From Pseudoalteromonas sp. EB27 (lineage in GTDB: Bacteria > Pseudomonadota > Gammaproteobacteria > Enterobacterales > Alteromonadaceae), in assembly GCF_001974875.1 (NCBI RefSeq), contig NZ_MTQD01000009.1, positions 124,001 to 188,000 of the forward strand: a stretch of DNA of 64,000 bases, read 5' to 3'. Below the pieces are notes generated by a model that saw nothing but the letters and a program-made list of their open reading frames with translations, was not told the DNA's origin and ran no database searches. This document shows positions 1 through 64,000 of this stretch, piece after piece. A program made the translations under genes and the position numbers. Position 1 is the stretch's first letter, and the number at the start of each line of letters is the position of its first letter.

Positions 1-853
1 CCATACCGGTACCTTTTCCAACTTCTTTTGTCGTGTAAAAAGGGTCAAACATATGTGCTATTGTGTCTTCACTCATTCCACAGCCATTATCTTTTACCTC
101 AATACATATATTTGTGCCTTGTTCAAAAATACTCACCTCAATAATGCAGCCTTTTTCTAAATCAAGCTCGCATGCTTGCCAAGCGTTCATTAATAAATTT
201 ACAAAAATCTGATTAATAGATGATAAATTGCACCAAATAAGTGGTAGTGGTTCAAAGCGTGTTTTTATTTCGCATAACTTAAGTTTGTTACTCAATAATC
301 TTAAAGCGTTATTAGCGCCAGTCGTTATATCGGTGAGTTGTTTATCTTGCGAAGAGGTGGGGTGAGCAAAGTTTAATAAGTCATGCACAATTTGTTTTAT
401 TCGTTTGAGTCCTTCAACGCTGTCGTTAACTTGCCCCTGTAAATTGTTATAAAGCCACGCATACGGATACTGTAAATTGAGTATGTCGATTTCGTGTTTA
501 AAACGGCTCTCTTTAATTTCGTTATTTAAGTATTGCTCGTTAAGTTTTAGCAGCGTGATGAGCAAAGGGGTAGAGTTTTGTAAGCTTTCTATATTACTCA
601 TTGCATAGGCAAGCGGGGTATTTATTTCGTGCGCTACGCCTGCACAAAGCGTTCCTAAGGTCGCCATTTTTTCGGTTTGCACAAACAGCATTTGTTGATG
701 TTCTAAATCGGCTACTTTTTTTTGTAATTCATTATTTATGGCAACTAAAACGGTGCTTTTATCTTTAAGTAATTGTTCTGCGGCCAAGCGCAGCTTTTGT
801 TCGTTTAAAAAAGCACGTTCAAAATTACCATCTGATCCATTCATTCCTTTCAT
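1..853 (-). CDS. Sensor histidine kinase, C-terminus cut by window edge
   Basis: I read this by translating the reverse strand; it is open from the window edge. It begins with about 60 residues rich in coiled-coil heptads, then an H-box (AHEINTPLAYA) and a DHp helix pair. An HATPase_c domain follows, with the N-box around NLLMNAWQA, the G1 box KDNGCGMS, the F-box DPFYTTK and the start of the G2 box GKGTGM, where the window ends. No membrane segment is visible, so it is probably a soluble kinase. The start at 853 gives MKGMNGSDG; an in-frame ATG at 844 is preceded too closely by AAAGGA. It is divergent from the response regulator at 1044, its likely partner by position. The N-terminal sensor is minimal, so the input signal is unknown. 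Confidence 0.88.
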   Translation of the reverse strand, partial: MKGMNGSDGNFERAFLNEQKLRLAAEQLLKDKSTVLVAINNELQKKVADLEHQQMLFVQTEKMATLGTLCAGVAHEINTPLAYAMSNIESLQNSTPLLITLLKLNEQYLNNEIKESRFKHEIDILNLQYPYAWLYNNLQGQVNDSVEGLKRIKQIVHDLLNFAHPTSSQDKQLTDITTGANNALRLLSNKLKLCEIKTRFEPLPLIWCNLSSINQIFVNLLMNAWQACELDLEKGCIIEVSIFEQGTNICIEVKDNGCGMSEDTIAHMFDPFYTTKEVGKGTGM

Positions 854-1043
854 CCATATAGATAACTTTATACTTAATGTTTAGTTGGTTACACGCAAAT
901 TTGCAACTTTAGTGTTAGCAACTATCTACTTATGGGTAATAACTACATTACTTAGATTCAGCTATAAATAAAGGCAGGACAAACTCACCATAGAATATTT
1001 TTTTAAGCTATTATTTAGCCAGAAGTAATTTAAAGGCGGCGCA

Positions 1044-2372
1044 ATGACTCAAGCAACACCAAACACACCGATGAATCAGGTTGATGTACTTTGCATTGAT
1101 GATGATGAAATAGTACTACGCACGTTAACCCGTTTACTTGAAGTAAATGGCCTGTCGGTTATTGTTTGCGATAATCCGCAAAACGCATTAACACTTTTTA
1201 AAAATCATGAGTTTGGTTTAATTATTAGCGACATGCGTATGCCAGTAATGAACGGTGCCGAGTTTTTAGAAAAAGCGCGCGCGCTGGCACCCGACACCCA
1301 ACGTATTTTGTTAACCGGTTACGCCGATATACAAACAACCCTAGCGGCTGTTAACCAAGGTCAAATAAATGGCTATATTCAAAAGCCTTGGCAAAACGAC
1401 TTATTACTTCGAAGCATTAAAGATAGCCTTGAAAAGTTTGCGCTAAAAAAACAAAATCAAAAGTTAGAAGCACAAGTTAAGGCGCAAAACCAAGAACTGC
1501 TAGAGCTAAACAACACGTTAGAGCAGCGAGTAGATAAACGTACTTTACAAATAAAACAAGTTTTAAAAAAGCTTGAAGACGCCAACGAGCGTGAAAAACA
1601 AGAGCACAAATCAACTGTAGAGTTACTATATAATTTTATTAACGCAAACCCCTACCTAGACGGCAACAAAGCACAAAACATTGCAAATACCTGCACACAA
1701 ATAGCGCTTTATTTAAACCTGTCGCAAAAAAGCATTGATCTTGCCCCAATGGCTGGCTATTTAGCGCAAATAGGTTTGCTTGCTATGGACCCTGAGCTTT
1801 ATAAAAAACCGCTAAACAGGTTAAATGAGCAACAACGTAAGACCTTTTATACTCACCCAAGTACTGCACAATTAATGCTAATGCCAGCAATACATTTACA
1901 CGATTTATCAGATGCTATTTATTATCAGTTTGAACGTTTTAACGGTAATGGAATGCCCAAAGGTCTTGCCGGAAACGACATACCAATAGGAGCTATGGTA
2001 TTGGGGTTAGCGCGCGATTACTGGGATGCATTTGAGCAGAGCAATGCAAGCGATGAAAAGCAGCGCCACGATGACGCACTTGAAAGTGTAAAGCTTTACA
2101 GTGGTTCGTTTTATCACCCCAAAATTGTACGTGCGCTTGAAGCAAGCCATGCAAAACTACACGAACAAAAAAGTTCAGCAGGATCAGTGCTAATTTGTAA
2201 TGCCCATGAACTAAAAGATCAAATGACACTTGGCCATGCTCTGCACAGCCATGCAGGTATAATGTTGCTGCCAAAAGGCCACGTATTTAGCCGCAAATCG
2301 ATAGAAAAACTCCAACAGTTAGAATCTAAAAAGCCAACCCCGTTTAGAATAATGGTTAAAACTGCTAAATGA
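1044..2372 (+). CDS. Response regulator with degenerate HD-GYP domain
   Basis: Residues 14-130 form a CheY-like receiver: acidic pair D19-D21, phosphoacceptor D63 in SDMRMP, T91, and K114 in QKPW. Residues 135-190 are a coiled coil, and about 195-360 align with HD-GYP phosphodiesterases (RpfG type). The metal and catalytic residues look lost. Where the family has HD before an I-G pair, this protein has LAQIG. The HHE...DGxGYP motif is replaced by YYQFERFNGNGMP. The scaffold PKGLxGxxIPxxA remains. It therefore probably does not hydrolyse c-di-GMP and may be a binding or scaffold protein. The ~60-residue C-terminal tail matches the PilZ-like or linker tail often seen after such domains. It is divergent from the kinase at 1-853. 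Confidence 0.88.
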   Translation: MTQATPNTPMNQVDVLCIDDDEIVLRTLTRLLEVNGLSVIVCDNPQNALTLFKNHEFGLIISDMRMPVMNGAEFLEKARALAPDTQRILLTGYADIQTTLAAVNQGQINGYIQKPWQNDLLLRSIKDSLEKFALKKQNQKLEAQVKAQNQELLELNNTLEQRVDKRTLQIKQVLKKLEDANEREKQEHKSTVELLYNFINANPYLDGNKAQNIANTCTQIALYLNLSQKSIDLAPMAGYLAQIGLLAMDPELYKKPLNRLNEQQRKTFYTHPSTAQLMLMPAIHLHDLSDAIYYQFERFNGNGMPKGLAGNDIPIGAMVLGLARDYWDAFEQSNASDEKQRHDDALESVKLYSGSFYHPKIVRALEASHAKLHEQKSSAGSVLICNAHELKDQMTLGHALHSHAGIMLLPKGHVFSRKSIEKLQQLESKKPTPFRIMVKTAK

Positions 2373-2446
2373 TTGATCTAAACGGCAGTTTTTTTCGTTA
2401 CAATGTGCATAAAATACATAATTGAATTTGCTTGAAGGAGCTCTCT

Positions 2447-3466
2447 GTGTCGCGATTTTCTGCGGTTACTGACAATCCCCATGATGGGCGTTTTAACCAA
2501 AAAACGGGAATACTGCTTACTAACTTAGGTAGCCCCGATGCACCAACAGCGGCTGCGCTTCGTACATATTTACGTGAGTTTTTATCAGATCCACGCATTG
2601 TAGAAATACCACGCCTAGTATGGATGATAATATTACATGGCATTATTTTGCGTGTGCGCCCTAAGCGTTCGGCTAAATTATACGAAAGTATATGGACCGA
2701 AAATGGTTCACCGCTTACTCACATCACTCGCCAACAAAGCGTAAAGCTAAATGCCTTATTAAAAGAGCAAGGGTATACAAATACTGAAGTGGTAATGGCT
2801 ATGCGTTATGGCAATCCTTCAATAGAGGCAGGCCTTGAAGAACTACGAGATAAAGGCTTAACGCGTATTATTATACTGCCAATGTATCCGCAATATTCTA
2901 GCCCAACTACAGGCTCAACCTTTGATGCCGTATCGAGCGTACTGCGTAAATGGCGCTGGGTGCCAGAGCTGCATTTTGTTAATGGTTATCATAAAAACAC
3001 CCGTTACATTGAATCCCTTGCTAATAGTATTAGTGAGGATTTAGAAGCGAATGGTATGCCACAAAAAATTGTTTTTTCGTATCACGGTATGCCTAAATTG
3101 TTTTTAGAGCGCGGCGACCCGTACCACTGCTTATGTTTACAAACCACACGCTTAGTTGTCGAAAAACTAGGCCTTGATAAAGACAAAGTAATTAGCACTT
3201 TTCAAAGTCGATTTGGTAAAGCTGAGTGGTTAAAGCCCTACACCGACGCAACTCTTGCAGCATTACCTGATGAAGGTATTACCGATGTAGCTATTATCAG
3301 TCCTGCTTTTAGCGCCGACTGCCTAGAAACACTTGAAGAGCTAGAAGGCGAAAACCGTGAAATATTCGAAAACGCAGGCGGCGAAAAATACCGTTACATA
3401 GCGGCACTAAACGACAGAGACGACCATATAGAAGCTGTGTTTGATGTTATAAAACCTATGTTGTAA
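2447..3466 (+). CDS. hemH: Ferrochelatase
   Basis: This enzyme inserts Fe2+ into protoporphyrin IX, the last step of haem synthesis. Family landmarks are visible: GILLTNLGSPDAPT at the N-terminus, the PMYPQYS segment, the catalytic histidine in FSYHGMP, the QSRFG segment, and the glutamate cluster in FSADCLETLEE. I chose a GTG start at 2447 because GAAGGAG lies six bases upstream; this gives 339 residues, normal for the family. A TTG at 2432 is in frame but lies within the ribosome-binding region. The gene stands alone and is followed by a strong intrinsic terminator. Confidence 0.97.
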   Translation: MSRFSAVTDNPHDGRFNQKTGILLTNLGSPDAPTAAALRTYLREFLSDPRIVEIPRLVWMIILHGIILRVRPKRSAKLYESIWTENGSPLTHITRQQSVKLNALLKEQGYTNTEVVMAMRYGNPSIEAGLEELRDKGLTRIIILPMYPQYSSPTTGSTFDAVSSVLRKWRWVPELHFVNGYHKNTRYIESLANSISEDLEANGMPQKIVFSYHGMPKLFLERGDPYHCLCLQTTRLVVEKLGLDKDKVISTFQSRFGKAEWLKPYTDATLAALPDEGITDVAIISPAFSADCLETLEELEGENREIFENAGGEKYRYIAALNDRDDHIEAVFDVIKPML

Positions 3467-3503
3467 CCCAAGCTTACTAAAGCTAAATATATATTTCGCA
3501 TTA

Positions 3504-3537
3504 AGCGGTGTTAAAATTAACACCGCTTTTTGTTTTT
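3504..3537 (+). terminator. Intrinsic terminator after hemH
   Basis: Eleven-base inverted arms (AGCGGTGTTAA / TTAACACCGCT, 3504-3514 and 3517-3527) are followed by TTTTGTTTTT. The site is 38 bases after the hemH stop. Confidence 0.9.
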
Positions 3538-3565
3538 AGGGCTTTTAAAATATTTAGTTAATTAA

Positions 3566-3748
3566 TTCACAAAGAGGTTAAGAGGCGCTGCGCTTTTAGA
3601 GTAGTGATAAAACATAAAAATACTGTTTTTTGTTTTCGGCTTTTCTCATTTACTCCTCTTTTACTTCTCATTGTGCAAATAAAAGCTTTTAAAGGGCTAA
3701 TTATCCACAAAGAGGTTAAGAGGCGCTGCGCTTTTAGAGTAAGTGATA
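3566..3748 (+). repeat. Two direct copies of a ~43 bp dispersed repeat
   Basis: A segment containing AAAGAGGTTAAGAGGCGCTG and ending CGCTTTTAGAGTA(A)GTGATA occurs at about 3566-3608 and again at 3705-3748, nearly identical. A third copy is inverted at 8699-8738. A 76-codon open frame across 3604-3834 spans these repeats and resembles no family, so I do not call it a gene. The rest of 3467-3881 is A/T-rich without recognisable features. Confidence 0.85.
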
Positions 3749-3881
3749 CATATTGGCCGATATGGTTTTTCTCAGTTATTACTGATTACCTTATCTTTGT
3801 GAAAGACATTACTTATACTTTTAATAATAATTAAAGTGTACTTTTGAGGGGAGACAATACCTAAGCAACAGCAATTCAATG

Positions 3882-4202
3882 CTATCGTTTAAAATATAAA
3901 TCAATCGCTTTGGTGAGAAGCTCGTCGAGCTGTTCTTCAAATTCTTCAATATTAATATCAAAGTGTTTTAAATAAGCCCGAGCCTGAGCAAGTGATAAAT
4001 TACGGCTGTTAACGCTGTATTGTCGCTCGTCTATGGTTTTATCGTAACGAGGTAAAAATACAAATTGGCCATAAAATGGTGACTTAATATGCTTATTTGC
4101 AAAACGACAAAAATCTTCAACATGCTCAGCCCCCTTAGGGCCGAGGCAACCGGGCTCAATGCGATACATTAAGCGGATTTTTTTGTCGTCATTTATTTGC
4201 AT
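3882..4202 (-). CDS. Conserved hypothetical protein, 106 aa
   Basis: A small soluble protein of 106 residues with no signal peptide or membrane segment. It has a basic N-terminal part (MYRIEPGCLGPKGAEH), a central PFYGQFVFLPRYDKT segment, and an acidic C-terminal helix (EEFEEQLDELLTK). I do not recognise a named family. It lies nine bases downstream of the NTF2-like gene on the same strand, so the two are probably co-transcribed. Its codon use and the close coupling support a real gene. Confidence 0.72.
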   Translation of the reverse strand: MQINDDKKIRLMYRIEPGCLGPKGAEHVEDFCRFANKHIKSPFYGQFVFLPRYDKTIDERQYSVNSRNLSLAQARAYLKHFDINIEEFEEQLDELLTKAIDLYFKR

Positions 4203-4211
4203 TAATAGCCT

Positions 4212-4955
4212 TTATCTAAAAAACAGTACGCGTACTATTTTCCCATCTTTAATTTGGTAGCTCGAAATAAGTTCTGAGCGTTTATCAATCACGTTTTCGT
4301 CAGTTGAACAGGTTTCTGATAGTTCGTGATCAATCACTATATCACCGTGCACTATGCGCTTAATGGGTGATGAGTGAATACACTTTAACTTTTTAAACAT
4401 TAGTCCATAACGTTCTATTAGTTTTTCTTTACCTTTAAATAATAGCTCATTAGGGAAAATATAAAACTCAACATCTTCGGCATATACACGAAGAAACTCT
4501 TCAATGTTGCGTGCGTTATAGGCTTTAACTAACTGCTCTACTACCGCAAGTGATTCGCGCGATTGCTTAGCTTTGGTTTGCTGCTTAACTGTTAGCGCTT
4601 CTTTTGCTTGCGTAACTGCTTTTTCAGCTTCGGCTACAGCCACTGCTTTTTCTATTTTATTTTTAGGCTTTTCAGTGGGTTTAATCTGCTCGTTACCCAA
4701 TACTTTTGAATCGTCTGGTTTAGTCGCATCAATTGTTGGCTTTTTAAGCTCAGGTGCTTTGTATTCAAGCGTATTTACTTTCTCGTCAGCTTTAGCCTGA
4801 GTTGTTGATTGCTCATCTTCAACTTTCGGTTTTTCAACGTTTGCTTGAGCTTCAACTTGCTGCTCTTTTTGCTCTGGCTCGCTTTGTTCTGCGGCGTAAG
4901 TAATAAGCGCAACGGTAGTAATTAACGAGGCAAAAATAATAGATAACGGTTTCAT
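4212..4955 (-). CDS. Periplasmic NTF2/SnoaL-like protein with charged linker
   Basis: Residues 1-22 form a signal peptide (MKPLSIIFASLITTVALITYAA). About 100 residues rich in E, K, Q and A follow, probably an extended periplasmic linker. The C-terminal ~110 residues resemble an NTF2/SnoaL-like fold: helix VEQLVKAYNARNIEEFLRVYAEDVEFYIFPN, then alternating strands ending KDGKIVRVLFFR. Such domains are often ligand-binding or catalytically unassigned. I start at 4955 because AGGAAA lies four bases upstream; the longer frame to 5000 has no ribosome-binding site and would bury the signal peptide. Confidence 0.75.
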   Translation of the reverse strand: MKPLSIIFASLITTVALITYAAEQSEPEQKEQQVEAQANVEKPKVEDEQSTTQAKADEKVNTLEYKAPELKKPTIDATKPDDSKVLGNEQIKPTEKPKNKIEKAVAVAEAEKAVTQAKEALTVKQQTKAKQSRESLAVVEQLVKAYNARNIEEFLRVYAEDVEFYIFPNELLFKGKEKLIERYGLMFKKLKCIHSSPIKRIVHGDIVIDHELSETCSTDENVIDKRSELISSYQIKDGKIVRVLFFR

Positions 4956-4985
4956 AACTTTCCTAAAATGAACACTAAATACGTG

Positions 4986-5151
4986 TAATACCAATTGCAT
5001 TAAATAAGTAACCTATTATAGCGTTAAGAAAATAGCACTATAACAAGGCGAAAATTATGACATATAGTTGTTCTATATGAATAATTTTTAACGCAGTTAG
5101 TGAGTTATTTAATGCGATAGAATGATCATATTTTTGATGAAATTGGTATAA
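4986..5151. mobile_element. Small palindromic MITE-like element, ~165 bp
   Basis: The ends are inverted: AATACCAATT at 4987-4996 and AATTGGTATA at 5141-5150, with a second inner pair CATTAAATAA / TTATTTAATG and internal AACGC/GCGTT. There is no coding potential. It resembles the short non-autonomous elements scattered in Alteromonadales genomes, but I cannot name its parent transposase. It sits directly upstream of the NTF2-like gene at 4955 and could carry its promoter. Confidence 0.7.
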
Positions 5152-5206
5152 GGGTGCAACATAGCAAATTTTAACGTTATCGGGTAGTTAATACCACCAC
5201 TGTAGC

Positions 5207-5950
5207 TTACCAGTACTGCTCTACTGTAATGTTACCGGGTGCTTTGCGGCGGTTACGCGTAAAGTTTTTATCGATAAGTAGCGCGGTTGTGTCTTTTACC
5301 ATTTGTGGGTTTCCGCAAATCATAAATTGCGCGTTACTAGGTTCTGGGTTTAATTTTACATGTTCAAACAAGCGGTTGCTCTCAATAGCGCTAGTAATTC
5401 GCCCACTTAAGCCTTGCAATGGCTCTTCTCTACTTACAACAGGAATATAGTTAAGTTGTGCTGGGTACACTCGTAATAGCTCGTTAATAAGTGCCTGATA
5501 GCTCAAATCGTTATTAAAACGTACGCCATGCACTAAGTTTATGCTTTTGTATTTTTTCCACACATCGGGCTGTTGTAATATTGATAAAAAAGGCCCTATG
5601 GCAGTCCCAGTACCTAACATCCAAAGCTGATCGCTTTGTGGTATTTCATCAAGGGTAAAAAAGCCAGTTGCGCGTTGCTCTATAAGTACGGTTTCGCCTG
5701 GCTGTAATTTAGCTAAACAGGGCGATAATAAACCATCAATAACGTTAATAAGGTAAAACTCGAGGTCGGGGTTTTCAGGGGCATTCACATATGAGTAAGC
5801 CCGAGCAATGCGTTTGTCGCCATCCATTATAGAAAGCTTTGTAAATTGCCCTGCTTTAAACGGTTCTACATTTGCATTAACGGTTAAGCTAAAGAGCGTT
5901 TCGCTCCACCATGTTACGCTTTTTACTGTTGCTTCAACCCAATTAGACAT
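5207..5950 (-). CDS. fpr: Ferredoxin/flavodoxin-NADP+ reductase
   Basis: An FAD-dependent reductase of the bacterial Fpr type, 247 residues, the usual size. Residues 1-95 are the FAD-binding barrel with the RxYSxx signature (ARAYSYVNAP). The NADP-binding half shows GTGTAIGPFLSIL (phosphate loop), NLVHGVR, and the CGNPQMVKD motif. The C-terminus ends VEQYW, with the terminal tryptophan typical of the gammaproteobacterial subclass. It moves electrons between NADPH and ferredoxin or flavodoxin in the cytoplasm. It is a single gene without an operon partner. Confidence 0.93.
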   Translation of the reverse strand: MSNWVEATVKSVTWWSETLFSLTVNANVEPFKAGQFTKLSIMDGDKRIARAYSYVNAPENPDLEFYLINVIDGLLSPCLAKLQPGETVLIEQRATGFFTLDEIPQSDQLWMLGTGTAIGPFLSILQQPDVWKKYKSINLVHGVRFNNDLSYQALINELLRVYPAQLNYIPVVSREEPLQGLSGRITSAIESNRLFEHVKLNPEPSNAQFMICGNPQMVKDTTALLIDKNFTRNRRKAPGNITVEQYW

Positions 5951-6110
5951 AGTTACCTCTTGGTTTAGCCATTAAAGTTTTAAATAACTCACCCCATAAA
6001 CATTAGCATTAAGTGACAAAGACTTACAGGAGAATATGACTAGATTTAAAGCAGTGATGTATGCAGTATTTACCAATAAAATAATGTGAATAATTAGCTC
6101 TGCGATGCTG

Positions 6111-6153
6111 TATACGTTGAGCTTGCTCACGTCGGAAGTGAAGCTTCTAATTA
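6111..6153 (+). repeat. REP sequence beside the RAYT gene
   Basis: A copy of the REP family found at 6.7-8.7 kb (GAGCTTGCTCACG...GAAGCTTCTAATTA) overlapping the 3' end of the RAYT gene. With the array at 6662 onward, it places REP sequences on both sides of the transposase. The first tetranucleotide has drifted (ATAC). Confidence 0.8.
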
Positions 6154-6612
6154 CATAGACTCATGATCAAAAAGATAAACACAATCCCAAAATGGATACT
6201 CCTCAGCTTTATTCACAAGCTCAGCGCGTAAAGGGTTAGCGATTATATAACGTGCTTGGTTAATTAAATCATCTTCTGCTCTAAGCTGGTGCTCAAAATA
6301 GTTTTGCTGCCAAATTTGCCCATTAGAACAATTAAACTTATTAATGTTCACCGTGGTAATACTTTTATATTGCCTTACAACGTCAGTAAGAGGTAAATCT
6401 TTCAATTGAAACAACCAATGGAGATGATCTGGCATTAGGGTATAGCAGATTGTATTCACCTTATTTTGCATATAAACCAAACCTCTTGTGGCAATACATG
6501 CATTTTCAAAGCTCTTAAATAACGGAGTTCTTTGTTTTGTGCATATTGTTACAGAGTAAAATTTATTTTTTGAAGAGTGACGTCCTGTTAATAGCTTTTT
6601 AGAGGAATACAT
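6151..6612 (-). CDS. REP-associated tyrosine transposase (RAYT)
   Basis: A Y1 HUH-type transposase of the IS200-like superfamily, 153 residues. The HxH metal motif is in MPDHLHWLF, and the catalytic tyrosine is in QQNYFEHQLR. The C-terminal YIIANPLRAELVNKAEEYPFWDC block is diagnostic of REP-associated members rather than true IS200/IS605 transposases. RAYTs are known to bind and nick REP hairpins that start with GTAG. Here the gene is flanked by such repeats on both sides, which supports the assignment. The active-site residues are intact, so it could still act on the repeats in trans. Confidence 0.92.
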   Translation of the reverse strand: MYSSKKLLTGRHSSKNKFYSVTICTKQRTPLFKSFENACIATRGLVYMQNKVNTICYTLMPDHLHWLFQLKDLPLTDVVRQYKSITTVNINKFNCSNGQIWQQNYFEHQLRAEDDLINQARYIIANPLRAELVNKAEEYPFWDCVYLFDHESM

Positions 6613-6661
6613 AAAGATTTTAATTTTTTGGTTTTTATAAATATAGATAAAATGTGTTATA

Positions 6662-6968
6662 CGACAAGTTAAATCAAACCACGGCGTTAAGTTTTGTGGT
6701 AGGCGTAGAGCTTGCTCACGCGAGAAGCGCAGCTTCTAATTACTCAACCACCTATAGTAAAAGCGTTGCTTTTAAACGCCAGCAAGCTGCACGTCTACAA
6801 GTTAAATCAAACCACAGTGTCAAGTTTTGTGGTAGGCGTAGAGCTTGCTCACGCGAGAAGCGCAGCTTCTAATTGCTCAATCACCTATTGTAAAAGCGTT
6901 GCTTTTAAACGCCAGCAAGCAGCGCGTCTACAAGTTAAATCAAACCACAGTGTCAAGTTTTGTGGTAG
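6662..6968. repeat. REP/BIME array, left of the IS110 element
   Basis: Alternating inverted REPs. Type A (GTAGGCGTAGAGCTTGCTCA... AGAAGCGCAGCTTCT) occurs at 6699 and 6829. Type B, on the other strand (GTAGACG... AGCTTGCTGGCG), ends at 6798 and about 6931. Both begin with GTAG and fold into hairpins, as RAYT substrates do. The spacer AAGTTAAATCAAACCACAG recurs between units. Open frames that run through this array are repeat artefacts. Confidence 0.9.
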
Positions 6969-7002
6969 ATACCATCTCTCATTTTAAGCTTCAAGGTCGT
7001 AT

Positions 7003-7986
7003 TTAACTTTCTTGAAGCTTAAACGCTTCTTGGTTTTTTATTACACCAAAACATATATGAATTAGCTTTCGCATATTTGCACACACAGCTTGCATCGGTG
7101 TTTTACCATTATTTATTAACGTTAACTTGTGTCTCTTTATTGTTTTATTCCATTGCCCAGCAACAATCGCCGCCATATAAAGTTTGCATCGAATTCTGGC
7201 TGGCCCAAGTTTACTGATTGACGTTCGCCCTTTTAATTTACCCGATTCATTATGCCGTGGAATTAATCCGCAATAAGCTGCCGCTTCTTTGGCTTTATTA
7301 AATTTTTTAGCCGCAAACAAATACGTCAGCTCTCTCGATAATACGGGTCCAATGCCAGGGATAGACTCAAGTAGTTTTCTGTTTCTTTTTAAATCAGGTT
7401 CATTATCTATGTGGTTATCAATGTCAGATTTAAGCTGTTTAATTTCATCGTCTAAAAACGCGATAGTCACTTTTATCGATTGGCAAACACGTGCTGAAAC
7501 GCTACTGAATTCACTTGCTTCTAATCGGTTAGCTTCTCGTTGTCGGTTACTCTCAAGCGCATCTAAACGACGAATAAGGGCTTTAAGCTCTCTAATTGCT
7601 AACGCTTCAGGTTGCCAATAATTAACGACTGCGTGCTTGGCACAGCCATAATGAGCAAGCATCGTTGCATCAGATTTGTCTGTTTTGTGAATTATGTTTA
7701 AAGCGTCTGCATACTTTTTAGCTTTACCTGGATTCGCTAAAATAATTTTAAAGCCTTGCTCGTGTAAAAAATACATCAGTGCTTCATGATAAACACCCGT
7801 TGGTTCGAGAGTGATAACGAGCTCATTAGCAGCGCTTTTTGTTGTATTTAAAAGCCATTTTTCTATTGCTAAAAAGTCTTGATGCTTGTTTTTAAAGACT
7901 TTTGTTTTAATCTTGTTTGTAAGCTGGTCTCTCAACCACGATAAATCAATTTTCTCTTTACTAATATCAATGCCGATAAACATCAT
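7003..7986 (-). CDS. IS110-family DEDD transposase/recombinase
   Basis: 327 residues. The RuvC-like N-terminal half has the DEDD residues: D in IGIDISK, E in TLEPTGVY, and D...D in HKTDKSDA. The C-terminal Transposase_20 half has IPGIGPVLS, where family members carry the catalytic serine, and AAAYCGLIPR. It is full-length and has no frameshift. In this family the enzyme works with a bridge RNA that pairs with both target and donor DNA. The long non-coding region lies 5' of the gene, which is the IS110-subgroup arrangement rather than IS1111. Confidence 0.95.
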   Translation of the reverse strand: MMFIGIDISKEKIDLSWLRDQLTNKIKTKVFKNKHQDFLAIEKWLLNTTKSAANELVITLEPTGVYHEALMYFLHEQGFKIILANPGKAKKYADALNIIHKTDKSDATMLAHYGCAKHAVVNYWQPEALAIRELKALIRRLDALESNRQREANRLEASEFSSVSARVCQSIKVTIAFLDDEIKQLKSDIDNHIDNEPDLKRNRKLLESIPGIGPVLSRELTYLFAAKKFNKAKEAAAYCGLIPRHNESGKLKGRTSISKLGPARIRCKLYMAAIVAGQWNKTIKRHKLTLINNGKTPMQAVCANMRKLIHICFGVIKNQEAFKLQES

Positions 7987-7994
7987 CTCTACTT

Positions 7995-8160
7995 ACTCCC
8001 CTTGTACATACAGCATCTACTTAAATAAAATCGTGCTTGGATACCATTCAGTTTGTGAGAATAGAAAGTCAGGGCTTTATCTACGGCGCAGTATTAAATA
8101 CTAGGCGTAAAGGCAAGCTCACTGACTTCGATGTGATAAATGATAGCTAATCATTTATCA
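7995..8160 (-). ncRNA. Predicted bridge RNA of the IS110 element
   Basis: On the minus strand a 5' hairpin has a perfect 10 bp stem (8151-8160 / 8134-8143). A loop follows, closed by AAGTCAG/CTGACTT (8122-8128 / 8066-8072). It contains a left target guide TTTACGCCT (8103-8111), hairpin AGTATTTAATACT (8090-8102) and right target guide ending GTAG (8081-8087). A second loop has a donor guide ATGGTATCC (8039-8047), an AGCA/TGCT stem, and TACAAG (8001-8006). The target guides match the REP at the insertion point (TACGCCTA; CTAC). The donor guides match the element's own ends (ATGGTATCT; CTTGTA). The exact 5' and 3' ends are my estimate. Confidence 0.82.
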
Positions 8161-8174
8161 ATGAGAGATACAAG

Positions 8175-8690
8175 GCGTAGAGCTTGCTCACGCGAGAAGC
8201 GCAGCTTCTAATTACTTTGTATATATAGGAGTAATTGTATGTGTGGTTTGAATTTTGTAAAAGCGTTGCTTTTAAACGCCAGCAAGCTGCACGTCTACAA
8301 GTTAAATCAAACCACAGTGTCAAGTTTTGTGGTAGGCGCAGAGCTTGCTCACGCGAGAAGCGTAGCTTCTAATTACTTTGTATATATAGGAGTCAATTTA
8401 TGTGTGGTTTAATAATTTTTGTAAAAGCGTTGCTTTTAAACGCCAGCAAGCTGCACGTCTACAAGTTAAATCAAACCACAGTGTCAAGTTTTGTGGTAGG
8501 CGTTGAGCTTGCTCACGCGAGAAGCGTAGCTTCTAATTGCTCAATCACCTATTGTAAAAGCGTTGCTTTTAAACGCCAGCAAGCAGCGCGTCTACAGGTG
8601 TTTTAACCCAAGTTTAAGAGTATGCCTTGTAGACGTTGAGCTTGCTCACGTAAGAAGCGAAGCTTCTCATTGTATTTATTATTTTATTCC
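8175..8690. repeat. REP/BIME array, right of the IS110 element
   Basis: This continues the interrupted array: type A REPs starting near 8175, 8329, 8496 and 8627, alternating with inverted type B REPs (AAAAGCGTTGCTTTTAAACG... GTCTAC) near 8259, 8421 and 8553. A spacer TTTGTATATATAGGAGT occurs twice. The open frames in it (for example 8400-8606) are repeat-derived and are not called. Confidence 0.9.
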
Positions 8691-8698
8691 CTAAGTGC

Positions 8699-8738
8699 TT
8701 CTCTAAAAGCGTAGCGTCTCTTAACCTCTTAGTGAATT
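8699..8738 (-). repeat. Inverted third copy of the 3566/3705 repeat
   Basis: The reverse complement reads TTCACTAAGAGGTTAAGAGA followed by CGCTACGCTTTTAGAG, matching the repeat at 3566 and 3705 with a few substitutions. It ends the REP array before ybiT. Confidence 0.75.
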
Positions 8739-8792
8739 ATTTATTTAAGCCATTATTAATTAATTTTATAGTTAAACTCAAATTTTACACAT

Positions 8793-8826
8793 AAAAAAAC
8801 GGCGCTAAATTTAGCACCGTTTTTAT
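8793..8826. terminator. Bidirectional terminator after ybiT
   Basis: ACGGCGCTAAA / TTTAGCACCGT arms (8799-8809 and 8810-8820) have one mismatch. A-run and T-run flank them, so they serve the minus-strand ybiT transcript and would also stop plus-strand reading. Confidence 0.85.
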
Positions 8827-8844
8827 AAGCAATTAGAAAAAAGT

Positions 8845-10443
8845 TTACGCTTTTTTCTCTTCACAACTTGCTAGGTATTCGTCAAACGTACCTTGGAAAT
8901 CGATTACTTTTTTATCTTTAATATCAATGATACGCGTAGCTAATGACGATACAAACTCACGGTCATGGCTTACAAAAATAAGCGTACCTTCAAAGTCTTT
9001 AAGCGCATTGTTAAGCGCTTCAATAGCTTCCATATCCATGTGGTTAGTTGGTTCGTCCATAACAAGAACATTAACGTCTTGCATCATTAACTTACCGAAT
9101 AACAGGCGGTTTTTTTCACCACCAGAACAGTTACGCGCTTTTTTGTTTGAATCGTCTGCTGTAAACAACAAACGGCCTAACATGCCACGAACCATTAAAT
9201 CGTTATGCTTAGCTGTACGCCATTGCGACATCCAATCAAACAACGTTAAATCGTTATCAAAATCTTTTGTGCTGTCTTGCGGGCAGTAACCAAAGGTCGC
9301 ATTTTCAGACCATTTAATTTCGCCTTCATTACTTTTAAGCTCGTCTACTAAACAGCGTAAAAATGTTGTTTTACCCACACCATTTTCGCCAATTACAGCA
9401 AGCTTAGCGCCAGCTTCTAGTAGTAAGTCGCCACCAGTAAATAACGTTTCGCCATCAAAACCATGGCCAAGCTTATTAACTTCAAGCGCTTGACGATACA
9501 TTTTTTTACCTTCGTCAAACGAAAGTGATGGGCTCATACGGCTTGAAGATTTAACTTCATCAAGCTTAATTTTATCCATTTTTTTAGCGCGCGAACTTGC
9601 TTGTTTAGCTTTAGAAGCGTTAGCACCAAAACGGTTAACAAAGTCTTGTAGCTCGTCAATTTCAGCGCTCTTTTTAGCGTTTTCAGCTAAAAGTTGCTCG
9701 CGTTGTAAGCCCGCAGCTTCTAAAAACTTCTCGTAGTTACCAGGGTAAATACGTAATTCGCCGTAATCAATATCGGCCATATGCGTACATACCGAGTTTA
9801 AAAAGTGACGGTCATGCGAAATAATAATCATCGTACATTTACGTTTGTTAAGCTCGTTAGCAAGCCACGTAATTGTATGAATGTCCAAGTTATTGGTAGG
9901 CTCATCAAGTAGTAAAATGTCAGGATTTGCAAATAACGCTTGTGCTAAAAGCACGCGTAGTTTCCAACCTGGAGCAACGTTTGCCATTAACCCGTAATGA
10001 AATTCTTTATCGATACCCGCTTCAAGCAAAATCTCTTCAGCGCGGCTTTCTGCCGTGTAACCGTCCATTTCAGCAAATACGCTTTCAAGATCGGCTACTT
10101 TCATGCCGTCGTCTTCGCTCATTTCTGGTAACGAGTAAATACGTTCGCGCTCTTGCTTTACTTTCCAAAGCTCCACGTCGCCCATAATTACCGCGTCTAC
10201 AACGCTGTATTGCTCAAAAGCAAACTGGTCTTGGCTTAGGTTACCTACTTTTAACCCTGGAGTAATAGATACATTACCCGCACTTGGAACAAGCGCACCG
10301 CTTAAAATTTTCATGAAAGTCGACTTGCCGCAGCCGTTAGCGCCAATTAAACCGTAACGGTTACCGTTACCAAATTTAGCTGAAATGTTTTCAAACAACG
10401 GCTCTGCGCCAAACTGCATCGTAATATTTGCGGTGGAGATCAA
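8845..10443 (-). CDS. ybiT: ABC-F ribosome-associated ATPase, YbiT type
   Basis: A soluble protein with two ATP-binding cassettes and no membrane domain. Cassette 1 has Walker [11 protein letters not shown] and Walker [11 protein letters not shown]; cassette 2 has [19 protein letters not shown] and [10 protein letters not shown]. The P-site tRNA interaction linker lies between ([19 protein letters not shown]). I recognise it as YbiT by the near-identical N-terminus [15 protein letters not shown] and by WMSQWR. I start at TTG 10443 ([11 protein letters not shown]), giving 532 residues, close to the E. coli protein. The longer frame to 10605 adds unrelated residues. ABC-F proteins act on stalled ribosomes. 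Confidence 0.93.
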
Positions 10444-10736
10444 AAAGGGTAATCCTAGATTAGTACTGACAGGAGTACGCTGCAGCAAAACGCCACAAAC
10501 AAGAACCAGACAATAGGGTAAATTAGCTGGCGAATTATACAGATCAGCCACAACGAATGAAAGATAAAAGGTAGCTAATTTATAACCAAGCGAAAATAAC
10601 GGCAATTCTCAATTTTAAGTCACTATTTTTAGCATAAGTGGTGTTAGGTTTACCTATAACAGGAATATAAATAACCACTACCGCCAATAACATTAAATAA
10701 GTGTTGCAGCCAAATAGCCAAGTTACTCCCCAAGCT

Positions 10737-11477
10737 TTAATGCACAGGCTGATAAATTAATTTTATAGCGGTCGCATTTTTGATAATTAGTTGATTAACC
10801 GTCGCTACGTCATCAAGAGTTAGCGACTCTTTACTTAGCATAAAATGTACGTTGTTAACGTTAATCGGTGTAATAGACTTTACCTGCGTAATTGAGGGGT
10901 GTTTTTTTACAAAGTACTGCGCAACAGCAGAGTCTTCAATAACATAGTCAATTCGTTTTTTATCTAACATGCTAAATCGATTATTTGCTTGAGCAGTAAG
11001 CACCACCTGTGTTGGATACTTAGTTTTTAACTGTTCAAGCTCGTTACCAAAAAAGCTCCCTCGGTTAATACCCGCTGTAAACTTTTTACTAAAAAGCTCA
11101 GCTAAGCTTGTTACATCAGGCGAATCTTTATGTTTATAAAGCCGCATAACCTCGTCGCGGTAAGGCAGACTAAAATGCGCATATTGAGCGCGTTGTTCTG
11201 TATAACTTGCCGCGTAGGTTATATCTACTCGGCCATTTTTAAGCTCAGCTTGAACACGTGAAAAACTCGGAAAATAAGTCCATTTAATACAAAATTTTGA
11301 ATCTTTAAAAATAGCGTCTGCAGCATCCACTTCTGCGCCTAAAAATGTATCACCTTGTTTAACAAGATAAGGCGGCCAATTGGTTTCGTTAGTGCCCATC
11401 ACCAATGTTTTTGTACATGCTAAGGCATTAAATTGAGTAAATAACAGTGTAGTAAACGCTAAAAATAAAGTTTTCAT
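10737..11477 (-). CDS. Periplasmic solute-binding protein (SBP_bac_3), paralogue B
   Basis: A signal peptide (residues 1-22, ending NALA) precedes a family 3 extracellular solute-binding domain, with TLVMGTNETNWPPYLVKQG near the start and RVDITYAASYTEQRAQY and IDYVIEDSAVAQYF later. The start at 11477 follows AAGGAG by five bases and gives 246 residues, the same length as its neighbour; the upstream ATG at 11501 would overlap the previous gene. It lies 13 bases after the stop of paralogue A, so the two form an operon. No permease or ATPase gene is adjacent. These stand-alone proteins may work with a distant transporter or as sensors. Confidence 0.88.
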   Translation of the reverse strand: MKTLFLAFTTLLFTQFNALACTKTLVMGTNETNWPPYLVKQGDTFLGAEVDAADAIFKDSKFCIKWTYFPSFSRVQAELKNGRVDITYAASYTEQRAQYAHFSLPYRDEVMRLYKHKDSPDVTSLAELFSKKFTAGINRGSFFGNELEQLKTKYPTQVVLTAQANNRFSMLDKKRIDYVIEDSAVAQYFVKKHPSITQVKSITPINVNNVHFMLSKESLTLDDVATVNQLIIKNATAIKLIYQPVH

Positions 11478-11490
11478 TACACTCCTTAAA

Positions 11491-12231
11491 TTAGTGTTCA
11501 AACAACACTTTAAGTGCTGTTTTATTTTTGTTTATATATTCATTAATTACCGCAAGCTCAGTAACCGACACCGTATTTTTGCTAAACATTAAGTAAATGT
11601 CGTCCTTGTTTACATACTCAATACTGGTTACTAATTTTATGTTAGTGCTTTTTTCACCAAAGTGAGCACCTACTAATTCGTCTTCAATAGCAAAATCAAT
11701 ACGTTGTTTATTAAGCATTTCAAAGCGCTTACTAGTTGCACTAGTGTATTCAATTTGTTTTTTATATTTAGTTTTATATTGCTCAAACTCTTCGCCGTAG
11801 TAGCTCCCAAAGTTAGCGCCCACGGTAAGGCCTTGTTTAAAAATATCTTCGAGGTTTTTAACGTTATGCTGATTGTTTGTATTTTCGTACAAACGCATAA
11901 CTTCAGTTCGGTAGGTATCACTAAAGTGCACATATTTAGCGCGTTTATCGGTATAACTTGCAGCCCATCCTAAATCAATACGGCCGTATTTAAGTTCAAT
12001 AAAAGCCCGCTTAGAATTTGGCAGTAACTTAACTTCAAAACAAAAAGGGGAGTCAGCAAATATAATGTTGAGCGCATCAACCTCCGAGCCTTGCAGCTTA
12101 CCATTAATACCCATTACATAAGGCGGCCAAAAAGCATCGTGCGATGCCACGCTAAAGGTTCTCTCACAAGCAAATACATTAAACGGAGCCGTAAACAGCA
12201 AACATAAAAATACGGTAATTAATTTATTCAT
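11491..12231 (-). CDS. Periplasmic solute-binding protein (SBP_bac_3), paralogue A
   Basis: 246 residues with a signal peptide (cleavage near NVFA) and a family 3 solute-binding fold. The motifs parallel those of the downstream gene: FWPPYVMGINGKLQGSEVDA, RIDLGWAASYTDKRAKYVHFS, RIDFAIEDELVGAHF. The shared order and length show a tandem duplication. The start at 12231 has GAGGCG upstream. The likely ligand is a polar amino acid or similar small molecule, but the binding residues cannot be read with certainty. The 325 bases upstream (12232-12556) hold no gene; they contain A/T-rich promoter-like sequence for this operon and for the divergent methyltransferase gene. Confidence 0.88.
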   Translation of the reverse strand: MNKLITVFLCLLFTAPFNVFACERTFSVASHDAFWPPYVMGINGKLQGSEVDALNIIFADSPFCFEVKLLPNSKRAFIELKYGRIDLGWAASYTDKRAKYVHFSDTYRTEVMRLYENTNNQHNVKNLEDIFKQGLTVGANFGSYYGEEFEQYKTKYKKQIEYTSATSKRFEMLNKQRIDFAIEDELVGAHFGEKSTNIKLVTSIEYVNKDDIYLMFSKNTVSVTELAVINEYINKNKTALKVLFEH

Positions 12232-12556
12232 TGCGCCTCATAGTTATTATTTTTGCTTATTATTACAACAGTATAAACCAGCTTTTGTATTTTAGCGGCG
12301 CGGGATTGTTTAAAGATGTAAAAACCATCCGTAATTATGAGAATGCCTAGTATGTAGGTGTTTATAGAAGGGTGGTTGTATTTTATATTTTATACAGCGT
12401 GTGTCACTCAGCATCAGTGCTTAATAACAACGGCGTATTAATTTAAAAATTTCTACTTATTAAGCCTATATTTAATGCGCTTGTTCCTGTAGATTAAACA
12501 AATAATGAATGCAGTATTAACAGTGTCTTAGCTGTTAAACGATTAGCCAAGGAGCG

Positions 12557-13162
12557 GTGAGTCTCGTGTCAAACACCACACTTACTTATTATAACCAAAA
12601 TGCCAAAGCTTTTAGCGATTCAACACTTAACGTTGATATGGCGGCGCTTTATGCTGAGTTTTTACCGCACGTTGCACAGCATGGGAGTATTTTGGACGCC
12701 GGTTGTGGCAGCGCTCGTGATGCCGCATTTTTTAAAGCACAGGGTTTTACTGTAAGTGCGTTTGATGCAAGCCCAGAGCTGGCAGAGTTGGCAAGCAGTT
12801 ACTTACAACAACCTGTAGCGGTTAAAACATTCCAAGAGCTAAATTGTGTAAATCAGTACGATGGTATTTGGTGCTGCGCTAGTTTATTGCACGTTCCGAA
12901 GGCTGAGTTACCGCAGGTGTTTTTAAATCTACAACTTGCGCTTAAACCGAATGGCGTTTTGTATGTATCGTTTAAATATGGCGATACAGAGCGTGTGCAT
13001 AATGGTCGTGAATTTACAGATTTAAACGAAAATGCTTTAACGCATTTACTTAGCCATACGCAGCTAAAAGCCATTAAACAATGGCAAAGCGTTGACAGGC
13101 GGCCAGAGCGCGAAAGCGAAGTGTGGCTAAATGCGCTTATTAAAGTAGTGCACGTTTTATGA
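12557..13162 (+). CDS. Class I SAM-dependent methyltransferase
   Basis: 201 residues with motif I ILDAGCGSARDAAFF, motif II acid in SAFDASPEL and the post-motif LLHVPKAELPQVF, as in the UbiE/Tam-like small-molecule group. No target-recognition region for DNA is visible. The start is uncertain: AAGGAG at 12549 is two bases from GTG 12557 and eleven from GTG 12566. The stop overlaps the ATG of the next gene by four bases (ATGA), so the two are translationally coupled. Its substrate is unknown. Confidence 0.88.
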   Translation: MSLVSNTTLTYYNQNAKAFSDSTLNVDMAALYAEFLPHVAQHGSILDAGCGSARDAAFFKAQGFTVSAFDASPELAELASSYLQQPVAVKTFQELNCVNQYDGIWCCASLLHVPKAELPQVFLNLQLALKPNGVLYVSFKYGDTERVHNGREFTDLNENALTHLLSHTQLKAIKQWQSVDRRPERESEVWLNALIKVVHVL

Positions 13163-14253
13163 TTGGAGCAATGCAGCAACAGCTCGACTTTATTGCATAT
13201 ATTCAGCGCTTATTAGTTGAAGGTGATTTTAGCGCTACTTATAAGTTTGCGCTTTTACACGCTATTGCTGATGTATGTGTAGAGCAGCCACTATTATCAG
13301 AGCAAAGCGAATTAGTCATAGAGCTGCCAGCACTCGCTGATAAGCTAATTACTTTGTATTGGCATCATGCTATGCCGTTTTCGTCAGAGCATACAGGCGA
13401 AAGTGCCTTACTTAAGCAAAATACAGGCGCACAATCAAAAGTCATTAGCGTATTGTTTGAATGCCAACAAAACAACATACGTAACTTTCGCCAGTTGAAG
13501 CAAAGCCCATTTTACAAACCCACATTTAGCGCTGCTATGGCAACACTAAAAACAGGGCCGCTTTGGCGCTTACAAATTCTCGCTAAGCAAGAAGAATGCT
13601 TTTTATACCCGCATACAAACAGCACTCAATTTATTACTTTAAATGCAGGTATTGCTAGCTGCTTTAGGCGCTTTTACGACCTAGTTGTATATTTAGCTAA
13701 AAATGCTTGGCTGCAAAAAATTCAAAGTATAAAACACAACCAAGCACTTATTGGCCCGCAAAGCCAGCTGCAAGAATTTTTGTTTGGCGTAGACCGTAAC
13801 GCACTCACTAAAGCAAAACCTGTTTTAGTAGAGCTGCAATCAAATACCTGCTTTTATTGCCAAAAGCCAATGAAAAACGATGTTGAGGTTGATCACTTTA
13901 TACCGTTTTCCCGCTACGCAAACGACCTAGGCCACAACTTTGTAGCTGCGCACAGTGCATGCAATAACAACAAACGCGACTTTTTAGCGGCACAGCAACA
14001 CCGTGAGCGTTGGCATAATCAAAACTTAGTTATTAATAGCCAAACTATTAGCAAGGAATTAAGCGCCTATTTTCATTGCGACGTCGATAAGTCACTTGCA
14101 GTCAGTAATTGGGCATATCAGGTTGCGCAGACTAACAGCGCAAAGTTATGGGTAAAAAAAGGTTATTTTGAAGAAGCGGCTAGTTTTAAATATCAGCAAC
14201 CAAGTACAGGGCTGGATTTAGTAGCGGAAGAAAAGCCAAGGTATGACGTGTAA
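13159..14253 (+). CDS. HNH endonuclease-domain protein
   Basis: 364 residues. The N-terminal ~220 residues are helical and unassigned. Residues 231-275 form an HNH nuclease with a zinc knuckle: CFYC (C231, C234), VDHFIPF (catalytic H), HNFVAAHSACNNNKRDF. The histidine, asparagine and second cysteine pair are all present, so it should be active. It overlaps the methyltransferase gene upstream by four bases. The pair could be a housekeeping or nucleic-acid modification unit, or a small defence unit. It sits right at the left edge of the defence island. Confidence 0.87.
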   Translation: MIGAMQQQLDFIAYIQRLLVEGDFSATYKFALLHAIADVCVEQPLLSEQSELVIELPALADKLITLYWHHAMPFSSEHTGESALLKQNTGAQSKVISVLFECQQNNIRNFRQLKQSPFYKPTFSAAMATLKTGPLWRLQILAKQEECFLYPHTNSTQFITLNAGIASCFRRFYDLVVYLAKNAWLQKIQSIKHNQALIGPQSQLQEFLFGVDRNALTKAKPVLVELQSNTCFYCQKPMKNDVEVDHFIPFSRYANDLGHNFVAAHSACNNNKRDFLAAQQHRERWHNQNLVINSQTISKELSAYFHCDVDKSLAVSNWAYQVAQTNSAKLWVKKGYFEEAASFKYQQPSTGLDLVAEEKPRYDV

Positions 14254-14275
14254 TCGATAATTTGTAGTTTGTGCT

Positions 14276-14400
14276 GTAGGCGTTAGTTTATCTCGCGCTT
14301 TAACTTGTAGGCGCAGAGCTTGCTCGCGCGAAAAGCGAAGCTTTTAAACTTCGGTGTAATTAATGTGTAGGTGCGATTTTATATCGCGCTCATAAATTGG
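14276..14400 (+). repeat. Three REP-like units
   Basis: GTAGGCGTTAGTTTATCTCG (14278), GTAGGCGCAGAGCTTGCTCG (14308) and GTAGGTGCGATTTTATATCG (14371) each begin with GTAG and contain a short hairpin. The last belongs to a second subfamily seen again, inverted, at 31.8 and 35.2-35.4 kb. Confidence 0.8.
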
Positions 14401-14430
14401 TGTTTTATCGTGAAGATTTAAAGGATTTTA

Positions 14431-14451
14431 AAAACCTCTATTCGAGGTTTT
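14431..14451 (+). terminator. Possible terminator
   Basis: AAAACCTC TATTC GAGGTTTT is a perfect 8 bp hairpin with four terminal T. It is 178 bases after the HNH gene and just before repeat R1. Confidence 0.5.
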
Positions 14452-14694
14452 ATCGCGTTGGCGATGGCAACCAAAGGGCGGCTGCCACCGACTGCCCTTT
14501 GGAATCCCACGGCGCACCCGAGGATCACACTTTATCTTCAACTTACGTTAATGATGTGAACGTAACCAGCGTAGATAGGCCATCCATGGCCAAGCTACGC
14601 TTTGTACAGCATCCATGCTGTAAATTACTCATCATTAAGTAAGTTTCAGGTGTGATCACGGGGAATTGGAGTGTGTTGGTAGATTGGTGTTTAT
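14452..14694 (+). repeat. Structured repeat R1, left border of module 1
   Basis: A ~240 bp multi-hairpin element. The outer arms GGATCACAC (near 14522) and GTGTGATCAC (14650-14659) face each other. Inside are GGCCATCCATGGCC and ACAGCATCCATGCTGT, both near-perfect palindromes, and an AACGTAACCAGCGTAGAT segment. The flank CACGGGGAATTGGAGTGTGT through TTGGTGTTTAT is shared base for base with R2. There is no coding sequence. Confidence 0.88.
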
Positions 14695-14767
14695 AGTTTT
14701 ACAAACATAAGTATTTAATAGCAAAGCTCAAACAGATTTGCTCTACTTAATTATAAAAGGATTTAAA

Positions 14768-16261
14768 ATGCATTATGAGAACCTTTACCCATCACCATCT
14801 TCATTGATGGAGTCATTGCGTGATATAGGTTACTCAATGGAAACAGCTTTAGCTGATGTAATTGATAATAGTATCACTGCACAAGCAACAGCCATCCACA
14901 TAGACTTTTCTTGGAATGATGCAGAACCTTGGTTGGCAATTTCTGATAATGGACACGGAATGAATTACCAAGAGTTGCTACTCGCAATGAAACTTGGCAG
15001 CCTAAGCCCACTAGAGTCGAGAAAAGATAATGATTTAGGTAGATTTGGACTGGGCCTCAAAACAGCTTCTTTTTCCCAGTGCAGAAAACTTACAGTAGTA
15101 TCCAAAAAAGAAAATATCGTATCAGCTATGGAATGGGATCTCGACCAAATAACGGAAAACCCTGATACAGGTTGGAAAGTAAAAATTTTAGACTCAAATG
15201 ATTTACATCAAGTTTTGGAGTTAAGGGAGCTACTCTTAACCCTTGATCAAAAACCTTCCGGCACAATTGTATTATGGAGGCAGCTAGATAGATTAGATTC
15301 ATTTGATTCTCTTGCTATCAGGGAAAAAAAACTAAATTTAATAATCGATCATTCAAGAAAACATCTTGAATTAACATATCATCGTTTTCTCAATGCTGGG
15401 ACAGGAAAAAAATCTGTACGAATTTTTTTAAATGGTGGCAATCTTGAAGGTATTGATCCGTTTAATGTTTCTCATAATGCTACATTAGAGCTTCCATCAC
15501 AGTCTATTTATGTAGACTCCAAAGAAATTATAGTCCAACCATTCGTACTTCCTCATTATACGAAAGTTTCTCCTCAGGAGTATGAAAAATATTCTGGAGA
15601 AGGGGGGTACCTTCATAACCAAGGTTTTTATGTATATAGAAACAAAAGATTAATTATCAAAAGTACTTGGTTTAGATTAATGCCTAAAGAAGAGTTAACT
15701 AAGTTAATACGAGTAAGAGTAGATATACCGAATTCACTAGATCATATTTGGAAAATTGATGTTAAAAAATCGAATGCAAGCCCCCCTGAAGTAGTAAGAA
15801 AAGGATTAAAGCAAATCATCTCAGAGGTTGAATATTCAGGAAAACGGGTATTTAAGCAAAAAGGTCATCAACTTAAGTCAAAAATTTTAGAACCATTTTG
15901 GAATAGGAGTGTAGCTTCTGGGAAGGTGAGTTATGAAATAAGCAAAAGCCACCCTTTAATTGAATCTCTCAAAAATAAGCTGGGAGATGACTTACAAAAA
16001 GAGTTTATCAATATTTTAACGTCTGTAGAGTCTTCTTTTCCTTCAGACTTATATTTTAATGACTTTGCAAATTCACCTGAAAATGTTGTTAAACCAAGCG
16101 TGCCAGCAGAGGAATTGAAAAATATTATTCAAGTATTTTTGCTTATTTACAAAAATGAAGAATTATCCAAAGAAGAAGTTATCGAAAAGATTATTCAGAT
16201 AGAACCAATGGCTTCACATGTTGATTTAAGCATTGAAATAATAGACGGAATGGAAATCTAA
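14768..16261 (+). CDS. MORC/MutL-like GHKL ATPase of a restriction-type operon
   Basis: The N-terminal GHKL ATPase shows the N-box N34 in DVIDNSITA, G1 around D60 (SDNGHGM), and G2 around residues 91-99 (GRFGLGLKTAS). An S5-like second domain follows (YVYRNKRLIIKSTWFRL), as in MutL and MORC. The start at 14768 has AAGGA seven bases upstream. It is 497 residues, the first gene of a four-gene operon, two bases before the Z1 gene. In the literature (Iyer, Abhiman and Aravind, 2008), MORC-like ATPases with Z1 helicases, PD-(D/E)XK nucleases and C5 methylases were predicted to form restriction systems. This operon fits that description. Confidence 0.9.
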   Translation: MHYENLYPSPSSLMESLRDIGYSMETALADVIDNSITAQATAIHIDFSWNDAEPWLAISDNGHGMNYQELLLAMKLGSLSPLESRKDNDLGRFGLGLKTASFSQCRKLTVVSKKENIVSAMEWDLDQITENPDTGWKVKILDSNDLHQVLELRELLLTLDQKPSGTIVLWRQLDRLDSFDSLAIREKKLNLIIDHSRKHLELTYHRFLNAGTGKKSVRIFLNGGNLEGIDPFNVSHNATLELPSQSIYVDSKEIIVQPFVLPHYTKVSPQEYEKYSGEGGYLHNQGFYVYRNKRLIIKSTWFRLMPKEELTKLIRVRVDIPNSLDHIWKIDVKKSNASPPEVVRKGLKQIISEVEYSGKRVFKQKGHQLKSKILEPFWNRSVASGKVSYEISKSHPLIESLKNKLGDDLQKEFINILTSVESSFPSDLYFNDFANSPENVVKPSVPAEELKNIIQVFLLIYKNEELSKEEVIEKIIQIEPMASHVDLSIEIIDGMEI

Positions 16262-16263
16262 TT

Positions 16264-18960
16264 ATGACCGACATCGTTAAACTAAACCAAATAGAAGATT
16301 TAAGTGAAAAATTTTTAGTCGCTAAAGTTGGAGAGAATGAACTAGATCAGATTGACTCAGAAATGATTTTTGAGACAGTAAAAATGATGGCGCATAGTTT
16401 ATCTGTCACTAATGAAAACGATATTAATGTAATAGTTACAAAGCTGGAAGAGCGATTTGATATAAGCATGACTTTAGGGTCATATTTTGAAGCAAAAGAC
16501 TATATTCCGTGGTTAGAAGAAAGCCGTGGTGACATTGATTGGTACTTCTGGAATAGATATAAAAGACACTTATCGCATACAAATTTTCCACCGAAAGTAG
16601 TCACACAGTTAGATGTAGTTACAGACAAAATATTGGACCATTTAGAAAACCCTAAAAAAGAAGGTGATTGGTCAAGAAAGGGATTAGTTGTTGGTCATGT
16701 GCAATCAGGTAAGACAGCGAACTATACTGGTGTTTTAAATAAAGCGGCAGATGCTGGTTATAAAGTTATTATTGTACTTGCTGGCATATTGAGTGCGCTT
16801 AGAAGTCAGACACAAGAAAGGATTGATGAAGGCTTTAGAGGAGTAGATAGCTCTAAGCAATTACATGATATTCCATTGAGAGATAGACTTGTTGGTGTCG
16901 GCAAATATTCACATGACAAAGTTCCAATTTCATTTACAACTACTGTTCATGACTTTAAAAATAGTATTGCTAAACAAATAGGCTCAACCCTTGATAATTT
17001 TAATCAGCCTGTTGTCCTAGTCATTAAAAAGAATAAAGCTATACTACAAAACCTCATAAACTGGCTAAAAAACAATAACCTTAATTTAGATCAGTTTCCG
17101 TTTCTTTTAATTGATGATGAAGCTGATCACGCTTCAATTAATACAAACAAAGAAGACACTGATTCTACAGCAATTAATAGCAAAATCCGCGAGTTGCTTA
17201 AGCTATTTCGACAAAATATGTATTTAGGGTATACAGCTACACCCTTTGCAAACATTTTTATCGATCCCAATAATAATGATGAAATGATAGGTGATGAACT
17301 TTTCCCAAGAGATTTTATTATTAGCTTAGACGCTCCGTCAAATTATGTTGGCTCGAAGAGAATATTTAGCTCAGATTCTGATTTAGACATAGTTCGAGAA
17401 CTGCTAGATTTTGAAGATTTACTTCCAACCTCCCATAAAAAGGATTATTTACCAGAAGCTATTCCTGCGTCACTAGAGGAAGCAATTAGGGTATTTACCT
17501 TAATTAGAGCTATTCGCATATTAAGAGAGCAAGAATGTAAACATAATTCTATGTTGATAAACGTTAGTAGATTTACTGATGTACAAAGTCATATCAAATT
17601 ATTAGTACATGACTATGTTGATGAACTTAGAAGAAACATAATTAATCATTATGGATTAGATGAATTGCAAGCAATTAAAAATGAATCTATTAGAAACTTG
17701 AAAGAAACTTTTGACAAAGAGTTTTCAGGAGTTGAATTTGATTGGAAAACAGTTCAATTAACTTTAAAAAAAGCAGTATCGCCAATTAAAACAATCGAGG
17801 TCAATGCCTCAAAAAGTTCAGAGCCTTTAGATTACAGTAAAGAAAATTACCCTAAAGGAAGGAGCATTATAGCTGTTGGTGGTTTAAGCCTATCGAGGGG
17901 CTTAACTTTAGAAGGTTTGACAGTTAGCTATTTTATTCGCAATACGCAGATGTATGATACTTTAATGCAAATGGGCCGCTGGTTTGGCTATAGAGACGGT
18001 TTTGCTGAGCTTTGTAGGTTATATATGCCTTGTGAGGCAATCTCTTGGTATGAACATATCTCTGATGTAACCGAAGAACTAAGAGATGAATTTAAAAGAA
18101 TGGAAAATGCCAAGCTCACGCCTGAGGAGTTTGGTTTATGTGTACGCAGCCACCCTGAGTCACTTATTGTAACTGCAAGAAATAAGATGCGCACAGGTAC
18201 AAGTGTGTTAAGACAAATTAGTCTACATGGACGACATGTTGAAACTACTGTTTTAGGTACTGCTAATAGCTTACAAGACAACAACAAAACAGCTTTAGAT
18301 TACTTAATAAAAGATTTGTTGCAGACTAACAGCCTGATTAATACCTCAAGTACCAATTATTTATTTCAAGATATTAACGATGAGCCTGTTAAGAGGTTTA
18401 TAGATGCCTATACAAATCATCCAGCTTCTATAATGACAGAACCTAAGCCTCTTTTAGATTACATCGGAAAGATTAATTGCAATTGGGATGTTCAATTGAT
18501 CAGTAATTCTAAGCCTCATGATGAGCATAAGGCTCACTCTAGACAGAATATTGTCATGCATCCTTTAATGCGAACCGTAAGCCTATATAAGCAAACTAAA
18601 AGTGCTATTACATCTAGCAAAAGGCGATTTAGTGATCCGAAATGGGAAAAAGCCGGAGTGAATAAAGCCATAATAGATGCGCATATTGAAACACTAGATA
18701 ATATAAAATCCCTATCTGGGAAGTTATTAAGGCAACTTAGAGAGCGTCCATTACTGACCGTTTACCTGTTAGATTGTGAGCTAGGTGAAACCAAAGAGCC
18801 AGCGTTAGAGCATACAGCTCTAGCATGGAGCATTAGCTTTCCGGGGGAAGCAGGTAAAGGAAAACCGGAAAACCTTGTCGAATACATCGTTAATACTACA
18901 TGGTGGAAGCAAGAGTTTTCTAGTTTACTCGAAGAAGAGGATGAATTAGAAAATGATTAA
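16264..18960 (+). CDS. Z1-domain helicase-like ATPase
   Basis: 898 residues. Walker A GHVQSGKTANYTG has K150; Walker B is LLIDDEADHAS (D285, E286); QMGRWFGYRDGF near residue 570 corresponds to helicase motif VI. The FIRNTQMYDTLMQMGRWFGY stretch and the segment GLSLSRGLTLEGL are typical of the Z1 domain found with endonuclease and MORC-type ATPases. It probably moves along or remodels DNA with the neighbouring nuclease. It starts two bases after the MORC gene and overlaps the next gene by eight bases. Confidence 0.92.
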   Translation: MTDIVKLNQIEDLSEKFLVAKVGENELDQIDSEMIFETVKMMAHSLSVTNENDINVIVTKLEERFDISMTLGSYFEAKDYIPWLEESRGDIDWYFWNRYKRHLSHTNFPPKVVTQLDVVTDKILDHLENPKKEGDWSRKGLVVGHVQSGKTANYTGVLNKAADAGYKVIIVLAGILSALRSQTQERIDEGFRGVDSSKQLHDIPLRDRLVGVGKYSHDKVPISFTTTVHDFKNSIAKQIGSTLDNFNQPVVLVIKKNKAILQNLINWLKNNNLNLDQFPFLLIDDEADHASINTNKEDTDSTAINSKIRELLKLFRQNMYLGYTATPFANIFIDPNNNDEMIGDELFPRDFIISLDAPSNYVGSKRIFSSDSDLDIVRELLDFEDLLPTSHKKDYLPEAIPASLEEAIRVFTLIRAIRILREQECKHNSMLINVSRFTDVQSHIKLLVHDYVDELRRNIINHYGLDELQAIKNESIRNLKETFDKEFSGVEFDWKTVQLTLKKAVSPIKTIEVNASKSSEPLDYSKENYPKGRSIIAVGGLSLSRGLTLEGLTVSYFIRNTQMYDTLMQMGRWFGYRDGFAELCRLYMPCEAISWYEHISDVTEELRDEFKRMENAKLTPEEFGLCVRSHPESLIVTARNKMRTGTSVLRQISLHGRHVETTVLGTANSLQDNNKTALDYLIKDLLQTNSLINTSSTNYLFQDINDEPVKRFIDAYTNHPASIMTEPKPLLDYIGKINCNWDVQLISNSKPHDEHKAHSRQNIVMHPLMRTVSLYKQTKSAITSSKRRFSDPKWEKAGVNKAIIDAHIETLDNIKSLSGKLLRQLRERPLLTVYLLDCELGETKEPALEHTALAWSISFPGEAGKGKPENLVEYIVNTTWWKQEFSSLLEEEDELEND

Positions 18961-19906
18961 TCCTTGGGAGAGTATTAAAACACCTAAAGCAGATTTATCA
19001 GCAAGAAGAATTGACCATAAGCACCCTTTAGATATTTACTGGGCTAAAGACCGTTTGGGGAAATATTTATTTGTTTGTAAATTAACTGATGAATTTAAAT
19101 TGCCATTTAAATATCCTTCTCTATTAGGAGTAGAGGTTGCCTCTATAGCTGAGACTAAACAATTAGTTTTGAGTCTCAAAAATCCTAGCGACTGGGAGTT
19201 ATTTTTTTCTTTATGCAACGATATTATTTCAGCTACGAGGATATTAAAGCAATCAGCTGTAGTACCCGTAATATTTAGGAGAATTGAACGCTGGAGAGAG
19301 TTTTTAAAAAAAGATAAAGAAAAACTTCTATCAGAGAGAGTCATCAAAGGACTTATAGGTGAATTAGTATACTTAGAACACCATTTGGCAAAAAAATATG
19401 GTATGGCCCAAGCAATAGACTTTTGGACTGGACCGGAAGGTAGTCCTCAAGACTTCAATATTCAGAATGCAGCTTTAGAGGTAAAATGCCAAATAGGTAC
19501 ATCTGCACCGAAAATAAAAATTTCTTCCGCTGATCAACTATGTGGACAACTTGATGAACTTTACCTATTTGTAGTTACTTTAGGTCGAACTGAGCCTGAA
19601 GCAACAGACTCACTCTCGTTACCAACGTTAATTCTAAATATCCAAAATGCCCTTGAAGAAGGTGGACATTCTCAGCAACTTGAAAAGCTCCAAGATTCTT
19701 TGCTAAATATTGGGTATATATTTAGTGAAGAGTATCTCTCATATAGCTATATAGTTGCTTCTAAGAGGTTTTATAAAGTTTCAGGAGATTTTCCCAGGAT
19801 TTCTTTATCCAATATTCCAAATGGGGTTTGTAACGTTACGTATGACTTAGAGTTAATAAATTGCGAACCGTTTTTAATAGATGAACCTTGGATTTCAACA
19901 ATATGA
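18953..19906 (+). CDS. PD-(D/E)XK motif protein (DUF4420)
   Basis: 317 residues. The nuclease core is D167 in PQDFN, then E176-V-K178 in ALEVKCQ, spaced as in restriction endonuclease folds; a glutamate in GLIGELVYLEH precedes it. This is the family annotated DUF4420 and regularly found beside Z1 proteins. It is the likely DNA-cutting subunit of module 1. It overlaps both neighbours (8 bases with Z1, 4 with AIPR), which implies coupled translation and a stoichiometric complex. Confidence 0.9.
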   Translation: MINPWESIKTPKADLSARRIDHKHPLDIYWAKDRLGKYLFVCKLTDEFKLPFKYPSLLGVEVASIAETKQLVLSLKNPSDWELFFSLCNDIISATRILKQSAVVPVIFRRIERWREFLKKDKEKLLSERVIKGLIGELVYLEHHLAKKYGMAQAIDFWTGPEGSPQDFNIQNAALEVKCQIGTSAPKIKISSADQLCGQLDELYLFVVTLGRTEPEATDSLSLPTLILNIQNALEEGGHSQQLEKLQDSLLNIGYIFSEEYLSYSYIVASKRFYKVSGDFPRISLSNIPNGVCNVTYDLELINCEPFLIDEPWISTI

Positions 19907-21951
19907 GTTTAGAATTATTTTACACAAACTTTATGCAGGAAATTTATAGCGAAGCTGAAGTAGGAAGTAAGTTTAATGAACCTGTTTTTGTAGAAAAGGT
20001 TTGCGACTATTTAGTAGATCAAGCTGTAATAGAAAATTACCATCTCTGTAGTTATAAAAAGGATTCACTAGGCCTAAAGCTAGATGCATGGCATCAAAAT
20101 GAGGAAAATGGTGTACTTACTCTCATCGTGTCTCACTATAAAGATAGTCTTGAAACATTAACAACTTCGTTAGCTATGCAAATATCCAAGAGAGCTGTAC
20201 GTTTTTTCGAAAAAAGCCTAGATAGCAATTTCTACCAAACGATGGAAGAGACAGATCTAGCTTATCCCCTTGTACGAGATATATGTCTCAAATCGTCAGG
20301 AATTACAAGTGTCAGAATTCTTATAATTACAAATGGTGAAATTAGTAAATCAATTAAATCTATCGGACCTATGGATAACTGCAATGGTATTAAAATTATT
20401 TTCGATATTTGGGACATTGAGAGAATTTATAGAATTGACTCTTCAAGTAGCGGTAAAGAAGCAATTGAAATTGATTTTAAAGCGGAGTTTGGAGACTACC
20501 TACCGTGCTTAAAAGCATTTTCAAAAACAGATGAGTATCAGTCATATTTATTGGTGTTACCAGGAGAACTTCTATCTCAACTTTATGACAAATATACCGA
20601 ACGACTTTTAGAGCAAAATGTTAGAACATTTCTTCAATTTAAAGGCAAAGTAAATAAAGGGATGAGAAATACAATCATTAATCAGCCTAATATGTTTTTT
20701 GCATTTAATAATGGTTTGACAGCTACAGCAGAAGAAATAACGACGCTAGAAGAGCATGGCAACACCATGATATCAAAATTGAAAAACTTGCAAATTGTTA
20801 ATGGAGGTCAAACGACTGCATCGATATACAATACGCTAAAAAAAGAAAAAGCGGATTTGTCCCAAGTATTTATTCAAGTTAAGTTGACTATTGTTCCGCC
20901 TGAATTTGTCGAAACTATTGTCCCTAAAATATCAGAGTATGCGAATACGCAAAATAAGGTAAACGCTGCTGACTTTTTCTCTAATAGTCCTTTCCATTGG
21001 AGATTTGAAGAGTTATCGAGGCGAATCTGGGCACCATCGTCCGAAGGTGGACTTCAAGAAACTCACTGGTTCTATGAAAGGGCCCGAGGTCAGTATATGA
21101 CTGCCAAAACTAAGTTAACCCCAGCGGAACAGAAAAAATTTGAAAAAATAAATCCAAAATCCCAAATGATAACTAAAACAGATCTCGCGAAATATTGTAA
21201 TTCTTGGGAAAAGTTGCCACATGTGGTCAGTTTAGGTGCTCAAAAAAACTTTGGTAGGTTTGCTGATGTTATGACTGAACGATGGAACAATGACGAAAAA
21301 CAATTTAATGAATTATTCTTTAAAGAATCTATTGCAAAAGCGATTATGTTCAAAGAACTAGATAAAAAAATTATGAAGCAGTCTTGGTACGGTGGGTATA
21401 AAGCAAACCTTGTTACTTATACAATATCAAAGTTTCAACACATGCTTGATTGTAAAGGGAAGTTACTAGACTTTATATCAATTTGGAAAAGTCAGTCGCT
21501 ACCTAACGAAATACTCAGTAGCCTTTTGGATATTGCAGAAAAAGTCAATGAAGTGATAAAAGATACACCTCTGCACGTAACCAATATTGGTGAGTGGTGT
21601 AAAAAAGAAGACTGTTGGGAAAACTTAATACAGACTCATATTCAACTTAGTACTGATGTAGAAAACTTACTGATTGACCCAAGCACAGCTAAAGAGCGTG
21701 AAAAAGAAGCTGCTAACGTGCAAAGTATTGATAATGGTATTGAGGCTCAGAGATATGTTTTCGATAAGACTGATAAATACTGGAAGAAAATGCAAGCTTG
21801 GAATAAAGCTTCATTTGTCCTAAGTCATAAAGAAAAAAGCATACTAGATATTGCGGCTGCCATTCCGGTGAAAATACCTAGCGAGAAACAATGTTTATCT
21901 TTATTAGATGCTGAAAGGAAAGCCTACGAAGAAGGTTTTCATTTTGATTAA
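19903..21951 (+). CDS. AIPR-family protein
   Basis: 682 residues from ATG 19903, whose ATGA overlaps the DUF4420 stop; the longer TTG start at 19888 is unnecessary. The AIPR (abortive infection phage resistance) core is visible: FLQFKGKVNKGMRNTIIN, MFFAFNNGLTATAEE, LQIVNGGQTTASIYNTL and VKLTIVPPE. AIPR proteins occur in phage-defence operons and with Z1/MORC genes. The biochemical activity is not established. It ends four bases before the stop of the convergent methyltransferase fragment. Confidence 0.92.
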   Translation: MSLELFYTNFMQEIYSEAEVGSKFNEPVFVEKVCDYLVDQAVIENYHLCSYKKDSLGLKLDAWHQNEENGVLTLIVSHYKDSLETLTTSLAMQISKRAVRFFEKSLDSNFYQTMEETDLAYPLVRDICLKSSGITSVRILIITNGEISKSIKSIGPMDNCNGIKIIFDIWDIERIYRIDSSSSGKEAIEIDFKAEFGDYLPCLKAFSKTDEYQSYLLVLPGELLSQLYDKYTERLLEQNVRTFLQFKGKVNKGMRNTIINQPNMFFAFNNGLTATAEEITTLEEHGNTMISKLKNLQIVNGGQTTASIYNTLKKEKADLSQVFIQVKLTIVPPEFVETIVPKISEYANTQNKVNAADFFSNSPFHWRFEELSRRIWAPSSEGGLQETHWFYERARGQYMTAKTKLTPAEQKKFEKINPKSQMITKTDLAKYCNSWEKLPHVVSLGAQKNFGRFADVMTERWNNDEKQFNELFFKESIAKAIMFKELDKKIMKQSWYGGYKANLVTYTISKFQHMLDCKGKLLDFISIWKSQSLPNEILSSLLDIAEKVNEVIKDTPLHVTNIGEWCKKEDCWENLIQTHIQLSTDVENLLIDPSTAKEREKEAANVQSIDNGIEAQRYVFDKTDKYWKKMQAWNKASFVLSHKEKSILDIAAAIPVKIPSEKQCLSLLDAERKAYEEGFHFD

Positions 21952-21954
21952 CAG

Positions 21955-22276
21955 CTATAGTTTTATGTAAAGTAAAAAATTACTTATTAATTGCCCTATT
22001 TGGAATGCTAAATAGGGCGGTACAGCATTCCCTACTTGTACATACTGGTTAGTTCTCGTCCTTTCAAAAATGTAGTTATCAGGGAATGTTTGTAAGCGTG
22101 CTGCTTCACGGACACTTAAACTTCTGCACTGCTGTGGTTCATAATGAACAAAGTAATGCCCATCTTTTGAGATATGACTTGTTACTGTCGTAGCATATTT
22201 ATCTGCGACTTGAACTCTAAAATGGTCAGCGTGTGCTCTTGTATCGCAATTTGTATGAGCTGGCGCTAAATCTTTT
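21955..22276 (-). pseudogene. C-terminal fragment of a C5 cytosine DNA methyltransferase
   Basis: About 107 codons align closely with the last ~110 residues of the full methyltransferase at 27666-29204: FRVQVADKYATTVTSHISKD (motif IX region) and YVQVGNAVPPYLA (motif X). Everything upstream, including the catalytic PCQ motif, is missing. Similarity stops at about 22276, where repeat R2 begins, so the twelve residues the open frame adds upstream come from the repeat. It is convergent with the AIPR gene. It is almost certainly the relic of module 1's own methyltransferase. Confidence 0.92.
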
Positions 22277-22469
22277 GGAATCCCACGGTGCACCGGAGGA
22301 TCACACTGTGTCTTCAACTTACTTTAATGATGTGAACGTAACCAGCGTAGATAGGCCATCCATGGCCTATCTACGCTTTGTACAGCTCCATTCTGTTAAT
22401 CACTCATCGTTACGATCGTTTCAGGTATGATCACGGGGAATTGGAGTGTGTTGGTAGATTGGTGTTTAT
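22274..22469 (+). repeat. Structured repeat R2, between modules 1 and 2
   Basis: A direct copy of R1 from TTTGGAATCCCACGG to TTGGTGTTTAT, with several substitutions, including a perfect GTAGAT...ATCTAC stem around GGCCATCCATGGCC. It abuts the truncated methyltransferase on the left. On the right it ends about 118 bases before the first gene of module 2, whose promoter must lie within or just after it. Confidence 0.9.
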
Positions 22470-22587
22470 GAATAGAAGGTTTTCTATTCTTGCTGGGTAT
22501 TAAGATTAACACTAGCTGAACGATTGTTGCCCTAGTAGTAATTTACTGTTACCTTATTTGAAACATAATTAGAAAGGACTCTATAAA

Positions 22588-24432
22588 ATGAAACTCAACC
22601 AAGTTTTATCAGTTGTTAACCAAGTAGAAAAATCAAAATTCATTTCATGCCTCGATCGTCTTTGTTCTGATGCCGCTAAAAACAATAAAAAACTGGCTAA
22701 AACAATCGATAATATCGACGGTCAAATTAAAAATGCCTCAGGTAGTGAAATTACTCAACTGTTCAATACTGTTCGTGACTTCTTCAAAATCTCTGTCCAA
22801 GAACAAATATTAATGAGTAGCGCTCAGCTTAACTTATTGGTGAATATTTTAAGTCGAGACGGGAATGGTGTAGCAAGAATTAGTTGGATAGAGTCACTTT
22901 ATGAAAAAGAATGGGTTGAGTTATCTAAGCTATCAAAAGAGCTCAAAGAGTGTATCCAGCAAGGCGCAGCCGAAAGTGTTTTAGAGCGAAACCGAGCCTT
23001 ACAAATTTACCATGCTTGTATGAAAGAAGCATACTTTAATGATGAAAAAAATAATCGAGAAGCTAAAGTTACAGATGATGAGCGCAGTGTTCTCAACGTT
23101 CTGGCTAATGAACTTAATTTAACTACTGATGAATGCGCTGCTGTAGAGCATTTAGTTGATGTTATTCCTAAAAATGGAGTGCTAGATGCCTTAAATAGCC
23201 TCAGAGATATGGGGTTATTATTTATCAGCAAAAAGCGACAAGAAGTATTCATTCCTGATGAAATAGTTACGCTATTGAATGAGATCCAAGGAAAAGATTT
23301 AGCTGATAAATACGTGCTAAGAATACTTAGAACGCTAACCGATGCCGAACTTTCCAACGCGCTAAAAGCCCATGGTCGTAAAATTAGAGGCGTAAGCAGA
23401 ACTGATAAAATTCAGACAATTATACATTCAGGAATTAGCGCAGCTAAATTATTATCAGACGATATTCATAACGTTGAAGATAACCAAAATCAACGTAAAG
23501 ACAGATTAAAGCAGCTGATACAAGATTTAGAAATTGATACAGAAAAACTAGGGACTACTTTAGATGAGCGCATTGGTCTAATACTTTCATCATTATCAGG
23601 CGCCACAGAAAAAGAGTTTGATTCGCTAAGCGCAAGCGGCTTTAAACAGCTTTTAAAAACACTAGAAGAACACTTTCCAACTATGCAAGCAGTGCTAAAA
23701 GAAGCGTTTGAACTTGAAGCGAACGAAGTTATTGATACCGAAAAATTGCGTGCGTTAAGCATTACGCCACATGATATTTTATATTTACTATCAAATGATG
23801 AAGTAAGAGAAGTTCGCGATAGCATGGGGCTTTCTAAGCGTGGAAATGCACGTTTTGCTATTTTAGAAAGTTTCGCAAACGCGACAGATAAACTGATTGA
23901 AAATTACGACGCTCTAGCGCGTCGTGATATTAACGCATTAAGAGAGGCTGGAGCAGATGTAACTGAGGCTGATATTGGCGTTAAGTTCGAAGAAGTTACA
24001 AAAGCCATTTTTGAACTATTAGAGCTCAATATCGACGAAGATCTCCGTAAAGACTTAAACACCACAAAAGATAAAGCAGATATTGTAATTTCACTCAGTG
24101 ATAACGACATAATTATTGGTGAAGCAAAAACCTGTAAAAATGGTGACTTTGCAAAATACTCAACAACGTCTCGCCAAGTAAAAGCCTATGTAACCCGCGC
24201 TGAAAATCAAGGTAAACGCGTAGCACAGGTATTAATAATTGCCCCTAGCTTTTCAGATGATTTCATAGAGTCTGCCGAAATGGATACTGAAGTGAATATT
24301 TCACTACTTGAAGCGCATGGGCTTAAGTTAATACTTGATGCTTATAAGTCAAAGCGTAACCCAAGTTTCGCACCTAAATTGCTAACAAAAGGCGGCTTGT
24401 TGAAAGCTGAATTGATAGCAAAGAATATATAG
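22588..24432 (+). CDS. Large protein with SAP-like motif and PD-(D/E)XK domain
   Basis: 614 residues of an unnamed family. Residues 1-250 are mostly helical. Residues 252-285 (DAELSNALKAHGRKIRG... KIQTII) resemble a SAP or HeH DNA-binding helix pair. The C-terminal domain has a credible nuclease core: D498 in KADIVI, then E512-A-K514 in IIIGEAKTCK, followed by a helix and the strand VAQVLIIAP. By position it is the probable nuclease of module 2. A ribosome-binding site AGAAAGGA precedes the ATG. It ends 18 bases before the kinase-like gene. Confidence 0.8.
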   Translation: MKLNQVLSVVNQVEKSKFISCLDRLCSDAAKNNKKLAKTIDNIDGQIKNASGSEITQLFNTVRDFFKISVQEQILMSSAQLNLLVNILSRDGNGVARISWIESLYEKEWVELSKLSKELKECIQQGAAESVLERNRALQIYHACMKEAYFNDEKNNREAKVTDDERSVLNVLANELNLTTDECAAVEHLVDVIPKNGVLDALNSLRDMGLLFISKKRQEVFIPDEIVTLLNEIQGKDLADKYVLRILRTLTDAELSNALKAHGRKIRGVSRTDKIQTIIHSGISAAKLLSDDIHNVEDNQNQRKDRLKQLIQDLEIDTEKLGTTLDERIGLILSSLSGATEKEFDSLSASGFKQLLKTLEEHFPTMQAVLKEAFELEANEVIDTEKLRALSITPHDILYLLSNDEVREVRDSMGLSKRGNARFAILESFANATDKLIENYDALARRDINALREAGADVTEADIGVKFEEVTKAIFELLELNIDEDLRKDLNTTKDKADIVISLSDNDIIIGEAKTCKNGDFAKYSTTSRQVKAYVTRAENQGKRVAQVLIIAPSFSDDFIESAEMDTEVNISLLEAHGLKLILDAYKSKRNPSFAPKLLTKGGLLKAELIAKNI

Positions 24433-24450
24433 ATATTTTGGAGAAAAAAT

Positions 24451-26601
24451 TTGGAAAATAATAATTTATTTAAATTAAGACCAGCTGGTAGACATATTCT
24501 AGCTATGGGTAGAGAGTTGATTAAAGATAATTATTCAGCTGTTATGGAGTTAGTTAAAAATGCTTATGATGCTGATTCAGAATCAGTGAAAATGAAATTT
24601 GAGCTTGACCATATTAACAAAAATATAAAAATCATCATAAAAGATTTTGGCCATGGTATGAGCCGAGAAACAGTTTTAAAAAAGTGGTTAATACCTTCAA
24701 CTGACGATAAATTAAAAAGAAAAAAAAGCCCTAAAGGAAGAGTGATGCAGGGGCGAAAAGGTTTAGGCCGCTATGCTGCAGCTATTTTAGGTAATACATT
24801 AAAAATGCAGACTGTTGATCAAACTGGTTATCAGACTCTTGTCAATATTAACTGGAGTGACTTTGATAATGCTGAATTTATGGATGAGGTGGAGTTACCA
24901 ATTGAGACCTCGAAAGTTAGTGATAAACCTGGAACTGAAATATATATATTCGGAGATAAAGAGTTTTATGACTTTTGGGATGAATCTGAATTCAACAATT
25001 TAAAATTTGAATTAAAGAAACTAATATCTCCAATACATGAAAATAGTAAATTTGATGACTTTAAGCTCTATTTAGATATTCAAGACAGTAGACAGGGAGG
25101 GTTATTCAAAGGTGATGAGAAAATTGAGCCATTTCCTTTATTGGATTATTACGATTATAAAATATCGGGAAGAATAAATAACCAAGGAAAGGGTTTTGTA
25201 ACATTTGTTAATAACAAAGAACAAGCGGTAGAGGATGATCAAATAACATTCAACTTTGGAAATAAAACAAAGTGCGGTGATATCGAGATTGATATCAGAG
25301 TTTATGATCGTGAAAGCCAATCAATCGATAATCTAATTAAAAAAGGTTTAAAAGACGAAAGCGGTAACTATCTGAATAAAAGCCAAGCAAAAAGCTTATT
25401 AAATCAATCCAATGGTATTGGTGTATACCGAAATGGTTTCAGGATACGACCATTAGGCAACCCTGACTTTGATTGGCTAAAGTTAAATAGTGACCGAGTC
25501 CAAAACCCTTCTCTGCATATTGGTAGTAATCAAGTTATTGGATTTGTAAAAATACAAAGCGAAGAGCTTTCAAATCTAAAAGAAACTAGTGCTAGAGATG
25601 GCATAAAGGATAACAAAGCTTACCAGAATCTTATTGCTATAGTAAAAAACGTATTAAGTGAGTTAGAGGTAAGACGTTTTGCTTATAGAAGAAAATCAGG
25701 ATTGACAAAGGGAGCTGTAAAAATAGAGCAAGATTTTGAAAAGCTTTTTTCATTTATTGATGTAAAGAAGCAAATTAAAAAGACATTAATCAAAGAGGGT
25801 ATGTCGGAAGAATCTACAGACGAGATATTTAAAATTCTAGATGAAAAAGAAGCTGATAGTGCCAAGTTAATCCAAGATATTAAAAAGAAAGTTGCTATAT
25901 ATCAAGGACAAGCGACTTTAGGTAAAATAGTGGATGTTGTAATGCATGAAGTTAGGAAGCCACTTGGGTTCTTTAATAACCAGTCTAAAAATTTGGATTA
26001 TTGGGTTGGTGAATATGTTTCATCACCATCAACAGAAAATAAAAATGAAATTTTGAATATATCTAATAAATTCAACATAAATACTAATGTGCTTTCAGAA
26101 CTATTTAGTCGCTTAGATCCCTTGGCAACAACACAACGAGGCAAAAAAACGAGTTTTAAAATAAAAGACTCAATTCATCACTCAATAAGTGTTTTTTCAA
26201 GTCAAATCAAAGAGAATAATATTTTAATAAGTATTAATTGCGAAGAAAATATTGAGTTGGTTGGTTGGATTAACGACATATATGTAATTATTACAAACTT
26301 ATTAGATAATAGTATTTTTTGGTTAATTGAAAAAGGTATAGAAAAAAAAGAAATAAATATAACGGTTAAAGGGAATGACAGTTTATTTGAATTTCTTGAC
26401 TATAAAGATAATGGGCCAGGAATATCAAAGGAGCTTATTGAAACTGAATCTATTTTTGAGCCTCAATTTTCAACTAAGGTAAATGGTATTGGTATTGGTT
26501 TACCTATAGCAGGAGAAGCTGCACATAGAAATAAATTAGATCTCAAAGCATTTGAGTCTGATACCGGTGTTTACTTCAGATTACAGTCAATGGAAGAATA
26601 A
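24451..26601 (+). CDS. Dual-GHKL ATPase / histidine kinase-like protein
   Basis: 716 residues from a TTG start with GGAG seven bases upstream. The first ATPase is Hsp90/MORC-like: N37 in ELVKNAYDAD, DFGHGM around residue 65, GRKGLGRYAA from 101. The second half is a histidine kinase: H499 in VVMHEVRKPLG, N-box LLDNSIFWL around 620, KDNGPGIS at 652-659, and GIGIGLPIA near 680. No membrane segment is present. Two GHKL sites in one chain, next to a receiver protein, suggest a sensor whose N-terminal clamp detects DNA or foreign material and relays it by phosphotransfer. That role is inference. Confidence 0.88.
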   Translation: MENNNLFKLRPAGRHILAMGRELIKDNYSAVMELVKNAYDADSESVKMKFELDHINKNIKIIIKDFGHGMSRETVLKKWLIPSTDDKLKRKKSPKGRVMQGRKGLGRYAAAILGNTLKMQTVDQTGYQTLVNINWSDFDNAEFMDEVELPIETSKVSDKPGTEIYIFGDKEFYDFWDESEFNNLKFELKKLISPIHENSKFDDFKLYLDIQDSRQGGLFKGDEKIEPFPLLDYYDYKISGRINNQGKGFVTFVNNKEQAVEDDQITFNFGNKTKCGDIEIDIRVYDRESQSIDNLIKKGLKDESGNYLNKSQAKSLLNQSNGIGVYRNGFRIRPLGNPDFDWLKLNSDRVQNPSLHIGSNQVIGFVKIQSEELSNLKETSARDGIKDNKAYQNLIAIVKNVLSELEVRRFAYRRKSGLTKGAVKIEQDFEKLFSFIDVKKQIKKTLIKEGMSEESTDEIFKILDEKEADSAKLIQDIKKKVAIYQGQATLGKIVDVVMHEVRKPLGFFNNQSKNLDYWVGEYVSSPSTENKNEILNISNKFNINTNVLSELFSRLDPLATTQRGKKTSFKIKDSIHHSISVFSSQIKENNILISINCEENIELVGWINDIYVIITNLLDNSIFWLIEKGIEKKEINITVKGNDSLFEFLDYKDNGPGISKELIETESIFEPQFSTKVNGIGIGLPIAGEAAHRNKLDLKAFESDTGVYFRLQSMEE

Positions 26602-26602
26602 A

Positions 26603-27688
26603 ATGAAAATATTGTTAGTTGAAGATGAAGCTAGTTGTATAGATGATTTTAAATCAACTTTAAAAAGGTATAATCATCAAAATCATAAGAGTATTCAGTA
26701 CGAAATAGCTAGAAATGTCGAAGAAGCGGACTCAATGTTAAATAGCTCATTTGATGGAGCCATAGTCGATTTGAAACTTGAGTCAAAAGTGACAGGTGGT
26801 AATCAAGTAATAAGAAATATACAGGAAAATTTTAGAATACCTATTGTTGTTTTTACAGGTACGCCAAGTAACTTAGACCAGGAAGTAAATCCATTACTTG
26901 GCTTATATTTGCGAGATCGTGGATATGACGATGTTTTAAACTTTTTAGTTGAAATATACAATACAGGTTTAACCCAAATCCTTGGAGGGAGAGGTCTTTT
27001 TGAAAAGGCGATGAATGAAGTTTTTTGGACTAATATCCCACAAGCTATTGAGCATTTTCAAAAAAATTGTAATCCTGAAATAAGTCAGGTGCAATTATTG
27101 CGATTTACCTTAGCTCATATGTACGAACATATTGATCTTGATTTTGGAAGTATTAGTAACACAGCGGAAACATATATTTATCCTGTTAATGATAAAGTAT
27201 TGCAAGGAGGCGCCTTAGTCCAAGAGATTAAATCTAAAGAGTTTTATATTTTATTGACGCCCGCTTGTGATTTAGCTAATAGCAAGGCTGAATTTTTACA
27301 GTTAGCTAAAATCGAGCCGGTTAAAACATTACGCGAAGTAACTCAGTTGCTACCCTCCGATTCTAAAGAGCTAAGCAAATCACAACAAAGTCGAATAAAT
27401 AGTAAAATTACAAATATTGTTAGGAATAAAATAGCTCGATATCATTATTTACCAAAATTCGGTGCTGTTGAGTATGACAGTGTTGTTGATTTTCAAAATA
27501 TAAGTTCGCTTAGTTTAGAGCAGTATTCCAAAACTTTTAGAGTATTAGGCGGAGTATCTAGTTATTTCTACAAAGACTTATTAAGTCGTTTTTCTGGTTT
27601 GTACTCAAGGCAAGGTTCTCCAGACTATGATTTTACTTTAGAAGAAAGTAAAGTTTTATTAGAACTTATGGAAGGATTAACTCCATAA
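26603..27688 (+). CDS. Receiver-domain effector protein
   Basis: 361 residues from ATG 26603, one base after the kinase stop. The receiver domain (residues 1-125) has the acidic pair E7-D8, phosphoacceptor D56 in IVDLKLES and T86 in VFTGT. The usual conserved lysine after strand 5 is not obvious. The remaining ~235 residues are not a DNA-binding output domain that I recognise. They carry a conserved-looking FYILLTPACDLANSK segment and a C-terminal helical part. Its 3' end overlaps the convergent methyltransferase gene by 23 bases. Confidence 0.85.
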   Translation: MKILLVEDEASCIDDFKSTLKRYNHQNHKSIQYEIARNVEEADSMLNSSFDGAIVDLKLESKVTGGNQVIRNIQENFRIPIVVFTGTPSNLDQEVNPLLGLYLRDRGYDDVLNFLVEIYNTGLTQILGGRGLFEKAMNEVFWTNIPQAIEHFQKNCNPEISQVQLLRFTLAHMYEHIDLDFGSISNTAETYIYPVNDKVLQGGALVQEIKSKEFYILLTPACDLANSKAEFLQLAKIEPVKTLREVTQLLPSDSKELSKSQQSRINSKITNIVRNKIARYHYLPKFGAVEYDSVVDFQNISSLSLEQYSKTFRVLGGVSSYFYKDLLSRFSGLYSRQGSPDYDFTLEESKVLLELMEGLTP

Positions 27689-29204
27689 TAATCTTACCTA
27701 TCTGCTGTGCCAAATAAGGCGGCACAGCGTTCCCTACCTGCACATATTGATTCGTTCTCGTACCTTCGAAAATATAATTATCAGGAAATGTTTGCAAGCG
27801 TGCGGCTTCACGTACGCTTAAACTTCTGCATTGCTGTGGATCATAATGTACAAAGTAATGCCCATCTTTTGATATATGACTCGTGACTGTCGTAGCGTAT
27901 TTATTAGCAACTTGAACCCTAAATCGATCTGAATGCGTACCAGTATCCCAATTAGCGTGGGCCGGGGCTAGTTCTTCTGGGAAATGACGAGACTTAGGTG
28001 ATAAACCTTGAATTTGTGCGTATGCAGCACAGAATGAGTAACGTAGTAAGTCATCAACCATATGTCCTCTGGTTTCATGATTTAGCACCACGTTTAAGTT
28101 AGGGTCTATATACCAAGTTTTTAGTGGCTCTGGCATGATGGGGGTTTTGCCGCTTAATGCATTTTCTGTTCTAGACAACCCGATTTTTGGTTCGAGGTTT
28201 AGGCTATTTGCTGATTCCGGGTCAAATTGTTTTTTCAGAATTCGCTTTAACTTAGCTGCATTTTTAGTAACAGCTGTTTCCCAATCTTTTACGTTATCTT
28301 TTTGTTTTGAAAAGCCGCTGCGTAAATTTGGTAAGTCACTAATAGCTTGTTCTACGGTAATTTGGTGTTCGCATAGTTTTAGTATTTCTGGGGGGGCTTT
28401 AATATCCTCACGTACACCAAGTAAAATTACACGATGCCTAGCTTGAGGTATACCGTATTGCTCACAACGAATTAAAAAATCAGCTGTATCTTTGTATTGT
28501 GGGTCTTCTGGATTCTCCGCATCAACTACTAATGAGTATATTTTATATTTTGGAATTTTTTTATGCTTTGTTACTGAACCAGGACTACGCAAGTCTTCCA
28601 GTATTTGTGGAAACATTACTTGGCCATTTACTTTTGCCGTAAGTATTCCTCTTACATTTTCCATCACAAAAATATCAGGCTTCGCTAGACAGATTACTTC
28701 TAAGTATTCTTTATATAAAAAATGGCGAGTATCTTCTTCTGCAACGTAACTTTTATTACCAGCATTTCGAGAACGTCCTGCAAGTGAATAAGCTTGGCAT
28801 GGAGGCCCACCAATTAGTAATTTTGGCCCTTTATGCTCTTTTACAAGATCTTTAATACGCTTATGAATAAGCTTATTATCTTTGCCAAGCTCTTTAGCAC
28901 CATTGAGAGTTTCTTGATTGGCTTCTGTTGCAATATCGGGGTGAAGTGCAAACAACTCATCTCTTGTAATTTTTCCGTGCAGATAATTATAATAATTATT
29001 TAATGGCTGTGATCTTTTTTTAAGTGAGCGAAAGAAGGCACGAGTAGTAAGAGTTTTATGGGCATGGAAATCTTTCTCAACAGAAATACCTATTTGAAAA
29101 GGTGATTTTCCATCGGAAGTTTGGGCTGCTGAAATCCCTTCGCCAAGACCACCCGGGCCTGCGAATAAATCTATAACAAGAATTTCACCGTTTTCCATAA
29201 CCAA
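27666..29204 (-). CDS. C5 cytosine DNA methyltransferase (Dcm family)
   Basis: 512 residues with all main motifs: I (IDLFAGPGGLGEG), IV (IGGPPCQAYS, catalytic C136), VI (VMENVRG), VIII (QARHRVILLG), IX (AARLQTFPDNYIF) and X (QVGNAVPP). About 70 extra residues sit between motifs I and IV. It is the only intact DNA methyltransferase in the island and should give self-protection for module 2 and perhaps module 1. It is transcribed towards the module 2 operon and overlaps its last gene by 23 bases. A second ATG, six bases in, could also serve as start. Confidence 0.95.
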   Translation of the reverse strand: MVMENGEILVIDLFAGPGGLGEGISAAQTSDGKSPFQIGISVEKDFHAHKTLTTRAFFRSLKKRSQPLNNYYNYLHGKITRDELFALHPDIATEANQETLNGAKELGKDNKLIHKRIKDLVKEHKGPKLLIGGPPCQAYSLAGRSRNAGNKSYVAEEDTRHFLYKEYLEVICLAKPDIFVMENVRGILTAKVNGQVMFPQILEDLRSPGSVTKHKKIPKYKIYSLVVDAENPEDPQYKDTADFLIRCEQYGIPQARHRVILLGVREDIKAPPEILKLCEHQITVEQAISDLPNLRSGFSKQKDNVKDWETAVTKNAAKLKRILKKQFDPESANSLNLEPKIGLSRTENALSGKTPIMPEPLKTWYIDPNLNVVLNHETRGHMVDDLLRYSFCAAYAQIQGLSPKSRHFPEELAPAHANWDTGTHSDRFRVQVANKYATTVTSHISKDGHYFVHYDPQQCRSLSVREAARLQTFPDNYIFEGTRTNQYVQVGNAVPPYLAQQIGKIIMELILP

Positions 29205-29343
29205 CTAAACAACTACAAAATAATAAGACGATGAATCATACCAGGCCTTATTTATCCTATAAAGTTTTATATAGGATAAATTGAGCGACCGACCAAAATA
29301 ACAGCTAATAATTGGAAATTAAAGACTGCTGCTAAGAAAACCT

Positions 29344-29560
29344 CCCCGTGATCACACCCGAAATTAAATGAATGATGAGTAATTAACAGCATGGATGCTG
29401 TTAAAAGCGTAGCTTGGCCATGGATGGCCTATTTACGCTAGTTACGTTCATATCATTAATTTAAATTGAGGAGATAGTGTGATCCTTGGGGCGCCGTGGG
29501 GTTCCAAGGGCGGTCGGCGGTATCCGCCCCTTGGTTGCCATCGCCAACGCGATATAAGTA
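29344..29560 (-). repeat. Structured repeat R3, inverted
   Basis: The reverse of R1: CCCCGTGATCACACC, CAGCATGGATGCTG, GGCCATGGATGGCC, then GTGTGATCC, GGTTCCAAGG and TTGCCATCGCCAACGCGATA. With R1 it brackets both modules as inverted repeats. No gene is present in 29205-30446; that stretch is R3, R4, R5 and three REPs (near 29570, 29870 and 30298). Confidence 0.88.
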
Positions 29561-29654
29561 GATTACTTTAAAGCTTCGCTTTTCGCGCAAGTAAGCTGAG
29601 CGCCTTCAGTAAATTTTAAGGCCGCTGCTCAGACATTTCCCCCTTCAACTTCAC

Positions 29655-29850
29655 CTGCAAACACATAATTAATGAGTAATTACCTCGCATGGATTCGAGG
29701 AAAGCGATGCTTGCAAATGGATGTGCGTTCATCGCGTTTACGTTCATATTAATTTAGTGTTTAAAGATAAGTGAAATTGAGGGGCGTCGTGGGGTTCCAA
29801 GGGACGGTCGACGGTATCCGCTCCTTGGTTGCCATCGCCAATGCGATATT
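29655..29850 (-). repeat. Structured repeat R4, diverged copy
   Basis: It shares TTAATGAGTAATTA, GTTTACGTTCATATTAATTT, CGTGGGGTTCCAAGG and TTGCCATCGCCAATGCGATA with R3, but the outer GATCACAC arms are lost. Its central hairpin is different (CCTCGCATGGATTCGAGG). The boundaries are approximate. Confidence 0.7.
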
Positions 29851-29933
29851 AAGTAAATTATTTTAAAAGCTTCGCTTTTCGCGCGAGCAAGCTTTGCGCC
29901 TACAGCCAATTTTAAGAACGCTGCTAAGAAAGT

Positions 29934-30283
29934 TCCCCCGTGATCACACCCTAAATTAAATTAATGATGAGTAATTAACAGCATGGCGGAATTTTGTTCC
30001 CGACAAATTCCAAGTACCTAAATCCCTTTAGGCAATGCTGTTAAAAGCGTAGCTTGGCTATGGATGGCCTATCTACGCTGGTTACGTTCATATTATTAAT
30101 TTAAATTGAGAAAATAGTGTGATCCTCGGTGCGCAGTGGGTGACGAATGACCAAAGCGTAGCTTTGCAGCTTGAGGAAGTGGAAGCATGGATGCTGACAG
30201 GAACCCGGCTTCAGGGATGAATTATTAGCAGCAGAGCTTATTTGAAGAAAACCGCCCCTTAGTTGCAATCGCCAACGCGATAT
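29934..30283 (-). repeat. Structured repeat R5, long form
   Basis: An R3-like element with two additions. A ~45 bp double hairpin (GGAATTTTGT/ACAAATTCC, then CCTAAA/TTTAGG) sits in the loop of the CAGCAT...ATGCTG palindrome. A ~115 bp segment including AGCATGGATGCTGACAGGAA lies before the CGCCAACGCGATATT end. R6 carries the same additions. Confidence 0.87.
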
Positions 30284-30446
30284 TTGTAAATTATTTTAAA
30301 AGCTTCGCTTTTCGCGCGAGCAAGCTCAGCGCCTACGGTGAATCATCAACCTTGAGTAAATAGCTATGTTTATACCTTGTAAACGCAATACTTGTTGGCG
30401 TTTAAGAGGTGCGCTTATTAGATTATGGGTATGCATTAATGTGTAA

Positions 30447-30788
30447 CTAGTCAGAAAAATAAGAAACAATACACATACACATCATCATCCCTGTAACTGA
30501 AATTAAGTGGATCATGCCTATTGTTTTATCAACGGGACGTGCGTATTTGGCTACAAAACGACCATCAAACATCGGAGTTGGAATGCGGGAGCGTTCAAAA
30601 AACATCGCAAATACATAAAATGAAACACTAGCGCCAATGCCTTTATCCCAATTTGGGGGAAGTACACCATCCTTTTTCATATTTTTATTAATATGTTTAA
30701 CAGAAATTCTTGAAAACAATATGCCAGAGGCAAAGGTACCTATCATAAATACGATAAGAGAATACCCAGCAAAATGAGCTGCGGGCAT
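30447..30788 (-). CDS. Small membrane protein, unrecognised
   Basis: 113 residues with three hydrophobic segments: about 6-25 (AGYSLIVFMIGTFASGILF), a weaker one near 52-62 (SFYVFAMFF), and about 90-110 (MIHLISVTGMMMCMCIVSYF). A basic loop KHINKNMKKDG lies between. Its ATG follows the TAG of the upstream gene with no gap, so it is translationally coupled to the HTH/membrane protein. I cannot name a family. The pair sits between direct copies R5 and R6. Confidence 0.75.
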   Translation of the reverse strand: MPAAHFAGYSLIVFMIGTFASGILFSRISVKHINKNMKKDGVLPPNWDKGIGASVSFYVFAMFFERSRIPTPMFDGRFVAKYARPVDKTIGMIHLISVTGMMMCMCIVSYFSD

Positions 30789-31259
30789 CTAAAATACCCC
30801 TTCAAATATAGGTTTTCTGTCGTATATGTTTTCAGAGGTTTTTTTCATAAATTTGCTCATTTCATTACTCGCTGCAAAACCAACATATAGCCCTACACCT
30901 AACGCAATAACCCACCTATATGGAGTTAACATAAGTAAAGAACTTAAAGCTGTTGTTGTAATTGTTCCGACATAAATACCAGTTGCAGTATTTGCTTTTA
31001 AATTATTGGCACTTAAATACTTTTGAAAGCCTTGAGGAAGAGACACTTTTTGCTCTTTGGCTTGCATATCTTGTAGTAAGTTGTGAAATATCACTTGTTC
31101 ATCCTTGATTTCAAAATAATAAAAGTACGTACGACCGCGCTTTTCAAACTTAAGCTCACCACGTTCACGTCGATGCATTAACTTACAGTCTGATATTTTT
31201 AAGAGCTTCATAGTTTCTTTACTTGAAAACCACTCACCTTGTTGTTTTTGGTTAGCCAT
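30789..31259 (-). CDS. HTH-domain protein with membrane segments
   Basis: 156 residues. Residues 10-48 look like a winged or MerR-like helix-turn-helix of the excisionase type (WFSSKETMKLLKISDCKL... GRTYFYYF). About 95-135 hold two hydrophobic helices (TGIYVGTITTTALSSLLML and WVIALGVGLYVGFAA). A cytoplasmic DNA-binding head tethered to the membrane is unusual for so small a protein. It is coupled to the membrane gene that follows. A membrane-responsive regulator or a defence-linked pair are both possible. Confidence 0.75.
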   Translation of the reverse strand: MANQKQQGEWFSSKETMKLLKISDCKLMHRRERGELKFEKRGRTYFYYFEIKDEQVIFHNLLQDMQAKEQKVSLPQGFQKYLSANNLKANTATGIYVGTITTTALSSLLMLTPYRWVIALGVGLYVGFAASNEMSKFMKKTSENIYDRKPIFEGVF

Positions 31260-31344
31260 TTAAGTTACTCAAATTATGTATAAATTTAATATACCTAACT
31301 CTAAGTACATCGACAAATTTAGCTTAAACGCGACAGCTAAGACA

Positions 31345-31696
31345 CCCCCCCGTGATCACATCCGAAATTTAATTAATGATGAGTAATTAACAGCATGGCG
31401 GAATTTTGTTCCCGACAAATTCCAAGTACCTAAATCCCTTTAGGCAATGCTGTTAAAAGCGTAGCTTGGCCATGGATGGCCTATCTACGCTGGTTACGTT
31501 CATATCTTTAATTTGAATTGAGGAAATAATGTGATCCTCGGCGCGCCGTGGGTGACGAATGACCAAAGCGTAGCTTTGCAGCTTGAGGAAGTGGAAGCAT
31601 GGATGCTGACAGGAACCCGGCTTCAGGGATGAATTATTAGCAGCAGAGCTTATTTGAAGAAGACCGCCCCTTGGTTGCCATCGCCAACGCGATATT
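31345..31696 (-). repeat. Structured repeat R6, long form
   Basis: Nearly identical to R5, with the same double-hairpin insertion at the same place and the same AGCTTGAGGAAGTGGAAGCA segment. R5 and R6 are direct repeats bracketing the two genes at 30447-31259. Confidence 0.88.
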
Positions 31697-31698
31697 TG

Positions 31699-31834
31699 TA
31701 AATTATTTTAAAAGCTACGCTTTTCGCGCGAGCAAGCTGAGCGCCTACAGGTGTTTGGGTGAGCTTTGTAGCGTTAATTGGGGTAATGAGCTCGTTACTA
31801 AAGAGAAAGCGCGATGTAAAATCGCACCTACAAA
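31699..31834 (-). repeat. REP units before the NERD gene
   Basis: An inverted REP (AAGCTACGCTTTTCGCGCGA... GCGCCTAC) is followed by a GTGTTTGGGTGAGCTTTGTA segment and GCGCGATGTAAAATCGCACC-TAC. The same order is duplicated at 35145-35375. Confidence 0.8.
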
Positions 31835-31836
31835 TG

Positions 31837-32841
31837 CTAAAGCTTAATAGGCGTACTTATCTCACAATCTTTGCACACTAAAGAATAACTTTCTTTGCGT
31901 TTGCTTGTTTTAGTATTAGTGCTTGAGCACTTAGGGCATGGTGATTTCATTGGTGTATTTGCACTGCAATTACCGCATTTTACAAAGTAGCCATAGCGCC
32001 CAGAAAGAGGTTGCAAATTGGTCGCGCTATTACATTGCTTACAAGCTAATGTTATCTCTTTGATTAGGTCACTTTTAGGTTTTACTTGTTCAGTATTGGT
32101 TTGCTCAGACGCTATTAAAGCCTCATCGTAAACAGGTTCTGATTCGCTTATCTCTGCAGGTACATATGAAGGCTCTTGTAAGTTAGGCGATATATTTTGC
32201 TCTAAAATAAACTGACAAATTTTATCGAGTGTTTCTTCACTGAACCATGGCCGAACGTTTGTTGTAAAAAGGTGAAGTGCATTAGGCTTAGATGCTGGAA
32301 GCTTCATTATTTCGAGTAATTTATCAGTTATAAATTCTGATTTAACTAATCTCTCTTCAATTGTTTTTGGTGTGTTTTCTCGATTGATAATGGCGTTACT
32401 CGATATGGCACAAATACTATGCCACTCTCTGCCACCAAAACCCTGTTGCAGTTTGCCAAATAATTTAGTGAGTAGGTTTGGTGCATTGTCGCGCATTAGG
32501 CTTTTTAATAGTTCTAGTTGTAATTCAACCTGTTTTATTGGCGATGGCATACCTTGCCAGTTGCCGCGATAACTGCGACTCCATTCTTGATGCTCATTAA
32601 TCGTTACTTCCCCTGTAATGCTTTTAGATTCGATGAGAATAAAGCCATAGGTGTATGCGATTAGATGGTCTATTTGTGCGGTTTCGCCATTGTGTTTAAA
32701 TTTCACATCGTTAAACACAAATACCTGACCATGATCTTTAAAGGCGCGGCGTAAATAAAAGGCAACGTCAAGTTCTTGCTTTTGACCTGCTTGTATTTTA
32801 GCTGAGTTGCTGTTGATGAGGGTTTTATCTTTTAGAATCAT
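31837..32841 (-). CDS. NERD-domain nuclease-related protein with zinc ribbons
   Basis: 334 residues from ATG 32841 (AAAGGA seven bases upstream; the TTG at 32856 overlaps that site). Residues 15-130 are a NERD domain, a PD-(D/E)XK-related fold: GQKQELDVAFYL, then D in AQIDHLIAY and E-S-K in ILIESKSITGEV. The C-terminus has three CxxC-type zinc-ribbon pairs (CKQCNS, CGNCS, CPKCSS, CKDCE), as in topoisomerase I tails. The function is probably DNA processing or defence. It stands alone in the repeat-rich part of the island. Confidence 0.87.
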   Translation of the reverse strand: MILKDKTLINSNSAKIQAGQKQELDVAFYLRRAFKDHGQVFVFNDVKFKHNGETAQIDHLIAYTYGFILIESKSITGEVTINEHQEWSRSYRGNWQGMPSPIKQVELQLELLKSLMRDNAPNLLTKLFGKLQQGFGGREWHSICAISSNAIINRENTPKTIEERLVKSEFITDKLLEIMKLPASKPNALHLFTTNVRPWFSEETLDKICQFILEQNISPNLQEPSYVPAEISESEPVYDEALIASEQTNTEQVKPKSDLIKEITLACKQCNSATNLQPLSGRYGYFVKCGNCSANTPMKSPCPKCSSTNTKTSKRKESYSLVCKDCEISTPIKL

Positions 32842-33015
32842 GAGGCGTCCTTTCAATCATGTATATGCTTAGAATATCATTGAAGTACCGAATAGGAATA
32901 CTGCTTAAGTTCAAAAAACGCGAGATAAACTCCCGCCTACAATTTAAAAGCCGCGAGCAAGCTGGGCGCCTACAGGTGTTGAGCTTGGCTATTAAGCTCA
33001 AAATGTCATTAACTT

Positions 33016-33045
33016 CCCATAAGTAACTTAAGTTTTACTTATGGG
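33016..33045. promoter_or_regulatory. Operator-like inverted repeat, distal hip site
   Basis: CCCATAAGTAA (33016-33026) and TTACTTATGGG (33035-33045) are perfect inverted arms sharing the AAGTAA core with the next site. It is a likely HipB binding site. Confidence 0.65.
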
Positions 33046-33057
33046 GCTGGGTTTTAT

Positions 33058-33101
33058 TTTACTGCCTATAAGTAAATTATGGTTTACTTATAGGCAGTAA
33101 A
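33058..33101. promoter_or_regulatory. 19 bp perfect inverted repeat, hip operator
   Basis: TTTACTGCCTATAAGTAAA (33058-33076) and its exact complement (33083-33101) are separated by six bases. With the site at 33016 and the promoter palindrome, it makes a multi-site operator region for HipB autoregulation. Confidence 0.75.
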
Positions 33102-33131
33102 TATACGTTCAAACTTAAAAGTAAGTTATAT

Positions 33132-33159
33132 TTGACTTTTGGGTAGGCTACCCTAAAAT
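33132..33159 (+). promoter_or_regulatory. Predicted hipBA promoter with spacer palindrome
   Basis: TTGACT (33132-33137), a 16-base spacer and TAAAAT (33154-33159). The palindrome GGGTAGGCTACCC (33141-33153) fills most of the spacer, a position where a bound repressor would block RNA polymerase. No good ribosome-binding site precedes hipB. Confidence 0.6.
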
Positions 33160-33191
33160 AAATTGTATAAGTAAACTATAGTTGACCTTTA

Positions 33192-33518
33192 ATGAGTGAA
33201 TTACCAGCAAAAAAAACACTTGGAAGAGTTGTTAAACGCACTGAAATGCCTGATCTATCAAAGCCGTTTTCGTCGGTGCGACTCGCTAAAGCGATTACTT
33301 CAAAGCGAACAGGCATGAAGCTTACGCTGGTTGATGTATCGCAAGCACTTAATATTTCAAAGCCTACGCTGATAAAAATAGAAAAAGGTGATGTGAATGT
33401 GCAGTTTTTTAATGTACTCAAAGTGATGGAATACTTGGGGTTGTCGTTTAGCCTTGTCAGTGATGACGAGTCGCACCACAATAACAAGGATGAGGTGAGC
33501 GATGAGCAGTGGTATTAA
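33192..33518 (+). CDS. hipB: HipB-type antitoxin, HTH regulator
   Basis: 108 residues with an XRE-type helix-turn-helix (LTLVDVSQALNISKPTLIKIEKGD). A longer N-terminus precedes it, and a short acidic C-terminal tail (SDDESHHNNKDE) follows. In HipBA systems it binds operators and neutralises the kinase HipA. Its last 17 bases overlap hipA. The operator array and promoter lie immediately upstream, so the operon is likely autoregulated. Confidence 0.9.
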   Translation: MSELPAKKTLGRVVKRTEMPDLSKPFSSVRLAKAITSKRTGMKLTLVDVSQALNISKPTLIKIEKGDVNVQFFNVLKVMEYLGLSFSLVSDDESHHNNKDEVSDEQWY

Positions 33519-34890
33519 AAAAAATAGCTTGGATGTATTTATTGGGCATACGCAAAAGATAGGTGCGATAACCCTTGATATAGGCTCTGAAAATGAAATT
33601 GCATTTACCTATGAGCTTGAGTGGATTAACAAGGGTTTTGCTATTTCACCACACTTACCGCTCAATGGTGATTTTGACTCACGTGATGTGCGTAATTATT
33701 TACAAAACTTATTACCCGAGGGCAAAGGTCTTGATGAGATTATAAGTAGTACTACTATCTCTAAAAATAATACGTTTGGTTTGATTAAAGTAATTGGCGA
33801 GGAAACGTCAGGCGCTTTGTCGTTTAGAGCAAGTAACAGTACTTTAAAGCAAACATCTTTTCGTGAAGTAACTAGTGACGAGCTAAGCCAAAAACTTAAA
33901 CGCTTTGTACAAGTTGGCGAGCCAATTACTCATTGGGATGGCCGAACTCGGCTCTCTGTTGCTGGCGTTCAAGACAAACTAAACCTACTCGAAATCGATA
34001 GTAAATTAGGATTTGGTGAAGGGGAGCTATGTTCTAATAAAATTTTTAAATTCGAAACAGGTACCGCTCCTTTCATTGCAGTAAATGAACTTTTTACCAT
34101 GCTTTTGGCAAAAGAGTCGGGGCTCAATGTTCCCCATGTTGAGTTGCGTACTTACGCAGATGTAAGAGTATTTGTAATAGATCGCTTTGATAGGCGCGTT
34201 ACACAAGATCAAAACCGTGTATTACGTCGTCATATTATTGATGGTTGCCAAGCCACTAATTTACCTCCTTCTTATAAATATGAGCGTCAGCATGGTGATG
34301 ATGGGGATGGTATTTATATTCGAGATGGCGTTTCTTTTGCAAAACTCTTTAGTGTTAAAACAACGAATGTACAAGCGTATGAGGCTCAGCTTATTCGTTG
34401 GATGACATTTAATATTTTAGTACGTAATTACGATGCTCATGGCAAAAACATTAGTTTTTTTGTTGGTAAAAATGGTTTAGAGCTTACGCCGTTTTACGAC
34501 TTGGTAAATATAGAGGCTATTATTGAGCAGGGAAGCATTGACCGTGATATGGGCTATTTACAGCCTAAAATATCAAGGTGTTATGCTATGTCAGTGGGGG
34601 AGCATAATTCGCAAAGTGCGGGCAATTTTACTAATGAGATTACAGCTTACATGTTAGCTGATTTTGCTGATGAATTTGCTATTTCACTTCCACGGATGCA
34701 ACTACTTATGAGTCAAACCGTTGATTCTGTATTAGCCGCAATTGATACGGCTAAAGTTTCTGCTGTTAAAAATAACTTATCTTCTGCTGAATTAGCACAC
34801 ATTGATTTGTGCATAAGAATAATTAATAAAGCTGCAAATAAGCTGAGTGAGCAAATAATACAACTACCAAATATGGATGCATTTATTTAA
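33502..34890 (+). CDS. hipA: HipA-type serine/threonine kinase toxin
   Basis: 462 residues. The N-terminal couple_hipA region has HLPLNGDFDSRDVRNYLQNLLPEG; the kinase region has GALSFRAS, the SVAGVQDKL loop containing the autophosphorylation-type serine, KFETG, catalytic NYDAHGKNISF, and the metal-binding YDLV. Known HipA proteins phosphorylate glutamyl-tRNA synthetase or related targets and cause dormancy. All key residues appear intact. A frame from 33502 overlaps hipB, giving coupled translation. Confidence 0.93.
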   Translation: MSSGIKKNSLDVFIGHTQKIGAITLDIGSENEIAFTYELEWINKGFAISPHLPLNGDFDSRDVRNYLQNLLPEGKGLDEIISSTTISKNNTFGLIKVIGEETSGALSFRASNSTLKQTSFREVTSDELSQKLKRFVQVGEPITHWDGRTRLSVAGVQDKLNLLEIDSKLGFGEGELCSNKIFKFETGTAPFIAVNELFTMLLAKESGLNVPHVELRTYADVRVFVIDRFDRRVTQDQNRVLRRHIIDGCQATNLPPSYKYERQHGDDGDGIYIRDGVSFAKLFSVKTTNVQAYEAQLIRWMTFNILVRNYDAHGKNISFFVGKNGLELTPFYDLVNIEAIIEQGSIDRDMGYLQPKISRCYAMSVGEHNSQSAGNFTNEITAYMLADFADEFAISLPRMQLLMSQTVDSVLAAIDTAKVSAVKNNLSSAELAHIDLCIRIINKAANKLSEQIIQLPNMDAFI

Positions 34891-34969
34891 ATATTAGAAA
34901 ATAAATACACGCATTTTGAGTGATAAATTCATATATTGGTTGCCAGCATCAACGCGATATTTGTAAATT

Positions 34970-35375
34970 AAAAGCGCGAGATAAAATCACACCTACGCTT
35001 TTGTTAAGAGTGATGTTTACATTAATGTAGGTGAGGTTTTATACCTCGCTTATAAATACATTTTTTACCACAGAAAAGTGAATTATTGTTCTATGTAGCG
35101 CTTAAAAGTAATGAGGCAATTAACTCTGCTCATGTGAGGCGAATAGGTGTTTAGGTGAGCTTTGTAGAGTTGATTGGGGTAATGATCTAGTTACTAGAGG
35201 GCAAAGCGCGATGTAAAATCGCGCCTACAATTTAAAAGCTTCGCTTTTCGCGCGAGCAAGCTGAGCGCCTACAGGTGTTTGGGTGAGCTTTGTAGCGTTG
35301 ATTGGGAGTTATGAACCAGAGTTACTAGAGGGCAAAGCGCGATGTAAAATCGCACCTACAATTTAAAAGCTTCGG
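34970..35375. repeat. REP-rich intergenic region with a ~128 bp tandem duplication
   Basis: Between hipA and the lipase gene: GCGCGAGATAAAATCACACC-TAC (34975), GTAGGTGAGGTTTTATACCT (35025), then two tandem units starting AGGTGTTT at 35145 and 35273. Each unit contains GTGAGCTTTGTAG, GAGGGCAAAGCGCGATG and the GCGCCTAC/GCACCTAC REP end. A third related unit is at 31749. No gene is present. Confidence 0.8.
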
Positions 35376-35382
35376 TTTCCTC

Positions 35383-36882
35383 TTATTCCAACCGCGTTAC
35401 TTTCACTTTTATTTTACCTGCATTAGCGCCATAAAAGCGGCTTAAGTCGTTTGCAAATGGGCAAAACTCGCCTGATTTATCCACTTTAATGTCGGCGCCA
35501 TTGGCTATTTCAAAAAGGTGGTCGTCGTTTTTATTAATAGCACCAATGAGTGAAAACCATTGTGCGCGAGGAAATCGTCTAAATGGTTCAAGCACGGCCA
35601 TTGGGATTTCTTTTACGCCAAGTTGTACGTTGTCGCGGTTCCAGCCTAATGGCGTGCACTTTATGCCATCGTCAAACCAATATTGATTTGGGTATGGGGT
35701 AAAGCGGTACGTGGCGCCTTGCTCTAGCATGAGGCCGGTTGCGTTGTATTGCTCAGAGGCAAATACCATTACATCTTGGCTTTGGTTAATGCTCAGCACA
35801 CTCATGTTTTGATTAGCCAGTTCTATATGTTGGCTTAAACCAATAAAGCTAAGTGTGGTGTTGTCGTTGTAGCTAATTTTGTAGTGCAGTTTTTTAAGCG
35901 ATTCTGGGCGGTAACTGGTTAGCTTATTAATACGTTCGGCTACGCTGTAGTGTACTAAGGGCTCAAGGTTGCTGGCTTCGTCATCAATTAATATATAGCA
36001 CTGCCTATCTACTAATTTAAAAAACGGGTTAAACCAAAAGTAATTTTGTTGATGACTTAATGCGAGCGGATCGGGCGTTACTGTTACGTCATCTTGTGCT
36101 ACTAAGTTGCTATCGGGGAGTAGGGTTTCGTAATCTATATCGTGGCTAGTGAGTAACGATATATTAAGCGGTTGTTCTATTAGCCACTCAAGTGCATAGC
36201 GCAAGCTAATATCGGCTAGGCCATCGCGGTAGTAACCGCCGCCAATGTCTGAATGCGCACCTGCAAACCATAGCTCAGTAATATTGTTTTGATGGTTCAT
36301 GAGTGTGGGTTCAAAGGCGCGGCGTTTTTCGTCAAGGGCTACGCAGTGCAGCGCGTGAGTAATGTTGTTGGCAATGGTATGGTTTTCAAAAATAACGTGC
36401 TCTGCGCCGCGTGTGGCTTTACTTACTTTTGACAAGCCAATTGAGGCGACGGTATCAAACACACATACGTAAACATTATCAGCAATTAAAGGCTCTAGGA
36501 TTTTGGCAAAACGCCTAGCAAGTGCACCGCCTCGGCTAAAACCCGTTAGTAGTATGGTATCGCCTATTAGGTAGTGAGCTTTAAAGTCGCTTAACGCTTG
36601 ATTTAAAATACTGGCTACGTCGTCACCACGAGGTGCAAGGGTTTGGTTTAAAATGCGTTTAAGGCGGCTGCCTTTGGTACCAATACCTTGATAATAAAAA
36701 CTGAGTTGGTTAGCAAATGGAGTAATTGGGGAGTCTTCTAATTTACCGCCAAGCAGTAAATGCAATTTTAGAATGTTGGTAATATTAGAGTCTTCTTTAA
36801 AATGATCAGAGCTAAATTGCTCTGCATCACGGGGTTCGTTTCCTGTGCCGTCAAAGTTAAAAATTAGCGTTTTACCCGTCAT
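35383..36882 (-). CDS. DUF2235 alpha/beta-hydrolase, Tle-like phospholipase
   Basis: 499 residues. The DUF2235 signatures are clear: NFDGTGNEPRD at the N-terminus, the nucleophile elbow GFSRGGALARR, VFDTVASIG, and AGAHSDIGGGYYRDG. Several type VI secretion lipase effectors belong to this family (Tle1), but others are housekeeping or prophage enzymes. There is no signal peptide. The gene upstream on the same strand encodes a membrane-anchored ankyrin-like protein, an arrangement seen with lipase immunity proteins. The C-terminal ~130 residues are not assigned. Confidence 0.87.
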   Translation of the reverse strand: MTGKTLIFNFDGTGNEPRDAEQFSSDHFKEDSNITNILKLHLLLGGKLEDSPITPFANQLSFYYQGIGTKGSRLKRILNQTLAPRGDDVASILNQALSDFKAHYLIGDTILLTGFSRGGALARRFAKILEPLIADNVYVCVFDTVASIGLSKVSKATRGAEHVIFENHTIANNITHALHCVALDEKRRAFEPTLMNHQNNITELWFAGAHSDIGGGYYRDGLADISLRYALEWLIEQPLNISLLTSHDIDYETLLPDSNLVAQDDVTVTPDPLALSHQQNYFWFNPFFKLVDRQCYILIDDEASNLEPLVHYSVAERINKLTSYRPESLKKLHYKISYNDNTTLSFIGLSQHIELANQNMSVLSINQSQDVMVFASEQYNATGLMLEQGATYRFTPYPNQYWFDDGIKCTPLGWNRDNVQLGVKEIPMAVLEPFRRFPRAQWFSLIGAINKNDDHLFEIANGADIKVDKSGEFCPFANDLSRFYGANAGKIKVKVTRLE

Positions 36883-36977
36883 AACCCAATTTCCTTAGTT
36901 GTTTTAAATACTCTACACAGACAATGTTAAAAATTAAAGACAATATTCATCAAGTAATGGCTCGCCTGTTATTTAGA

Positions 36978-39068
36978 TCAGTGATTATTAAAAATATAGT
37001 GATTTAGCTCTGTGCCCTCGGCGGGTTTTAGTGCAGGGTTAAGTTGTACTAACTGCTGATAAACTTCAGGATAAAATGTTTTTAATCGGGCAACGCGAGA
37101 AAAGTGGTTTGGTTCAAATTTTTCTACAAGCTGCAACGCTAAAGGGACCATTGGGCTCAACTCACCTTGGGTGTAGCTTTGTTCTAGCGCTAAGTCGAGT
37201 ATATCTACGCCAAGTTTACTGGGAACAGTCGGTATTTTATTATCAATTAGAAATTGGACTACTTCGACAGAAGATGATGCAGCTTGTATATAAACGTCGC
37301 GTCCACGTATATCGGTAATCGAAAAATCAAAACCAAGTTGTGCAAGTTCTTGCCATTTTTTTAGTGGAAACCAGCTTAGTCTAACCAAATCCTTTGGAGG
37401 GACGGGTAGTGTTCGGCTATTCCAAATAGGAACTAAGTCATATGGATTTTCAAGTAACCTAATAAATAGCACGTTTGTTTCTGTTTGGTTTAGTGGAGTT
37501 GTTTGGCTGTATTCAAGTGCTTTTTTAAATTCTTTTTTAGCTAAATACTCACGAAATACATTATCGCTTCTATCTGAAGAGGTACGACCGGCAAGAGTGT
37601 TCCACCAATAATTAACTAAAACAGGGTCTATATCTTGTAATACGTCTTCAAAGTTGCTGCCATATTCTTTTTCAATTTCGCGAACTTTTGCGTAAGCGTC
37701 TCTATCTTGTATGAGCTTTTGGGCTGCAAATAGCTTCTTTGGTAGTTGACTACAATTGCTTGAGTATGAATCTAGTTCTTCTTTTTTAAGTTGTATTTCT
37801 TGTAAAAATTGAGATATTTCAGAATCATCGGGCTCACTCACTTGTGGCAATGTGGCGTTGTCTATTTTACCAATAGGGCTAAAGTAAGCATATTGCTCAG
37901 GGTTTTCCTGCCCATTAATATAGGCGCCTTGCTGGTAAATAAAATCACTTACAAAAGAAACGCCTTTGCCATTTAGGTCATCATTAGCATTGCCGCTATG
38001 AGCTTTATAGCCCTGCTCTGTGAGGTAGTCCAACATTTGAGTATGCTTTGCATCTAAAGGGGCTGGCGTTAAGTTACCACTTCTAGGCAGGTTTACTATT
38101 GCAACATCTAAACCAGTAAATAAGCCAGGCCGATTGGTTGGTGTTACGCCTAGTTGTTGTAGTGCTTTTACAAGCGGTAAATTAAACTGGCTTACGGCAA
38201 TATCAGCCATATTATACAAAACAGAATTTTCTTCGTACAGCGGCATAGCATCCAGTGCAGGCACCTGCTTCATAAGTGCAAAAATATACTCATTAGGAAT
38301 GTTGTTTTTAATCGCAGTAGCCACTTCATTTACTGTAAATTGGTTAGTTGAAATTGCCTGCTCAAACTCTTTTGGCGTAAATTTATTTGCATTAAGCACA
38401 AACAATGTCGCCGGGGAAATAACTTCACTGCCCTCAAGTTTAATAAACGTTTTAGAGTAAGTGGTAAATGTATCAGTGTTGTTTAATAAAGCATAAAGGG
38501 TTTCTTTTTGTACATTTTCATCAAGGGGTACACTCAGAGTAAGTCCTGAAGGGCTATGTTTATTATCTCCAAGCTGTTGAATCATTTCTTTTACTTTATC
38601 ATTGGTGAAGCCTTTAATTGCCTCAATGCCTTGCCAATTAGCTAATTCGTCTAAAGAGCTAGTAATACTAAGCTGCTGCTTTTGCTCAGCAACTATGGCA
38701 TCTCTTAAAAAGGCAATGTATTGACGCTTATAGATTCCTGATAGGGTTGCATACTTTAAAAGCGTGGGGACCGACGTCCCTTTTTTAAGCTCACTCACAA
38801 AAAATGAAACAAGCGATTGGTTTAAATTATTTATTTTTATATGTTGTTGCTGTGATTGATCTCTGCAAAGGCGAATATCCTTTTTTAGATCTGTGACTAT
38901 TCTTAGCTGTGTGCCTTCTGCGGGCTGCTTTTTATTAACTAAATTAGGCTCAGTGGCATTTGGTGCAGCCACGTTGGTCTGCTCTACAGCGGCTGTGTTA
39001 GGCTGGGTTTTAAATAGATATACTGCCAAAGCCGTTATAATTATAAGTCCGAGAAGTCGCTTTTTCAT
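36978..39068 (-). CDS. Membrane-anchored periplasmic protein with ankyrin-like repeats
   Basis: 696 residues from ATG 39068. The N-terminal helix (residues 5-20, LLGLIIITALAVYLF) probably anchors the protein, with the rest periplasmic. There is a helical body, and repeats resembling ankyrins: VSQFNLPLVKALQQLGVTPT near 290 and GRDVYIQAASSSVEVVQFLIDNKIP with DILDLALEQS near 640. It lies 95 bases upstream of the DUF2235 lipase and is co-oriented. A role as inhibitor of that lipase is plausible by analogy with Tli-type immunity proteins, but unproven. Confidence 0.75.
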   Translation of the reverse strand: MKKRLLGLIIITALAVYLFKTQPNTAAVEQTNVAAPNATEPNLVNKKQPAEGTQLRIVTDLKKDIRLCRDQSQQQHIKINNLNQSLVSFFVSELKKGTSVPTLLKYATLSGIYKRQYIAFLRDAIVAEQKQQLSITSSLDELANWQGIEAIKGFTNDKVKEMIQQLGDNKHSPSGLTLSVPLDENVQKETLYALLNNTDTFTTYSKTFIKLEGSEVISPATLFVLNANKFTPKEFEQAISTNQFTVNEVATAIKNNIPNEYIFALMKQVPALDAMPLYEENSVLYNMADIAVSQFNLPLVKALQQLGVTPTNRPGLFTGLDVAIVNLPRSGNLTPAPLDAKHTQMLDYLTEQGYKAHSGNANDDLNGKGVSFVSDFIYQQGAYINGQENPEQYAYFSPIGKIDNATLPQVSEPDDSEISQFLQEIQLKKEELDSYSSNCSQLPKKLFAAQKLIQDRDAYAKVREIEKEYGSNFEDVLQDIDPVLVNYWWNTLAGRTSSDRSDNVFREYLAKKEFKKALEYSQTTPLNQTETNVLFIRLLENPYDLVPIWNSRTLPVPPKDLVRLSWFPLKKWQELAQLGFDFSITDIRGRDVYIQAASSSVEVVQFLIDNKIPTVPSKLGVDILDLALEQSYTQGELSPMVPLALQLVEKFEPNHFSRVARLKTFYPEVYQQLVQLNPALKPAEGTELNHYIFNNH

Positions 39069-39204
39069 AACCGCCAATCCTTTGATGTTATTAAAATATT
39101 CTCACATCGTACTACTTTAGGTACGCAAAGTGCAAAAAGCCTTAAGAGATAATACTTATTAACTTTTAAAGCTTTTTAGTGGTTTGCTGAGCGTACTTAA
39201 TTTA

Positions 39205-40509
39205 TTAGTGCAATTTCATTTTTGGGCGTACTACACGCAGCACTTTTTCGCTTATCCATAATGCAAAGGTTTTTGCGCTGCCGTGTATGGCGCGTTGGTG
39301 CATACGGTATAAAGATATATACATAAAGCGGGCAATTTTACCTTCAATAAAAAAGGTATTGCTGGTTAGGTTACCCATTAAGTTACCCACGGTGCTATAG
39401 CTCGATAAGTTAACCAGCGAGCCATGGTCGCTGTATTTAAAGCCGCGTAGTGGTTGCTGCTTTAGCGTTGCGATAAGATTTTTTTCGACGCACTGCGCCA
39501 TTTGATGCGCCGATTGTGCGCGTGGCGGTACTTGCTTGCCATCGGCTTGGGTAAATGCGCAGCAATCGCCTAATACAAAAATGCTTTCGTCTACGGTGCT
39601 TTGTAAAAACTCGTTTACTTGAATTTGGTTGCTGCGAGTAAGCTCAAAAATACCTAAGTCTTTAATAAAATCAGGTGCTTTTACGCCTGCCGCCCACACC
39701 ATAATATCGGCATCAATGTGTTCTTCGTCTTTGGTGATAAAGCCTTGTGCGGTGCCTTCTTTTACTTGCGTTTGCTCGCGCACGTTTACACCAAGTTTTA
39801 ATAGTTCACGCTTGGCACTTACGGCAATACGCTCTGGTAATGCAGGTAAAATACGCGGGCCGGCTTCTATTAAATGAATATGCAAACGCTTAGACGACAT
39901 ATTTGTTAAGCCATACAGCTTTAATAGCTCAGACACATGGTAAAGCTCAGCTGAAAGCTCAACACCCGTAGCACCACCGCCAACAATGGCAATATTAAGT
40001 GATTGCTGTTGGTTATCGTCTTGGTGAAGGCGCGTAAAGCTATCTAGTAATGAGTGCTGAAAGCGCTCTGCTTGTTGGCTTGAATCTAAAAAGTAGCAAT
40101 GCTCTTTTATACCAGGGGTATTAAAGTCGTTACTTACGCTGCCAATGGCAATAACAAGGTGATCGTAACGAACTGTACGGCCAGGTAAAATAGTGTGGCC
40201 TAACTCGTCGTTAAGTGGGGAGAGAGTAATTGTTTTATTGCTTTGGTCTATATTGCAAAAGGTACCAAGTTGAAAACGATAATGATGTTTTGCGGCATGG
40301 GCTGAATACACAACGCCATCTAAATCGGGGTCAATAGAGCCTGTCGCTACTTCGTGCAGTAACGGCTTCCATATGTGGGTACGGTTTTTGTCTATTAACA
40401 GTATATCTGCTTGTTTCTTTTTTCCTAGCTTATGCCCCAGTTGGGTTGCAAGTTCTAATCCGCCAGCACCACCGCCAATAACGACGATTTTAGGTATTGT
40501 AATACTCAT
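39205..40509 (-). CDS. ndh: Type II NADH:quinone oxidoreductase
   Basis: 434 residues. Two Rossmann sites are visible: IVVIGGGAGGLELA (FAD) and IAIVGGGATGVELSAEL (NADH). Family motifs VWAAGVKAP and VLGDCCAF occur near the C-terminal half. The C-terminal amphipathic region (ISLYRMHQRAIHGSAKTFALW) is the membrane-association helix typical of NDH-2. It feeds electrons from NADH to quinone without pumping protons. It is a single gene on the minus strand. Confidence 0.93.
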   Translation of the reverse strand: MSITIPKIVVIGGGAGGLELATQLGHKLGKKKQADILLIDKNRTHIWKPLLHEVATGSIDPDLDGVVYSAHAAKHHYRFQLGTFCNIDQSNKTITLSPLNDELGHTILPGRTVRYDHLVIAIGSVSNDFNTPGIKEHCYFLDSSQQAERFQHSLLDSFTRLHQDDNQQQSLNIAIVGGGATGVELSAELYHVSELLKLYGLTNMSSKRLHIHLIEAGPRILPALPERIAVSAKRELLKLGVNVREQTQVKEGTAQGFITKDEEHIDADIMVWAAGVKAPDFIKDLGIFELTRSNQIQVNEFLQSTVDESIFVLGDCCAFTQADGKQVPPRAQSAHQMAQCVEKNLIATLKQQPLRGFKYSDHGSLVNLSSYSTVGNLMGNLTSNTFFIEGKIARFMYISLYRMHQRAIHGSAKTFALWISEKVLRVVRPKMKLH

Positions 40510-40756
40510 AACGTTGCCCTTAAAAATAATATACCCAAGTGATCTGTATTTTTTATTAGATTTTTAAGGTGACTTGGGTATCAATAAATTATTTTGGCAA
40601 CAAGTAGTTACTACTCATTTTATGGGTGTCTAGTTTGCGCCTAAATAAAACCGATGTCAGCAAAAAATGCTGAATAAAGGCATATAAGTTATACTCACTT
40701 TCTTATCGTTTAGCTGTGCAGTTAAATTGCTGTTAAAAACCCCGAAAAGGACATTT

Positions 40757-42685
40757 ATGACCACGCCATTAATTCAATCACTTGAGCAGCACTTTGGTTT
40801 TAGCCAGTTTAGAACAGGGCAACAACAAACTATAGAGCAGCTTTTAAATGGTCAATCGTCGTTGGCTATATTTCCGACCGGCTCGGGTAAATCGTTGTGC
40901 TATCAATTAACTGCGTTGCATTTACCAAATTTAACCTTAGTGGTTTCGCCTTTGCTTGCATTGATGAAAGATCAAATTAGCTTTTTAAATAGCAAAGGTA
41001 TTTATGCTGCCAGCCTTGATTCGAGCCAAGATCAAATGCAAAGCAGCACCGTAATGAATGATGTGCGAAACGGTAAAATTAAAGTATTAATGGTGTCGGT
41101 TGAGCGTTTTAAAAACGAGCGTTTTAGAGAGTTTATAAGCCAAGTGGCGCTTTCGATGTTAGTGGTCGACGAAGCGCACTGTATATCTGAATGGGGCCAT
41201 AACTTTAGACCCGACTACCTTAAACTGCCGCGTTACCGCGAAGAGCTTAATATTCCTTTAGTGTTGTTACTTACTGCAACGGCCACTAAAAAAGTAAAAC
41301 GCGATATGGCAGAGCGATTTGCTATATCGCCTGAGCGCATTGTGCAAACGGGCTTTTACCGAGAAAACTTAGATTTAAGTGTGTTGAGCGTTAAAACCGC
41401 CGATAAAAACACCGAGCTTGCTAACATTGTACGCGCGCAAAGTGGCCCTGGTATTGTGTATGTAACGCTACAGCAAAGCGCTGAGCAAGTCGCTAATGTG
41501 CTAAGTGCGCAAGGTGTGCATGCTGTTGCTTATCATGCGGGGCTTGAAGATACGCTACGCTGGCAAATTCAAGATGACTTTATGGCGGGTAAAATTAACG
41601 TCGTAGTGGCAACCATTGCCTTTGGTATGGGCGTTGATAAATCGGATATTCGCTTTGTTATACATTACGATTTACCAAAATCGATTGAAAACTACAGCCA
41701 AGAAATTGGCCGAGCAGGGCGCGATGGTAATCCATCAAACTGTTTCACGCTTGCTAACCTAGACGGCCTAAATACGGTTGAAAACTTTGTATACGGCGAC
41801 ACCCCTGAGCTTAGCGGTATTGAATACGTAATTAACGATATTCGTCAAAGCCACCAGCAATGGGAAATGCAAGAATATAGCTTATCGAGCGAAAGTAATA
41901 TTAGGCAACTTGCTCTTAAAACCTTACTAGTACAACTAGAAATACAAGGCGCAATAACGCCGCAATATGCTTACTACGCCGATTTTAAATATAAATTTTT
42001 GGTTGATAAAAACGAGCTACTTGGCCATTTTGATGAGCAACGCCAAGCGTTTTTAACACAAATATTTAGCCACACCGATTTTAAAAAAATATGGGGCACG
42101 CTAAATTTTGACTCCCTGACGCAAGCTGCGCAGGTTGATCGAAAACGTGTAGTGGCTGCTCTTGATTACCTAGCCGAAAAAAACCTAATAACGCTCGAAA
42201 CCAAACGTATTACTCAAGTATACAAAGTGCATGCAGAGGTTATAAATAACCCAGAACTTGCCCAGCAACTTCATGATTACTTTACCGATAAAGAACAAGC
42301 CGAAATTAAACGTATTGCTGCATTGGTTCGCTTTTTTGAGCTACAAAGTTGCTTAAGCTATAACTTAGCGCGCTATTTTGACGATCAAAATGCGCCAGCG
42401 CAATGCGGGCATTGCAGTGTATGCAGAGGGCATGCGGTTAAGCTTGAATACTCTATAGAGCCTGCATATATTGACGAGCAACTTATTTATCAAAAGGTGG
42501 ATGAGTTTTTAGCGCATATGGCAGGCAAAGGTAATCACAATGTGGGTATTGAAACCCAATGCCGCTTTTTAGCGGGGATGAGTGTGCCGTTATTTGCGCG
42601 TAATAAAGTGCGCCAACTGAGTGGTTTTGCGCTGTGCGAGCAGATGCGTTACAGCGATATAAAAGCAAAACTACTAGCGCGTTAA
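40757..42685 (+). CDS. RecQ-family ATP-dependent DNA helicase, short type
   Basis: 642 residues from ATG 40757, with AAAAGGA six bases upstream. Helicase motifs: I FPTGSGKSLCYQ, II VVDEAHCISEWGHNFRPDY (the DEAH and aromatic-rich loop), III LTATAT, V ATIAFGMGVDKSD, VI QEIGRAGRDG. A zinc-binding RQC-type cysteine cluster is at CGHCSVCRG. There is no HRDC domain, so it is the short RecQ-like paralogue rather than the classical RecQ. It is probably co-transcribed with the small cysteine-cluster gene 45 bases downstream. Confidence 0.93.
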   Translation: MTTPLIQSLEQHFGFSQFRTGQQQTIEQLLNGQSSLAIFPTGSGKSLCYQLTALHLPNLTLVVSPLLALMKDQISFLNSKGIYAASLDSSQDQMQSSTVMNDVRNGKIKVLMVSVERFKNERFREFISQVALSMLVVDEAHCISEWGHNFRPDYLKLPRYREELNIPLVLLLTATATKKVKRDMAERFAISPERIVQTGFYRENLDLSVLSVKTADKNTELANIVRAQSGPGIVYVTLQQSAEQVANVLSAQGVHAVAYHAGLEDTLRWQIQDDFMAGKINVVVATIAFGMGVDKSDIRFVIHYDLPKSIENYSQEIGRAGRDGNPSNCFTLANLDGLNTVENFVYGDTPELSGIEYVINDIRQSHQQWEMQEYSLSSESNIRQLALKTLLVQLEIQGAITPQYAYYADFKYKFLVDKNELLGHFDEQRQAFLTQIFSHTDFKKIWGTLNFDSLTQAAQVDRKRVVAALDYLAEKNLITLETKRITQVYKVHAEVINNPELAQQLHDYFTDKEQAEIKRIAALVRFFELQSCLSYNLARYFDDQNAPAQCGHCSVCRGHAVKLEYSIEPAYIDEQLIYQKVDEFLAHMAGKGNHNVGIETQCRFLAGMSVPLFARNKVRQLSGFALCEQMRYSDIKAKLLAR

Positions 42686-42730
42686 ATTAGTTACTGTATC
42701 CTAGTGGCTTATTCAAAAAAGTAAGCCACT

Positions 42731-43039
42731 ATGCCTCATATTGTTATTCCCGTTGAAAATATTTCTACTACCCCAGAGCCAGTTACCTGTGCTAACTGCC
42801 AAGCCTGTTGTTGCCAATTAGAAGTGCGCATAGTAACCGACACCGGCGTGCCTTTTAACTATATAGAATACGATAAATGGGGCAGCGAAGTAATGAAACG
42901 CGCTGACGACGGTTGGTGCCAAGCACTCGACCGCAATACGCTTATGTGCTCTATTTACGAAAACCGCCCATTAGTATGTCGCGAGTTTGAAATGGCGTCG
43001 GGTGAGTGCATTACCGAGCGTGATTTAGCGGGTATATAG
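42731..43039 (+). CDS. YkgJ-family cysteine cluster protein
   Basis: 102 residues with the CxxCxxCC pattern (CANCQACCC) and the later cysteines in ALDRNTLMCSIYENRPLVCREF, characteristic of the UPF0153/YkgJ zinc- or iron-chelating family. No signal peptide. The function is not established. The gene follows recQ closely and ends before a terminator, so the two form a short operon. Confidence 0.9.
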   Translation: MPHIVIPVENISTTPEPVTCANCQACCCQLEVRIVTDTGVPFNYIEYDKWGSEVMKRADDGWCQALDRNTLMCSIYENRPLVCREFEMASGECITERDLAGI

Positions 43040-43068
43040 TCCGCTATTATTAAAGTACATAAACAACA

Positions 43069-43092
43069 AAGGGGCTTAAAGCCCCTTTTTAA
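43069..43092. terminator. Bidirectional intrinsic terminator
   Basis: AAAGGGGCTTAAAGCCCCTTTTT. It separates the plus-strand recQ operon from the convergent chemotaxis receptor gene. Confidence 0.9.
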
Positions 43093-43113
43093 TTACTGTA
43101 AAACGCTAAACAA

Positions 43114-44733
43114 TTAAACTTTAAAGTAACTAATATACTTTTTAAGTGTGTTTGAAAGGTCAGCTAATGCAACTGCTTCTTGCGCGTTACTGTTAAGCGA
43201 CATGCTGGTTTCTTTTGACATACTGGCAATTTCTTCTACGCCGGTACTAATTTGCGCCACGGTGGCTACTTGGTTTGATGTTGATTCAACAATTTCAAGC
43301 ACGTTACTTAATGAGTCGTTGGCTTGTTGCTGTATTTGATGCAGTAGCTCGTTTGCTTCGTGAGTAAGTGTTAAGCCATTTTCTACTTGCGGTACTGTGG
43401 TTTCCATAGCAGTTACCGACGCTTGCGTGTTTTCTTGTACTTGCAAAATCATCTTTTCGATATCGCCTGTTGCATCACCAGTACGCTGGGCAAGTTGCCT
43501 TACTTCGTCAGCAACAACAGCAAAACCTCGGCCTGTTTCGCCTGCTCTAGCGGCTTCTATTGCCGCATTTAGTGCAAGTAAGTTTGTTTGATCGGAAATA
43601 CTGCGGATCACACTTAAAATATCGCCAATGTGTTTTACATGTTCTTGCAACACGTTTACTTGAGTAACTGTGGCTTTTACGGTCACTGAAATTTGCTCAA
43701 TTTCGGCGGCAACTTTTTGTACTGCAACACTACCTTGCTGTGACAACTGCGCCGTTATTTTTGAGTTATCTTCTGTTTGCCTAACTGAATCGGCTACAGC
43801 ATGAATACTGCGGCTCATTTCTTCTAGGCTGCTTACTGCTGAGTTTGTATAAGTAACTTGTGCGTCAGCGGCACTAAGTGCTTGCTGCGAGCCAGACGCT
43901 ACGCTTGCAGAGTGGGTAGAAAGCTCTTCAGATGAGTTAATAATGCTATCTACAATGGTTTTTAATTTAGATTGCATCACCCCTACAGAAGCCATCATGC
44001 TATTTGGGCAACACGACTGTACATCGCCTCTTAAGTCGCCTTGGGCAATAAGGGCAATTACTTCGGCGGCTTCTTGTGGCTCGCCGCCTACTGAGTTTCT
44101 GATCAGTTGGCTAATAACATACGCAACGCTTGCACCTATTAAAACTGCAAGCGCGGTGAGCGAAATCATCCAAATTTCAAATGAACTGGCAATATCGAGA
44201 GTATCAATAGTGGTGGCTTGATTTGCTTGTTCTTGCAGGTTTATAAATTGATTTATAACATTTAGCCACTCGGTAAACGCAGGGCGCGCATCGGTTAATA
44301 AAATGCGCTCAGCTTCGTTTAGGTTTCCTGCGTTTTTAGCGTTTATTACACCTTGAATAAAAGGCTGAGTGCGCTGCTCTATTTGATTTATTTTATTAAT
44401 TAAAGCGCGTTCTTCGCTATTCATATTACCTATTAGCTCGGCCATAGAGCGGCTTGAGGTTTGGTAAAATGCGTTTAGCTCTTTTATGCTATTTAACACG
44501 GTGCTTAAACTGCTTTGATCGGTAATTAGCACTACATCGCGCACGGCTATTGCTCTGTCGTGTACGCTGCCTCTAAAGTTAATTGCGTAACGTTGCTTTA
44601 CCGAATTTACGTCGGTCATGTGGGTAATATTATTATTAATGAGGCTAACGCGCGAAATTCCAATAATGGTTAAAATAAGCATCATTGATAAAATTACGCC
44701 AAAACCGGTCGTTAAACGCATGTTTATGGTCAT
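43114..44733 (-). CDS. Methyl-accepting chemotaxis protein
   Basis: 539 residues from ATG 44733; the TTG at 44745 is not needed. The first membrane segment is about residues 8-26 ([20 protein letters not shown]). A four-helix-bundle (4HB_MCP) periplasmic domain follows to about 190, then a second segment ([20 protein letters not shown]), a HAMP region, and the signalling hairpin [19 protein letters not shown] through [15 protein letters not shown]. The tip is the fully conserved receptor-kinase contact. The ligand is unknown. It is a single gene. Confidence 0.93.
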
Positions 44734-44914
44734 GGTTGATCCCAAGTGTGAGTCAATACGCGCAAGAGCAGCTTGTATTATTAGTGATTATTCTAAAATA
44801 ATAGCAGCATTATGCCTTATTAATTAAAGTTTTATTAGCAATAAGGGATTGTTTGTTAATTTAGTTTACAAGCGTAACTTTGGTGGGGTTATTTTGCAGG
44901 CATATTTACAGGCA

Positions 44915-44945
44915 TAAAAAAGGGGCTAAATGCCCCTTAGTGTTA
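44915..44945. terminator. Terminator after the GST gene
   Basis: AAAAAAGGGGC TAAAT GCCCCTTAG: a 6-7 bp stem with an A-run on the plus strand, giving the T-tract for minus-strand transcripts. Confidence 0.8.
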
Positions 44946-44969
44946 TATAAAAATATTATATAAAAGTAG

Positions 44970-45587
44970 TTAGTCGTACTTTGCTTCTAGTTCATTAGCT
45001 GTATGAAACTTCTCATGGCTTTGTAATTGCTCGTCGTATTTAACGAGGTTTTTAAAGTGCGCTAATTGACCTGAGTTTTTAACAATTTCAACAATAAACG
45101 ACATCATAAAGTCAGCACCCGTTAGGGTATCGCCCACTAAATAACGTTTACCTTCAAGGCGGTCGTTAAAGTAGCTAATTACTTTAGCTGTTTCGGCGTC
45201 GGCATAGCCTTCTAAAAACTGTGTTTTAGCGCCGTCTTTAAGTACAAACATTTTAAGTAAAAGCGGTAAAATTGCTGAGCTTTCTGCAAAGTGCAGCCAC
45301 TGTTGGTAGTCAACGTATTCAGCGGTATCTACTTTTGGAGCAAATTTACCGTTACCGTATTTAGTAATAAGGTAATCGGTAATAGCGCCTGATTCAGCAA
45401 TAATTAGGCCGCCGTCTTCAATTACTGGTGACTTACCAAGTTGATGAATATGCTTTAATTCGTCAGGGGCTAAGAAAGTGTCTTTATTGCGCTGGTAAGC
45501 GACGATTTCGTAGTCAACATTTAGCTCTTCTAAAAGCCAAATTACACGTTTAGAACGGGATTTATTTAAATGGTGTAGTTTGATCAT
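44970..45587 (-). CDS. Glutathione S-transferase family protein
   Basis: 205 residues. The N-terminal thioredoxin-like GST domain has KLHHLNKSRSKRVIWLLEEL, the cis-proline in KSPVIEDG and the glutathione-contact AESGAI. The C-terminal helical domain has RLEGKRYLVGDTLTGADFMMS. It lies 50 bases downstream of the oxidoreductase gene at 45638 on the same strand, so detoxification of electrophiles by the pair is plausible. The substrate is unknown. Confidence 0.9.
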   Translation of the reverse strand: MIKLHHLNKSRSKRVIWLLEELNVDYEIVAYQRNKDTFLAPDELKHIHQLGKSPVIEDGGLIIAESGAITDYLITKYGNGKFAPKVDTAEYVDYQQWLHFAESSAILPLLLKMFVLKDGAKTQFLEGYADAETAKVISYFNDRLEGKRYLVGDTLTGADFMMSFIVEIVKNSGQLAHFKNLVKYDEQLQSHEKFHTANELEAKYD

Positions 45588-45637
45588 GTCAGTCCTTTTG
45601 TGGCTTGTAAGGGCTTAGCCTTACAAGCCGTTTAAAA

Positions 45638-46666
45638 TTAAAGTGGGTTATTAATTTTAACCACAGTTTTACCAAAGTTTTTACCGCATATCATATCGTT
45701 GAACGCGCCTACTGTATTTTCGATGCCTTCTACCATGTGCTCACGGTATTGAATTTTTCCGTCTTTTAGCCATTTTTGCATGTCTTGTGCAAACTCGTCG
45801 TAACGGTCGCCGTAATCATCAAAAATGATAAAGCCTTGCATTTTAATACGCTTAGTAAGCAATTGACCCATTAGCATACCTAAACGGTCAGGGCCTTCTG
45901 GTAAGCTAGTTGCGTTATATTGCGATACTAAACCACACAATGGTACGCGTGCTGCGGTATTTAATAGTGGTAGTACGGCGTCGAATACTTTTCCGCCCAC
46001 ATTTTCGTAGTAAACATCTATGCCTTTGTCGCAGGCTTTTTCTAGTTGCTCTTCAAAGTCATCGGCTTTGTGATCAATACACGCATCAAACCCTAGTTTT
46101 TCAACGGCATGTGCACATTTTTCACTGCCACCAGCAACACCCACTACTTTACAGCCTTTAATTTTAGCTATTTGACCAACCGTTGCGCCTACTGGGCCTG
46201 TTGCAGCTGCAACAACTACGGTTTCGCCTTCTTTAGGCTGGCCAATATCAAGTAAACCCATGTAGGCTGTAAAGCCTGGCATACCCATGATACCTAACGC
46301 GTACGAAGGATTTTCAGGCTCTTTACCTAATTGCATTAAGCCTTCGCCATCGGTAATGGCGTAGTCTTGCCAACCTGTGTAGGCAAGTACCCATTCACCG
46401 ATCCTAAACTTATCGTTTTTAGACTCTTCTACTTGGCACACTGTTGCGCCAACCATTACATCACCAATATTAACAGGATCTGCGTACGACTTAGCATCGC
46501 TCATACGACCACGCATGTATGGGTCTAGTGATAAGTAAATAGTGCGTAGTAAAACTTCGCCGTCTTTTAATGCAGGAAGCTCTACCGTTTTTAATTTAAA
46601 GTTTTCATCTGTTGGAGCGCCATTAGGGCGTGATTCAAGAGTAAGTTGGCGACTAGTCGTAGACAT
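45638..46666 (-). CDS. NADP-dependent oxidoreductase, prostaglandin/leukotriene reductase type (CurA-like)
   Basis: 342 residues of the zinc-independent medium-chain reductase family. Key parts are the N-terminal RPNGAPTDENFKLK, MRGRMSDAKSYADPV, the substrate segment GMPGFTAYMGLLDIGQPKEGET, the coenzyme loop AAATGPVGATVGQIAKIKG, and YYENVGG. It resembles E. coli CurA, which reduces curcumin and other enones. An RBS (GGAGA) precedes the ATG. It is followed by the GST in a probable operon. Confidence 0.92.
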   Translation of the reverse strand: MSTTSRQLTLESRPNGAPTDENFKLKTVELPALKDGEVLLRTIYLSLDPYMRGRMSDAKSYADPVNIGDVMVGATVCQVEESKNDKFRIGEWVLAYTGWQDYAITDGEGLMQLGKEPENPSYALGIMGMPGFTAYMGLLDIGQPKEGETVVVAAATGPVGATVGQIAKIKGCKVVGVAGGSEKCAHAVEKLGFDACIDHKADDFEEQLEKACDKGIDVYYENVGGKVFDAVLPLLNTAARVPLCGLVSQYNATSLPEGPDRLGMLMGQLLTKRIKMQGFIIFDDYGDRYDEFAQDMQKWLKDGKIQYREHMVEGIENTVGAFNDMICGKNFGKTVVKINNPL

Positions 46667-46847
46667 ATAAGATCTCCTATTAATATAAATAAACTACTTA
46701 CCGAATGTTTACGCTTTTAAAATCGTGTTCAGCTAAACAATAATGCGCGGCTAAGCAGTATGAATATGTACAATGCGTACCTTAATAAAGGAGTTTTGGG
46801 CGGGTGGTTGATAATTCAACCTTTACAAAGTATTTATTCTAAACGAT

Positions 46848-47336
46848 TTATTTAAGTTTGCTAAATATATGATTATTGTAAAAATCACCGCTTTTATAAA
46901 TAGCCTGTTTAAGCACAGCTTCTTGTTCAAAGCCGTTTTTAGTAAGTGCTTTCATAGAGCCGGTATTACCAGCAAACACTGCACCAAAAACTCTGTTTAA
47001 GTGTGAGCTTGCAAACGCTTCATTGCATATAAGTTCAATAGCGCGAGTAATTATGCCTTGCCCCCAATAGGCTTTATTAAGCCAATAACCAATTTCGCCA
47101 CTGTGGCTGTATTCAAATTCGCCGGGAGTTATACCAATACAGCCCGCAAATTGCCCATTTACAACAATGGCCTTAACCATTCCATTTTTAGAACCTTGGT
47201 TTATCCACCAATCAGCATCGGCTTGCGTATACGGAAACGGAATTTTTGACGATAGAAAACGCGTAACCTGTTCATCATTTAAGGTGCTAATAATAAAAGG
47301 CGCGTCTTGGACTTTAAACTCTCTGAGGGTGATCAT
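46848..47336 (-). CDS. GNAT-family N-acetyltransferase
   Basis: 162 residues of the RimJ/RimL-like group. The acetyl-CoA binding region is GEIGYWLNKAYWGQGIITRA, followed by RVFGAVFAGNTGSMKALTKNGFEQE, the typical closing motif. The substrate is likely an amine, a protein N-terminus or an antibiotic-like compound, but the sequence alone does not tell. It is a single gene. Confidence 0.9.
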   Translation of the reverse strand: MITLREFKVQDAPFIISTLNDEQVTRFLSSKIPFPYTQADADWWINQGSKNGMVKAIVVNGQFAGCIGITPGEFEYSHSGEIGYWLNKAYWGQGIITRAIELICNEAFASSHLNRVFGAVFAGNTGSMKALTKNGFEQEAVLKQAIYKSGDFYNNHIFSKLK

Positions 47337-47485
47337 ATTTTTTCATAAATTTTTAGTATGCATACTAACTTAACAATCATTTAAACGTTAAACAATCAGA
47401 ACCTAAATTAAACTCTTTACGGCTATTACTTTGTTTTAAAGTCCTCTAATATAAGCAAAATATGATACCTGTTTAAGATACCTTT

Positions 47486-48691
47486 ATGCACCCACACATA
47501 GCCGCCCTTTATAATAGTGCCCAAAAGCCAAGCCGTTTAATTATTGGTTTAATGAGTGGTACCTCGTTAGATGGGCTCGATGTAGCGCTTTGCAAAGTAA
47601 CGGGCGCGGGCTTAAATACACACATTGAGGTTTTAAATTTTACCACCGTTGACTACAACGACGATTATAAAACTAAAATAAAGCAGGTATTTGCTAAGCG
47701 GGAATGCGATTTAGAGCTTGTTACCTTGCTGCATCCGTGGGTAGGTAAACTCCATGGCGATATAGTTAATCAGTGCTTACATACTTGGCAGGTAAACCCG
47801 GCAAGTATTGATGTAATAGCGAGCCATGGGCAAACCATTTACCACTGCCCGCAGTCGCAGCATAACCACAAAAGCTTTACTAATGGCACCTTACAAATTG
47901 GCGACAGTGACCAGATAGCCGTTACTACGGGTATTACTACCATTGGTGATTTTAGGCAAAAACATATAGCGGCAGGGGGCGAAGGCGCACCACTGGCTGT
48001 GTATGGCGATTATTTGTATTTTTCGAGCGCTGCTGAGAGTCGTGTTTTGCTAAACATGGGCGGCATAGCAAACTTAACGTTTTTACCAAAAAATGGCGAT
48101 GCAAACGGTGTGTTTAGTAGCGATATTGGCCCCGGTAATACCATTATGGATGCCTACGTACAGCAACATTTTACAGCGCTACATTATGACGATGGTGCTA
48201 AAATAGCAAAAGCAGGCAAGGTAAATACGCCATTATTAAATGCATTATGTAATAACGCATTTTTTGCACTCCCAATGCCTAAAACCACAGGGCCGGAGGT
48301 ATTTAACTTAGCGTATTTAACCGCCGCGCAGCAGCTTACAAATACTCACCATTTAAGCCATGAAGATGTGATGGCCACCTTAAATACCTTTACTGCAACC
48401 GTAATAGCAAACGCATTAAACGAGTGTGTAGAGCGCACACAAAATTGTGTGGTGTATGCAAGTGGTGGCGGTATTCATAACCCGTTACTAATGGCGCAAC
48501 TTACAGCGCTTTGCCCACGTATTGAGGCTTTTAAAAATACCGATGATTTAGGCATAAATCCCGACGCAAAAGAGGCCGTACTATTTGCCATTTTAGCTAA
48601 CGAATGCCTAGCCGGAGAGCTGCAACACCTAAGTAATACTGAACAAGGTATTGCGGGAGTTACTATGGGTAAAGTGAGTTTTGCAGATTAA
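47486..48691 (+). CDS. anmK: Anhydro-N-acetylmuramic acid kinase
   Basis: 401 residues. The enzyme phosphorylates 1,6-anhydro-MurNAc during peptidoglycan recycling, giving MurNAc-6-phosphate. The ATP-binding signature LIIGLMSGTSLDGLDVAL is near residue 20, with IASHGQTIYH, TIGDFRQKHIAAGGEGAPL, LLNMGGIANLTFL, SDIGPGNTIMDAY, and the C-terminal KEAVLFAILANE. This is the expected length and motif order. It is a single gene on the plus strand. Confidence 0.96.
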   Translation: MHPHIAALYNSAQKPSRLIIGLMSGTSLDGLDVALCKVTGAGLNTHIEVLNFTTVDYNDDYKTKIKQVFAKRECDLELVTLLHPWVGKLHGDIVNQCLHTWQVNPASIDVIASHGQTIYHCPQSQHNHKSFTNGTLQIGDSDQIAVTTGITTIGDFRQKHIAAGGEGAPLAVYGDYLYFSSAAESRVLLNMGGIANLTFLPKNGDANGVFSSDIGPGNTIMDAYVQQHFTALHYDDGAKIAKAGKVNTPLLNALCNNAFFALPMPKTTGPEVFNLAYLTAAQQLTNTHHLSHEDVMATLNTFTATVIANALNECVERTQNCVVYASGGGIHNPLLMAQLTALCPRIEAFKNTDDLGINPDAKEAVLFAILANECLAGELQHLSNTEQGIAGVTMGKVSFAD

Positions 48692-48718
48692 GGTTTTATA
48701 AGTTCGTATATCAACACA

Positions 48719-49204
48719 TTAAAAAAACGAAAATAAACTTGAGCTCATATTACGAAAGTATTTTTTAACGCCATGTGGCTTAGTTTGGCTTTTAAGTGCT
48801 TGCTGATTTTTATAACCTGCTTCAAACGCATTTACTTGCATATCGAACTGTAAACTATTTTTTAAAGTGGCATTTAAGCCATGCAGCATCAATTGCATTA
48901 CTAAGCAGTGGCTTTGAGTAATTTTACTTAATGTTAAATACACATAACCACGCTCTAAGTCGGCGTTAGTGAGTGCTTTTTCAGTAAAGTATTGCGCATC
49001 ACGGGCACTGGGATACGTTGCGCTCAGCGAAATAATATCGTTTTCGTGGGCGTCGTCAGGCAATACGCATTGCAGCGTTATTTCATGCATAGCACTGGCT
49101 TGCAAGGTTAACTGCTCGTATTCCATTGTGTGGCCCATAGCCGCAGAGAGAGGATCTTCAAACGATTGTAACGCAAATGTGAGTTGCGTCATTGGTGTGC
49201 TCAT
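48719..49204 (-). CDS. Hypothetical protein, 161 aa
   Basis: 161 residues with no recognisable domain, signal or membrane segment. The central sequence has beta-like character (ITLQCVLPDDAHENDIISLSATYPSARDAQYF) and a basic C-terminus (VKKYFRNMSSSLFSFF). Codon use matches that of its neighbours, and it fills the space between anmK and the next gene on the opposite strand. The 205-base stretch 49205-49409 shows no feature apart from promoter-like A/T-rich sequence. Confidence 0.6.
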   Translation of the reverse strand: MSTPMTQLTFALQSFEDPLSAAMGHTMEYEQLTLQASAMHEITLQCVLPDDAHENDIISLSATYPSARDAQYFTEKALTNADLERGYVYLTLSKITQSHCLVMQLMLHGLNATLKNSLQFDMQVNAFEAGYKNQQALKSQTKPHGVKKYFRNMSSSLFSFF

Positions 49205-49382
49205 TTACTTCAACTTCTAGATTATAAAAAATACAGTTCGAGTTTAAATTATCATCTATTTTGATTGCAGTTTTATGACAAATTGCACTTAATCGGATAA
49301 TCGCTGTATTTTGATCAAAAAAGATCGCTATAAGCAAAGCTGTTTTAGTAACTTATGAGGAATAAGAGAATTGCATCTGGCG

Positions 49383-49430
49383 GTTTCAATAGCGATTACT
49401 TTATATATAAAACAAAGGAGCTATTGAAAC
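49383..49430. repeat. Inverted repeat downstream of the 75-aa gene
   Basis: GTTTCAATAGC (49383-49393) and GCTATTGAAAC (49420-49430) are perfect 11-base arms with a 26-base loop. It lies just past the stop of the small gene at 49433 and may end its transcript; there is no T-run, so the role is uncertain. Confidence 0.6.
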
Positions 49431-49432
49431 AG

Positions 49433-49660
49433 TTAAGCAGTATTTAGTTGCTCAGAAATAATACTTAAAAGCTCTTCAGCATCACTATATTCAATTTGAA
49501 CTGCTCTGCTTATATCTAGTACTAAATTGTCTACTTTGGACTCAACATTGAACAATTTTTCATTAATGAATGAAAGAACTTCTACGTTAGCGATGCTGCA
49601 AGCATCAGTGGCTAGTTTCATTGTGCTCGCTTTATGTTCATCATAGTTTTGCGCGTCCAT
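49433..49660 (-). CDS. Small hypothetical protein, 75 aa
   Basis: 75 residues, acidic, helical, with no recognised domain. A ribosome-binding site GAGGA sits seven bases before the ATG. Cysteine 21 and repeated acidic stretches (EYSDAEELLSIISEQL) are the main features. Its neighbours suggest an accessory context (MITE, AbiE-type remnant). Confidence 0.6.
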   Translation of the reverse strand: MDAQNYDEHKASTMKLATDACSIANVEVLSFINEKLFNVESKVDNLVLDISRAVQIEYSDAEELLSIISEQLNTA

Positions 49661-49716
49661 AAAGTCATCCTCATAAAGTGAGTCTGCGATATCAGGTATT
49701 TTTGAGTAATGCCTAG

Positions 49717-49978
49717 GTCGTGTTGATCTTTGTGGATTGAAATTTGTTCAATCTAGGGACGATTAAATCGCGGCGCGAGGTTTGTAACCTAGTGGGCTAA
49801 GTAAAAACCGAGCAACAAAGAGTTGATCGTCCCTAGAAAGAACCCAAAGGGCAGCGCATGTTTGGTATTTATGCGGCGTTATCGCCTATTCGTGGGGAAT
49901 AACCACACTACATAGGCTCTGCCTTGCCTAAAAACCAAACATACTGCTGCAAATTCACCCACGAAAGGTCAACACGCC
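49717..49978. mobile_element. 262 bp MITE with CTAG target duplication
   Basis: Imperfect inverted ends of about 30-35 bp: GTCGTGTTGATCTTTGTGG on the left, and GGCGTGTTGACCTTTCGTGG read inwards from the right. A four-base CTAG lies on each side (49713-49716 and 49979-49982), consistent with target-site duplication. A CTAG/CTAR four-base duplication is the pattern of IS5-group transposons, so I infer mobilisation by an IS5-like enzyme. There is no coding sequence. It is inserted into the toxin gene at 49979-50556. Confidence 0.85.
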
Positions 49979-50556
49979 CTAGTGAGATAAAAAATATCCA
50001 TTGCGTCTTTACGTCTAACGCTATGCTCCCTTTCTAGCCATGAAATTAACTTCAACAATAGCATCCCAGCAGGCGATGCAACTTTAATATTAAGATTGGG
50101 GTTATTGGCAATTTTTACGTCTAGGGCATGTTTAAATGCTTCGTTAAAGCCTATTACTGACATTCCAATATCATGCTATGGCGGCCAAGTAATAGAGTTA
50201 CCATCAACAGCAATATTTCCAAATGGAATAATATCAATCTCCCAGCTCTCACCGTTAGGAACGGTAGTTACTAGCTGGTGTACTTTTGTTTGATCTGGTG
50301 TAAAACCATTTTTTAGCAGATGCTCCTTTAACTGTTCAAACTGATCCCAGTTTTGGACTTGTATACCAAAATCAATATCTCTTGTACCTCGCTCAATTGC
50401 AGCACCGTAGCCATGGTGGAGTATAATGTCTCTGGCGGGAGCACCTATGACTAGGTAAGGGATCCCTAATGCTTCAGTATGGGCGTTTATTTTTTGATAA
50501 AGGCCAACTAACCCTCGTGGTAATTTACCAACGACATTAAGCGATGTGCTTTTCAT
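49979..50556 (-). pseudogene. AbiEii-like nucleotidyltransferase toxin gene, doubly broken
   Basis: Two open segments are in the same frame: 50176-50556 (GLVGLYQKINAHTEALGIPY; nucleotidyltransferase IGAPARDIILHHG and acidic TRDIDFGIQV) and 49979-50163 (KVASPAGMLLLKLISWLEREHSVRRKDAMDI). A TAG codon separates them after WPP at 50176-50178, with CAT GAT ATT GGA following in frame. The 3' end is then cut by the MITE, leaving DIFYLT. Without both lesions it would resemble the nucleotidyltransferase half of an AbiE toxin-antitoxin pair. Toxin activity is probably gone. Confidence 0.82.
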
Positions 50557-51592
50557 AAAACCTCGTTGCAGCATCTATGTTTCTTGCGTCTCTACTAGCT
50601 AATAAATTGGCATAAATTAAATACGGGTGTACTAAATGAGTCTTTGACCCAATAAGTTTTTCTATAGCTAAAAATGGCTCCACTAAAATTACTTTTGTTA
50701 CTGCATCGTTTATATTATCTTCTGCTTTTACTTTTCGTAATCGTGCAGTTTTTAAAATGACTTTTTTATGTTCAGGGCTTACGTAAATTAGATAATTTTT
50801 TGCATTTAAATAATCATCATATTGTTGAGCAGCATATTCGCCTCCCCATATGGCATTTACATTATTTAGTTCAAGTTTTTGTAGTAGCTCCGTGTTATCA
50901 GTAGTGAAGATTTCTTGTTTTAATTTAGCTTCAACAGTTACAGGATAAGCGTCTAACCACTTCTCTAGTAAAGCTTTTGAATTGTTGATTGTTTTAGTGT
51001 GTTGGTCTTTTTGAACTATAAACTCTTGATATATTAAATCGTCAATTACTTGTTTAACCGTTCCCAGTGCAACCTCGGCCACCTTTGCAATTGTGCGCAT
51101 GGGTTTATTTACCAGCTCCGGTTGCACTAAAAACATAAATACTACTTTCATACCCTTGGGTTGAAATGCCTTACCTAATTGTTTGACTAAGGCTATTTCA
51201 TTGTGGGCTTTTTCGGGCTTATTTCCCTGAATATCAATATAAATTGGGGGGCAATTAATATACGTGTTACCAACTCGGTCTATAAAGGATGTATTTTGCT
51301 CCTTTAATAGAGTTGCTTGATTAGGGTTGATGTACTCAGTAATTAATAGGGCATTGGTTATCTGATTTTTTATTTTTAATTCAGCAATATACTTTTGTAA
51401 GGTGGTTGTATTTAGGTGCTTTTTGCATTTAATAATTAAATTGCTTGTAACATTAGGCAAAGCGAGTTCGCCCTCAGTACACTCTTTTTTAAAAGTTTTA
51501 TACTCTGCGCCTAAACTCGTTTGCAAGTTTAGTTTTTCAATAGCTGCCTGTATTATCCCGTGGTCCATTATTTGTTCACTAATTTTGGCCAT
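50537..51592 (-). CDS. AbiEi-type antitoxin/transcriptional regulator
   Basis: 351 residues of the type IV toxin-antitoxin AbiEi family. The N-terminal region includes a GIIQAAIEKLNLQTSLGAEY segment. A DNA-binding-like winged helix (MRTIAKVAEVALGTVKQVIDDLIYQEFIV) precedes the C-terminal domain (NAIWGGEYAAQQYDDYLNAKNYLIYVSPEH). It is intact, and its 3' end overlaps the broken toxin gene by 20 bases, which is the usual order for AbiE operons. Known AbiEi proteins bind the promoter and neutralise the nucleotidyltransferase. Confidence 0.85.
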   Translation of the reverse strand: MAKISEQIMDHGIIQAAIEKLNLQTSLGAEYKTFKKECTEGELALPNVTSNLIIKCKKHLNTTTLQKYIAELKIKNQITNALLITEYINPNQATLLKEQNTSFIDRVGNTYINCPPIYIDIQGNKPEKAHNEIALVKQLGKAFQPKGMKVVFMFLVQPELVNKPMRTIAKVAEVALGTVKQVIDDLIYQEFIVQKDQHTKTINNSKALLEKWLDAYPVTVEAKLKQEIFTTDNTELLQKLELNNVNAIWGGEYAAQQYDDYLNAKNYLIYVSPEHKKVILKTARLRKVKAEDNINDAVTKVILVEPFLAIEKLIGSKTHLVHPYLIYANLLASRDARNIDAATRFYEKHIA

Positions 51593-51737
51593 TCATTTTT
51601 ATTGAACAGCCATCATTAATGAACGAGGAGTGTGGCAAGCTCACAAGCTTAAATTGCCTTACTGCAATTAGTATTTTGTAAGCTAGTGGGATAAGTACCA
51701 GCCTAATAAGTTACCTTTAGAGAGTTTATAACAGCTC

Positions 51738-51790
51738 AATTATAAAGCCCCTGTGTTAAACGTAACGTTTAACACAGGGGCTTTATAATT
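51738..51790. repeat. 26 bp perfect inverted repeat / bidirectional terminator
   Basis: Two perfectly complementary 26-base arms around one central base; the stem contains AAAGCCCCTGTGTTAAACGT. It lies between the porin operon (minus strand) and the region to the left. The outer A/T-rich parts can act as T-tracts on either strand. The length is unusually great for a terminator. Confidence 0.8.
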
Positions 51791-51821
51791 TTAGGCTAAC
51801 CGACTAAACACGCAAAGCGCA

Positions 51822-52913
51822 TTAAAACGAGTATTGCAGCCTTAATGAGATTGCGTTGCCCGATGTGATAGTGCCGCCCGCTTCAAAGTAATCGGCTTTA
51901 ATGTAGTCGGCCATAAACTTTATGTTTTTGTTTACGGTGTAGTTAACGCCAAGAGCGTAGGTTTTTGCGTCTTGGTTTTCTTGCTTGAGTTTAAGTAGGC
52001 TATAGCGACCAGTGAGCTCCCAGCCTGGCTCTGAGCTTGCGCCTAGTTTTGCGTTTTTATACTTACGATACCCGCCCGATAGCTGATAACCAAATTGCAA
52101 ATAGCCGCCTTCGTAATCGTTAGATGACTCTTCAATACTAGTTACTTGTGCTTGTTGCCACTCGGCCATCATGGTCAATCTGTCTTTAAGCCATAACAGC
52201 TCTATACCTTGCTGCGAGAGGCTATCGGCATTAATTTTATCGCCTTCTATTAATGAGTCGGCGGTATAAACTTCAAGAGGTTCATTTACTCTAAATTCGT
52301 TGCCGTCGTACTGCCTCTCACTAAATGCAAGGCCTAGGTGTAATAGGTTGGTATCTTGCTGCCATGGCACCCAAGCTACGCGCCCTGTAATAGCAGACGT
52401 TGCTTCGTCTTCATCGGGCTTGTAATAACCTAGTTGCCAATTTACTGAGGCTATGTCTCCCGATAGGCTAATACCTAAACTACGCCCTGGCGAAAACGCT
52501 TCGCTTATCATGCTTCGTTCGAGCATTAATAAATTACGAGAGCTGGTTAGTTTTTCTAGGCCAAAGCCTTCTTTTTGTTGGCCTATGGTTAAATCGGCAT
52601 ATTTCCAGCCAGAGTATTCTAAGTAGGCGTCTTTTATTTCGGTTTCGCCATCGGCAAAGCCAAGTTGAAATTTACTTTTCCAATCTTTGCTGATGTCTGA
52701 TTTAAAACTTAGACGTGCGCGGCGTATTTCAGAGGTACTTTCTGAATCGTTGCTTTCGTATTGCCCCTCTAATAATGAGGTATCAAACTTGTTGTAGTCG
52801 AGCATAATATAGCCGCTTAGGTCTATATCGTCGTTAATTTTGGCAAAGCTTGCGTTACTTACAAAGCAAAGTGCTGAAAGTGCCGCATAAGTAATCGTTT
52901 GTTTAGAGGTCAT
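51822..52913 (-). CDS. Outer-membrane porin, phosphate-selective (OprP/OprO-like)
   Basis: 363 residues. The signal peptide (residues 1-24, ending NASFA) precedes repeated amphipathic strands, for example DIDLSGYIMLDYNKFD, EIRRARLSFKSDISKDWKSKFQLGFADGE and KYADLTIGQQKEGFG. The C-terminal residue is phenylalanine (SLRLQYSF), as needed for outer-membrane assembly. The strand pattern resembles OprP-type porins. It is the last gene of the CotH/VTC/DUF4956 operon, one base from its neighbour, which suggests transport for that pathway. Confidence 0.85.
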   Translation of the reverse strand: MTSKQTITYAALSALCFVSNASFAKINDDIDLSGYIMLDYNKFDTSLLEGQYESNDSESTSEIRRARLSFKSDISKDWKSKFQLGFADGETEIKDAYLEYSGWKYADLTIGQQKEGFGLEKLTSSRNLLMLERSMISEAFSPGRSLGISLSGDIASVNWQLGYYKPDEDEATSAITGRVAWVPWQQDTNLLHLGLAFSERQYDGNEFRVNEPLEVYTADSLIEGDKINADSLSQQGIELLWLKDRLTMMAEWQQAQVTSIEESSNDYEGGYLQFGYQLSGGYRKYKNAKLGASSEPGWELTGRYSLLKLKQENQDAKTYALGVNYTVNKNIKFMADYIKADYFEAGGTITSGNAISLRLQYSF

Positions 52914-52914
52914 G

Positions 52915-53502
52915 TTAGGCTGCCTTTGTTTGTTTTTCGGCTAAGTAACTTACTTTTAGTTGCGCTACGTCTCTTAAAAAGTCGATGTGTTCTATATCTA
53001 CGGCAACTACGTTTAGCCCTGTGCGCTGTTTTAAATCATGGATAAGTGTGGCTTGGTTTTGTGGGGTTATGTTTTCTATGCGCTCGTAGCAAACGCTTTG
53101 TACTTCGTAGCGTTTTACAAATATGCTTGAGTCAATCAAAAAGGCAATTAAGCAAATAATGCCATTAAGAATACTTAGCTCAATTAAGCTCATTTGCCCT
53201 ACAGAGGTGAGTAAAGCAATGGCAGTAACGAGAAATAAGTAAGTCATTTCTTTAATCGAAATAGACTCAGTGCGGTACCTGAGCATGGTAAATACGGCAA
53301 ATAGGCCAAATGCAAACTCCATTGACATATCAACGCCGTGCAGCAAAAAGGTAATAATAAAAACGCCTACGCCAAATAAAATAAACGAGCCTGCCACCAC
53401 TGCATTTTTACTTATGCGAAAGTAACAGCCATAGCAAAGTACAGCCAGCGATAGAATGTTAACTAAAAAGCGGGAAAGAAAAATAAGATCTAATTTGGTC
53501 AT
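52915..53502 (-). CDS. DUF4956 membrane protein
   Basis: 195 residues with four hydrophobic segments (near 12-30, 33-52, 58-72 and 85-105) and a short cytoplasmic C-terminal domain (GLNVVAVDIEHIDFLRDVAQLKV). This resembles the DUF4956 family. DUF4956 genes are commonly found next to VTC-domain and CotH genes, as here. The function is unknown. It is one base from the VTC gene and one base from the porin, in the same operon. Confidence 0.85.
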   Translation of the reverse strand: MTKLDLIFLSRFLVNILSLAVLCYGCYFRISKNAVVAGSFILFGVGVFIITFLLHGVDMSMEFAFGLFAVFTMLRYRTESISIKEMTYLFLVTAIALLTSVGQMSLIELSILNGIICLIAFLIDSSIFVKRYEVQSVCYERIENITPQNQATLIHDLKQRTGLNVVAVDIEHIDFLRDVAQLKVSYLAEKQTKAA

Positions 53503-53503
53503 T

Positions 53504-54418
53504 TTAATTATTCTCTAAAGGTAATAGTGGGTTAGTGCGGTTAAGGTGTTTTAAGCGGGCTAAAACAGGTTTAAAGCGGTTTACTTTTAAGCGCTCGGGG
53601 TAGAGCAAAGCACAGCCAATGCAGTATTTACTAAACGAGGCAGGGAATACGTGGTGTTTGCTCATAAGCTTATAAAATGGCGAGTGTTTTGTTTTTTTAC
53701 TTTGCTTAAGCTCGGCAATAAAAAAGCCCGGTAGTGTTATTTTGTTATCGCCTTTTGGGGTGTTGTACCACAGGTTAAAATCAAGCGTTAAGCGCTCGGC
53801 TTTTTCTTCGTTGGCTAGGGCTATGCGGTTATAGCCGCTTTGCTGGGTTACGTTTAAATGTGCAAAGCTGTTTTTCATTTGTTCTTTCATAAACGCAGTA
53901 CAATGGGCTTGCTCGTTGTTTTTTTCGAGCTTGATGCGTGTTTTAACAGTGCGGCTTTGGTTGTTTTTTAGTTTTACTTCTAGGTATTCGGTGGCGGTAT
54001 CAACGTAGCGCCTTTGGCGCACTTTGTAGCGATTAAGCTTACCGTTATGGTGGGCTTTATATAAATCAAGCTCGGGCGTATCAAAGTACTGATTATAATA
54101 AGAAAACAAACGCTTACCTTGTATATCAAGTACGCGGTACTGCCCTTGTAAGTGAGTTAGTAACTCAGGTAAAAAAGACAGTGGCAGCATAAATTTGCTA
54201 TCTACACGGTTCATTAAATTAGCGTTATTAAGATCGTTTAATCCGTAGCCTTCAAATGGGGTGAGTAACTCGTTAATTAATGTTGATAATGAGCCTTCAG
54301 CATTTGGCTTTTCAGGTTGGGCCTGCTTATTTTTAGTGTTTATTGCAGCCAATGCTACAGGTGCAATTGAAGTATCCTTTTCAAAAAGTTCATCCTTAAA
54401 ACGTGCTTGAATTGTCAT
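53504..54418 (-). CDS. VTC-domain polyphosphate polymerase-like protein
   Basis: 304 residues. The VTC tunnel-fold signature is present: NRVDSKFMLPLSFLPELLTH, the basic YNQYFDTPELDLYKAHHNGK, LNRYKVRQRRYVD, EVKLKNNQSRTVKTRIKLE, and C-terminal FFIAELKQSKK. Charged residues on these strands line the tunnel that binds polyphosphate and nucleotide in yeast Vtc4. No membrane segment. It may make or modify polyphosphate, or a related polymer, with its DUF4956 partner. It is 77 bases after the CotH gene. Confidence 0.88.
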   Translation of the reverse strand: MTIQARFKDELFEKDTSIAPVALAAINTKNKQAQPEKPNAEGSLSTLINELLTPFEGYGLNDLNNANLMNRVDSKFMLPLSFLPELLTHLQGQYRVLDIQGKRLFSYYNQYFDTPELDLYKAHHNGKLNRYKVRQRRYVDTATEYLEVKLKNNQSRTVKTRIKLEKNNEQAHCTAFMKEQMKNSFAHLNVTQQSGYNRIALANEEKAERLTLDFNLWYNTPKGDNKITLPGFFIAELKQSKKTKHSPFYKLMSKHHVFPASFSKYCIGCALLYPERLKVNRFKPVLARLKHLNRTNPLLPLENN

Positions 54419-54495
54419 AATTTTCTCAGATTATTAAATTGCAAAGTAATAGAGTGCAGTGCCAGCGTGCTGACACCGCATCAAGGATGGGTTGT

Positions 54496-57054
54496 TTATC
54501 TAGCGCAAAAGCCGCTGCCATCGCCCGCTGAGGGCAATGTGCCATCAAGTTGCGCGGCCATATTTGCTACGCGATACTGCATAAACGACGTTAAGCCGTA
54601 AAACTGCCCCGTTGTAGAGGTAAGGTTTTGCTCAAAGTAGGTTGAGCCATAAAAGCTAGTTGGGTCGTTTTCTACGTGCTCACGAATTAGGTCGGCTATT
54701 TCATTTACGCGTGCGTTAAATGTGTCGCTTGAAAGTGAGCCATTAATAAGTTGCGTTAAGTAACTGTGGTACACATCAAGGTTGCTTTGCTCGGAAAATA
54801 CATTAGCAATTAATGGGCGCTCGCTTAATGCGCCGCTTACTGGCTCATCAATGTAGAGCTCTCTTACATCTACGCTATTACAATTCATGTTAAAGGTGCC
54901 AAATGATTCGTTAAAGTCCCATGGCAAAATGCTAAATACGCCATCGTCGTCGTAAATATAATAGTTATGTGCAAGCGGGCCGTGGTAGCTATCTAAATTA
55001 GACAGTGAAGTACTTACCGACATATAACGTAAAAGTGTGTCTACTTCTATGGCGCTGGTTTCGCCTTTATCGAGCGATTCTACAAAGTTGATAAATGCGC
55101 CGTTATCGGTGGTGTCTTCGTTGGTTTGTAGGTTTATATCGGTGTAGCTTTGTATATCGTCACCTAGCCATAATAAATCGCTGCCTGTGCCATCTGGCTT
55201 GTATAAATCGCCGTTACTGTTGGCAAAGTGTTTTTCTACAAACTCGCCATCTATTGCTTCTACCATTAAGTACAAACCAAATAGCTCGCCATTTACATAA
55301 AAGTTAACGTAAGCATGCTCAGGCGTTGGCACGCCCATTTCATCCATTAGCTCGTAGGCGATTACTTCACGCATGTACGACGGGTCGTTAAACGAGTTTT
55401 GTAATGTGAATTTTTTTAGCCCAAAAAACTTTTGACCCGACACATACTCGTTAATATCGAACTTAAAGCTGTAGCGGTCGCTGCTAGAGTTGGCAACACT
55501 GCTTAAGCTTGAGCCGCCTTTAGTGCGAATAGCAACGCTATCAAGTGTTACACCATTAAAGGTAATAGCGGTTTCGTGGTATTCCTCCTCAAGAGGGTTA
55601 TCTAGGATGTCTTGCCAGTTTTCGTCAGTAATTGTAATAGAAAGTGTATTAACAGCCGTGGGTGTAAATGCGGTTGCTGCTGTATTATCACTACTTGGGG
55701 TAGGTGTTAAAAATGCATGAGTAAAGTTGGTACTACTACTTAGGCCGTAACTAAAGCCTGTGGCTACATCGCTTTCATCCCAGTCAATGTAGTCAATTAC
55801 TTCATCGTTGAGTATTAAGCTTAGCTCGTCTTCTTTGCCTAGTTTAAAGGGGACGTAGTAAGTACCTGGGTCTTCATCGGTGGCATAAATAGTTATGTAT
55901 TCACCCGCGTATAAATCTATGTTGGGCAGGGTTACGGGGTCTATATCGTCGCTTTCATCAATAACTTGGTAGTTAGCTAAGTTAATAGTATTTGCGCTGT
56001 TATTGTATAGCTCAAACCAGTCGTTGCCATCGTCTGCGGCGCTTGCCACTATTTCGTTAATAACGAGTGGTCCGTGGGTTGCTTGGCTGTTTGAGCTAAG
56101 CTCTGTTGGAGTGAGTACCGCAGTTGCATCGCTGCCATCTGGGTAGCGACCATAGCTGTAACCACTCAGCGCTTGGCCTTTATTCCACGATAACTGCTCT
56201 ATAATTACATTGTTACTGTAAAGGCTTACGGTATCGCTTGAGCCTAATTTAAACGCTACGCTTGGCAGATCGCCTAAATCATCGGTGCTTGCGTAAATAC
56301 GGTAAAACTCACCCGGCGATAACGTAATATCGGGTAGAGCAAATTGCTCGTTATTGTCATCACTTAGTGTGTAGTCTGCTAAATAAACATCGCTACTGCT
56401 TGTTACATAAAGCTCTATCCAGTCCTCGCCGCCGCTACTATCTTTTGCTAATACTTCGTTTATACGAAGTGGTGCATCTTCAGCAATTAAGGTTGTAACA
56501 AGTGAAGAGGTATCTGCTGTTTGATTAGCTGCGCCCTCTGTGGGTGTTAATGTTTGCGCGGTGCCGGTGCCATCGGTGTATAAGCCGTAACTAAAACCTT
56601 CAGCGGCTTCGCCTTCTTCCCAATCAAGTACAGAGATAGCAGTGCCGTCCTCGTATAACGTAACCGCATCGTCGCTCCCTAGTTTAAAGGTGACGTAATA
56701 ACCGTTATCGGGCGGTGTATCGGTTTCATCAATGGCTTGAATAACAATAAACTCACCTTGCGAAAGCGCTACTGCGGGTAAAGCTTGAGGCTCTCTGTCG
56801 GCGTTATCATCAACAAGTGAAAATACCGATAAGTCGGCAATATCTTCAGTGGCGTATAGCTCAATCCAATCGTAGGTTGTATCGCTTGGGCTTGCGACAA
56901 TTTCGTTAATAACTAGGCCAGTTGACGTGATTGCTGTTGATGAGTCAGTACTTTGCTCTGTGCTGGTGTCGGTAGTTTGCTCAGTACCGCCACAGCCATA
57001 CAAAAATGTAGTAGAGGCAATAACTGAATAAAATATAAAAGGTTTTATATTCAT
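54496..57054 (-). CDS. CotH-kinase family lipoprotein with lamin-tail domains
   Basis: 852 residues. A lipobox (FLYGCGG, cysteine near residue 21) marks a lipoprotein. Three tandem lamin-tail-like domains (LVINEIVASPSD..., LRINEVLAKDSS..., LVINEIVASAAD...) cover residues 45-470. A CotH kinase domain follows: KGGSSLSSVANS, FNDPSYMREVIAYELMDEMGVP, LYLMVEAIDGEFVEKHF, and catalytic ILPWDFNESFG with the expected aspartate. It is the first gene of an operon with VTC, DUF4956 and porin genes. CotH-type proteins phosphorylate secreted proteins. Confidence 0.9.
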   Translation of the reverse strand: MNIKPFIFYSVIASTTFLYGCGGTEQTTDTSTEQSTDSSTAITSTGLVINEIVASPSDTTYDWIELYATEDIADLSVFSLVDDNADREPQALPAVALSQGEFIVIQAIDETDTPPDNGYYVTFKLGSDDAVTLYEDGTAISVLDWEEGEAAEGFSYGLYTDGTGTAQTLTPTEGAANQTADTSSLVTTLIAEDAPLRINEVLAKDSSGGEDWIELYVTSSSDVYLADYTLSDDNNEQFALPDITLSPGEFYRIYASTDDLGDLPSVAFKLGSSDTVSLYSNNVIIEQLSWNKGQALSGYSYGRYPDGSDATAVLTPTELSSNSQATHGPLVINEIVASAADDGNDWFELYNNSANTINLANYQVIDESDDIDPVTLPNIDLYAGEYITIYATDEDPGTYYVPFKLGKEDELSLILNDEVIDYIDWDESDVATGFSYGLSSSTNFTHAFLTPTPSSDNTAATAFTPTAVNTLSITITDENWQDILDNPLEEEYHETAITFNGVTLDSVAIRTKGGSSLSSVANSSSDRYSFKFDINEYVSGQKFFGLKKFTLQNSFNDPSYMREVIAYELMDEMGVPTPEHAYVNFYVNGELFGLYLMVEAIDGEFVEKHFANSNGDLYKPDGTGSDLLWLGDDIQSYTDINLQTNEDTTDNGAFINFVESLDKGETSAIEVDTLLRYMSVSTSLSNLDSYHGPLAHNYYIYDDDGVFSILPWDFNESFGTFNMNCNSVDVRELYIDEPVSGALSERPLIANVFSEQSNLDVYHSYLTQLINGSLSSDTFNARVNEIADLIREHVENDPTSFYGSTYFEQNLTSTTGQFYGLTSFMQYRVANMAAQLDGTLPSAGDGSGFCAR

Positions 57055-57220
57055 GTATGCACGCTTATTATTTTATTAAAGTGGATAAACTATAAGAATA
57101 AAAGGTGCAAACAATGTGTAAAAATTCAGTAAATTACATTTTTATGATGGTTTTGTGACGAGCTTTAAGGACGCGTTAACTGCAAGGTTCACAATAATAG
57201 CGTGCGTGTATTTAAACGTA

Positions 57221-57253
57221 AAAAAGCAGATACCTAATTAGCATCTGCTTTTT
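57221..57253. terminator. Bidirectional terminator
   Basis: AAAAAGCAGAT / ATCTGCTTTTT arms (57221-57231 and 57243-57253) with an 11-base loop. It ends the dehydrogenase transcript just before the CotH promoter region. Confidence 0.88.
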
Positions 57254-57276
57254 AATTTTTAACGAAGAATATTTAA

Positions 57277-58404
57277 TTAAGCTTGAGGTTTAATTAAGTA
57301 CTTCTCGCCTGTAGCTTGTTTAGAATAAGCGGCAATTGATTGTAAATGTAATACCTCAGCTAATGACACTTCGTGCGTGTAGTTGCTCGCAAAAGTAGTG
57401 GTGATTTCATTAGCAACGCGTTTGCGCATTTTCATTACTGTATCTGTGCCTAATTTACCTAAAGCATTAAATAACAAGAACCCGTTTACAGCCCAAGCAA
57501 AGCCAAAGTTACGATTAAGTGTAATAGGGCCTCGATCTAGCGCGCCATAAATATACACTTGTTTAAATGTATCAGAGCCATAAATCGTGTGCTCTTTCAT
57601 ATCGCGCGCAGCTGCAACTTCCATGCAGTTAAGTATGTCACTTGTTAGCTTGCCGCCACCAATAGGATCAAACGCGATAGTTGCACCGGTTTCGATTATT
57701 GCAGCTGTTAGGTCAGCAAGAAAAGTATCGTTGCTTGAGTTAACAATATATTTTGCACCCATATCGCGCAGTAACTTTTCTTGTTCTGGTTTGCGAACTA
57801 TATTAATTAAATCAATGCCATCGGCAATACAAATACGGTTTAGCATTTGGCCAAGGTTAGAGGCCGCTGCGGCATGAATAATAGCTTTATGGCCTTCAGC
57901 GCGCATGGTTTCCACCATTGCTAGTGCGGTAAGTGGGTTAACAAAAGATGATGCACCTTCTTTAGCGGTAGTCCCTTCTTTTAACTCTAGGCAACTTTGT
58001 ACATTGGCACATATAAATTGACGATACGTACCGCCACCAATAACAGCCACTGTTTTGCCCATTAATGCTTGTGCGGCTGGCGATGAGCCTGCTGCCACTA
58101 CGGTGCCCGCGCCTTCATTACCTACGGGTGTTGCTTTACCTACACGGGTTTTAAGTGATGGCATAAATTGAGCTGGAACATCTGCAGTAATTACTGGGTC
58201 TTCATCAGTACCCGATTGCTTTGCAGTAGACATATCAGCTGCGCTGAATAAAACGCCTAAGTCTGATGGGTTTAATGGTGCAGCTTCAATGCGAATAACC
58301 ACTTCATCGGCATTTGGCTCTGGCATCTCGATGTTTTTTAAGGCAAGTGTAAGTTTATTGTCTTCGCTGATAGTTGAAGTAAGTTGGATATTTTTATCTG
58401 TCAT
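57277..58404 (-). CDS. Zinc-binding-type alcohol/quinone dehydrogenase family protein
   Basis: 375 residues from ATG 58404 (AGGAG six bases upstream). It is a medium-chain dehydrogenase/reductase: an N-terminal GroES-like fold with VVIRIEAAPLNPSDLGVLF, the GNEGAGTVVAAGSSP segment, and a coenzyme domain with IIHAAAASNLGQML and IAFDPIGGGKLTSDIL. The glycine-rich loop is unusual (AAAASNLG), so it is an atypical member. The substrate is unknown. It is upstream of no close partner; the GST at 58512 lies about 100 bases away on the same strand. Confidence 0.88.
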   Translation of the reverse strand: MTDKNIQLTSTISEDNKLTLALKNIEMPEPNADEVVIRIEAAPLNPSDLGVLFSAADMSTAKQSGTDEDPVITADVPAQFMPSLKTRVGKATPVGNEGAGTVVAAGSSPAAQALMGKTVAVIGGGTYRQFICANVQSCLELKEGTTAKEGASSFVNPLTALAMVETMRAEGHKAIIHAAAASNLGQMLNRICIADGIDLINIVRKPEQEKLLRDMGAKYIVNSSNDTFLADLTAAIIETGATIAFDPIGGGKLTSDILNCMEVAAARDMKEHTIYGSDTFKQVYIYGALDRGPITLNRNFGFAWAVNGFLLFNALGKLGTDTVMKMRKRVANEITTTFASNYTHEVSLAEVLHLQSIAAYSKQATGEKYLIKPQA

Positions 58405-58511
58405 AAGTGTCTCCTGCAAAGAATTAAATTTGTTAAGCCAATCACATTATTGTATTGGCGATACGGTGTTAGTAATTAAAATTTAGAGTAGATTGCTTTT
58501 ATAGCTACGCG

Positions 58512-59189
58512 TTATTTAGCGTTTGCTGCTTGAATTTGCGCTTTCACTTTTTGCATAAATTCAGCCATATTCGCTTGGCGATCGGCCTCTATGCTTTGGG
58601 CAATGGCTAATTGGCTCATTGATTCGTTCCACTTTTTCATGCCGGGAACTTGTGCTAATACATCCCAATCAAGCTGGCTTGAGCCAAAGGCGCTAACTAT
58701 GGTGTTTACGTAATAAACGTAAATGTCTGCCATTGTAAATTGCTCGCCTGCAATCCACGGCGAAAACTTACACACGCTACTTAAAGCGGTTACGCCACGC
58801 GTTAATACTTGGCGTACTTCGGCTTTAGTTGTTTCAGGTACTTCAGCGCCTGAAAATACATAAGGGATGAACCGTCTGCTTGGCAGTTCAAAATAAAGCT
58901 CTGCCATTTTCATAATTTGACGTACAACTGCGCGCTCACCTGCATCTTCAGAATATAGCGGGGTTTGTGGGTACGACTCTTCTATAAAGTCGCAAATAAC
59001 ACTCGACTCTGAAATATTAAGCCCGTTAGCTGTTGTGATTGCAGGCACTTTGCCTGCAGGGCTGATTGCTAGTAACTCTTCACTACCGCCGTAAACAAGG
59101 TGTTCTTTAAATGGCAGTTGTTTGTGTAAAAGTACATGTTTAACTAGGTTGTAATAGTTGCTAGCAGCAAAACCGTGCAAAGTAATCAT
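58512..59189 (-). CDS. Glutathione S-transferase family protein
   Basis: 225 residues. A thioredoxin-like N-terminus with YNLVKHVLLHKQLPFKEH, the cis-proline and binding loop in GKVPAITTANG, and NISESSVICDFIEES; the helical C-terminal half contains WIAGEQFTMADIYVYYVN. It is divergent from the LysR regulator at 59364, with a 174-base intergenic region, the usual arrangement for regulator and target. It is likely induced by the regulator's ligand. Confidence 0.9.
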   Translation of the reverse strand: MITLHGFAASNYYNLVKHVLLHKQLPFKEHLVYGGSEELLAISPAGKVPAITTANGLNISESSVICDFIEESYPQTPLYSEDAGERAVVRQIMKMAELYFELPSRRFIPYVFSGAEVPETTKAEVRQVLTRGVTALSSVCKFSPWIAGEQFTMADIYVYYVNTIVSAFGSSQLDWDVLAQVPGMKKWNESMSQLAIAQSIEADRQANMAEFMQKVKAQIQAANAK

Positions 59190-59363
59190 AAGTCAGCTTT
59201 CCATCATTAACGTGAAGATACTCATTGCCAAAAAATGCAATTTAAGTCCCTGTCTTTAGGTTGAGTACATTATTACTTGTTTTAATTTGCTTATATATAG
59301 GGGAAAATGCGAATCACTTTTGTCTTTAAGACAATAAAGCATTTTATTTAATGGAGAGGCAAC

Positions 59364-60290
59364 TTGGATCAACTAAAAGCCATACGGTATTTTATTAAGG
59401 TGGTTGAAACGGGCAGTTTTACCAAAGCCGCAAAAGCATTTGATGTGCCGCCCTCGTCGTTGTCACGGCGAGTTGCTGATTTAGAAAAAAGCCTAGGGGC
59501 GACGCTTTTAAAGCGTTCGACCCGTATCGTTAAATTGACCGAAGTTGGGCAAATTTACTATAACGATGTTCAGCAAATATTAAATCAGCTAGAGCAAAGC
59601 CACGAAACAGTGCGCAGTTATCAAACAACACCAATGGGGCGATTATGTATAAGCTCAATGGTGAGTTTTGGTGATAAAATATTACTGCCTCTGCTTGATG
59701 AATTTAGCGCGCTATACCCCGAAATTATATTAGATGTTAGCTTAAGTGATGAGTTATCGACACTTGGGCGTGACGATGTAGATATTGCTATTCGTGGTGG
59801 TTATGCGCCAAATGAACGCGTGCTAGCAATAAAACTAATGGATAATGGCTTTATTCCTGTCGCGTCACCCTGCTATTTACAAAAATACGGCGTGCCTACT
59901 AATGTTATGGAATTAAAGGATCACAGTGGCCTTTATTTTAAAACGCCAGCGGGGCCAACGCCTTGGTTATGTAAAGTGGATGAGCAATGGCACGACGTTT
60001 CTGGGCCTGCGGTCGCTATTTCAAATAACGGATCGTGGCTGGCTAAAAAAGCATGTAATGGTGAGGGCATTTTAATGTCAACTCGATGGGCGCTCGACTC
60101 ATACCTTGAGTCTGGCCAGTTGCAAGAGCTTAAGTTTGAGCATGAATTAGCGATAAGCCAAAATGCGACTATGGCGGTTTATTTGTTATATCAAAAACAG
60201 CGTTATTTAGTACCAAAGGTGAAAGCGGCGGTCGACTTTTTAGTAAAAAGAATAAAAGAAACAGATGAAGGTAGTAAGCGAATAAAATAG
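59364..60290 (+). CDS. LysR-type transcriptional regulator
   Basis: 308 residues. The winged helix-turn-helix is at residues 3-60 (AIRYFIKVVETGSFTKAAKAF... SSLSRRVADLEKSLGATLL). A periplasmic-binding-like effector domain follows. It starts at TTG 59364 with GGAGAGG six bases upstream; the next ATG is far inside. It probably controls the divergent GST gene and perhaps the dehydrogenase at 57277. Confidence 0.93.
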   Translation: MDQLKAIRYFIKVVETGSFTKAAKAFDVPPSSLSRRVADLEKSLGATLLKRSTRIVKLTEVGQIYYNDVQQILNQLEQSHETVRSYQTTPMGRLCISSMVSFGDKILLPLLDEFSALYPEIILDVSLSDELSTLGRDDVDIAIRGGYAPNERVLAIKLMDNGFIPVASPCYLQKYGVPTNVMELKDHSGLYFKTPAGPTPWLCKVDEQWHDVSGPAVAISNNGSWLAKKACNGEGILMSTRWALDSYLESGQLQELKFEHELAISQNATMAVYLLYQKQRYLVPKVKAAVDFLVKRIKETDEGSKRIK

Positions 60291-60313
60291 GCCTTAAGAG
60301 TTAGGCCTATTGT
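60286..60313 (+). terminator. Weak terminator after the LysR gene
   Basis: AATAGGCC / GGCCTATT arms (60286-60293 and 60304-60311) overlap the stop codon; the loop is 10 bases and the following sequence TGTTTGTA is only partly U-rich. Confidence 0.65.
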
Positions 60314-60410
60314 TTGTATAAATAATAGGTAAAAAATATCTCCTTAAGCTAAAGCTTTTAACTAAGCGCCCGATACATTACTTAATAGGGTTTAGAGATT
60401 AAGGATAATC

Positions 60411-62378
60411 ATGGTTAATAATGCACTTGGCAGCCAGTCTAATTTAAGCACTTTACTTGCCCAATCAGTTAATAACGCTAACCAAACCTCTGTGAGTCCT
60501 TCGCTGCTAACCGGTAGCGACCTTCAAGCTATTAATGATTTACAAACTAACGCCCCCAAAATATCCGATGAATTATTAAGCCAGCTAAATAACGAAGCTA
60601 TTGACGAAGCACTAGTTAGCAATCAAAAAGTAGGGGATATTTTACAACAGCAACTTACCTCGCTATTTACTATTTCAAGTACGCCTAGCACGCTTAACTA
60701 TAAACTCTCCGATGAAGAACTCGCCCTGCGCACCGTAATAAGCTCTCAGCATGAGGGGTTATTAAAAAACGAAAACAGTACCCAATTAATTGAGCGATTA
60801 AATACGTCGGTTAAAAATATTCAGGGTGCTTATGCTAATACCAGCGATATTTTATCGAGTTTAGGTCAGCTTGGGCATGAGCAAAAAACGTTTTTAGCCT
60901 CAAGTCAGCAACGTGTTGAGCGCTCACTTAATCCCTACATGGAAAGCCTCAATCGCGCAAAATACGAGGATGACGATAACTACCTGTTTGAGCTCTCGGT
61001 AAAAACTAAAGAAGGTGATGTTATAAACATTACCTTTAACTCATCGCAAGGGTACGATGAAAACACAGGCGAAGCCGTTGATGGCTTTAGTTTAAGTTAC
61101 GAGGTAAATGGCGATTTATCTGAGGCTGAGCATAAAGCACTTACGCAGGTGCTCAGTGGTGTTGGCGAAATGGCCGATGAATTTTTTAAAGTGAGTGAAA
61201 ACTCATTTAATCCTCTTATAGTGCCAAACCAAACAGACATGAGTTTAGATTTTTTAGCAGGGTTTAATAGTGAGCAGCTAACAGGCTTTGATGTGTCGTT
61301 TTCAACAACGCAAAATAAAGATCTTGATTCGAAAGAGAACACGCTTGATTTAAGTTACTCCATTGATGAAGCATCAAACCAGCAAGCACTTGTGTTTAAA
61401 GCCGCAGGTGGGCAAAACGACATTGATTTTGCACTTGATATGTCAACCATTGGCGCTAAAGACACGCAGCAAATGCAGCAGTATTTAGCGTCGCTCGATC
61501 AAAGCTTAGAAGATAGCCGAGTAAACAGTACCAAAGACGATAAAGAGTCGGCATTTGGGCGAAAAGGCGACGAAGCAATGCAGCAGGGCTTTGCATTGTT
61601 TAAAGGCGCGTTTACAAGTATGTCGTCGGCGGCTGAGCGCTATAGTAATTTGGAGTCACTTGCAGAACAGCACTTTAATGACGGGCGCGCCATGGTAGCC
61701 GATTTAGTTGATAACATGATTACAAACGATAGCCGTTACCAAGGGCTAGGCAATAAAGCGCCAAATACATTGGGAGCGGGTATTTCTAAGCTCGCTGATT
61801 TTGATGCTACCTTTTCGTATGCGCTGGATAACGGCGACTATCAGCCTAAAAGTACAATTGAGCTAAGCCAAGCGACTGATCAAACCCCATTAGGGGATCT
61901 TAGCGGTGTAACGCAAAGTAAAAATGTAAGTAGCCACTTTGATTATCAATACAGTCGCCCTGATTATTACAACAAAGAAGAAAGTTATAACGTAGGTACT
62001 GCGGTTAAAAATAAAGAGCTTGTGGGGCTTGATCAGTCTCACGAGGTTGATGTTGATACAAAAATGTATGCGTTTAATCCGCAAACTAACCAATACGAAC
62101 TGCAAATGGCGATGCAAGAGCAAACCGTTAGTAAAAGCGACATTCGTTTAATTGACGATATTTGGCTTGAAGAAAACGAAAACAGCTACAACATGAATAA
62201 AAAAGAGCGTGTTGAGAGTGATGAAAAGCAAGACGAATTTAAAAAAACAAGCAGCCATTCTCACAATAAGTTAGTCACTTTAATTGGTGACTTAGATAAG
62301 TTAGCCGAGAATAAAGACGTAAGACGCGAGTATTTAACTAACTTATCGCAAGTTAACTTTTTTATGGAGAAAAAGTAA
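60411..62378 (+). CDS. Large uncharacterised protein, 655 aa
   Basis: 655 residues, soluble-looking, with no signal peptide or membrane segment and very few cysteines. The first 60 residues are rich in S, N, Q, T and L. The middle (200-330) alternates polar and hydrophobic residues like extended beta structure (GDVINITFNSSQGYDENTGEAVDGFSLSYEV). The tail is charged (NKKERVESDEKQDEFKKTSSHSH). I cannot assign a family. The N-terminal low-complexity part and lack of a signal could mean secretion by a non-Sec route or a cytoplasmic assembly role. It is a single gene. Confidence 0.7.
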   Translation: MVNNALGSQSNLSTLLAQSVNNANQTSVSPSLLTGSDLQAINDLQTNAPKISDELLSQLNNEAIDEALVSNQKVGDILQQQLTSLFTISSTPSTLNYKLSDEELALRTVISSQHEGLLKNENSTQLIERLNTSVKNIQGAYANTSDILSSLGQLGHEQKTFLASSQQRVERSLNPYMESLNRAKYEDDDNYLFELSVKTKEGDVINITFNSSQGYDENTGEAVDGFSLSYEVNGDLSEAEHKALTQVLSGVGEMADEFFKVSENSFNPLIVPNQTDMSLDFLAGFNSEQLTGFDVSFSTTQNKDLDSKENTLDLSYSIDEASNQQALVFKAAGGQNDIDFALDMSTIGAKDTQQMQQYLASLDQSLEDSRVNSTKDDKESAFGRKGDEAMQQGFALFKGAFTSMSSAAERYSNLESLAEQHFNDGRAMVADLVDNMITNDSRYQGLGNKAPNTLGAGISKLADFDATFSYALDNGDYQPKSTIELSQATDQTPLGDLSGVTQSKNVSSHFDYQYSRPDYYNKEESYNVGTAVKNKELVGLDQSHEVDVDTKMYAFNPQTNQYELQMAMQEQTVSKSDIRLIDDIWLEENENSYNMNKKERVESDEKQDEFKKTSSHSHNKLVTLIGDLDKLAENKDVRREYLTNLSQVNFFMEKK

Positions 62379-62473
62379 CGGTCTTGAGTTGTTCACTCCA
62401 CACTCAATATTGGGTATAGTCGTTAAATGCTTTATTTAATACCTAACTTTAATACCTAATTAAGAGCAACCTT

Positions 62474-62932
62474 ATGTTTAAACAATTAATTTTATTGTGT
62501 GCTTTAAGCATGCCGTTATTAAGCTGTGCTGCTGACGCACCATTTTCGGGCGCAATTACCACTGATGTACTGCTAAGCGACTACGACAAGTTTAGCGAAC
62601 AATACAAGGCTTTTACGCCTACAACACAAGACATTGCGTTAATGCAAAAGCTAGAAGGTAAAGAGCTAATTGTACTATTTGGTACATGGTGCCACGACAG
62701 TGAGCGCGAAGTACCGCGTTTAGTTAAGTTACTAGATGAATCAAAAGTACAACTTGCAAGCATTGAATATGTGGCCGTAGGTTACAACAAGCAAGACGAT
62801 GCAGGTATTGCACAGGCTAACGACTTGCAATACACCCCAACGTTTATTGTTAAGCAAAATGGTAAAGAGTTAGTACGCGTAATTGAAAAGCCAACGGGCA
62901 CGTTAGCGCAAGATTTAACTAAGGGTTTGTAA
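62474..62932 (+). CDS. Periplasmic thioredoxin-like protein
   Basis: 152 residues. A signal peptide (about residues 1-20, MFKQLILLCALSMPLLSCAA) precedes a thioredoxin-fold domain: IVLFGTWCHDSEREVPRL and the cis-proline strand YTPTFIVKQNGKEL. The usual CxxC is WCHDS, with only one cysteine. A monothiol active site would not form the classic disulfide. Function as a reductase is uncertain. Confidence 0.85.
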   Translation: MFKQLILLCALSMPLLSCAADAPFSGAITTDVLLSDYDKFSEQYKAFTPTTQDIALMQKLEGKELIVLFGTWCHDSEREVPRLVKLLDESKVQLASIEYVAVGYNKQDDAGIAQANDLQYTPTFIVKQNGKELVRVIEKPTGTLAQDLTKGL

Positions 62933-63088
62933 GGTCTATTCTTATGCTATGGCAATTCAATTAAAAGGATGTATAAAGCTTGGCATTCTTTGATTTGTTG
63001 CTAATTATAGCCTGTCATTTAACGTCAATTAGGTAAGCGTTTTGTGAGCATCATCCCGCGATTTTATTTATAATTAATATGGATATTT

Positions 63089-63277
63089 ATGAAGTGCAAA
63101 AAGTGTAAATCAGGAATTACCTCCCCAATAGTTAAAACGACAAATCTTAACGGGACTCCAATCGCGTCATCATCTTGCCCAGTGTGCGGTGAAAATTTAG
63201 ATGGTTCAAAAAGATATTGGGTTTTATTAATTATTTTACTTATCGGCATTGGTGTAGCATCAAGGTATTTTTCTTAA
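63089..63277 (+). CDS. Small zinc-ribbon membrane protein, 62 aa
   Basis: 62 residues. The N-terminal half has a zinc-ribbon-like CKKCKSG and CPVCGEN (two CxxC pairs); the C-terminal half is one hydrophobic helix (WVLLIILLIGIGVASRYF). The ATG is preceded by a weak ribosome-binding site. Short zinc-ribbon membrane proteins are common but unassigned. The opposite-strand frame here is less plausible. Confidence 0.7.
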   Translation: MKCKKCKSGITSPIVKTTNLNGTPIASSSCPVCGENLDGSKRYWVLLIILLIGIGVASRYFS

Positions 63278-63385
63278 CCTTAGTTATATTATCCACACAT
63301 GTGAATGAGCAAGACTTTAGTTTTGATTATTAGTCTTTTATTTTATCCGACTGATTTAGTCTTTTACTTAAAAGTTATGTGACTT

Positions 63386-63832
63386 ATGAAGTTAATGCGA
63401 TCTGAAAAAGTTCAATTGTGGTTTTTGATAAATGCCAACAAATTGTTTGTAGCTGCAGCTGCTTTTGGCGTTATTTTTGTCTTGATTTGGGGGGATGCTT
63501 CTCAATGGGAATACGAAGAAGATAAAAATCACTACAGCGCTTTTTTTTCATCTATTGATAGCCGAATTAGTTTTGTAAACTATGGCTATTCAGGTACCAG
63601 TTTAAGAGTTGTTTTGAATTTTGATGCCGAAGGGCTTATTCCGGATGACATTAAAAGCATAACTCCAAAGTATAAATATTTAATTCTTGAACGCATTTGC
63701 AATGATTTAGAAAGTTTGGAACTTTTAGAAAGCGGCTACTATTTTGATGTGGATTTAAGGGATATCAGTTCTGAACACATGTTTAAAAATTATTTTAATT
63801 TAATAGTGAAGCATGAAAGGTGTATCACGTAA
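63386..63832 (+). CDS. Hypothetical membrane-anchored protein, 148 aa
   Basis: 148 residues. A basic N-terminus and one hydrophobic helix (LFVAAAAFGVIFVLIW, about residues 20-35) are followed by a polar ~110-residue domain, probably periplasmic (WEYEEDKNHYSAFFSSIDSR, then FDVDLRDISSEHMF). No family is recognised. The gene is about 110 bases after the zinc-ribbon gene on the same strand. The final 168 bases of the window (63833-64000) hold no feature I can support. Confidence 0.65.
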   Translation: MKLMRSEKVQLWFLINANKLFVAAAAFGVIFVLIWGDASQWEYEEDKNHYSAFFSSIDSRISFVNYGYSGTSLRVVLNFDAEGLIPDDIKSITPKYKYLILERICNDLESLELLESGYYFDVDLRDISSEHMFKNYFNLIVKHERCIT

Positions 63833-64000
63833 CACAAGTGAGTTTTAACTTAGCTAATAGGCATCAGAAAGACTAAAGGGCTCAAATTTTGACTTCATAT
63901 ATTAAACTTTATCTAAATTTGCTACTGGTGCCTTACTACTTACAGATTGTGAGCATTATTCACTAAACAGGCTTTTTTCGAACGCTTGTGCAGCGTGTGA

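Follow-up and report, generated by a model that had tools for sequence, protein, structure and literature searches.

The element and its insertion site

The window, by which we mean the whole stretch of 64,000 nucleotides analysed, carries on its minus strand an IS110 element of 1204 bp between two cores (6969 to 8172, left end at 8172 and right end at 6969), and the core CT (AG on the plus strand) bounds it at 6967-6968 and 8173-8174. Its recombinase gene (7003 to 7986, minus strand; 327 amino acids) contains the DEDD_Tnp_IS110 domain (PF01548, 81.3 bits) and the Transposase_20 domain (PF02371, 69.4 bits), and scores 189.9 bits against a cut-off of 140 for the NCBIfam model NF033542, 'IS110 family RNA-guided transposase'. 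The best PDB match of the recombinase is IS621 (8wt6, E=5.4e-43), and at E <= 0.001 its relatives of solved structure comprise two distinct sequences, IS621 and ISCro4, the latter also of the IS110 family (PDB 9t56, E=4.5e-42 over residues 2-322) and compared by its recombinase. Residues D7, E61, D103, D106 and S248 align with the IS621 active site, reported as D11, E60, D102, D105 and S241 (PMC11208158), and are invariant across the 12 sequences of alignment A1. By Pfam and alignment together the protein has the DEDD RuvC-type domain and the Transposase_20 domain with catalytic serine that mark the IS110 group, and the 186 nt of noncoding DNA upstream of the gene (7987-8172) as against 34 nt downstream (6969-7002) is the layout of that group. 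In IS1111 elements the long non-coding region lies downstream of the transposase and not upstream as in the IS110 group.

The element interrupts a REP/BIME array (6624 to 8672) with direct repeats D1-D4 and GTAG-tagged REP heads, which is adjoined by a gene for a REP-associated tyrosine transposase, or RAYT (6151 to 6612, minus strand; Y1_Tnp, and 120.1 bits to NCBIfam NF047646, cut-off 80). Palindromic repeats, a GTAG at one end and a RAYT gene nearby are what define a GTAG REP with its RAYT (PMC3733652). With the element taken out and its flanks joined, 79 of 80 bases agree with an intact sister REP unit in this array, which thus represents an empty site. When the orthologous RAYT-REP-ABC-F locus was compared in five other genomes the element was absent at all five, and an empty site was found at two of them (L110 and L111, joined flanks matching at 76/80), the other three matching at only 49-56 of 80 bases in arrays without an equal REP unit.

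The element went in at the foot of a REP hairpin, splitting the complement of GTAG into its two halves. On one side lie the left target TCTACGC and core CT (8173 to 8181, minus strand), in the 3' arm and foot of the hairpin GCGTGAGC..GCTCtACGC, and on the other the core CT with the right target AC (6965 to 6968, minus strand), complementary to the REP GTAG tag as judged by sequence and by the tag in the sister units; the REP foot used as target is TCTACGCCTAC. The first-pass annotation of this DNA had named an IS110 element with CT cores at both boundaries and a REP as its target, and all three statements are borne out, the first by Pfam, NCBIfam and the IS621 structure match, the second by the positions found and the third by the empty sites in the sister unit and the orthologous loci.

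The GTAGGCGC variant of the GTAG-tagged REP head also occurs singly outside the array, at 14307, 29887, 30320, 31732, 32957 and 35256. Matches to the Rfam TwoAYGGAY RNA (RF01731) above the gathering score lie at 14507-14671 (minus strand, 78.4 bits), 22319-22405 (minus, 44.8 bits) and 29333-29499 (plus, 65.3 bits), all three between open reading frames of 150 aa or more.

The predicted bridge RNA and its guides

A bridge RNA gene is predicted within the upstream region (7995 to 8166, minus strand, both ends approximate) from covariation and from a model, R1. Folded as a single sequence the 186 nt come out modestly above shuffles (z = -2.5), and it is on covariation, not on this fold, that the structural evidence for the RNA rests. 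Across 24 left ends 96.4% of pair cells are standard and 32 of 35 pairs have two-sided compensatory changes, the consensus structure being derived from the same 24-sequence alignment that was scored; no shuffle in 500 was as high, and slid controls were 32-50% paired (at most 50.2%). The covariation supports a 5' hairpin (8134 to 8160, minus strand; helix 1, 9 of 10 pairs compensated), a target-binding loop with outer stem, apical hairpin and guides (8065 to 8129, minus strand; helices 2 and 3, 16 of 17 pairs compensated) and a donor-loop stem, and so extends to the 5' stem-loop, target loop and donor loop of an IS621-type RNA, short of the donor-loop base. Model R1, trained on the 5' portions of 20 left ends including the window's, has a single match in the window, at this locus. 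Rfam at gathering thresholds gave no bridge-RNA match in the window, and may hold no such family.

All guides are read on the minus strand, as is the bridge RNA. The left target guide TTTACGCCTA (8111-8102) faces the target TCTACGCCTA, and over t1-t8 (TTTACGCC, 8104 to 8111, minus strand) it matches the target TCTACGCC at seven of eight positions, the one mismatch being at t2. The right target guide GTAG (8081 to 8084, minus strand) pairs with CTAC, and an AT at 8079-8080 (minus strand) occupies the handshake-guide position of the target loop. In the donor loop the left guide ATGGTATC (8040 to 8047, minus strand) is identical to the right end ..ATGGTATC, with CC where the donor core is CT, the right guide TACAAG (8001 to 8006, minus strand) pairs with CTTGTA of the left end, and a GG at 7999-8000 (minus strand) takes the handshake-guide position. 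The guides are therefore complementary to both strands of target and donor, core included, as in IS621; across relatives, some left guides have a base other than the core T at position 9. Pairing between t7 and the first handshake base of the donor loop is seen in 46 of 48 elements, among them L033, L039 and L070, where t7 is other than C, and is missing in L007 and L032. The target guides fitting the two sides of the insertion point and the donor guides fitting the element ends are those that had been read by eye from this one sequence, and the 5' hairpin and two guide loops read in the same way are borne out by the covariation.

Guides and targets across relatives

Relatives were taken from 6 of 108 genomes of the same genus (E <= 1e-60), from 7 of 394 genomes of the same order (E <= 1e-80) and from named genomes, where 42 of the best 80 of 202 loci were used, chosen by hand before their guides were read (the rest being partial, near contig ends or more distant). 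These 42 and 16 same-genus or same-order loci make 58, from which ten were dropped, L016, L021, L029, L037 and L047 as duplicates and L017, L022, L034, L042 and L060 as too short or lacking the CTTGTATC anchor, to leave 48 left ends with 38 distinct guide loops; L012, broken by six stops, was unused. Loci were anchored on CTTGTATC and GATGGTATC, so that the conservation of the core is partly by construction. A register for the left guide taken from a MAFFT alignment was abandoned, being off by one for most sequences (mean 3.35 matches, cognate target best in 6 of 34), and was replaced by a shift-tolerant match in which non-cognate pairs were given the same freedom.

Matched in this way over t1-t8, 17 of the 38 loops fit their own left target at 8/8, 16 at 7/8 and three at 6/8, the misses being L062 (5/8) and L058 (3/8). 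At least 7/8 is thus reached by 33 of 38 loops, against 4.3% of non-cognate pairs, so that the agreement of the guides with the junction, already judged strong from the window alone, is above chance. The match sum of 274 compares with a maximum of 210 in 200,000 permutations, a figure that overstates the evidence because the relatives are not independent. When the whole left end was scanned, the best match to the target lay within the guide loop and nowhere else for 36 of the 38.

A second set of 31 rows gave 8/8 in six, 7/8 in 14, 6/8 in seven, 5/8 in three and 2/8 in one, so that 20 of 31 rows reach at least 7/8 against 0.9% of non-cognate pairs; here the L196 row duplicates its neighbour L188, one genome can contribute several rows, some of the guides had already occurred in the first set, and these sequences were in view when the loop landmark was defined, the non-cognate pairs again having the same freedom. 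The set excludes L187, with an unclear boundary, and L161, L162, L164 and L168, where the contig end cuts off the guide in whole or in part; what can be read of it fits the target in L161, L162 and L168. The first-pass annotation had let its reading hang on other copies sitting where their guides point, and this holds for most copies in both sets and fails for L137 (2/8) and L058 (3/8), with L062, L128, L193 and L198 at 5/8 departing less far.

The notion that guides are tuned to the repeats of each host was only partly borne out by genome-wide word counts in seven genomes: TACGCCTAC has 45 matches in the window's genome against 16 for the reversed word and AGCGCCTAC 65 against 6, whereas TTCGCCTAC in G028 has 60 against 65. 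Congeners share words, and so no clean diagonal of guide and host appears. Relatives in viral contigs were not found with the patterns used, and phage records gave only distant ones, at 35% identity or less among the 10 listed of 18 matches.

Natural retargeting in the closest clade

The closest clade has recombinases 95-98.5% identical to that of the window, its closest named members are from Pseudoalteromonas, and its sites differ between genomes. Further left ends of the clade lack a readable recombinase; those for which identity to the window's left end is stated show 94-98%, and one of the group, L163, was picked up by model R1. In 19 left ends seven left guides occur (TTTACGCC, TCAGCGCC, TGTGCGCC, TGTGCGTC, TTTGCGCC, TTTGCGTC and TTTACGTC), the only known occurrences of TTTGCGTC being left ends of G086 and that of TTTACGTC the remnant L130. 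At t4, guides with A sit at A in five of five cases and guides with G at G in 12 of 13 (p=0.0007), one further site having neither base, and at t7 guides with C sit at C in nine of nine and guides with T at T in seven of ten (p=0.003). The test was made without L120 and L123, which repeat L115 and L116, and without the remnant L124/L131, whose guide TCGACGTC at TCAACGAC fits at 6/8 and agrees at t4 and not at t7.

Several guide versions can share a host. One replicon of Pseudoalteromonas sp. CuT4-3 carries TTTGCGCC twice and TGTGCGTC once, each with its target at 7/8; G086 carries three versions; and Gayadomonas joobiniege, a more distant host, has one element in two versions, CCGACC at AGCCGACCT and CCAACC at TGCCAACCT. 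The BIME contains two REPs facing opposite ways, GTAGGCG and GTAGACG, to which the GCC and GTC feet correspond. Judged from these sequences, the guide versions of close relatives, at least seven in number, mostly follow REP variants. If the mechanism is as for IS621, the guides TCAGCGCC and TGTGCGTC would be expected to redirect the element to GCGCCTAC and GCGTCTAC feet. A natural redirection has been described between ISEc11 and ISXne4, with transposases 72% identical (PMC11187229); the present clade differs in changing its guides among recombinases at least 95% identical, in step with REP variants. It is a dense natural series of guide changes in which quite how bridge-RNA guides change in nature could be tested, and also how the recombinase avoids acting on the gene of its own guide.

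Transposition route and alternatives

A promoter is predicted at the junction of an excised circle. Its −35 like box TTGAAG lies at 6989 to 6994 (minus strand), and its −10, TATCTT, forms only when 6967-6971 joins 8172. The TTGnnn-17-TATCTT arrangement is found at the join of right and left ends in 28 of 30 distinct right ends (TATCCT in L054) and not in L038 and L050; TATCTT is also donor sequence, giving its conservation two possible reasons, and the conserved promoter thus speaks for transcription of the RNA indirectly. The element would excise as a circle, and the joined right end, core CT and left end would complete TTGAAG-17-TATCTT and so transcribe the bridge RNA. By analogy with IS621 this RNA would bind the DEDD/serine recombinase, its donor loop would pair with the circle junction and its target loop with the REP hairpin foot and CTAC, and strands would be exchanged at CT.

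Overall we put at about 0.95 the probability that this is a full-length IS621-type IS110 element transposing by bridge-RNA-guided recombination. Established here are the boundaries, the REP target, the RNA structure by covariation and the matching of guides to targets, including in close relatives where the two change together, and it is the structure and the matching that uphold the original bridge RNA reading. The mechanism itself is published, shown by experiment for IS621 (PMC11208160), and the element is an ordinary one; its clade is a clear natural example of guide retargeting. As described for IS621 of E. coli (PMC11208160, PMC11208158), it has an upstream bridge RNA, predicted here, with 5' stem-loop, target loop and donor loop, an 11-bp target NNNNNNN-CT-AC in a REP (that of IS621 being ATCAGGCCTAC, drawn as ATCAGGC-CT-AC in the published scheme, PMC11208160), a CT core, a right guide pairing with CTAC, a promoter at the junction of right and left ends (again predicted) and DEDD and serine active-site residues. 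It differs in its diverged recombinase, its left guide TTTACGCC, its host and REP family, and a predicted −10 that spans the core itself. Looser likenesses, by description, are to ISPpu9, ISPpu10 and ISPa11, which also insert in REPs (PMC1525189), and to the seekRNA elements, ISPa11 among them, with RNA-guided choice of target (PMC11187229); IS492 of Pseudoalteromonas is likewise of the IS110 family and comes from the genus of the closest named relatives.

The window copy could now be an inactive fossil of a bridge-RNA element that inserted once, an account compatible with a bridge-RNA origin and unlikely in our view. A transposase search found one copy in the window's genome at E <= 1e-60, and the t2 mismatch to its own target points the same way, yet the reading frame is intact, the active-site residues, the RNA, both ends and the predicted junction promoter are kept, and the relatives at 95-98.5% identity occupy different sites in other genomes.

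Far less probable is that the protein or the REP hairpin picks the target and that the guide match comes from captured flanks or from short words shared by REPs. In a fold-based test five or more of seven bases are indeed paired in 31 of 44 left targets, a level that control stretches reach in 6 of 28 cases (Fisher p=8e-5), with only 19 of the 44 targets beating their own shuffles at p<0.05; in the window's own target 6/7 bases pair, which at that single site does not exceed shuffles (p=0.19). When 44 left targets were examined for REP hairpins with strict ungapped arms of 7 nt, 22 reached p<0.05 and that of the window (4/7, p=0.96), whose hairpin contains a bulge, was missed. Also on the side of this account, the left guide region is short, and related REPs share ACGCC and GCGCC words. 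Against it, guides track targets across unrelated REP families, targets that do not fold as hairpin feet still fit their guides (L033 at 8/8, L032 at 7/8), close relatives occupy different REP variants according to guide, non-cognate pairs reach the 7/8 level at just the low rates given above, and guiding by RNA has been shown by experiment for IS621 of this family (PMC11208160).

Guiding in trans by the bridge RNA of another element with the same donor ends would be helped by donor ends near identical across sub-families, by the left ends of a second sub-family in the window's own genome and by one mismatched copy in G086, and is nevertheless very improbable for the window copy, whose own guide explains its site at 7/8. 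The second-sub-family left ends, L002 and L003, with guide ACCCAACC, lie at the end of contig C15 and the start of C3 in the window's genome (G000) and are probably one repeat split by assembly. The mismatched copy, L137 (G086:C96:22268-22347), has a window-type left end whose guide is TTTGCGTC; it sits at ACCCAACC, which the second sub-family co-resident in G086 (L165-L167) has as its target, and fits at 2/8 at best shift and 1/8 in fixed register; it may possibly have been cross-mobilised in trans, and it lies at a contig end in a fragmented assembly. L128 (5/8) and L141 and L144 (6/8 each), all in G086, show a tolerance of mismatches.

Remnants, and the right guide as a REP tag

Solo left ends turned up among the left ends of the genus and of the CuT4-3 replicon. 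At three loci the left end stops before the transposase and away from a contig end, each cut at an internal CT followed by AC: L124/L131, one locus in two genomes, breaks exactly at the guide (CGACGT-CT-ACAAGTC), L130 at AAAGCC-CT-ACAACAT and L153 at ACTTT-CT-ACATACC. The right flanks of L124/L131 and L130, set beside intact arrays, read as beginning at an apparent REP foot, which is the expected right boundary. That of L153 is gene interior, with a left flank foreign to that gene in seven homologues compared, and so a larger rearrangement was involved. Possibly these are abortive excisions by the recombinase, one of them by self-targeting at the guide; the events are few, three in all, and two of the breakpoints lie off the guide. 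Directly after the guide, the guide gene has retained CT in 31 of 38 elements and shows CTAC in none of 38, a pattern that may be simply structural.

The right guide is GTAG in 47 of 48 left ends, and the right target CTAC in 37 of 40. REPs typically end in GTAG, and a recombinant E. coli RAYT cleaves a GTAG motif (PMC3733652), so the near-invariant right guide is the REP tag cleaved by RAYTs, which is the less expected finding. The words GTAG, RAYT and self-target are absent from the main text of PMC11208160, and a shallow search, with subscription literature poorly covered, found no published link between the IS110 right guide and the RAYT tag. The clade connects two mobile systems, IS110 and RAYT/REP, and since insertion splits the tag the REP concerned should be immobilised. 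A tentative extension, which as a whole we think rather unlikely, makes the clade a specialised parasite of REPs, its right guide fixed on the RAYT tag GTAG/CTAC and its left guide drifting after REP stems, with the short right target serving in a PAM-like way to tell true targets from the guide's own gene, and a failure of this discrimination leaving solo left-end remnants in which the guide gene, or another CT of the left end, is joined to the right junction. Two observations count against a pure REP explanation: CTAC is present in the targets of L032 and L033 even though these do not fold as hairpin feet, and a GTAG guide is retained in L050 and L054, which sit at CTGC and CCAC. Extended pairing of the right guide beyond CTAC (positions 12-16) was not significant (p 0.055-0.085).

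Guide and target can depart from the tag together. In Psychrobacter piscatorii (L096) the right guide is AAGAG and the right target CTCTT, and in G127 the right guide is GGGAGAG in four copies, with CTCTCCC at the single readable right end, that of a fifth copy, L017, the contig of which does not reach as far as its right guide. The G127 copies (L185, L193, L195, L197, L198 and L017) sit at another C-rich sequence, with left flanks CCCCTCACCC...CCCT and CTCTCCCC at the one readable right end.
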